From positions 2,244 through 30,849 of IMG/VR virus record IMGVR_UViG_3300029448_000243: a stretch of DNA of 28,606 nt. One strand, given 5' to 3'. Source of the stretch: a virus. Positions 1 through 28,606 of the stretch are shown one piece after another; the first letter of the stretch is position 1, and each line of letters opens with the position of its first letter. The notes below the pieces were generated by a model. The model was not told the DNA's origin and did not search any database. It saw only the letters and a program-made list of their open reading frames with translations. The position numbers and the translations under genes were made by a program.

Positions 1-305
1 ATCCACCACCCTTCAGAAACTGTTTCTGTGTAACCCATATATATTGGTATATCTACAAAAATTGGAGCAACGATTGGCACTACAATAATGCTAAATACAC
101 ACATCAAAGCTATCCAACGTCTAGTATGTTTAGTGTGAGGGTCAGATACATTACGGGCTTTGTCAGTCTGTTTAGCTGCAAACTCTGCTCTTTGCATTAA
201 CATCTTTTCTCTTTCAGCTTCTGCTTGTCCTTTCTGTGCCATGATAGACATAACACCACCTAAAACAGTAGACGCTAACATTGACAGTAATTCCATTGGT
301 ATCAT
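1..305 (-). CDS. Holin-like membrane protein, 3' end cut by window edge
   Basis: The visible part is about 101 codons and runs off the left edge. The N-terminus is hydrophobic (MELLSMLASTVLGGVMSIM). A charged segment rich in K, E and R follows, then a long hydrophobic segment from about residue 65 to 85 (WIALMCVFSIIVVPIVAPIF). A small protein with several membrane segments at the end of a structural operon fits a holin; the general look recalls the three-TM holin family of gene transfer agents, but this is recall and not a search. The start ATG overlaps the stop of the upstream gene as ATGA, and a strong AGGAGGT site sits six bases before it, so translation is probably coupled to the ejection-type gene. 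An endolysin might lie just beyond the left edge. Confidence 0.6.
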   Translation of the reverse strand, partial: MIPMELLSMLASTVLGGVMSIMAQKGQAEAEREKMLMQRAEFAAKQTDKARNVSDPHTKHTRRWIALMCVFSIIVVPIVAPIFVDIPIYMGYTETVSEGWW

Positions 306-2740
306 CTTATACCTCCTACTGGATTTAATATATTTTCATCAGGTCTCTCAAAAGCTCCTGTAGCTTGACCAGCAGTCTCTATACCTGCTTGTTGCATAGT
401 AATCATTAATCTTCTATATGCTTCAGGATTAACTCTTGATAAAACTTTTTCTTTATATGCGTTAAATTTAGAAGCACTTTTAGTTCCTTCGTTTAACTCA
501 CTCATAATTCTTGTTCCTGCTGCATCACCTGCTGGTGTGCCACTCCTTTTTATTGCAGTATTTATAAGTTCTTTTGAATAAGGTTTTGCTAAAAAATTTG
601 TTACACTTCGCATAATGCCTAAAGAAACTGCTGTTCCCATTACGCCACCCATTGAATAACCTAATATACCTATAGAACCGATACCTATGCTTCCTGATAA
701 AACTGCGTTTCTAACAACAAAATTACTCATGTTAGGCTCTTTTATCATGTACTGCTCCATAACTTTAGCTATTTTTGGCAACTCGTTAATCATAGCTGTG
801 GCTTGTTTTTCTCCATAAGCAACTGTTAATCTTGCTTTCATTGCACTACTACCAGTGCCATCTATTCCCATAGCTTTTCTAAAATCAGGAACTGTAGAAG
901 CAAAGTCTCCTGTCCTATTAGTTTTGGAAAATACAGTTTTGTAAAAAATATCGTCCATTTCTTGTGAAACTAAAGCTTTGTATGAGCTTAATCCGTTTGT
1001 CGAACCTTCGTCTAATATTTTTTTTAAATATCGTTGAGAAGCTACATCTGGTGCATCAAAATATTTTTTAACAACTGTGCCTAATGTTACAGAATTAGGT
1101 ATTTTTTGAGCTAAATTTACCCCTGAAATAGAATATTCAGGTGCTTCTTTAGCAATAATATTATACATATTTTGCGAACCCATTGTTTGTAATGCTGGTA
1201 TATTTGCTTCGATATCTGAAGCTAATTGTCTTTGTATAGCTTTTGCACTTTCTAATTGATTAAATGCAGCAAGACCATCGTCTCCTGCACCTTTTAAGGT
1301 TTGTTCTATTCCTGCTTTAATACTACCTAATCTAGCTATTGCTCCTGCATCTCCGGGTTCTGCTCTAGCCCCTACTCCTCTAGTATTCTTTTTTAATAAA
1401 CCTAAAGAATCTCTTACGTTAGCATATAATTGATTTAAATTTGCACCTGACATTGTTCCGTCTGCCTTAAAATTAACATCTCTTAATATATATTCTTTCC
1501 CACTTTTTCTCATATATCTGTTTTGCATATCTTTTATAGCACTAGCAGATTCATTAAATTGTTTATTTCTAGCAAAAATACCAAACGAAGTTTGTGCTTC
1601 TCCTTTTACACCAATCATTTTTTGTAAAGTATCTCCGTTTGCAATAACATCTGAGGGTTGTCCATTAATAGTTCCTCTTAGATTTCCTTGTGTTATAGGA
1701 ACAGAAGTTTTTAAACCAACAACATTTTTGTCAAATAATTTATAAGCTTCTTTTTTATCTGCAACTATTTTATTTATGTTTTTTTCTACAGTTTGTATAA
1801 AAGCAGCTCCAAGCTGCGTGTTGTTTAGTTCATCGGGTATATTTTTAGGGTCTCTAATGATTTTATTACCTTTTACTACAAATGCACCCGGACTCAAAAG
1901 AGGTTCTTTTGTCAAACCAGCATCTCTTTTTACTCCGTCTACAAGTCTTTTAACTAATTCGTTTACTTGTTTTGTATAAAGTTTTTGAACAGGACTCCCT
2001 AAAATAGGCATAACTCCTGCTGCTTGAAAATAACTTCTTATTAATTCAGGAGACATTGCTGCCATATATGGTGTAAGACCTTGTTCTTGCATTTCTTTCA
2101 TTGTTTTGTCTACAAGTCCGTCTAATTCTTTAGTTTTGTCTGTAAACATTCTTTGTAAAAAACCTACTTTTTTAGGAATACCATCTGATATTTTTGTTAA
2201 TTCTTCAGGGCTTTTATTAGCTAAATTTGCTGCACCTCTTTGGCTTATTTTACTAGCACTTCCTATGCCTTTGCCTATTGCGTTAAAAACTCCACCGACA
2301 GCAAGAGTACCACCAAAATCAATAGCTCCTGCCATACCTGCGTCAGATATTTTTTTTCCTATTGGTGCTAAAGGCAAGTCAGGGTTAAGTAATTCTGCTA
2401 ATTCTCTATATCCTGCTGTAGCTGCTGCTCCACCCAAACCAGCACCAACTGATGCAGATGTTAAAGGGTTTTGTCTACCTGCTAGACCTGCTGCACCACC
2501 TAATACAGCTCCTATTGTAGCTCCACCAATTCTCATAATTGGTTCTATAGAAGCAGGTAAGTCTGTAGGATAATCATTTTCTGTTAAAAGACCTAATTTT
2601 ATGCCTTTGTTTCTAACATTAGCATAGTATTTTTTAGCATCTATTCTACCTGCTTGTAATAAAGTAGAACCTGCTCTTTTATAATTATTAAACTCATTTT
2701 GTATTATGTCTTGTCTTTTTTTTCTTTCTAATAAATCCAT
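302..2740 (-). CDS. Large putative internal virion / DNA-ejection protein (812 aa)
   Basis: This is the longest protein in the window. Two glycine- and alanine-rich hydrophobic stretches lie near residues 70-110 and 125-165 (for example GGATIGAVLGGAAGLAG), and another near residues 680-722. Between them is a long soluble, mostly helical region rich in K, N and Q. Podovirus ejection proteins (T7 gp15/gp16, P22 gp16/gp20) are large, helical and partly membrane-active, and are coded after the tail genes, as here. It is the fourth of four consecutive genes with this character. I see no lytic transglycosylase catalytic motif. The ribosome-binding site is weak (GAGC about eight bases upstream) and the gene starts three bases after the previous stop, so coupling is likely. 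The specific family is not recognised. Confidence 0.6.
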   Translation of the reverse strand: MDLLERKKRQDIIQNEFNNYKRAGSTLLQAGRIDAKKYYANVRNKGIKLGLLTENDYPTDLPASIEPIMRIGGATIGAVLGGAAGLAGRQNPLTSASVGAGLGGAAATAGYRELAELLNPDLPLAPIGKKISDAGMAGAIDFGGTLAVGGVFNAIGKGIGSASKISQRGAANLANKSPEELTKISDGIPKKVGFLQRMFTDKTKELDGLVDKTMKEMQEQGLTPYMAAMSPELIRSYFQAAGVMPILGSPVQKLYTKQVNELVKRLVDGVKRDAGLTKEPLLSPGAFVVKGNKIIRDPKNIPDELNNTQLGAAFIQTVEKNINKIVADKKEAYKLFDKNVVGLKTSVPITQGNLRGTINGQPSDVIANGDTLQKMIGVKGEAQTSFGIFARNKQFNESASAIKDMQNRYMRKSGKEYILRDVNFKADGTMSGANLNQLYANVRDSLGLLKKNTRGVGARAEPGDAGAIARLGSIKAGIEQTLKGAGDDGLAAFNQLESAKAIQRQLASDIEANIPALQTMGSQNMYNIIAKEAPEYSISGVNLAQKIPNSVTLGTVVKKYFDAPDVASQRYLKKILDEGSTNGLSSYKALVSQEMDDIFYKTVFSKTNRTGDFASTVPDFRKAMGIDGTGSSAMKARLTVAYGEKQATAMINELPKIAKVMEQYMIKEPNMSNFVVRNAVLSGSIGIGSIGILGYSMGGVMGTAVSLGIMRSVTNFLAKPYSKELINTAIKRSGTPAGDAAGTRIMSELNEGTKSASKFNAYKEKVLSRVNPEAYRRLMITMQQAGIETAGQATGAFERPDENILNPVGGIR

Positions 2741-2742
2741 AA

Positions 2743-3702
2743 TTATTGCTCAAAATAGTTGTTTAAGTCATTTAAATCTTGTTCTGTAAATTCTCCACCC
2801 AACATTCCGGGTGTATCAAAAAAAGCTTCTTTACCATATCCAGCTTTTTCAAAAGAACCTGTAACAACATTTAATCTGTCAACCATGTAATTTAAATCTC
2901 CAAGTTTATTTTCGTATTCAATCCTTTTACTTGCTGTTTCTGCATTATTTTTTAAACCTTCCATTTGTACTATTTGGTCTCTAAAAATGTTTTTTAATTG
3001 TGAATATTTAGAATAAGCTAAATCATCTCCCTCTAATGTGCCAACAGGAATAGTTTTTTGTATTTGTTCTAACAAGAATTTTGAAGGTCTACCTGAATAT
3101 AGACTTGCTCCTATTGATAAAATATCCCTGTTTAAACCCTCTCTAGCTGCTAATGCTCTGTTAGATTCTAAATTTTGTATTCCTACAGCAGAGCCTACTT
3201 TTGCAAATCCCATTTGAACGGCATCAAAAGCTCCAAAAGCTTCAGGTATTAAAGCATCGTTTTGTTGTGTTTGCATATCATATTCTCTTTTTGAAGATAT
3301 AGGAGGAGCAGTAGTGCCTATTTCTGCTCTTGATTCATTTAACGAAGTTAATAATTCCTGTCCTTGTTTGTCTTGTGCGTCAAAACTTTGTGTCAAAGTT
3401 TGGTTAGCAGTTTGAAAACCTTGTGCATTTGGCCCTATAGTTGGTGCAGTTCTAGCTGCAAGAGCAAACATATCGTTTATTCCTTTAGCTTGTTTATATT
3501 TTTCTAAGTCTGCTTTAGTAACATTACCTGTAATAGCACCCTCTATTAGGGCTAAATTAGGGTTAAAAAACGTAGCTACGTCTTGTGGGTTTATGCTACT
3601 AGGCATTTTAGGTTCAGGGCTACCTTGTACTCTTTTATTGTCTTCATCAAAGAATGATGTTAATTGACTTCCTACTGTTTGTATATCATCGAATAAACTC
3701 AT
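2743..3702 (-). CDS. Putative internal virion protein (319 aa)
   Basis: The protein is soluble and mostly polar, rich in Q, N, D and E, with likely helical segments around residues 225-290 (MVDRLNVVTG and neighbouring heptad-like sequence). There is no signal peptide or clear membrane segment. The start is supported by AGGAG seven bases upstream of ATG. It sits between two glycine-rich proteins in the block downstream of the tail nozzle, where podoviruses code proteins that are packaged in the head and ejected with the DNA. Function is inferred from position and composition only; the family is not recognised. Confidence 0.5.
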   Translation of the reverse strand: MSLFDDIQTVGSQLTSFFDEDNKRVQGSPEPKMPSSINPQDVATFFNPNLALIEGAITGNVTKADLEKYKQAKGINDMFALAARTAPTIGPNAQGFQTANQTLTQSFDAQDKQGQELLTSLNESRAEIGTTAPPISSKREYDMQTQQNDALIPEAFGAFDAVQMGFAKVGSAVGIQNLESNRALAAREGLNRDILSIGASLYSGRPSKFLLEQIQKTIPVGTLEGDDLAYSKYSQLKNIFRDQIVQMEGLKNNAETASKRIEYENKLGDLNYMVDRLNVVTGSFEKAGYGKEAFFDTPGMLGGEFTEQDLNDLNNYFEQ

Positions 3703-3711
3703 ATTTTTCTC

Positions 3712-5136
3712 CTATTGAAAAAATCCACCAATATTTCTGTAAAACTCAGGGTCTAAAAATCCCACAGGTCTTGTTCCATAATATTGCTGCATTGGTGTTT
3801 GATTGTTAAAAATACCCATATTAAAATTTCCTGTATTGCCCATAAACTGATTTCTTGGTTGGGCGTTAGCTCCTAAATAGTTAACCAATCCCATTAATCT
3901 TGCAATATCGTCAGGATTTCCAGATGCAGGTGCATTTTTTGCCATAGTATCTGTTGCTCTTATAGTTCCGTCTGCCATTTGTGTTCGGGTATCTAGTGGT
4001 CTTATTGTTTCTGTTGCAGTAAAAGTCTCTCCTGTATTAGTTGGAACTGTAACATTCATAGAATTATTAAGTAATTGTGATTCAGTAAACTTTCTTCCAT
4101 CTTTGTTTGGAACATATCTTCTACTTACACTATCATATATATTTTCTTGATAAACAGGTTCAGTTCCTAAATCGAGAGTTCTTCCAAAAAGACCTCTATC
4201 ATCTCCCTCTATTCTTGTAAATCTATCTCCAAAACGATTTTGTGGTGGTTCTTTCGAAGTAAGACTAGCAATATCTGCAATATTTCTTTGTGCAGCTTTT
4301 AAATCTTGATTTTGTTTATTTATTTGTGCTGTTGTAAGTTTATTTTCGTCAACAAGATTATTTATAGCTAATTGCACACCTTGAGGTGTGTCTTGAATAT
4401 CTGTTCCTCTTGTTCCTGCATAACCAAACTGTCTTTTATATAATTCATATTCTTCTTTGTTTTCAGGATTATTTCTTGGGTCGTTTTCATTACCAGTTAA
4501 TGAAGATAATTGCTCATCAAATAAAAATGAACCAGTATTATAACTATCTTTTGAGTTTAAATAAGCGTTAAATTCATCTTTAAATTTATTATAACTTTGT
4601 TTTGTTATAGGCGAATTAACCATTGGCTCTTGATTTAAACCTGTTTCTTCTTCATCTCCAAACAAAGAATAAGCTGTTCCTGCTGCACCTAATGTTAAGG
4701 CAGTAGGACTTGTAAGAAAATCTTTAGTAGTTGCTAAAAAACCTCTACCTTCAGGTGGCATAATTCTTCCGCCAGCTCCTGTCGGAGTAACACCTCCTAT
4801 TGCAGGAAAATTTCCACCTCCAGTTGCTGTAGGACTACCAGTTGCTCTATTTAAGTTTTTAGGTGCATTTTTTATAAGATTAGCTTGGTCTCCAGCTTTG
4901 CTCGAAAGTTGTATGTTCATAGTATTTTTATTACTTACAACATCTTTTCCACCTAATTTCTGTGTTATACTGCCTTTTTTATCTACTTTTTTATAAGTAT
5001 CTAAAATTTTACTTGCTGTATTTTGATTTACTTTTAACTCACGCATAAGCATACGAATACCCTGTTTAGAGCCATATCTGCTTATTAAACCTCTAACCAA
5101 TCCATATGCTATTGGTACTAATAGTGGTGCTGCCAT
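3712..5136 (-). CDS. Putative internal virion protein (474 aa)
   Basis: The first 45 residues are basic and partly hydrophobic (LLVPIAYGLVRGLISRYGSK), followed by an HTH-like stretch (MRELKVNQNTASKILDTYKK). Around residues 100-160 it is rich in G, P and T, with a short hydrophobic piece (FLTSPTALTLGAAGTAYSLFG). The rest is polar and low in complexity, ending in an aromatic and asparagine-rich tail. A strong AGGAG site precedes the ATG. The composition and neighbours suggest a virion or ejection protein. The N-terminal HTH-like segment could mean DNA contact inside the capsid, but that is speculative. Confidence 0.5.
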   Translation of the reverse strand: MAAPLLVPIAYGLVRGLISRYGSKQGIRMLMRELKVNQNTASKILDTYKKVDKKGSITQKLGGKDVVSNKNTMNIQLSSKAGDQANLIKNAPKNLNRATGSPTATGGGNFPAIGGVTPTGAGGRIMPPEGRGFLATTKDFLTSPTALTLGAAGTAYSLFGDEEETGLNQEPMVNSPITKQSYNKFKDEFNAYLNSKDSYNTGSFLFDEQLSSLTGNENDPRNNPENKEEYELYKRQFGYAGTRGTDIQDTPQGVQLAINNLVDENKLTTAQINKQNQDLKAAQRNIADIASLTSKEPPQNRFGDRFTRIEGDDRGLFGRTLDLGTEPVYQENIYDSVSRRYVPNKDGRKFTESQLLNNSMNVTVPTNTGETFTATETIRPLDTRTQMADGTIRATDTMAKNAPASGNPDDIARLMGLVNYLGANAQPRNQFMGNTGNFNMGIFNNQTPMQQYYGTRPVGFLDPEFYRNIGGFFQ

Positions 5137-5146
5137 AATTTATCTC

Positions 5147-6061
5147 CTAATCAAATAATCCTAATGCTGAACCTATGCCAACTGCCAAACCTATTGGGGT
5201 TGCAAGTCCAGCAACTGTGCTACCAAAAACAGGAGCGCCAGCAATAGTAGCACCAGCTAATTGCGATGCTCCAAAACCTGATGCTAAGCCACCTATTGCT
5301 CTTTGACCAAATGATGGGTCTGCTGCGTTCATAGTTCCTGTTGTTGTATTAAATGGTGTATTTTGCCCAACAATAGCATTGTATTGATTTATTGCGTCAA
5401 TAGGTTGTTGTTGTTGTGCCATATATCTAGCCATATTTTCATCTATTTGTTGTTGTTGTCTTCCTTCTTGTGCAAGACCTAAACTAGCTAATGTTGCTGC
5501 TGGTGTAGTAAGAGTCTGTAGAGTTTGTGGTGAATACGCTAATGCTCTTTGTTGATTTAATGCTGCGTCTTTATATGCGTCAGAATACATCTTAGAGGAA
5601 ATGTCTCCTGCTTTTGTTAAGTAATCACTAATTACACCTTGTTCTAAAATAGCCTGTCTGCTTCCGTCAAGTTGACCTGCTCCTGTAGCACCACGTCTAG
5701 CTTGTTGTAATAACCCTTGTGTTTGTCCATAAATTGGACGTAAAGCTGCTTCTGTAGCTCCTGCTAAATAAGGATTTGTAGCTAAGTTTTGTGGCCCTGC
5801 TAAAGCAAAATTTTGTGCATTTGCTATATTGTTGACCATTGTTTGTTGGTCTCCAGCAGATAAACGTCTTAATGCTGCTTCTGCATTAATAGTATCATCT
5901 GAAACAGGTGCAAATGTTCTGTCAGGAAAAGGCGTTATACCTCCCTGATTATATAAATTTTGTGATTGACTATATAAATCACTTAAATAAGGTGCTTGTA
6001 AGTCAGAAGGTTCTATCTTCTGTACTTGTGTTCCACCACCACCACCACTTGATTTACCCAT
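5147..6061 (-). CDS. Putative phage injection / internal protein (304 aa)
   Basis: It begins with MGKSSGGGGG and a conserved-looking block (APYLSDLYSQSQNLYNQ, then PFPDRTFAP) that I recognise from short-tailed phage proteins coded after the tail genes and generally thought to be internal or injection proteins. The middle is glutamine- and alanine-rich and helical, with a run of Q near residues 205-220. The last 50 residues are hydrophobic and glycine-rich (GATIAGAPVFGSTVAGLATP), which could insert into a membrane. AGAGGT precedes the ATG. This is the first of four consecutive ejection-type genes and probably shares their transcript. Confidence 0.55.
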   Translation of the reverse strand: MGKSSGGGGGTQVQKIEPSDLQAPYLSDLYSQSQNLYNQGGITPFPDRTFAPVSDDTINAEAALRRLSAGDQQTMVNNIANAQNFALAGPQNLATNPYLAGATEAALRPIYGQTQGLLQQARRGATGAGQLDGSRQAILEQGVISDYLTKAGDISSKMYSDAYKDAALNQQRALAYSPQTLQTLTTPAATLASLGLAQEGRQQQQIDENMARYMAQQQQPIDAINQYNAIVGQNTPFNTTTGTMNAADPSFGQRAIGGLASGFGASQLAGATIAGAPVFGSTVAGLATPIGLAVGIGSALGLFD

Positions 6062-6071
6062 AATATTACCT

Positions 6072-6500
6072 CTAATGTATTGTTGTGAGTTCTTTGCCTA
6101 GAACAACATAGGTGTTTGAATACCCAAATTTTTCTAGTTTTTTAATAAATCCTTTTCTGCAATAGGTTTCTATAGAATCGCAATCGTTTTCTTCTGCCCA
6201 TTTTTCTAAAATATCTAGCCATTCTTCTACCCATTCATTTAGGTCTTGACCACCTAAACTAACAATTCTGCATACTTTTTTCTGTGGATATTGTACGATT
6301 TCAGTTGTTAAGGCACATACTATTTCTTTTTCATCGTTGTATAATATCCATAACTGCATTTCTTGATTAATTAATTTGTCATAATAATCCATTACAGATA
6401 GCTCATACTGGCTATGACTATTACCCATTTCTATAAATTTTGCACATCTATCCCAAACAGCGTCTATTTTGTCAGATGTAATTCCTGCTATAAATATCAT
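6072..6500 (-). CDS. GNAT-like acetyltransferase in the tail operon
   Basis: The fold looks like a GCN5-related N-acetyltransferase: a central strand pair (LWILYNDEKEIVCALTTEIV), the strand KKVCRIVSLGG, a helix (WLDILEKWAEE), and the C-terminal pattern RKGFIKKLEKFGY followed by YVVLGKEL, which is typical of this superfamily. The expected acetyl-CoA loop (R/QxxGxG/A) is not clear, so activity is uncertain. I chose the ATG at 6500 because it overlaps the upstream stop as ATGA; a TTG four codons earlier would overlap the upstream gene more. GNAT-like genes next to tail genes are seen in many phages, where they may modify a virion or host protein. Confidence 0.6.
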   Translation of the reverse strand: MIFIAGITSDKIDAVWDRCAKFIEMGNSHSQYELSVMDYYDKLINQEMQLWILYNDEKEIVCALTTEIVQYPQKKVCRIVSLGGQDLNEWVEEWLDILEKWAEENDCDSIETYCRKGFIKKLEKFGYSNTYVVLGKELTTIH

Positions 6501-6754
6501 AGTTTTACCCAACTCCCTGCTGCGTTTCTAAAATAAATTCCTTCTCCACTTCCGGGATTAAAATTAGACCCATCTGCGTATACTATATCTCCTTGTTTTA
6601 TCCTGCTAGGAGCTACATTTTTAACTTCTATAAATGTTGCAGGATTTTCTTCTAATGCTCCTTGTAATTTTATAAATTCTTCAAATATATATTTAGGCAA
6701 ATCTTCAGGATTATCAGGTACTGGATTTGGTGTATATTTAGGTGCTTGTGCCAT
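6497..6754 (-). CDS. Small tail-region protein (85 aa)
   Basis: A short soluble protein with a proline-rich start (KYTPNPVPDNPEDLP), one helix (IFEEFIKLQGAL) and a beta-rich end (GIYFRNAAGSWVKL). The pattern recalls small proteins coded beside podovirus tail fibres and nozzles, possibly a structural accessory piece or fibre chaperone. It starts at an ATG that shares one base with the stop of the nozzle-like gene (TAATG) and its stop overlaps the GNAT-like start, so the three are translationally coupled. No function can be assigned. Confidence 0.55.
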   Translation of the reverse strand: MAQAPKYTPNPVPDNPEDLPKYIFEEFIKLQGALEENPATFIEVKNVAPSRIKQGDIVYADGSNFNPGSGEGIYFRNAAGSWVKL

Positions 6755-8295
6755 TATCTATTTCCTAATACTTCATATTCTATATCATATCCATTTAATT
6801 CAAAAGTTGTAGAAGTTGTATTTTGAAATTTTATTGCAATGTATTTGCCTGTTGCTCTTGCGTCTACTTTGTTTTGAGTATTAGGATTTATAGATTGTTG
6901 TGTTTTATAAGTATATGTGCCATTAGGACTCATTGAACTACCTATAAATATTTCAGCAGAGCCTGTACCAGCAAATTTAGGAGTAATTTTTCTTACTTGT
7001 TTTACTGTATTAGTGTTGCCATCAAGAGTTAATCCTTTTCTTTCTAACAACATAGTAAAGTTGTTACCTGCGAAATCAAACCCATTATCTCCTCTATAAA
7101 ATTTTGTATCTGCTGTACCTGCCATTAAAATACTTACTTCTGTAGGATTATAAATTCTTTGTCCCCAGTTTTCTGTAGTATTGTAAGATACCCAAGTTGC
7201 ACTTTGTCCTGACCACACAGGCACACCTGATGAACCCGGATTTACTGTTCCTGTTGCAATATGCAAAATATCGGGCAAATCTCTAAAACTAAATGAATTA
7301 ATATTATAGTTAAAAATTAATGCTTTATTACAGTTTGTTGAGCCAACAGAAGGATAACATACCCATATTTCGTTTTTTTGTTTATTATGAGCTACAAATG
7401 TATTAGCATAATTTGTTCCATCTAAGTCTGCAAAAAGCGTTCTTTTAACAACATTAGAAGCAACAGATTGTTTAGATACTCCATTATGTACTATTAAATC
7501 TCCGTTTGTTACTACAAAATGTTTTCCGTTGTATTCACAAGCACAATTACGAGAAAGAATACCTGTGTCGTTAAACAACTTTTGAAAACTAAATACTAAG
7601 TTTCCACCTATATAATTCATCAACCATGTAGATTGTTCTTTGTATATTATAAATGATTTGTTTAAAGGAAACCCGTCTACAATAAAATCTCCTTCATCTC
7701 CTATTGTGTTAGTACCAGCATCGTTTGTTGCTCCTGCCACCCATGTGCTAGGTATTGTAGTAGAAGCATCTGACCATCTTACTTTATTTGGCAAATTAGT
7801 TCCTGATTCAGTCATATTTAATGCTATTAAATAATTTCCATAGGGTCTAATAGACTTGCAAGTAGTGTTTGATGGCCAATTAGTTAAATCTATAAATTTA
7901 GTACTGCTTGTGTCATATATCTGTGGGTCATCTACTCCGTTACACAACAATGGTAATCCGTTAAAAATAGAACCTACCCAGTTTCCTACTGTTGTTAAAT
8001 TAGTAGAATAATCTCCCCCTGATGCTCTCGTAACGTCTGTGTTAGTGCTTCCGTCTGTTCTATATATTTTTGCTGTTCCTGCGTAAAACCAATAATTGTT
8101 TGTTCCAGTAAGATTAATTAAAAAATATGGTGCAACAGTTGGTGCAGTAAATACGCTATCATGTCCTAATATTTTTTTTGCAGCACCATCTTCAAATCTA
8201 GTATTTTCTGTATGTGAAAAAAATTCAGGAGGTAATGCTGTGGGGTTTATGTCCTTTACCATTCCTTTAGAACCTAATACTTGTAATATTGCCAT
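6754..8295 (-). CDS. Tail nozzle / stabilisation-like protein (513 aa)
   Basis: The protein is beta-rich throughout, with repeated short strands and aromatic residues (for example NNYWFYAG, NVFSF-type strands, KVRWSDASTTIPSTW). This architecture fits tail proteins that close the short tail of podoviruses (T7 gp12-type nozzle or P22 gp10-type stabilisation protein). The 'RWSD...PSTW' stretch is typical of such proteins as I recall them. I prefer the ATG at 8295, which overlaps the previous stop as TAATG, to the upstream ATG at 8313, which would add six residues inside the collar gene. The gene comes directly after the fibre genes and before the ejection genes. Which of the two families it belongs to is not settled. 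Confidence 0.6.
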   Translation of the reverse strand: MAILQVLGSKGMVKDINPTALPPEFFSHTENTRFEDGAAKKILGHDSVFTAPTVAPYFLINLTGTNNYWFYAGTAKIYRTDGSTNTDVTRASGGDYSTNLTTVGNWVGSIFNGLPLLCNGVDDPQIYDTSSTKFIDLTNWPSNTTCKSIRPYGNYLIALNMTESGTNLPNKVRWSDASTTIPSTWVAGATNDAGTNTIGDEGDFIVDGFPLNKSFIIYKEQSTWLMNYIGGNLVFSFQKLFNDTGILSRNCACEYNGKHFVVTNGDLIVHNGVSKQSVASNVVKRTLFADLDGTNYANTFVAHNKQKNEIWVCYPSVGSTNCNKALIFNYNINSFSFRDLPDILHIATGTVNPGSSGVPVWSGQSATWVSYNTTENWGQRIYNPTEVSILMAGTADTKFYRGDNGFDFAGNNFTMLLERKGLTLDGNTNTVKQVRKITPKFAGTGSAEIFIGSSMSPNGTYTYKTQQSINPNTQNKVDARATGKYIAIKFQNTTSTTFELNGYDIEYEVLGNR

Positions 8296-9035
8296 TATGC
8301 AGTTCTTCTCCACATATATACGACTACGTATGGTTGTACGTTATTGTGCGAACCACCACCACCTGTAGCGTTTGTTGTCATTGTTAACGATGGGTCTGTA
8401 TTATCAGATGCTGATGGAATGTTTTGATTTTCGTCTTCTCCGTTACCTCTTAATGTAGAAGTATGTGTATGGGACGGCATTTCAGCAATAGTTAATGTAT
8501 GTGTTTTAGAACCACCAGTTTCTTGTGCTGTGTCAAAATCGCTGTCTGTTGCATCTAAACCAACCATTACACGACCTGCTCCAAATGCTGCCCATGTACC
8601 AAAACCTAATAATGTTGCAGGATTTGTAGCAACAGCAGCATTAATGTAAATAGAACCAACAGGATATATACTTGCTATTGTAGCTATCGCACTACCACCT
8701 ATTGTTCCTGACCCTGCTGACAACGCACCAGTAATAGTTAAATTTCTCATTCCTGTTGAATCTTTACTTGCGTCAACTGTTACTGCTTTTGATGCTTCTA
8801 CTGTGCCAATAGAAGCTACATCTACATAATTTAATTCTGTTGTGTTTGCTGTAACTCCATCTAGTAAATTTAATTCTGTATGAGTTGAAGTAACTGCTCC
8901 TGAAACCGAAGGAAATGTTGCTTTAACTGTTGATTTTACCAATCTTATGTGGTCATCACCCTCATTAACTGGGTCTCCAGCTACTGGGTTTGAGCTATTT
9001 AAGTCTGATATATATGTTCCTGTTTCTAATCCCAT
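8295..9035 (-). CDS. Tail fibre protein with collar-type C-terminus
   Basis: The first 60 residues (GTYISDLNSSNPVAGDPVNEGDDHIRLVK) form the start seen in many marine phage fibre proteins. A shaft-like segment with 'ELNLLDGVTANTTELNYVD' follows, a repeat-type found in trimeric fibres. From about residue 125 there is a tail-collar domain: YPVGSIYI, then the block GRVMVGLD, the histidine-rich EMPSHTHTS, and the end GGGGSHNNVQPYVVVYMWRR. This C-terminus is the same type as T4 gp12 collar and microcystin-dependent-protein domains, and it often binds receptors, with metal-binding histidines. AGGAG precedes the ATG. It probably contacts the host surface. Confidence 0.75.
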   Translation of the reverse strand: MGLETGTYISDLNSSNPVAGDPVNEGDDHIRLVKSTVKATFPSVSGAVTSTHTELNLLDGVTANTTELNYVDVASIGTVEASKAVTVDASKDSTGMRNLTITGALSAGSGTIGGSAIATIASIYPVGSIYINAAVATNPATLLGFGTWAAFGAGRVMVGLDATDSDFDTAQETGGSKTHTLTIAEMPSHTHTSTLRGNGEDENQNIPSASDNTDPSLTMTTNATGGGGSHNNVQPYVVVYMWRRTA

Positions 9036-9046
9036 TTAATTTTCTC

Positions 9047-10153
9047 CTATTTAGATAGTGCTACTGTTCCGTTAGTTCCTACGATTGATGATTCTGCTAC
9101 TGCATAAAATAAATATTTTACATCTTCAGAGTTATATCGTGCATCATTTGCTTGGAATCTAAACCCTGTTGCAAAGAAATCACAAGTACCATTAGCAGAA
9201 CTTTCTGCCAAGTCATCATTATAAGATAATCTTTGTTGTCTAGGATTGCCACCTGTTCCAGCAGAGCCATCTTTTTCTATAGTGCTACGAGCTACATCTT
9301 GGTTATGCCAAGTTTCGTTTCCATCTTGTCTTTTAACTAAAATATATCTTGGTCTAAATCCACAGTAAACTACATTACCTCTTGTTGCTTGACCATTTCC
9401 AATATAGATACCCATTTTGCTAAACCCTTGAACTTCTGACCAACAGTATGCAACATAGTTTTCTGAACTTGCATTGACTCTATGGTCTGTGCCTATAGAA
9501 AATACACTTGTTGTAGGTGCTGTATCATTCCAATAAGTAGCATCTTGTGTGCCTGATAGTGCATTTAATTCAAAGTAATCTGTTTCAGGGTCAGCTACTA
9601 TATTGGTATCTCCAAAATATACAGTCCAATTATCTCCAGCAGACCTATTTTTAACCCATATCATTTTAGGTTTAACACCTAACCCATGTCCAATTGTTGC
9701 AGCACTTCCTGTACCTGTGTAAGTTACAATAGAAAATCCAGCTGTAGTGTTTGCTTGTACTGTGCTAGTAATACTGCCTGAACTATTTGAACTTGTTGTA
9801 CCACCATTTGCTTTCCATAAATGAGTAGTAAAATATTCCCCTGATTTGTTTCCTATTGGGTCAGTAGACATTGTTGCAATAGTAAATCCATTTGTATCAA
9901 AAGAAGTTAAACTAGCATCAACAACTGATGCACCAGCATTATTATTTTCTGATTGAGCTGCTGATGTTTTAAGCCATCTTTTAATGCCACGACTAGAATC
10001 GTATAATCCCCAAGCATAAGCATCTGTTCTGCTTTTAGTTATAACCATATCAGGTTTAAATCCTATGCCTGTTATTGATTGAGCTGACCCACTGCCTGTG
10101 TAAACTTCTGTTGTAAAATGTAAACTTGGTTTTGCTACTGTTGTATATGCCAT
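9047..10153 (-). CDS. Putative tail fibre / receptor-binding protein (368 aa)
   Basis: Two diverged copies of a beta-rich module are visible: one near residues 12-60 (TEVYTGSGSAQSITGIGFKP followed by DMVITKSR) and one near residues 140-175 (IVTYTGTGSAATIGHGLG followed by KPKMIWVKNR). A third, partial copy may follow near residue 250 (GFRPRYILVKR). This 'TGTG..I.HGLG.KP..I.VK' pattern is common in marine phage fibre proteins; I believe it corresponds to the DUF7483 family but have not searched. GGAG precedes the ATG. The gene lies between a LamG/SPRY-type protein and the collar fibre, consistent with surface binding. Confidence 0.65.
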   Translation of the reverse strand: MAYTTVAKPSLHFTTEVYTGSGSAQSITGIGFKPDMVITKSRTDAYAWGLYDSSRGIKRWLKTSAAQSENNNAGASVVDASLTSFDTNGFTIATMSTDPIGNKSGEYFTTHLWKANGGTTSSNSSGSITSTVQANTTAGFSIVTYTGTGSAATIGHGLGVKPKMIWVKNRSAGDNWTVYFGDTNIVADPETDYFELNALSGTQDATYWNDTAPTTSVFSIGTDHRVNASSENYVAYCWSEVQGFSKMGIYIGNGQATRGNVVYCGFRPRYILVKRQDGNETWHNQDVARSTIEKDGSAGTGGNPRQQRLSYNDDLAESSANGTCDFFATGFRFQANDARYNSEDVKYLFYAVAESSIVGTNGTVALSK

Positions 10154-10164
10154 ATTATATTCTC

Positions 10165-11565
10165 CTATCCATAATCTTTAATATTTCTTGTGCAGATTGC
10201 ATAGAATCCAGCTGGTACATCATATTCAAACGTACCTTGCCCAGCATCATCTGCATTGCCACTTGCTACTGCTGTTGTTCCAAACCTACCCTCGCCAAAA
10301 TTACAGAACATATATTTATGACTTCCATCATCTGCTGCACTAGTTACACTTGTAACATTAACACCCCAGTAATCTCCATCTACTACAAAACTAATACCAG
10401 CATTAGCTCCTGTATTTGGTACTCCAGCGTTTGATGTTGCTGGAGCATTAAACCATGTGCCATTTTTACCGAGCCACCATTTACCATTATCTAAATCTAA
10501 TGCCACCATAATAATATCGTTTGCACTCGCTTGTGAACCATAGTTTACTGTACCACTATCTCCATCTGATATTATGTTTGGTGTGCTTGTCATTGGTTGA
10601 TAAGTCATTCCTTGATTGCCTAGATAAGCACCTGTTTCTTTGCCAACGATTGCACTTGCACCTGTGTTTTTCCATCTAATACTTGCAGCACTATTTGCTT
10701 TATAAACTCCAATCGTTGCTCCATCTGCTGTAGTTCTATCGGTTTCTACTTTAACTTCCCAATACCATTTGCCTTTCTTCATACATAAAGTACCATTTGC
10801 ACCAAGAGTGCTACCAGCATTTCTACCATATAAAGAAGTACCAGCGTGTTGCACATCTGTAGCTGTATTAGTTTGGTTAGAATCTAATGTGCAAAATAAA
10901 TTGCTAGGTGTTGATATAGATTGTTTTAAACTTCCGTTAACTGTATATGTATTAGTGTTGCCACTACTATCTGTACCTAATGCTCCACTATTTTCAAATT
11001 TTAAAAAGAAACCATTAGTTCCATAAGTTACAGAGGGTGTTAGCTTTGGTTTCCATTCTCCAGTTGTGCTATCTGTTTCTCCAAAGTCTGACGCAGCATA
11101 AGCAGTACCATCTATAAAATGAAAGTGAGCCATTTGTCCATCAAAATATTTAACTCCACCATCATTTCCTTTACCTATAGTATGCTCTACATTGCTATTA
11201 AAATAACCATCATGGTTTTGTGATGGGTAAGTAGCAGTAGCAAAAGAAGTTATTAGAGTTCCATTAACATAAATTTTAATTCGGTTTGTATCTGTTGCTT
11301 GAGTAGTATCTTGTGCTACAACAATATGATGCCAACTTGTTAAATCTGAAAACTTTCTATTAGTAATCATTAAAAAATCATAACTACTACCATTCCATGA
11401 CCTATAATGTAAAGTATTATCTGAATCGAATATAAAATATCCATTACCAGCGTTAGCAGTATATATCATACCATGACTTAACTGATTTCTTTTTACCCAT
11501 ACACTAAAAGTCATGGTTCTTCTGTTACTTGCACTTGGTGTTTTACTTAAATATGAATCTGCCAT
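10165..11565 (-). CDS. LamG and SPRY-like domain virion protein (466 aa)
   Basis: The first half has the look of a concanavalin-like laminin-G domain: TFSVWVKRNQ, SWHHIVVAQD, IKIYVNGTLI, then YFDGQMAHFHFIDG. The second half looks like a SPRY domain: GKWYWEVKVE, ANDIIMVALDLDNGKWWLGK, and the ending NFGEGRFG. The C-terminus (FEYDVPAGFYAICTRNI) recurs in marine phage fibre proteins. Both folds bind carbohydrate or protein surfaces, so host recognition or decoration of the tail is likely. The ATG overlaps the previous stop as TAATG. I am confident of the domain types but not of the exact role. Confidence 0.7.
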   Translation of the reverse strand: MADSYLSKTPSASNRRTMTFSVWVKRNQLSHGMIYTANAGNGYFIFDSDNTLHYRSWNGSSYDFLMITNRKFSDLTSWHHIVVAQDTTQATDTNRIKIYVNGTLITSFATATYPSQNHDGYFNSNVEHTIGKGNDGGVKYFDGQMAHFHFIDGTAYAASDFGETDSTTGEWKPKLTPSVTYGTNGFFLKFENSGALGTDSSGNTNTYTVNGSLKQSISTPSNLFCTLDSNQTNTATDVQHAGTSLYGRNAGSTLGANGTLCMKKGKWYWEVKVETDRTTADGATIGVYKANSAASIRWKNTGASAIVGKETGAYLGNQGMTYQPMTSTPNIISDGDSGTVNYGSQASANDIIMVALDLDNGKWWLGKNGTWFNAPATSNAGVPNTGANAGISFVVDGDYWGVNVTSVTSAADDGSHKYMFCNFGEGRFGTTAVASGNADDAGQGTFEYDVPAGFYAICTRNIKDYG

Positions 11566-13244
11566 TAGTTAAATTGTCCTGAGTTAGCCATGCCAACACT
11601 TATTGTTATACTGAAAGCCCTGTCTGCTGTTTGTGCTTCTGCATCTGTTGCTCGTAAAGTAAAGTTATAAGTTGTTTCACTTGTTGGACTAGGAGCTGTG
11701 CCTGTAATAGCACCAGTCGATGAGTTAAGCGTTAAATTCATGGTACTTGCAGGTGTGTCAGTATTGCTAGTTAGCACACTTGTCGTTTCACTAAAGGCTA
11801 CTGTTGAGTCTGATGAAGCATCTACATCTAAAGATACTGAATCTCCTGCTGCTACACTCCCAAGACTTCCAGCAGATGTAGACCATGTAGGTGCATCTGA
11901 TACTGTAAGTAATGCTGATGAACTACGAGCTGCTAAACCATCAGGATTTTCAACTCTAATAAAATATGTGCCATCTGTGCCAATCGTAAAGTTTGCTACA
12001 ACTGTGGTTACATTGGTAAATGAAACTGAGTTTGGAGTAAAGATTGCTCCTGTAGAACTTATAGCTTCTACATGACAACCATTTACAAAATTTGTTCCTG
12101 TCAAAGTTATTGAGGTAGCATCATTGGTAATTGCACTTGGTGATATCCCAGTTACAGTCGGGAAAGTAACTGTTGAAGATGTAGCTGCATAACTTGGCAA
12201 CCCACTATCTACTGTTAAAACTTGTCCTGTGCTACCAATTCCAAGTTTTGCAAGTGTACCTGAAGCAGAAGCATAAATTATATCTCCTGTAGTATAAGAT
12301 GTAATGTTTGTACCACCACTAGCAACAGCTAATGTTGCAGATAAACTTGCAGCAGAACCACTTGTATTTTGATTACCTGCTGTATTTACACCTGCTAAAT
12401 CAATGTTTGCTGTTCCATCAAAAGATACGCCACCAATATTTCGTGCAGTTGCCAAAGCTGTTGCAGTGGCTGCATTTCCTGTGGTAGAGCCTGATGTGCC
12501 TGAAGTATTACCTGTTACATTTCCTGTAATATTTCCTGCAAAAGTACCTGATAATACATCTGTAGCAGCATTAAAAGTTAATCCACTAGCTGTCTTTGGC
12601 CCTAGATCACCAGTTGCTGCCGTTGTAAATAAAGGAAAACAAGTAGTATCTGTTGATTCATCTGCAACTGTAATTGTAGTAGGCACATAATCAGATGCTG
12701 CTTTAGCATTTAATTGTGTTTGTATTGCTGATGTTACGCCATCTAAATAACCTGCTTCTGTAGAAGTTACTACTGACACACTAACATCACCACTGCCATC
12801 TGATACTAACAGTCTTGATGCTGTTAAATCTGCCATTTTAGAAAATGCTATTGCTGCACTTGTATTGACATCTGCATTGACTATCACACCTGTTCCGATA
12901 GCTGCTGTACCTGTAACATTTCCTGAACCATCAAAAGATGCTGAAGTCCATGTAACATCTCCAGTCATGCCTATTGTGCGACCTGTTGCTAGTGTTGTTG
13001 CAGTAGCAGCTAAAGTTGCGGCAGATGCTGTTCCTGTTACATTACCTGTTAAGTTTCCAATAAACCCACCACTACCTGTTATTGTTCCTGAAGAAGTAAT
13101 GCTTGTTGCAGTTAACTCAGGCATATTTGCTGCTATATTTGCTAAAGTAACTTTTAGGTTAGAACTAGACTGAATAATAGGAAATGTTGCACTACTAGTT
13201 GGTGTAGTAGTTGCTGTAAAATCTGAAATCTTTTTAGTTGCCAT
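11565..13244 (-). CDS. Tail fibre with shaft repeats, IPT/TIG and Ig-like domains (559 aa)
   Basis: The N-terminal 330 residues are low-complexity, rich in T, A, S and G, with repeated shaft motifs (GNLTGNVTGTA, GNITGNVTGNTSG, GTANIDLAGV, AVASGGTNITSYTTGDI) typical of trimeric fibres. Around residues 345-425 is an IPT/TIG-type Ig fold (VTGISPSAITNDATSITLTG, ending YFIRVENPDGL). A second Ig/cadherin-like domain follows (APTWSTSAGSL, INLTLNSSTGAITGTAP-type, TYNFTLRATDAEAQTADRAF). These domains usually mediate surface contact. The stop overlaps the start of the LamG gene; the start lies immediately after the stop of the small upstream gene. Confidence 0.7.
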   Translation of the reverse strand: MATKKISDFTATTTPTSSATFPIIQSSSNLKVTLANIAANMPELTATSITSSGTITGSGGFIGNLTGNVTGTASAATLAATATTLATGRTIGMTGDVTWTSASFDGSGNVTGTAAIGTGVIVNADVNTSAAIAFSKMADLTASRLLVSDGSGDVSVSVVTSTEAGYLDGVTSAIQTQLNAKAASDYVPTTITVADESTDTTCFPLFTTAATGDLGPKTASGLTFNAATDVLSGTFAGNITGNVTGNTSGTSGSTTGNAATATALATARNIGGVSFDGTANIDLAGVNTAGNQNTSGSAASLSATLAVASGGTNITSYTTGDIIYASASGTLAKLGIGSTGQVLTVDSGLPSYAATSSTVTFPTVTGISPSAITNDATSITLTGTNFVNGCHVEAISSTGAIFTPNSVSFTNVTTVVANFTIGTDGTYFIRVENPDGLAARSSSALLTVSDAPTWSTSAGSLGSVAAGDSVSLDVDASSDSTVAFSETTSVLTSNTDTPASTMNLTLNSSTGAITGTAPSPTSETTYNFTLRATDAEAQTADRAFSITISVGMANSGQFN

Positions 13245-13454
13245 TTATTGTATTGTCCAAGTTGTTGTAGATACTGCCGGTATATCTTGCCAATTTCCGG
13301 GTGCAATATCAGTTTTATCTTCTTGTTGTATTAATTCACTATCTTCCGTAGCTATTAAAAACAAATTATCTTCTGTTTCTATATAACCTTGTGCTGTTTC
13401 AGGTACATTTGTCCAAGAAGTAGCAGTTGTGCTTACAGCTACCCATGTAGTCAT
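13245..13454 (-). CDS. Small structural protein with W-rich ends (69 aa)
   Basis: A short acidic protein framed by two similar tryptophan-containing stretches (TTWVAVSTTATSWTNVPETA and NWQDIPAVSTTTWTI), with a middle of strand-like 'ETEDNLFLIATEDSELIQQED'. Small proteins of this kind are common between adaptor and fibre genes of podoviruses. Start and stop are coupled to the neighbours (TAATG upstream). Family not recognised; a neck or fibre-attachment role is inference from position. Confidence 0.55.
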   Translation of the reverse strand: MTTWVAVSTTATSWTNVPETAQGYIETEDNLFLIATEDSELIQQEDKTDIAPGNWQDIPAVSTTTWTIQ

Positions 13455-14080
13455 TAAGCTGCTCCGTAATCTATTCTAGTAGTTGGAGCTGTCCCTGAAT
13501 GTCTATCTCTTTCGTTTGTGTCTATTAAATCTTTTTTAGCCCTATCATATAAACTTGCCCATGTTTGTAATCTTTTATCGTTTTGTAAATAAGGTTCTGC
13601 TTCTACTAATGCTCCGTATAAATAAATGTCGGGGTGATATGTAAGCATATCGTTAGTAGTATTAGAATCAGAAAGAGGGGTAAAATACTTGTAATAAAGC
13701 ATTTCTATTTCATAAACGCCATCAGGAATTGGTCTTAATTGAAAATTATTGCCAATAATAGAATAAGCTTTAGGTTTTCCTGTTGAGCTTCCTCCTTTAA
13801 CTCTATCCATTATTTCGGGTGTTAAGTATTCTAAAGAAGTTTTTGGGTCTGTATTTAACTGTATATTACGCATTGATACATAATTATCAGGCAATGAATA
13901 ATATTCAGTATCAGCTATAGTATTAGCTGTTACTCTAGTTTCCATTCTTCTTATTTTAAAATCTCGTCTGTGCCTTGATTCTGTTAAAGCAATAAAATCA
14001 GGAATAACATCAGTTAAATCTTCTCTATCTAGCCAACCTGCTATTGTTGTTTTTAATTCTGCATATGTTGATATTGCCAT
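13454..14080 (-). CDS. Head-tail adaptor protein (208 aa)
   Basis: It begins MAISTYAELKTTIAGWLDREDLTDVIPDFIALTESR in overall layout (an N-terminal helical region followed by R-rich RRDFKIRRMETR), then a beta core (YYSLPDNYVSMRNIQL, EIEMLYYKYFTPLS), and a C-terminal helix bundle (YLYGALVEAEPYL, RAKKDLIDTNER). This matches the podovirus adaptor family that sits under the portal (SU10/T7 gp11-like). The length of about 200 residues also fits. It follows the capsid and minor head genes and precedes the fibres. Translation is coupled by a TAATG overlap with the gene before it. Confidence 0.7.
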   Translation of the reverse strand: MAISTYAELKTTIAGWLDREDLTDVIPDFIALTESRHRRDFKIRRMETRVTANTIADTEYYSLPDNYVSMRNIQLNTDPKTSLEYLTPEIMDRVKGGSSTGKPKAYSIIGNNFQLRPIPDGVYEIEMLYYKYFTPLSDSNTTNDMLTYHPDIYLYGALVEAEPYLQNDKRLQTWASLYDRAKKDLIDTNERDRHSGTAPTTRIDYGAA

Positions 14081-14379
14081 TATATTACTCTATTTGTTGT
14101 TTTTAAATATCTGTAATCAGGACTATTTAATAGTCTTTTTACTGCTTTTATATGATTTTTATTGTTGATATCAACCCCAAATTTATTCTTCCATTCATAA
14201 ACTACAGTCAATGGTATTCTAGCAGATAAACGAAATTCATCTTTACTGCTATGGTCATTATCCCGTAATCTTTGATTAGAGTCTATTAGGGGTTTGATAT
14301 CTTCTATATGCTCTATAGCAAACTCGCCTGTAGCATCGTGAAAATGAAAAATTTGATTTGTGTCAAGTTTTCTTTTCAT
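14080..14379 (-). CDS. Small head-neck region protein (99 aa)
   Basis: A soluble, charged protein (FHFHDATGEFAIEHIEDIKP at the start, a basic helix NKNHIKAVKRLLNSPDYRYLK at the end). The type is common between capsid and adaptor genes of phages. It is coupled on both sides by TAATG overlaps. Possible roles are a head-completion or assembly protein; I cannot assign one. Confidence 0.5.
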   Translation of the reverse strand: MKRKLDTNQIFHFHDATGEFAIEHIEDIKPLIDSNQRLRDNDHSSKDEFRLSARIPLTVVYEWKNKFGVDINNKNHIKAVKRLLNSPDYRYLKTTNRVI

Positions 14380-14666
14380 TATTCACTAAGCTCCTGAACA
14401 TAAACAGTAGGAGTTCCACTACCATGTATAGTTGCCATTTTCATGCCACCATCTATTTTGAATATAATAGATTCGTCTCCTGCCATGTATATAGAGGTAG
14501 CAGCTACTGCCGTAGGATTTGCTCCAAACTCAATAAATACAGGGCCAGTAGTTGTTACTCTTACATATTCAATGTTAGCATTAAAAGCAGACGTTTGTGC
14601 TGAAGTTCCACTTGTTGTTCTTGTGTGATTTGCTATAACTCTGTAACCACCTAGCCAATTTGCCAT
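14379..14666 (-). CDS. Beta-rich putative virion protein (95 aa)
   Basis: The sequence is almost all predicted strand and loop (GGYRVIANHTRTTSGTSAQT, EYVRVTTTGPVFIEFGANP, TVYVQELS), with few charged residues. Small beta proteins next to the capsid gene are often decoration or head-fibre proteins. A clear AGGAG precedes the ATG, which lies two bases beyond the previous stop. No family recognised. Confidence 0.55.
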   Translation of the reverse strand: MANWLGGYRVIANHTRTTSGTSAQTSAFNANIEYVRVTTTGPVFIEFGANPTAVAATSIYMAGDESIIFKIDGGMKMATIHGSGTPTVYVQELSE

Positions 14667-14668
14667 TT

Positions 14669-15016
14669 TTATCTCCTAATCCAAAATGTTATTTCTGCTA
14701 GTACAGCGTTTGAAGATGCACCAGTAGTAATCATTTCAATAGTATCACCTTCTTCAACACGATTAAGTGCTGTAGGCTCAGATGAAAAAGTAGTCCCATT
14801 TACTGAGCTGGTGTGTGTAAATGAAATACCACCACCAGTTATTGCAACGCCACCTATTTCGAAAGATAGTACGGCAGGTGCTGTAGCAATAGTTCCTCTA
14901 CCCATAGCTGTAATTTTTATAATTCTTCCTCCATCAGGAACAACTACAAAAGAACTAGCAGCAGCAGATAAATTTGCTATTTCGCCTTTTAAAAAATAAT
15001 CATTTAATGTTCTCAT
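14669..15016 (-). CDS. Putative capsid decoration-like protein (115 aa)
   Basis: A short N-terminal helix (RTLNDYFLKGEIANLSAAAS) is followed by a beta-sandwich-like sequence (SFVVVPDGGRIIKITAMG, VLSFEIGGVAITGGGISF, VLAEITFWIRR). The gene is the first after the capsid gene, separated by a 125-base gap that holds a GC-rich hairpin. This position and fold fit a capsid decoration or cement protein. GGAG precedes the ATG. The assignment is an inference. Confidence 0.5.
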   Translation of the reverse strand: MRTLNDYFLKGEIANLSAAASSFVVVPDGGRIIKITAMGRGTIATAPAVLSFEIGGVAITGGGISFTHTSSVNGTTFSSEPTALNRVEEGDTIEMITTGASSNAVLAEITFWIRR

Positions 15017-15091
15017 TAAATTTCTCCAATATTAATAACCCTCGTTCCGAAGCGATACCTTCTTCAAGGTCATTATTAAATGTATCTAGGT

Positions 15092-15125
15092 GGGGGAGTG
15101 AAACAAGGAGTGCAACTACTCCCCC
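15092..15125 (-). other. GC-rich hairpin between capsid and decoration-like gene
   Basis: GGGGGAGT and ACTCCCCC form a perfect 8-bp stem around an 18-base loop in the 125-base gap after the capsid stop. It stands out in such AT-rich DNA. No U-run follows on either strand, so it is not a classical intrinsic terminator. It could be a partial terminator, an RNA-processing site or a mRNA stabiliser at the 3' end of capsid mRNA. Confidence 0.55.
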
Positions 15126-15141
15126 TGACATAATAATTAAA

Positions 15142-16083
15142 TTATGAAGTTGTTAAGTCAGCTATTGTTGAGTTAGCTGCTTCATTTTTTGCAACTAAAG
15201 TCCATTCTGTTAAGAGTAGTCTTTTCATTGCATCTCCAGTTTTTGCTAGTTCCATAGTTTGGAAAGGTCTTAAATATGCTGTAGAAAACATTTCTGTATC
15301 AGCAATTAAGGCACTTCTTCCACTACCTCTTAGAACTCTATCAGCTACTACTCTAACTTCACCGAAGTCTGAAACATAAACATCAATAGTAGCAACTAAG
15401 CTTCTATCTTCTGCCATGTCCATTCTTGTTGAGTTACCAGTAAAACCTGATACTTTTTGTTTGTTAAAAGAACCAACAATAAGCATATCTGGATTTCCAC
15501 CAGCATCATAACAAGCTTTTAGTTCGCCTTTTAGCAATGATTCAGTTAAAACTCTTTGAGTTCCGTCAGTAACAGAACCTGATGAGTTTGAGCCACCTGA
15601 ACCATATGCGTTGTTTGTTGTTGTCCAAGATTCAAAACCTCTTGAGGTACGAGCCGAAGCTGCGTTACCTGAACCTGCACCTGCTGCAACTTTACCAGTC
15701 ATGGCAAGTTCCATATCACGTTTAAGTTCTTTACCTGCTTTTGCTACTTGGTATGCTAACTCAGAGTTAACACCTGCGTGAACAACTGCTTCTTGTGTTC
15801 CTGAAACCATAACTGGTTTGTAAGAAATTTGAGTATAATTTAATACTCTTGAAGTAGCTGACATTGCAGCACTTGGTGAATCTTCACCTTCGCCTTGTGC
15901 GTTAGCTGCTGCTGCTGCTAACGAGTCTGTTTGCCATTCATGTTTAGTAAACGTAGCTGTGCCAGTTCCGATTGCTGACATGAACGGAGTATCTGTAGGA
16001 GTAATATTGTAGATTATATTTGCTAAATCTTCTCTATTACCCGTTACATCATACGTTTCAAATGTGTTTGTTAATTGTCCCAT
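15142..16083 (-). CDS. Major capsid protein, SU10-type (313 aa)
   Basis: The start reads as in the SU10/DUF5309 capsid family: TNTFETYDVTGNREDLANII, then the conserved-looking ITPTDTPFMSAIG, HEWQTDSLAAAAANA, and ISYKPVMVSGTQEAVVHAGV. This family has an HK97 fold and forms the icosahedral shell. The C-terminus (ALIADTEMFSTAYLRPFQTM, KRLLLTEWTLVAKNEAAN) is also typical. The scaffold gene lies directly upstream. AGGTG precedes the ATG. A possible extra promoter just upstream (16108-16116) may give the high capsid level. Family assignment is from recalled motifs and I regard it as secure. Confidence 0.85.
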   Translation of the reverse strand: MGQLTNTFETYDVTGNREDLANIIYNITPTDTPFMSAIGTGTATFTKHEWQTDSLAAAAANAQGEGEDSPSAAMSATSRVLNYTQISYKPVMVSGTQEAVVHAGVNSELAYQVAKAGKELKRDMELAMTGKVAAGAGSGNAASARTSRGFESWTTTNNAYGSGGSNSSGSVTDGTQRVLTESLLKGELKACYDAGGNPDMLIVGSFNKQKVSGFTGNSTRMDMAEDRSLVATIDVYVSDFGEVRVVADRVLRGSGRSALIADTEMFSTAYLRPFQTMELAKTGDAMKRLLLTEWTLVAKNEAANSTIADLTTS

Positions 16084-16107
16084 TTTATTACACCTATGGT
16101 AAAAGTT

Positions 16108-16116
16108 AGTATATCA
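16108..16116 (-). promoter_or_regulatory. Possible extended -10 promoter for capsid gene
   Basis: On the minus strand the gap between scaffold and capsid reads TGATATACT, an extended -10 (TGn plus TATACT), with no good -35. The transcript would start about 18 bases before the capsid ATG. The same TGA-TAT pattern appears at the early promoters, but no GTTAAC palindrome is nearby. Confidence 0.35.
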
Positions 16117-16120
16117 AGAG

Positions 16121-17146
16121 TTATGAGAAAAAAGATTCAAGAAGCTTTGCAGCGTCTTTGACGTTCCCTGTTCTCTTTGCTCTTGCTCTTAGTGCCTTAA
16201 CTTTATCACTTGCAACTTCAGACTTAGAAGTACCTGAACCCGGTTTTTGTACTTTTGGAACAACTTTAGTTTTCTTTTTAGAAATTTTAGCTTTTAATAA
16301 ATTTTCATAAAGCATAGCTTTGTGTAAAACCTCTACACTTCTAGCGTCTATTAAAGTATTTAATTCTTGTTCAGTAAAACCTTTTGTTACTGCATAATTT
16401 TTAACAGCTTGTTTTACTTGACTACCTTTCTCAGGGTCTCCCCATTCAGGCAATCTTTGAATTAAATCATCATAATTGACTTTTTTAGCTTCTTCAAATT
16501 GTCTTAATTGCTCTTGTTGTTGTTTTTGTACTACTTGTTCTTGTTCTTCTTTTAAAAGTCTCCTATTTTCTTGGAGTTCTCGGTAAGTATCTCGCTTTGC
16601 CATATAATCCATAGGGTCATCTTCCTTGAGTTTGTTCCAGTCAGTATTTGCAAACTCTTTTAATTTAGTGTCTGCTTGACTGTTAAATTGCTCTAGTTGT
16701 GATAAGTAACGCTGTCTTTCCTGTTGAGTCGCAGCTAATTCATCATCAGCTTTTTTGCGTTGCTCTGCCAATACTTGACTTTTTCGTGTGTAATCAGCTT
16801 GTCTACTATAACCATTCTGTAATTCTTCGAGAGTAACCTGCTTATCTTGACCATCTACTTTAATAGTGTATAAATTAGGTGTCTCGTCCTCTACTTCCTG
16901 TTCATCGTCAACTAAATCTTCAGGAGACAACTCGTTAGGGTCGCCTTCTTCTGTTTCAACTGATTCGGACTCCATGTCCTGTTCAGAAGTCATTTCCTCG
17001 ACTTCTTCTTGCATTTCTTCCTCTACAGGTTGTTCCGTTGCCGGAGACTGTAATTGAGCCATCAATGCTTCCTGTGCTGATTTTACATCAGTTACTGGAA
17101 TTCCTTTATTTTTGCTTTCTAATACAGGTATATCATCTTTAGCCAT
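16121..17146 (-). CDS. Capsid scaffolding protein (341 aa)
   Basis: A very acidic first 90 residues (EEEMQEEVEEMTSEQDMES), then a conserved-looking YTIKVDGQDKQVTLEELQNG and YSRQADYTRKSQVLAEQRKK, then long coiled coil rich in Q, E, K and R (roughly residues 125-225), and a basic C-terminus (KAKISKKKTKVVPK, KVKALRARAKRTGNV) that would bind the capsid protein. This layout and the position between portal and capsid define a podovirus scaffold, which guides shell assembly and then leaves. The ATG shares one base with the previous stop (TAATG). Confidence 0.8.
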   Translation of the reverse strand: MAKDDIPVLESKNKGIPVTDVKSAQEALMAQLQSPATEQPVEEEMQEEVEEMTSEQDMESESVETEEGDPNELSPEDLVDDEQEVEDETPNLYTIKVDGQDKQVTLEELQNGYSRQADYTRKSQVLAEQRKKADDELAATQQERQRYLSQLEQFNSQADTKLKEFANTDWNKLKEDDPMDYMAKRDTYRELQENRRLLKEEQEQVVQKQQQEQLRQFEEAKKVNYDDLIQRLPEWGDPEKGSQVKQAVKNYAVTKGFTEQELNTLIDARSVEVLHKAMLYENLLKAKISKKKTKVVPKVQKPGSGTSKSEVASDKVKALRARAKRTGNVKDAAKLLESFFS

Positions 17147-17403
17147 TATTTAGCTCCTTGTTTATTTTCTTGTTCTAATATAACTCCATTTTCGATGGTA
17201 TTTATTAAAACTTGTTTAAATTTTAAAGCTGCAATTTGTTGATGATAAAGCGTTTCTCTTGCTTTACTATCTGAAGCTTCTGTAGAAATCCAATTTTGAT
17301 ATCCGTCATTCAATATATTATTGAGTGCATTTGATACTATTGGATTTTCTAAAAGTTCTTTTGCTCTTTGTCCTTCCTGTATTTGCTTGTCTTTATCTAC
17401 CAT
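17146..17403 (-). CDS. Small helical protein between portal and scaffold (85 aa)
   Basis: Helical and polar, with the pattern 'QEGQRAKELLENPIVSNALNNI' at the start and 'QQIAALKFKQVLINTIENG' at the end. Proteins of this size and pattern lie beside the scaffold in many podoviruses and siphoviruses; their role is unknown. A GGAG site precedes the ATG. It overlaps the end of the HTH-like gene by 11 bases and is coupled to the scaffold by TAATG. Confidence 0.6.
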   Translation of the reverse strand: MVDKDKQIQEGQRAKELLENPIVSNALNNILNDGYQNWISTEASDSKARETLYHQQIAALKFKQVLINTIENGVILEQENKQGAK

Positions 17404-17590
17404 TTTCTGCTCCTATTTGGTTGATTCTATCCACTAAATAAGTGGGTATAGTTTTTCTCCCAGCGAGATACCCTCGAATATCATTCGGACTGATTGATGT
17501 TTTCAAGTGTAACTCATTTACTGAAATGCGATATTTCAACATAAGTTGTTGTAAATCTGTGTTTGTAAATTTTGATTTATCTTTTATCAA
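17393..17590 (-). CDS. Small HTH-like protein with TTG start (65 aa)
   Basis: Residues 12-55 read like a Cro/C1-type helix-turn-helix: LQQLMLKYRISVNELHLKTS, then ISPNDIRGYLAGRKTIPTYLVDRI. The start is a TTG that overlaps the stop of the upstream basic gene as TTGA, so it depends on translational coupling. No clear Shine-Dalgarno site is present. Its place inside the late operon is odd for a repressor. It may bind DNA during packaging or tune late expression, or it may be a divergent relic. The HTH call is from pattern only. Confidence 0.5.
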   Translation of the reverse strand: MIKDKSKFTNTDLQQLMLKYRISVNELHLKTSISPNDIRGYLAGRKTIPTYLVDRINQIGAENGR

Positions 17591-17748
17591 GTTTTCTTTT
17601 TTCTTTTTTTTGCAGTTTTTGCTGCTTTTTTAAATTGTGCGTCAGTAGGCGAACCTTTAGAGCCTTTTTTTTTCATTTTTTCGCCTGAACCAGCTTTAAT
17701 TCTTTTTCTTTTTGCGTGAATATTTGCATATAGTCCTCTTTTAGCCAT
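17587..17748 (-). CDS. Lysine-rich small protein (53 aa)
   Basis: Short gene reading MAKRGLYANIHAKRKRIKAG at the start and ending in AAKTAKKRKKKT. Highly basic, without hydrophobic core. The 'MAKRGLYANIHAK' start is one I recall from many marine phages, including cyanophages, always as a small basic protein of unknown role near head genes. The ATG overlaps the previous stop (TAATG) and its stop overlaps the TTG of the next gene. Binding to DNA or packaging machinery is a plausible guess. Confidence 0.75.
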   Translation of the reverse strand: MAKRGLYANIHAKRKRIKAGSGEKMKKKGSKGSPTDAQFKKAAKTAKKRKKKT

Positions 17749-17840
17749 TATTTTTTACTCTTTTTCTTGTCTTTTTTCTTATTTTTTTTCTTTGGTCTTC
17801 CTACTTTACTGCCGTAAGTTCCTTTTCCCATTGGACACAT
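17748..17840 (-). CDS. Tiny basic protein with AT-hook-like core (30 aa)
   Basis: The product begins MCPMGKGTYGSKVGRPKKK and ends in alternating K, D and S. 'GRPKKK' resembles the core of an AT-hook, which binds the minor groove of AT-rich DNA. The same 'MGKGTYGSKVGRP' start recurs in phage structural operons as I recall. AGGA lies eight bases upstream of the ATG; an internal ATG at codon 4 is possible. It is coupled by TAATG to the next basic gene. Confidence 0.7.
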   Translation of the reverse strand: MCPMGKGTYGSKVGRPKKKNKKKDKKKSKK

Positions 17841-17850
17841 AATGTTTTTC

Positions 17851-18057
17851 CTATAAAAGTTTAAGTAATTCTGTAAATTTATCTGTCATTAATATAAATA
17901 TAACTAAAGCTCCCCAAATAACATATTTAAATCTAAAAACCTCAATCTTTACATCTCTCATATCTCTTTCAATATGTTGTAAGTGATTGTTTTTTATATC
18001 ATTAATGTCTTTTTTAATTAACTCTATTTCTATATTTAATTCGTTTAAGTCCCTCAT
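17851..18057 (-). CDS. Coiled-coil protein with one membrane segment (68 aa)
   Basis: Residues 1-43 are a charged heptad-like helix (LNELNIEIELIKKDINDIKN) and residues 44-60 a hydrophobic segment (YVIWGALVIFILMT), then a short tail. This resembles XhlA/hemolysin-type or holin-accessory proteins in layout. Its place among head genes is unusual for lysis, so a role at the membrane during assembly or ejection is also possible. The ATG overlaps the previous stop as ATGA. Confidence 0.6.
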   Translation of the reverse strand: MRDLNELNIEIELIKKDINDIKNNHLQHIERDMRDVKIEVFRFKYVIWGALVIFILMTDKFTELLKLL

Positions 18058-18212
18058 ACACGTCTACCAGTTACTTTTTTACCCAATGTTGTAAATGCTT
18101 TTGCAACTGCATCGTTTTGAGATAGCCCTTGACTCCTTAATTTTCTAACCATATTGCTGAATAATCTGTTGTATTCTGCTTTACTGTTTATTCTTTGTTT
18201 AAATGTGTTCAT
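18054..18212 (-). CDS. Small basic protein after portal (52 aa)
   Basis: Short gene reading MNTFKQRINSKAEYNRLFSN at the start and TTLGKKVTGRRV at the end. Helical and basic. It starts in the TAATG of the portal stop and ends in the ATGA of the coiled-coil gene, so it is firmly embedded in the operon, which is the main reason to accept it. No family recognised. Confidence 0.65.
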   Translation of the reverse strand: MNTFKQRINSKAEYNRLFSNMVRKLRSQGLSQNDAVAKAFTTLGKKVTGRRV

Positions 18213-20245
18213 TACTGTGGCCCTATACCTACTGGTCTTCCTTGTGCAGCTTCTAAAGCAAGTTCTGCTTTGTTTATCTCCATCTGTTGTTTTTTAAGTT
18301 CTAACTCTTGTTGTTTTATTGCTAATTCTACTGTTGCCATATCTTTTTCTAGTTTAAGTTTAGCTGTAGCTAATTGTGTATCTATTTGTAGCTTCTGAAC
18401 CTCAATTTGTGCTTTTTGAGTAGCTATTTTCTCGTCAATACTCGGTTGAGGAGGAGGTGGTGGTGGCATATTTGCTGGATTAGTTATAAATTGGTCAGGA
18501 TTAGAATAACCTGACTGTTGTATAAACTCAGAAATAGTATTATAAATGTTTTCTGTAGTTACCATAGTCCCCATTCCACCATTTTCTATTAATTTTTGTA
18601 AAATATTCATAATTGCAGAGGTTGTTTGCATTTTAGATTGATGATTTCCACTACCAATGCCTACGTTTACAGTACAATTAAGTTTTTCTTTCCAGCGAGA
18701 AACGTCTAAAGGCACAAACTTGTTGTTTAGGTAAACAATTTTTTTTCTATCTTCATATTTTTGTACTAAGTTATAAATACTTCTAAATACATCTTTTATG
18801 CCTGTTTCAGCAAACATACGAGCTATTAACTCTACTCTTTGCATAGCAGACTCTGTTGCTGCTGATATAGCTCCTGACGTTACATGAGATGTTAGCACAT
18901 CAGGGTTTAATCCTTGCGACATTTTAGATACACCTGACCTTTCTTCTCTAATTCCGTCTAGATATTGCACCATTTGAAAGGCATATGGTTGTATTTGTGG
19001 TGTAGGAAGTGGTGTAACAGCGTTAGGAGACCTCATTCTAACGATTCCACCCGGTCTAGACGTTAATAAGTCGTCTAATTCTACTTGTCCTGCTAATACT
19101 GCATATCTTGCGTTGTTAGTTAGATACATATTGTCTAAAAGATTACGCATTATTGTAGATTTTATTAATTGTATGTCAGAAACTGTGTCTGCAATACTCA
19201 TTCCATAAAATTTATGAGGAATTGGTAATGGGCAAATAGTAGAAAACGGAATCATGTCTATTTCTTCGTTATCTAGTATTACATTACCACCTTTTGTAAT
19301 TTTTCTTAATTCTGCTATGCCGTCTCCGTTATAATCTATATTCATATAACATTCTTCTATCCAAACGGCTCTTGTTGCACCTGTTCCCTCGTCTGAAGGC
19401 ATACTTTCGTCATCATAACTAAATCTTGCAAGTCTTTCTTCGTCCCATTCTCCTTGAGAAGACGAATATGTAGGTAAATTATCTACAATATTTTTGTCAT
19501 AACCTTCAGAAATCAAATCAGATACTGTTTTTTTAACTCTATGACACACAAAACTAGCAGATTCTAAATCTACTGCTCGTCTTGATACTAAAAATTCTTC
19601 AGGAGGTACGGAAACTACCTTAACTTGTCCATAATTCTTTGTACACTTAACTTTAACGTCATGTTGTACAACAGCAGGGCTAATTAAGTTGCCAAAATCA
19701 TCTACTTGCTGTTTTTCTATTTGATTTTCTGTGTGTTCTAATACCTCTAGCTCATCATTAGCTAAAATAGACTGATATTCGATATCTGTAAGATTTTCGT
19801 AATTTTCTGTTGTTACTTTCTTGTTTTCTTCCCAATAATGTTTGACTATTCCTGTTTTGCTTATCAACGCATCTTTAAAAGCGTCATATAAGACCTTAAA
19901 GCCGTTATTTTGCTTGTTAAAGACATAATTAACATAGTCAGTAGCCTGTTTAGCCATTTCTATGTCTTCAGGGCCTTGTGGCTCAAATTCAGCTATATTG
20001 TTATGCGTTGTAAATATACGCATAAGACTAGGCATAATGTATTCGATAGTATCTCTTACATCGGTTGTTACTATTTCTGACCTACCATCAATTTCGTTGC
20101 CAAAAGGCTCTCCTAAATAGTATTTCATAGCTTCTTCTCGTTGGTGTGAGAGTTCGCTGCTCATATGTCCAGTAGATGATTCTATTTCTGACGATAATTT
20201 AGCAATTAATTCGTCTTCGGTCATTTTTTTGTATTTTTTTACCAT
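18212..20245 (-). CDS. Portal protein, P22-like (677 aa)
   Basis: The portal forms the dodecameric ring through which DNA enters the head. The start (MTEDELIAKLSSEIESSTGHM, then REEAMKYYLGEPFGNEIDGRSEIV with TTDVRDTIEYIMPSLMRIF) is typical of the P22-like portal family, and the length is close to that of P22 gp1 (725 aa). Middle motifs include IVKHYWEE and IPFSTICPLPIPHKFYGMSI. The C-terminus after a run of six prolines is a long charged coiled coil (residues about 595-670), probably the barrel that reaches into the head. It lies nine bases after the terminase stop, with AGGAAAA as ribosome-binding site. Confidence 0.85.
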   Translation of the reverse strand: MVKKYKKMTEDELIAKLSSEIESSTGHMSSELSHQREEAMKYYLGEPFGNEIDGRSEIVTTDVRDTIEYIMPSLMRIFTTHNNIAEFEPQGPEDIEMAKQATDYVNYVFNKQNNGFKVLYDAFKDALISKTGIVKHYWEENKKVTTENYENLTDIEYQSILANDELEVLEHTENQIEKQQVDDFGNLISPAVVQHDVKVKCTKNYGQVKVVSVPPEEFLVSRRAVDLESASFVCHRVKKTVSDLISEGYDKNIVDNLPTYSSSQGEWDEERLARFSYDDESMPSDEGTGATRAVWIEECYMNIDYNGDGIAELRKITKGGNVILDNEEIDMIPFSTICPLPIPHKFYGMSIADTVSDIQLIKSTIMRNLLDNMYLTNNARYAVLAGQVELDDLLTSRPGGIVRMRSPNAVTPLPTPQIQPYAFQMVQYLDGIREERSGVSKMSQGLNPDVLTSHVTSGAISAATESAMQRVELIARMFAETGIKDVFRSIYNLVQKYEDRKKIVYLNNKFVPLDVSRWKEKLNCTVNVGIGSGNHQSKMQTTSAIMNILQKLIENGGMGTMVTTENIYNTISEFIQQSGYSNPDQFITNPANMPPPPPPQPSIDEKIATQKAQIEVQKLQIDTQLATAKLKLEKDMATVELAIKQQELELKKQQMEINKAELALEAAQGRPVGIGPQ

Positions 20246-20254
20246 TATTTTCCT

Positions 20255-21673
20255 TTAAACTATTGATATATCAGGCCCTAACCTGCCTTTTGTATGCCAT
20301 TTTGATGTTTCTGTGTCTGCGTGTCTTAGGCTCATAGTTGCATATCTAGTAGCCGACATTAAATCGTCTTTTAATTTTACTAATTTACCATCTTTACGAT
20401 GATACATACGAAACTCTTGAAACCAATCGTATAGAGTATTAAAAACCTTAAATCTTCCTGTTTCCATTCGATTCAACATTTCCATTAATCCGGGTTCTAC
20501 CGAGTTTCCTCCCTTATTTTCTCCCAATGCAGGTGGATTTTCAAAGTGAAAAGGCATCATATTGACTCTAGCTTCCCTATATTGCTCTGCTAATGTCTTA
20601 CCCGAGCCTTTATCATGCTGATATCCGTCATGTGGCCATACTATTGGTATATAATGACTCCCTTCTCTTTCGTTTATATGACTTGCGTGATAGCTAGGTA
20701 TCTGTTTACTCATGCTATAACAGTCATAGACGTAAACAATATCCTCATCTCTATCCCAAGCCAACCAAGCTACTGCTGTAGGGTGGTCATAACCGAAGTC
20801 TAGTCCTGCGATTCTAGCGAAATGCTCTGGTATAGTGAAGGGTTCACAAGCTAGACTCTCCTCTAGGATAGGGAAAACGAGTCCACTACCTATTGTCGGA
20901 ATCCCTTTAGACCTCATTTCTCTCTCATGTGGAGGTAATGCTGCCAAAATCTGCTCTTTCATATCCTCTGTTAGATGACTAGCGTCTTCCCAACCTGCCG
21001 ATATTAAAGCCTGTTTAGGTCTTAATTCTGTTGTAAAATTCTGTACTACCTCTGTCATGCCTGATTCAGGGGTAAATGTCATGTAAACCTGCCCTTGTCT
21101 GTCTAGGGTACGAGTAATACATTGTGAATAGATATCCTGTGCTGGTTCTTCGTCTAACCAAACCAAATCTATAGACTCCCCCATAAATTTTTCAGCACCC
21201 ATTTCATAGGCTTTAAAGGCTACTCTTGACCAACCACCCGATGAATGTTTAACCAATACGGAGGAATGTGCGTTTGGTACACCGGGTTTTCTAGTCGTTT
21301 CGCCAATTAAGTGTTTTGGTATACTACCTTTACCCCTATCTCTAGGATTATCAGGTTGCCCAAATAACTCGCTTTGGCAGATATCTCTTGTGGTTTCATT
21401 GGACGCACCACATACCCAAGCCCGAATGGGCTTTAAAAATTTTTTTCCTTCCCACCAATCAGGGTATAATCCCGTCAAATGTATTGCCATTTCCATAGCA
21501 CCCACATAACTCTTACCTACCCTATTTGCCGCCATCAGTAATCTTTGATTAGCTTCTGCTCCAGCTTCGTGGAAACTCTTTTGAAATTTATAGGGTTTGT
21601 AGTAATTAAGTCTGTTTTCTTCGTGCCGTTTCTTTAGCGTTGTGAGTATTTCTTGTATTTTCTCTTGGCTCAT
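20255..21673 (-). CDS. terL: Terminase large subunit (472 aa)
   Basis: This is the packaging motor. An ATPase domain carries a Walker A (residues 48-55, AANRVGKS) and a Walker B (168-175, IDLVWLDEE), then the FTPESG coupling region near 200. The nuclease domain has an RNase-H-like acidic set: D292 in AGLDFGYD, D349 in PHDG, and D436/D437 in KLKDDLMSATRYA. The stretch AGWEDASHLTED (226-237) is typical of this family. Length is normal. The ribosome-binding site is weak. No small-subunit gene lies next to it; upstream is a 513-base noncoding stretch. Confidence 0.9.
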   Translation of the reverse strand: MSQEKIQEILTTLKKRHEENRLNYYKPYKFQKSFHEAGAEANQRLLMAANRVGKSYVGAMEMAIHLTGLYPDWWEGKKFLKPIRAWVCGASNETTRDICQSELFGQPDNPRDRGKGSIPKHLIGETTRKPGVPNAHSSVLVKHSSGGWSRVAFKAYEMGAEKFMGESIDLVWLDEEPAQDIYSQCITRTLDRQGQVYMTFTPESGMTEVVQNFTTELRPKQALISAGWEDASHLTEDMKEQILAALPPHEREMRSKGIPTIGSGLVFPILEESLACEPFTIPEHFARIAGLDFGYDHPTAVAWLAWDRDEDIVYVYDCYSMSKQIPSYHASHINEREGSHYIPIVWPHDGYQHDKGSGKTLAEQYREARVNMMPFHFENPPALGENKGGNSVEPGLMEMLNRMETGRFKVFNTLYDWFQEFRMYHRKDGKLVKLKDDLMSATRYATMSLRHADTETSKWHTKGRLGPDISIV

Positions 21674-21905
21674 ATTTTATGCACAATAATCCACTTCTAA
21701 ATATAACACTTTTTTTTGTATCATATCAAGTTTTTTATAACAATATTAGTAGATGCTTATGGTCTTATATTTCCCACCATAGCGTGAGGTGAACGAAGGT
21801 GTTTGTGTTTATGTATGAGAGGGGGTGTGGGTGTGATTGATATTTAGGAATTGTAATCATGGAATAATTTTTGGTTATTGTTTAATTAATTTTTATTCTG
21901 CAAGA

Positions 21906-21914
21906 TTTATATCA
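21906..21914 (-). promoter_or_regulatory. Candidate late promoter (extended -10)
   Basis: The minus strand reads TGATATAAA, an extended -10. The -35 region is poor (TATAGC). The GTTAAC palindrome at 21967-21976 has its centre about 72 bp upstream of the predicted start near 21899. Weak -35 plus an upstream site would fit activator dependence. Confidence 0.35.
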
Positions 21915-21966
21915 GGGTAAAGTGCGTGGCTATAAACTATTCATTCACTACGTATTTAATTCTTAC

Positions 21967-21976
21967 GTGTTAACAA
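21967..21976. promoter_or_regulatory. GTTAAC palindrome copy 1 (GTGTTAACAA)
   Basis: Intergenic, upstream of the candidate late promoter of the terminase operon. It matches 9 of 10 positions of GTGTTAACAC. Confidence 0.55.
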
Positions 21977-22112
21977 TCTAATTATAATTTATTAATGTTT
22001 TATAGTTATATCTGTCTAAAGAATAATTAACTAAAGGATTTCTGCGACTTATGAATCTTTATATTTTCATTAGACCACTATAATAAAAACTTGATACGTA
22101 TTTAAATATTAA

Positions 22113-22122
22113 ATGTTAACAC
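22113..22122. promoter_or_regulatory. GTTAAC palindrome copy 2 (ATGTTAACAC)
   Basis: Intergenic, 15 bases beyond the terminator U-run of the SprT-like gene. No good promoter could be matched to it on either strand. Confidence 0.5.
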
Positions 22123-22136
22123 GTTAAATTTAAAAC

Positions 22137-22170
22137 AAAAAAAAAGAGCATTAAATTAATAATGCTCTTT
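22137..22170 (-). terminator. Intrinsic terminator of the SprT-like gene
   Basis: AAAGAGCATTA and TAATGCTCTTT form a perfect 11-bp stem with a 6-base loop. On the minus strand a run of nine T follows. It lies 17 bases after the SprT-like stop, so this gene is transcribed alone. It also insulates the late operon from read-through. Confidence 0.85.
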
Positions 22171-22186
22171 AGTTTTCCGTTATGTA

Positions 22187-23275
22187 TTATTTGTTAAACG
22201 GATTAGGTTCTAATGGTTTTTGTGGTTTTGTTGTTTCAACCATTTCAGTAGAGTCTTGATTTTCGTAATCTGTCCCTGCGTGATTACATTCCCATTTAAC
22301 ATTTGTATGTTTTGCGTTTTGATTAGTCACAGAGAATCTGCTTCCACAAGTTTCGCATTTGTATGTTTTTGTTTTACAAATTCTTTTCTTGCTTTCCCAA
22401 TTCCATTCAGTGAATAACCATTTCTTTCCCTCTTTGATAACGTCTTTAAACATAATATCAAAATCATCGTTAGGTTTAGTGCTAGTAAAATCTTTTCCCG
22501 ATTTACCACCAACACCATCAAGACCAACGGCTTTCGCAATTCTCTTGAACTCTTTCCCGTGTGAGCTTTTGCAATTATCTGTCGCATGAACTAACTCATG
22601 AACAAGAACTTCTAAAAAGTCATAAAAGTTTTTTACTGACCATTTAACTTTTTTCTTTTCTTCATCATGATAGAGAGTATCAATATTTACGTGTATTTGT
22701 GTCATTTTTTTATTTTGCTTGTCGCAAGATTTAGTATAACAATTTCCGAGAACTTTTGATTTTCCTCTGCTTGATATATGAGATAAAGAAACATTTATAT
22801 CAGACGGATTGAAAGTGTCTGTTGATTTATCTAAAAATATTTTAGATATCATTGGAAGAATCTTATCTATTATTTTTTGTCTAATAATATGTTCAGATTC
22901 TTTCACTTTAGATTTTGATATTTCTCTTTCTTTGTTGTTTTCTATATTATGATATTTTCTAACGTATTTAGTAATTAAAATATCATCTTTTCTATGTTGA
23001 GGATAATCTTTATTAATATAAAATTTATCCCCGAACTGTCCGAAGAATTTAGCAAGATTATATTTGCCGTCTTCTTCTAAATGTGCAAGAAAATCATTCA
23101 CAAGATTCATATCAATTCTCTTATTGAGAAATTTTTTGAACTTGTCATTTTCTCCTGCGATTGATTGAATTATGTTTAACCCTTTAACTCTCGGCTTGTT
23201 AGACGGATTATTAAAAGGAGCATAATTTTTATAATCGCTTTTTCTTTCTGTTTTTTTTCTTTCTGCTATTTTCAT
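22187..23275 (-). CDS. SprT-like zinc metalloprotease (362 aa)
   Basis: The catalytic motif is HELVH at residues 226-230, with the third zinc ligand in SSHGKEF (H239), as in the SprT/Spartan family. A C-terminal zinc ribbon follows (C307, C310, C330, with H332 nearby), also typical. Spartan proteases cut proteins crosslinked to DNA; phage members may free blocked replication forks or cut host DNA-bound proteins. The first 150 residues are charged and helical and not recognised. The ATG has AGGAAG nine bases upstream; that site touches a perfect parS sequence, so ParB binding could affect expression. The gene has its own terminator and is monocistronic. Confidence 0.8.
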   Translation of the reverse strand: MKIAERKKTERKSDYKNYAPFNNPSNKPRVKGLNIIQSIAGENDKFKKFLNKRIDMNLVNDFLAHLEEDGKYNLAKFFGQFGDKFYINKDYPQHRKDDILITKYVRKYHNIENNKEREISKSKVKESEHIIRQKIIDKILPMISKIFLDKSTDTFNPSDINVSLSHISSRGKSKVLGNCYTKSCDKQNKKMTQIHVNIDTLYHDEEKKKVKWSVKNFYDFLEVLVHELVHATDNCKSSHGKEFKRIAKAVGLDGVGGKSGKDFTSTKPNDDFDIMFKDVIKEGKKWLFTEWNWESKKRICKTKTYKCETCGSRFSVTNQNAKHTNVKWECNHAGTDYENQDSTEMVETTKPQKPLEPNPFNK

Positions 23276-23287
23276 TTTGTTTCTTCC

Positions 23288-23303
23288 TGTTTCACGTGAA
23301 ACA
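23288..23303. promoter_or_regulatory. parS: Perfect parS site (ParB-binding)
   Basis: TGTTTCACGTGAAACA is a perfect 16-bp palindrome and is identical to the chromosomal parS consensus of most bacteria, including alphaproteobacteria. ParB-CTP clamps load at this sequence and slide along DNA. No parA or parB gene is in the window, so host ParB is the likely partner. It overlaps by one base the Shine-Dalgarno site of the SprT-like gene (23283-23288). It is the only copy seen here. Confidence 0.85.
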
Positions 23304-23330
23304 TTTATTAATTAGATAAAATCACTTTAT

Positions 23331-23344
23331 CTATACTAGTATAG
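23331..23344. promoter_or_regulatory. 14-bp palindrome, possible operator
   Basis: CTATACTAGTATAG is a perfect palindrome upstream of the SprT-like gene. Its ATACT/AGTAT arms are shared with the 20-bp palindrome 62 bases away. It includes TATACT on the minus strand, a possible -10 with a poor -35, so it may be an operator over the promoter. Confidence 0.45.
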
Positions 23345-23374
23345 TATCAAACTTTAAACAGATTTAAAAGCTTT

Positions 23375-23384
23375 ATGTTAACTA
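23375..23384. promoter_or_regulatory. GTTAAC palindrome copy 3 (ATGTTAACTA)
   Basis: A weaker copy that lies almost midway between the two ATACT/AGTAT palindromes upstream of the SprT-like gene. Confidence 0.4.
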
Positions 23385-23405
23385 TTTTTATTTGAATACG
23401 GGTTT

Positions 23406-23425
23406 ATACTATATATATATAGTAT
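23406..23425. repeat. 20-bp AT palindrome
   Basis: The arms ATACT and AGTAT enclose ten alternating A and T bases. It is a perfect palindrome that could extrude as a cruciform or bind a dimeric protein, and it begins a long stretch of almost pure A and T. Confidence 0.5.
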
Positions 23426-23469
23426 TAAATAATTTAAATATTGAAATTAAATTAAATAATGCTTGACTT

Positions 23470-23609
23470 TTGTAGAACGTCAAAAATGAGCCGATAAGGA
23501 GCTTACAGAAGATTGAAACCTTTAAGGTATAATCATACACGGGCTATTGTAAAACGTCCATTTTGAGCATGATTTCGAGCCACGTAAAATCAATGACTTA
23601 CAGAGGATT
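23470..23609 (+). repeat. Two-copy imperfect direct repeat
   Basis: Unit 1 (23470-23514) and unit 2 (23548-23609) share two blocks in the same order: TTGTARAACGTC...GAGC at the start and CTTACAGARGATT at the end. The spacer between blocks is 10 bases in one unit and 28 in the other. Conserved ends with a variable middle suggest paired protein sites or related small structured RNAs. Confidence 0.45.
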
Positions 23610-23708
23610 TTTATTTAGTAATATTTTAGAAAGTCAAACTTTATTTTATTTATATTTTACGTTTTACTGTTTACTATTATTTTAATCTATGCCGTGTTTA
23701 AAATTGAA

Positions 23709-23718
23709 ATGTTAACAC
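23709..23718. promoter_or_regulatory. GTTAAC palindrome copy 4 (ATGTTAACAC)
   Basis: Intergenic, upstream of the plus-strand gene trio. It has a tail of A and T with ATCA about 16 bases on, like copies 5, 7 and 8. Confidence 0.5.
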
Positions 23719-23779
23719 TAAAAATTTAATCACATGAGCAAGAACAATATCAAGAGCAAGTAATGTATTTAAAAATTTT

Positions 23780-23805
23780 ATGTTAACACTAAAAAAATAA
23801 ATCAT
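23780..23805 (+). repeat. 26-bp extended GTTAAC repeat, copy A (palindrome copy 5)
   Basis: ATGTTAACAC followed by three variable bases and AAAAATAAATCAT. The same 26-base layout recurs at 25081 and 25496 without gaps. It lies about 100 bases upstream of the first plus-strand gene. Confidence 0.6.
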
Positions 23806-23905
23806 TATTATTATAAAATAAAAGTTTAAATTCTTACTAATTAATTGTAGAATTATATTAATGATTGAGTGATTTAATCATGCTAATTAAATAAAAGGTA
23901 AATAT

Positions 23906-24163
23906 ATGAATATTGACAATTTAAAAGTATCAGAAAGAGGAAGCAATTATTTTGTATTATCAGATAATAAATGTTCACGTCTTTATAGCTACAATTCATT
24001 AATAGCTATTAAATTCTATGACGGCAAGACTTTTCTTGATAATAAAACATGGGATTACTCTTTGACAACAGGAAAGCATAGAAATGCTTTTCTAGGAGAA
24101 GATAAAAAAATCACATCTTACAAAATCAAAGAGGGTATATATCAACTTAAAGACTTGAATTAA
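23906..24163 (+). CDS. Small conserved-type phage protein (85 aa)
   Basis: The sequence has a strand-rich core: YFVLSDNKCSRLYSYNSLIAIKF, then KTFLDNKTWDYSLTTGKHRNAFLG and a closing KIKEGIYQLKDL. The 'SYNSLIA...K.W..S.TT.KH...FLG' layout recurs in small early phage proteins of unknown function. AAAGG lies eight bases upstream of the ATG. It is the first of three plus-strand genes, against the direction of all others in the window, and follows two GTTAAC palindromes. Confidence 0.7.
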   Translation: MNIDNLKVSERGSNYFVLSDNKCSRLYSYNSLIAIKFYDGKTFLDNKTWDYSLTTGKHRNAFLGEDKKITSYKIKEGIYQLKDLN

Positions 24164-24170
24164 AAATTAA

Positions 24171-24180
24171 GTGTTAACAA
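24171..24180. promoter_or_regulatory. GTTAAC palindrome copy 6 (GTGTTAACAA)
   Basis: Lies eight bases after the stop of the first plus-strand gene and about 53 bases before the next start, with an A/T tail like the 26-bp repeats. Confidence 0.5.
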
Positions 24181-24232
24181 ATAAAAAATAAAGGAATGAT
24201 TTAACGGGCATGGAAGCCTAAGAGGGATAAAC

Positions 24233-24391
24233 ATGAAAGTAGAAGAAAAAATAGAAAAGAACATAGAAAAAACATTGAGAAAATTAGGTCGAGCAGTGAC
24301 TAGTCTTGATTGCTTAGAAGCTTATTCGGATTTACAAAGATTTTGCACTCATTACGAATTACAGAAAAAAAGCGAGAAAGAAAATGAATAA
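24233..24391 (+). CDS. Small helical protein (52 aa)
   Basis: Short gene reading MKVEEKIEKNIEKTLRKLGR at the start and YELQKKSEKENE at the end. It is mostly amphipathic helix with two cysteines (DCLEAYSDLQRFC). A good ribosome-binding site (AGAGGG, eight bases upstream) supports the start. It overlaps the next gene by eight bases (ATGAATAA), so the two are probably coupled. No family recognised. Confidence 0.65.
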   Translation: MKVEEKIEKNIEKTLRKLGRAVTSLDCLEAYSDLQRFCTHYELQKKSEKENE

Positions 24392-24926
24392 ATTAAAATT
24401 AACAAAAAGAGATTATCACGGAAGAAACGTAAAACAACGTATTCAAAAAATTATTGATGATACGAGGGAATGTAGAAAAAAAATAAAGACGGATATAAAA
24501 CTACCCGAAACTTTATCATGGAATGAAGCAAAACGTCTATACAATGAATTTGATAACGCAAAAGTTTATATCAATGATATATACCAAGTTTTATATTACG
24601 ATGAAAAAATGGTCGATAATATGGGTTGTTCATCAGAAACTTTTAAAGAACAAATTAGATATTTGAGTATCAAACGACACGATAAAGAAGCCGTTAAAGA
24701 TTGGAGAGATTTCCAAGACATAAAAAACCAATTATGTGGAGAAGATTCGGAAGCCGTTGAATTATTCCCGAGTGAAACTAGGTTAGTAGATACGGCCAAC
24801 CAATATCATTTATGGGTATTCCCTAAAGGTTATATCCTTCCGTTTGGAATGATAGCAAGAGCAGTAATAGAAGATGAGCTTGACGGAGAGGGAGAAACAG
24901 CAAAACAGAGAGCAAGAATTGATTAA
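24384..24926 (+). CDS. Phage protein with conserved C-terminal domain (180 aa)
   Basis: Residues 1-95 are helical and basic. From about residue 100 the sequence is WRDFQDIKNQLCGEDSEAVE, then LFPSETRLVDTANQYHLWVF and KGYILPFGM. I recognise the 'ESRLVDTANQYHLW' type block from a widespread phage family of unknown function (I believe DUF7694). The tail (DELDGEGETAKQRARI) also fits. The gene is coupled to the small helical gene before it. The function is unknown; an early role is inferred from position. Confidence 0.7.
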   Translation: MNKLKLTKRDYHGRNVKQRIQKIIDDTRECRKKIKTDIKLPETLSWNEAKRLYNEFDNAKVYINDIYQVLYYDEKMVDNMGCSSETFKEQIRYLSIKRHDKEAVKDWRDFQDIKNQLCGEDSEAVELFPSETRLVDTANQYHLWVFPKGYILPFGMIARAVIEDELDGEGETAKQRARID

Positions 24927-24959
24927 CTGAAAAAATCGGCTCTTTGACAGCTTCATAAT

Positions 24960-25012
24960 GCCTTTAAAATATATTTTGATGATGTATTACTCATAGAGAT
25001 TATTTTAAGGGC
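24960..25012 (+). other. Long stem after the plus-strand genes
   Basis: GCCTTTAAAATA pairs with TATTTTAAGGGC over 12 bp with one G-U pair and a 29-base loop. It begins 34 bases after the last plus-strand stop and could protect the 3' end of the mRNA. Confidence 0.45.
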
Positions 25013-25029
25013 AAAATCAAGGGCAAAAT
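25007..25029 (+). repeat. Tandem 11-bp repeat AAGGGCAAAAT
   Basis: Two exact copies separated by one base. The first overlaps the right arm of the 12-bp stem, so the second could pair in its place with one arm shift. Role unknown. Confidence 0.5.
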
Positions 25030-25041
25030 ATCTATAAAAAT

Positions 25042-25073
25042 CAATAACTTGCAATGGAACAGTTATTGGTTTT
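25042..25073 (+). terminator. Probable weak terminator of the plus-strand trio
   Basis: CAATAACT and AGTTATTG form an 8-bp stem with an 11-base loop, followed by G and four T. It lies 116 bases after the last plus-strand gene. Confidence 0.45.
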
Positions 25074-25080
25074 AACTTGA

Positions 25081-25106
25081 ATGTTAACACGTAAAAAATA
25101 AATCAT
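25081..25106 (+). repeat. 26-bp extended GTTAAC repeat, copy B (palindrome copy 7)
   Basis: ATGTTAACAC, three variable bases, then AAAAATAAATCAT. The palindrome centre is about 75 bp upstream of the start predicted for the noncoding RNA, one helical turn further than at three minus-strand promoters. Confidence 0.65.
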
Positions 25107-25125
25107 ATTTTTTTTATTTTTTTTG

Positions 25126-25154
25126 TTGACAAAAACAACAAGTATTGATATTAT
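25126..25154 (+). promoter_or_regulatory. Strong sigma70-type promoter of the noncoding RNA
   Basis: TTGACA, a 17-base spacer and TATTAT (with TGA just before it, an extended -10). T-rich DNA before the -35 looks like an UP element. The last bases of the spacer, the -10 and the following sequence (TTGATATTATTTAAACAT) are identical to the promoter at 26508-26535 on the minus strand. Confidence 0.85.
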
Positions 25155-25160
25155 TTAAAC

Positions 25161-25481
25161 ATAGACATGATTAGAGAGTTTGACTCGCAAGGTTGAACTG
25201 TCATTCAAGTCAAAAATTGGACTTTAATGGTGTGGATTGATTTTGTACAGAGTTAATCTAAGGATTTAAATGAGAAAATAGAATAGCTTGAATGGATAAT
25301 TAACAATTTGCACATCGATGTGGAACATTGTTAAAAATTGAAAGAGTCTTAGGGTTTACATGTGCGAATATCTATTGCTCTCCACATCGTAGCCTGATTA
25401 AAAACAGCTAGAAAGCACGTTCACCTGATTTATTAATTAATAGACGTGAAGAAATTAAACAGCTAAATAGCTGTTTTTAAT
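25161..25481 (+). ncRNA. Candidate ~320-nt noncoding RNA
   Basis: A near-consensus promoter reads into 320 bases with no open frame with a ribosome-binding site, and a terminator hairpin ends it. Possible structure: TTGAC/GTCAA with an inner TTGAA/TTCAA near 25180-25213; TTAACAAT/ATTGTTAA (25300-25334) around CACATCGATGTG; TCCACATCG (25381-25389) able to pair with CGATGTGGA (25316-25324). It does not look like tRNA, tmRNA, 6S or RNase P RNA to me. The terminator can also serve the convergent minus-strand gene. Its expression may be driven by the upstream GTTAAC site. Confidence 0.6.
25457..25481 (+). terminator. Terminator of the noncoding RNA, probably bidirectional
   Basis: AAACAGCTA and TAGCTGTTT form a 9-bp stem (short loop) followed by TTAAT. 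TAGCTGTTTTTAAT (25468-25481) is also a perfect 14-base complement of 25397-25410, so a longer competing stem is possible. On the minus strand it may end the transcript of the gene at 25518. Confidence 0.65.
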
Positions 25482-25495
25482 TGTTTAAAATAAAT

Positions 25496-25521
25496 ATGTT
25501 AACACAATAAAAATAAATCAT
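25496..25521 (+). repeat. 26-bp extended GTTAAC repeat, copy C (palindrome copy 8)
   Basis: Same layout as the copies at 23780 and 25081. Its last bases (ATCAT) include the stop codon of the minus-strand gene that ends at 25518. Confidence 0.6.
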
Positions 25522-25823
25522 TTTTCTGATTCTTTCATCTCATTTATTTTCTCGGGACAACCTGTCCCATACTTTGCTTTTATTCTTGCTATCTCTTGTT
25601 TTATCGCCATAAGCCATATGCAATCAGCAAGAGTACATAAATTGGTGTTGTTTACGTTGTCCAAATAATGACTATGAAGCAATCTAAGACCTTTTATGCC
25701 TATCTTAGTACACTTCTTTTGTATTTCATTGGCTCTAATCTCGGTATCAGAGTAATTGTTTCCCTCTGATACCTCTTTTTCTGAAGCCATAGTCATTATA
25801 TCTCTGTCTGTATGTAGTTTCAT
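25518..25823 (-). CDS. Small early protein, unknown (101 aa)
   Basis: Helical and charged, with the stretches YSDTEIRANEIQKKCTKIGI and LADCIWLMAIKQEIARIKAK. Four cysteines are scattered without a clear zinc pattern. The ATG overlaps the previous stop as ATGA, so it is coupled to the 75-residue gene upstream and shares its promoter at 26079-26107. It is the last gene of this minus-strand unit. Function unknown. Confidence 0.65.
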   Translation of the reverse strand: MKLHTDRDIMTMASEKEVSEGNNYSDTEIRANEIQKKCTKIGIKGLRLLHSHYLDNVNNTNLCTLADCIWLMAIKQEIARIKAKYGTGCPEKINEMKESEK

Positions 25824-26047
25824 TCTACGGCTTCTAAATGTTCTTCTTCCATAAAGACTACTATTTGATAGTTTCTTTTTGGCGACATTTTTTGTAAAGC
25901 ATTTTTTAAGTCTATTACTTTGTCTTCATCTTCCCACGTTTCAGACGCATGAGTGTACATACTGTTTTTACTGTACTCTGATGTATAGACGATGCCATAT
26001 CTTAATGTTCTCTTTGGTTCTGCTTCTTGTTTTTTAAATATTTCCAT
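25820..26047 (-). CDS. Small early protein, unknown (75 aa)
   Basis: I chose the ATG at 26047 because AAGGAG lies six bases upstream and a good promoter lies just before it; an upstream ATG at 26107 would lie inside that promoter. The protein reads MEIFKKQEAEPKRTLRYGIV and later NYQIVVFMEEEHLEAVE, with alternating strands and helices. It is the first gene of a two-gene unit with its own GTTAAC palindrome. Function unknown. Confidence 0.7.
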   Translation of the reverse strand: MEIFKKQEAEPKRTLRYGIVYTSEYSKNSMYTHASETWEDEDKVIDLKNALQKMSPKRNYQIVVFMEEEHLEAVE

Positions 26048-26078
26048 AAGTTTCTCCTTGTTTCGATTAATATAAATT

Positions 26079-26107
26079 AGTATAGCATTGTTATAGTATA
26101 ACATCAA
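26079..26107 (-). promoter_or_regulatory. Sigma70-type promoter of the 25820-26047 gene
   Basis: On the minus strand: TTGATG, 17 bases, TATACT, preceded by TGC (extended -10). The predicted start near 26072 gives a 25-base leader with a strong ribosome-binding site. The centre of the GTTAAC palindrome is about 64 bp upstream of the start. Confidence 0.8.
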
Positions 26108-26129
26108 ACTTTTTATATCTTTATTTTTG

Positions 26130-26143
26130 TTGTGTTAACACAA
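26130..26143. promoter_or_regulatory. GTTAAC palindrome copy 9 (TTGTGTTAACACAA)
   Basis: A perfect 14-bp palindrome, the best form in the window. It lies between the terminator of one unit and the promoter of the next, centred about 29 bp outside the -35. Confidence 0.75.
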
Positions 26144-26166
26144 AAAAAAGCCACTTCCATGTGGCT
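26142..26166 (-). terminator. Intrinsic terminator of the 26182-26478 gene
   Basis: On the minus strand AGCCAC and GTGGCT form a stem with a 6-base loop, followed by eight T. It lies 15 bases after the stop. The T-run merges into the palindrome of the next unit. Confidence 0.85.
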
Positions 26167-26181
26167 CGTCTTTGAGGAAAA

Positions 26182-26478
26182 TTAATTCTCGGTAGTATCA
26201 GAAACTTCTTCTATTTCTCCTCCATGACAATCTTCTTCTTCTACGTGTGGATTTTGTTCTAAATCTTCTTCAAATTTTGCTTCTGCTTCTTCTAAAGAAT
26301 CGGCTTGGCAATATCTGTACTCGTAAATGACATTAGATATTTTGGCACAATACTCATTTTTGCCATCTGACATACTTTTCTTATGTTTTAAGTCTTTTAG
26401 TGTGTGCATTTTTTCTCTTATATCTTTCTCTACGTTTTCTATTCCTATTTCTATATTGTTTTCTGCTTTGTTTTCCAT
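26182..26478 (-). CDS. Small acidic early protein, unknown (98 aa)
   Basis: Two parts: a helical first half (NVEKDIREKMHTLKDLKHKK) and a second half with a short beta core (CAKISNVIYEYRYCQADSLE) and a very acidic tail (EEEDCHGGEIEEVSDTTE). AGGAG lies eight bases before the ATG. It has its own promoter (26508-26535) and terminator, so it is a single-gene unit. The acidic tail could mimic DNA, as in some phage inhibitors, but nothing specific is recognised. Confidence 0.7.
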   Translation of the reverse strand: MENKAENNIEIGIENVEKDIREKMHTLKDLKHKKSMSDGKNEYCAKISNVIYEYRYCQADSLEEAEAKFEEDLEQNPHVEEEDCHGGEIEEVSDTTEN

Positions 26479-26507
26479 TTTTTTACTCCTACGTTATTCA
26501 TGTTTAA

Positions 26508-26535
26508 ATAATATCAAAATTCAAAATAATTGCAA
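26508..26535 (-). promoter_or_regulatory. Sigma70-type promoter of the 26182-26478 gene
   Basis: On the minus strand: TTGCAA, 16 bases, TATTAT with TGA before it. The start near 26501 gives a 23-base leader. The -10 and its flanks match the noncoding-RNA promoter over 18 bases (TTGATATTATTTAAACAT). The GTTAAC centre is about 62 bp upstream of the start. Confidence 0.75.
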
Positions 26536-26556
26536 CTTATTTTAAGAGTTATATAT

Positions 26557-26570
26557 TTGTGTTAACACAA
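26557..26570. promoter_or_regulatory. GTTAAC palindrome copy 10 (TTGTGTTAACACAA)
   Basis: A second perfect 14-bp copy, centred about 28 bp outside the -35 of the promoter at 26508-26535, and 12 bases after the stop of the next gene upstream. Confidence 0.75.
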
Positions 26571-26582
26571 TAATTTTAAATA

Positions 26583-26915
26583 CTAATGTTTTGTTCTAGT
26601 GTTATTCTTTACTACAATTTTTTTCTTTTTCTCTATATCTAAAACTTCTCTTTCAACTTCTATCCACTCGCTAACGATATCTTTCATAAGATGTTCTAGA
26701 AGAATAAAACTTTCTTCTTGCGAGAATTTACGTTTTCTACCTGACATCAATATGCAATGGTGTATGCTCTCTAGCACGACATTCATCATACAATCTACGA
26801 CAATTTTACCCGATTCTTCTGTTTTATTATATTTTTCCCAACCATTGTTTTCAAAAAAATAAATCATAGTGCTTGTCACTTCTTCAATTATTTCGTCTTT
26901 TGTATATTTTTTCAT
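26583..26915 (-). CDS. Small helical early protein, unknown (110 aa)
   Basis: Mostly helix, with a hydrophobic first half (EVTSTMIYFFENNGWEKYNK, VVDCMMNVVLESIHHCILMS), the basic stretch GRKRKFSQEES and a basic end (KKKKIVVKNNTRTKH). AGGAAA lies before the ATG. It begins 23 bases after the stop of the Cys-rich gene and probably shares its promoter. Function not recognised. Confidence 0.65.
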   Translation of the reverse strand: MKKYTKDEIIEEVTSTMIYFFENNGWEKYNKTEESGKIVVDCMMNVVLESIHHCILMSGRKRKFSQEESFILLEHLMKDIVSEWIEVEREVLDIEKKKKIVVKNNTRTKH

Positions 26916-26938
26916 TATATTTCCTGTTATTTATTTGT

Positions 26939-27253
26939 TTAAATTTGCAAGTACCATGCTAAAAGCTCATCAATATCATTCCCGTCTTGGTCATAACCTC
27001 TACCATAATGGTTCATTCCTCTGAATTTGCACTCAGTACGACAGGCACGACATTTGCCTTTTGGTTTAGGTAAGCCACACATAGCCAATGCGTAATCACA
27101 AGAGGGTTCGATATCAAGTCCTTTCTTTTTTGCTTTTTTAAAACATGATATGAATTTATGATACATATCAAAATCTTTAGCTTGTTCTAAACATCTCTTG
27201 TAATATTTTTTATTCCTAGATTTTCTCCAATCTTTTAAATAATTATTAGTCAT
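26939..27253 (-). CDS. Cys-rich basic early protein, possibly leaderless (104 aa)
   Basis: Basic and helical at the start (YLKDWRKSRNKKYYKRCLEQ), then a cysteine cluster near residues 52-73 (CDYALAMCGLPKPKGKCRAC, then RTEC) that could bind zinc. A near-perfect promoter has its -10 only six bases before the ATG, so the mRNA would begin at or next to the start codon. No ribosome-binding site precedes it. The product may bind nucleic acid, but no family is recognised. Confidence 0.65.
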   Translation of the reverse strand: MTNNYLKDWRKSRNKKYYKRCLEQAKDFDMYHKFISCFKKAKKKGLDIEPSCDYALAMCGLPKPKGKCRACRTECKFRGMNHYGRGYDQDGNDIDELLAWYLQI

Positions 27254-27259
27254 AATTAA

Positions 27260-27288
27260 ATATTAGTCAATATTGTTGTTATTGTCAA
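27260..27288 (-). promoter_or_regulatory. Near-consensus promoter of the 26939-27253 gene
   Basis: On the minus strand: TTGACA, 17 bases, TAATAT. The predicted start, about 27251-27255, falls on the ATG (27253). The GTTAAC palindrome centre is about 65 bp upstream. Confidence 0.8.
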
Positions 27289-27313
27289 TGGCAGTTAAGC
27301 ATTTATTATTTTT

Positions 27314-27323
27314 GTGTTAACTT
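27314..27323. promoter_or_regulatory. GTTAAC palindrome copy 11 (GTGTTAACTT)
   Basis: Overlaps the stop codon of the upstream gene. It is centred about 30 bp outside the -35 of the promoter at 27260-27288. Confidence 0.6.
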
Positions 27324-27610
27324 CTATTTTCTAAAGACTTTAGTTTTTCTTCTAATTGTTTAGTATAATTTTTTTTATCCTGATTATACCTTTTCTGATA
27401 TTCAAGTCTTGCGTCCCTGTTTTTTAAATATCTTTCTTTTTGCTTAGATAATCTTATTTCTCTTTCTTCTTTGGCTTCTGTTTTTCTTTTTAGCTTACCT
27501 TTTTCTAATAATTCTTTTTTTTGTTCCTGAGAGAGATTTTCGTATCTGTTTTTTTGTCTTTCTTTTATTTTTTCAGCATTTTTTTTATAGTATTCTGTCC
27601 AATAGGTCAT
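27317..27610 (-). CDS. Highly charged helical protein, unknown (97 aa)
   Basis: I chose the ATG at 27610 because GGAG lies nine bases upstream; an ATG at 27634 would lie in the GTTAAC palindrome and lacks a site. The protein is almost all K, E, R, Q and Y (MTYWTEYYKKNAEKIKERQK, then LKNRDARLEYQKRYNQDKKN), a single long charged helix. Such proteins recur in phage early regions; the role is unknown. It follows the SSB-like-tail gene by 30 bases. Confidence 0.65.
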   Translation of the reverse strand: MTYWTEYYKKNAEKIKERQKNRYENLSQEQKKELLEKGKLKRKTEAKEEREIRLSKQKERYLKNRDARLEYQKRYNQDKKNYTKQLEEKLKSLENRS

Positions 27611-27624
27611 GTTTAATTCTCCAT

Positions 27625-27634
27625 GTGTTAACAT
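27625..27634. promoter_or_regulatory. GTTAAC palindrome copy 12 (GTGTTAACAT)
   Basis: In the 30-base gap before the 27317-27610 gene. No promoter at the usual distance was found. Confidence 0.5.
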
Positions 27635-27640
27635 TAATAT

Positions 27641-27967
27641 CTAGAATGGTAAATCATCGTCCCCATTCTTTACTCTTTGATACTCATTGTCTTCTTTGTT
27701 TTCTTGTTTTGGCTTGTTTTCTTTAGAGAATACTTTTCTTTTCTCTTTTTTGTACGTCACAAATCTCTTGCCGTCTTTTTCGTTTAACCAAATAGATATG
27801 GATTGTGGCTCTGCGTCTTGGCTAGACAAAAAATTATTGTTTTGAAACAAGGGAAAAGCTTTGCCCTCGTTCATATACAAATCTTTTGCTTTATCAAACA
27901 ATTCTTCCATTTCTTTTTGGTATTTATCGTTAATAAATAGATTTTCAAATATTGGTTTATCCGTCAT
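27641..27967 (-). CDS. Protein with SSB-like C-terminal tail (108 aa)
   Basis: The C-terminus is NGDDDLPF, the same type as the DDDIPF tip that bacterial SSB uses to recruit repair and replication proteins. A linker rich in K, E and N precedes it, as in SSB. The region QSISIWLNEKDGKRFVTYKK could be part of a small beta fold, but a full OB fold is not clear in so short a protein. A single-strand DNA-binding role is likely but unproven. AGGAGAG precedes the ATG, which overlaps the previous stop as ATGA. Confidence 0.6.
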   Translation of the reverse strand: MTDKPIFENLFINDKYQKEMEELFDKAKDLYMNEGKAFPLFQNNNFLSSQDAEPQSISIWLNEKDGKRFVTYKKEKRKVFSKENKPKQENKEDNEYQRVKNGDDDLPF

Positions 27968-28134
27968 TTTTTGCTCTCCTGTATTATGTTTAATATTTTT
28001 TCTGCCATGTATTGTCTTGTTTCTTTTCGTAATAATTCTTCTTTTGTTCCTAAAGGGAATTTTTTAGAATTTTTAATCTGTTCTAAACAATACCCCTCTA
28101 TCTTATTTAATACCCATAAATTTAATTGACTCAT
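27964..28134 (-). CDS. Small helical protein, unknown (56 aa)
   Basis: Short gene reading MSQLNLWVLNKIEGYCLEQI at the start and MAEKILNIIQESKK at the end. All helical. GGAG lies six bases before the ATG, and the stop overlaps the next start as ATGA, so it is probably coupled to the SSB-like-tail gene. Function unknown. Confidence 0.7.
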   Translation of the reverse strand: MSQLNLWVLNKIEGYCLEQIKNSKKFPLGTKEELLRKETRQYMAEKILNIIQESKK

Positions 28135-28136
28135 GT

Positions 28137-28487
28137 TTACTCCGTAATTATTCCCGATTCTCTAATCTCATGCTCTATTTCATTGTATAAAGAGTTCCCT
28201 CTGTAAGTATTTTCCATGACCTTAGATTCCTCGTTTCTTTTATAAAAAGATTCTTCTAACTCTCTATCTATTCTGACTAAATTATCTACTACTGCTCTAT
28301 AAACTATTTCAGACAATTCAACGATTTTTTGTTCTTTCATTTCTGCGTAAAATTCTCTCATCATCTTTTCTTCTTCTTCCCGTGTAGCTGGTTTTTTTTG
28401 TGTTAACACATCTTTTTTAAATATGTTGTCGTAATTAGTGTTAAACTTCTCTTTGTTGAATTTTCTCACTCTGTCGCCTTTACTCAT
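28137..28487 (-). CDS. Small early phage protein (116 aa)
   Basis: The start MSKGDRVRKFNKEKFNTNYD and NIF is a type seen at the N-terminus of many small phage proteins of unknown role. The rest is helical and charged (MMREFYAEMKEQKIVELSEI). The ATG overlaps the end of the previous gene as ATGAGTAA. A GTTAAC palindrome lies inside the gene at codons 26-29; a shorter product from the ATG at 28361 would place it upstream, but the conserved start favours the long form. Function unknown. Confidence 0.65.
   Translation of the reverse strand: MSKGDRVRKFNKEKFNTNYDNIFKKDVLTQKKPATREEEEKMMREFYAEMKEQKIVELSEIVYRAVVDNLVRIDRELEESFYKRNEESKVMENTYRGNSLYNEIEHEIRESGIITE
28400..28409. promoter_or_regulatory. GTTAAC palindrome copy 13 (GTGTTAACAC), inside a gene
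   Basis: Perfect core, 12-bp palindrome TGTGTTAACACA. It is the only full-core copy inside a coding region and encodes parts of V-L-T. Confidence 0.5.
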
Positions 28488-28606
28488 TAGCTTTCCCTGT
28501 TGTTAATTCTATTCTATAATTATTCCCATTTTCTTCATCTTCAACATAAACATAGCCTATGCTTATGCCATGTTTTTTTACTAACTCGTTTATTTCTGAT
28601 AACAAT
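28480..28606 (-). CDS. Partial gene, 5' part cut by right edge
   Basis: An open frame enters from the right edge and ends at 28480. The visible 41 residues include LLSEINELVKKHGISIGYVY and IELTTGKANE, with a helix then strands. The stop region overlaps the next start as ATGAGTAA, which supports real translation. Family not recognised. Confidence 0.6.
   Translation of the reverse strand, partial: LLSEINELVKKHGISIGYVYVEDEENGNNYRIELTTGKANE

Follow-up and report, generated by a model that had tools for sequence, protein, structure and literature searches.

Why would a marine phage that lacks recognisable partition proteins carry a perfect copy of parS, the centromere site of bacterial chromosomes, and what might it do with it? 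In bacteria, ParB dimers nucleate at parS, bind CTP, close into clamps and slide off, and the resulting complex is moved by ParA and can be recognised by SMC. The window, which is the whole stretch of 28,606 nucleotides analysed here, belongs to a virus fragment of 30,849 bases in IMG/VR. The initial annotation of this DNA pointed out one parS site and proposed that the phage may recruit host ParB to it.

The parS site and its setting

The sequence TGTTTCACGTGAAACA (Table 1) matches the parS consensus at 16 of 16 positions, as had been noticed, and is a perfect palindrome. It is single-copy in its IMG/VR record; no second parS-like site was found at up to three mismatches across the window, or at up to two across the remainder of the 30,849 bases. 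Dinucleotide shuffling of the window gave an expectation of 0.22 sites at up to three mismatches. Thus, an exact parS is very unlikely in one window. Recurrence among relatives is a stronger test against chance than this single-window shuffle.

Table 1. Features of the parS locus, in window coordinates
Feature	Position	Strand	Basis
parS-type site TGTTTCACGTGAAACA, proposed host-ParB loading site	23288..23303	.	Exact match; recurs in relatives; many SAR11 genomes have it as their one chromosomal parS
Shine-Dalgarno-like leader GGAAGAAACAAA, between parS and the ATG of the SprT-like ORF	23276..23287	-	Sequence; conserved in L126 and L127, largely in L129
SprT-like zinc peptidase ORF of 362 aa, at the head of the terminase/structural operon	22187..23275	-	Pfam SprT-like; phrog_6361
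Terminase large subunit, anchor for collecting relatives	20255..21673	-	Pfam Terminase_6N, 4.5e-31
Divergent AT-rich intergenic region with parS and two operator-like TGTTAACA repeats	23276..23905	.	ORF list, motif search, repeats

parS precedes the ATG of the SprT-like ORF by 12 bp and sits inside a divergent intergenic region of 630 bp. The ORF matched phrog_6361 (E=1.5e-14); its Pfam SprT-like match (E=8e-4) was under the cut-off, and the corresponding match was above it in the relatives L134 and L148. It stands at the head of a late operon that leads to the terminase, portal and capsid genes. One leader, with parS and a ribosome-binding site, precedes three different first genes in the window and in two kinds of close relative (L126/L127 and L129). 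Thus, parS is part of the leader module rather than of any single gene. Behind the conserved leader, the SprT-like ORF of the window (23276) is replaced in close phages by a 110-aa ORF or a 56-aa ORF (L126:5030, L129:410), and the head of the late operon appears to be an insertion hotspot. No RNA families were found near parS.

The same part of the window carries another palindrome, TGTTAACA, in 11 copies (21968, 22114, 23710, 23781, 24172, 25082, 25497, 26133, 26560, 27626 and 28401; span 21968-28408), compared with 1.3 expected; 11 copies were reached in 0 of 100 shuffles. All of them are confined to the 6.6 kb at the right-hand end, for the most part in gaps between genes, and they share a longer AT-rich symmetric context, TTAAA...TGTTAACA...TTTAA. 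The set looks like a phage operator array. The palindrome is also present in the relatives G001, L133, L136 and L148, and is absent from the pelagiphages Baldr and HTVC106P. Arrays of it occurred in 6 of 19 loci with parS and in 0 of 21 without, counts taken from loci that are not independent. An exclusive link between parS and TGTTAACA was discarded, as other lineages, both with and without parS, have different palindromic repeats; we therefore make no causal claim. In the corresponding upstream region of L139, L166, L171 and L132, we saw other repeated palindromes (TATTAG-N6-CTAATA, ATTAG-N6-CTAAT and TGTTTAAACA), as if operator specificity had been swapped.

Recurrence of parS among phages

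We took 80 terminase relatives (83-99% identical) from IMG/VR, many of which have parS, with 0-2 mismatches, upstream of terminase. Enrichment was tested on 44 dereplicated regions of up to 6 kb upstream of terminase, with 400 palindromes of permuted half-site as the control. parS was found at one mismatch or fewer in 10 of the 44 regions, whereas the permuted palindromes gave a mean of 0.0025 and a maximum of 1. At two mismatches or fewer the count was 14 of 44, against a mean of 0.04. Thus, the early judgement that the match is unlikely to be accidental holds both for the single window and, far more strongly, for the relatives. When whole loci were counted, parS was present in 12 of 50 from the window's clade and 2 of 46 from its sister clade, and at one mismatch or fewer in 0 of 45 from the Baldr clade. 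One of the sister-clade phages, L021 (terminase identity 58%), has an exact parS 680 bp upstream of terminase.

Absence of parS from all close relatives would have spoken against a role for it. Instead, all close relatives with a contig that spans this region have it (L022, L126-L128 and L129), as do about eight further sublineages with terminase identities of 83-87%, in addition to L021. Conservation within the closest cluster is uninformative because the entire leader is conserved there, parS being no exception. Mapped onto the terminase tree, presence and absence of parS require 11 changes, of which supported branches force at least nine. Thus, parS has been gained or lost repeatedly. Its positions in the relatives are non-homologous (in a 5'UTR, upstream of a TTGACA-like box, within the SprT ORF, behind a stop codon), and its distance to terminase ranges over 0.16-4.7 kb. 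In most cases it is found at the start of the terminase/structural operon or close to it. There is usually one parS per phage genome.

About half of the sublineages with sufficient upstream sequence have no parS, so such phages can do without it. Nor is it a general pelagiphage trait: besides the Baldr clade count, it was not found in Baldr, in HTVC106P or in 20 other named phage records, mostly cultured pelagiphages.

In L134 and L148 parS lies inside the SprT-like gene. There, the codons for identical residues (GTT TCA CGT ACA) are unchanged, whereas 41% of the identical-residue codons of the gene overall differ. The sole change inside parS, GAA to GGA, alters the amino acid and yields an accepted variant, TGTTTCACGTGGAACA. 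This pattern is suggestive; with four codons only, it is not significant alone.

The site recurs beyond these relatives. Some exact 16-mers are expected among 2.9 million IMG/VR contigs, and a control palindrome of the same composition occurred in 11 over the complete set; exact parS occurred in at least 120. Among the matches listed, 54% of exact sites were inside ORFs, compared with 90% for random positions of the same contigs, and 89 of 94 contigs had no ParB_N match (five had a match of any strength, three of them above the cut-off). Since many of these contigs are fragments, this count of lone sites is an upper estimate. Enrichment, the changes on the tree and the intergenic bias, with the codon pattern as support, show that parS is maintained by selection and that its recurrence is not due to chance.

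Two further observations concern the listed matches. In four contigs without a ParB_N match (L017, L044, L053 and L010) we counted three to five exact parS each; these could be pieces of larger elements or phages that have centromere arrays. The exact viral sites (L002-L121) tend to have A A just before and T T just after them, with A in 113 of 204 and 106 of 204 half-flanks. The sequence recognised may thus extend beyond the 16-mer.

Likely host, site variants and partition genes

The genes recognised (those for Terminase_6, a portal and a major capsid protein of SU10 type, a scaffolding protein and tail proteins) are those of a tailed phage within the broad SU10/PaP3-like relationship. By terminase, the nearest isolate is Pelagibacter phage Baldr (61%); by capsid, it is Pelagibacter phage HTVC106P (52%); and by the SPRY-domain tail protein, the nearest isolates are again pelagiphages (42%). 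Thus, SAR11 is the likely host group, as judged by distant kinship to isolates. A terminase search of bacterial genomes gave no SAR11 match.

The suggested comparison with the parS of the likely host turned out in favour of the proposal, as the SAR11 group has the identical site with its own parAB beside it. parS was present at one mismatch or fewer in 64 of 117 Pelagibacteraceae genomes, and 62 of the 64 had exactly one site; the reversed control was found in two genomes. Our entry point to this family was G281, identified as SAR11 by its exact match to a SAR11 16S probe sequence. The SAR11 chromosomal parS falls within the initial codons of rsmG, contributing the residues VSRET, and is followed by parA and parB (Pfam matches GidB, AAA_31 and ParB_N/HTH_ParB/ParB_C).

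In phage sites, departures from the consensus affect positions 1 and 16 (to C, G or A), positions 5 and 12 (TGTTCCAC, GTGGAACA) and the centre (TGTTTCATGTGAAACA). Besides the consensus, the variants of SAR11 chromosomes include TGTTCCACGTGAAACA and sites with A or C at position 1; some SAR11 genomes have CGTTTCACGTGAAACA or TGTTCCACGTGAAACA/TGTTTCACGTGGAACA as their only parS. Of 289 alphaproteobacterial genomes in a class-wide search, used solely for variant calibration, 21 have TGTTTCATGTGAAACA, and about 10 of these have no consensus site; the reversed control was found in none. The phage deviations are thus chromosome-type variants, and the window site, a 16-bp palindrome of the consensus form, would itself be classed as a chromosome-type parS. 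In the same class, three genomes have 78, 18 and 13 exact copies (G306, 1.8 Mb; G287, 2.8 Mb; G278, 1.3 Mb), many more than the usual 1-3.

Neither a ParB_N nor a ParA match was found in the window, in agreement with its first reading, and neither gene turned up in the part of the 30,849 bases outside it. ParB_N (PF02195) was not found in 29 records, nor ParA-type AAA_31 (PF13614) or a phage (tyrosine) integrase in 28; the par searches took in our own record, and the records, some of them fragments, include relatives of 36-41 kb, which likewise have neither par gene. A complete ParABS system, with parA and parB linked to parS, was thus not found in these records. In G001, a close relative of 37.3 kb, no ORF resembled a polymerase or an integrase, and a 148-aa protein had a weak match to a helicase-loader family. 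This suggests, tentatively, that a phage of this type may rely on the host replisome. As regards a phage-plasmid, we found no integrase and no par genes, only the weak helicase-loader match and small HTH proteins.

Possible use of host ParB in trans

As parS recurs far above chance and the phage has no partition genes of its own, it probably borrows the segregation machinery of its host. We consider it likely that the site is a functional, cis-acting centromere of the host type, predicted to load host ParB. The sites in relatives, the lack of par genes and the presence of the same site with parAB in the host group support the earlier reading that the phage may recruit host ParB, whose binding and purpose here are inferred.

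We propose that, in an infected SAR11-like cell, host ParB would nucleate on the phage parS, close into CTP-dependent sliding clamps and spread across the phage genome. The ParB-coated genome would then be a partition complex and cargo for host ParA, possibly also for SMC. The most likely benefit would be that phage DNA is positioned and spread on the nucleoid, and inherited if the cell divides or if the phage persists as an episome, with no genome spent on parAB. An episomal stage is a guess, because we recognised no gene for plasmid replication or for lysogeny. As a possible second effect, the adjacent late operon might be silenced until phage copies outnumber ParB. If host ParB is indeed used, positioning or partition has close to an even chance of being the purpose; regulation of the late operon is a weaker candidate, and titration of host ParB on the one hand, and condensation, SMC or packaging on the other, are each unlikely.

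One special case of host ParB use is a copy-number timer, in which ParB clamps would silence the adjacent late operon early and replication would dilute ParB until late transcription sets in. The usual place of parS at or near the head of the terminase operon fits such a timer, and the plasmid protein KorB, a clamp of the ParB family, is reported to silence at long range (PMC11790492). The variable distance of parS from terminase does not fit. Chromosomal ParB usually silences weakly, which also counts against a timer, and we regard it as rather doubtful.

In another special case, the replicating phage would act as a sponge that strips ParB off the chromosomal parS, so that host segregation is blocked or resources are freed. 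As the SAR11 chromosome nearly always has a single parS, a phage present in even modest copy number would exceed it, and the integrative element SGI1 displaces its helper plasmid likewise (PMC10954446). We think this improbable nonetheless: several sites would pay, yet the phages usually have one, and blocked segregation is of little obvious value in a fast lytic cycle.

It is also quite unlikely that parS is an operator of the late operon, recognised as a palindrome by a transcription regulator of phage or host and with no part for ParB. The location of the window's parS in the 5' leader of that operon, and beside TTGACA-like promoter boxes in several relatives, would suit an operator. However, its placement with respect to promoter and gene varies, and in some phages it is upstream of the promoter or in the first gene, which weakens a strict promoter operator in particular; the phage variants are those of chromosomal parS; and parS is usually present once per genome, compared with the 11 copies of the operator-like TGTTAACA. 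As the phages retain the sequence but place it only loosely near the terminase operon, spreading is probably more important than precise contact with a promoter. This favours positioning or partition by host ParB above a simple operator, with silencing of the late operon as an addition or an alternative.

A chance palindrome, or a captured host rsmG fragment that hitch-hikes, is highly improbable, the first being rejected on the enrichment in relatives, the tree changes, the IMG/VR control, the clade counts and the intergenic bias, and the second because the phage flanks share only the five parS-encoded residues VSRET.

The nearest described precedent for the proposed borrowing of ParB is SGI1, which mimics parS and relies for its own inheritance on the ParABS system of its helper IncC plasmid (PMC10954446). 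In both cases, a mobile element without its own partition proteins has parS-like sites for the ParB of another replicon, with binding inferred in the phage, whose site equals the parS of the likely host group. SGI1 differs in that it mimics a plasmid parS, in two copies and with a helper protein, Sci, whereas the phage has a chromosomal parS, usually single, and no recognised helper. Compared with the chromosomal ParABS of SAR11, the phage has the identical 16-bp site and an overlapping variant set, but the cis site alone. The phage-plasmids P1 and N15, and mycobacteriophages with extrachromosomal prophages, also have a centromere on the phage genome, but they encode their own ParA/ParB for matching private centromeres, and none was found here. 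Filamentous phages use host XerCD at dif-like sites and so likewise exploit a chromosome-maintenance protein through a copied host cis site; the outcome there is recombination and integration, rather than the ParB loading proposed here. A recent survey covers ParB-like proteins of phages and, in its accessible part, does not deal with parS in ParB-less phages (PMC12704722). No report of a lone chromosomal parS in ParB-less phages emerged from our literature search, which covered a minority of the subscription papers.

We tentatively suggest, at somewhat less than even confidence, that lone chromosomal parS sites are widespread in bacterial viruses: many tailed phages may independently keep one 'parasitic centromere' that matches the variant of the host, and host ParB may partition, position or time the phage genome in normal infection. 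Copies of host sites for recombination and replication are known from phages; if a phage used the chromosomal centromere, this would be exploitation of a new form. Phage DNA would then be tied to ParB clamps, possibly to SMC, and might be actively positioned in tiny SAR11 cells. The system is simple, with one 16-bp site, one host gene and nearly always one chromosomal parS, and its parS variants might aid host prediction for uncultured viruses.
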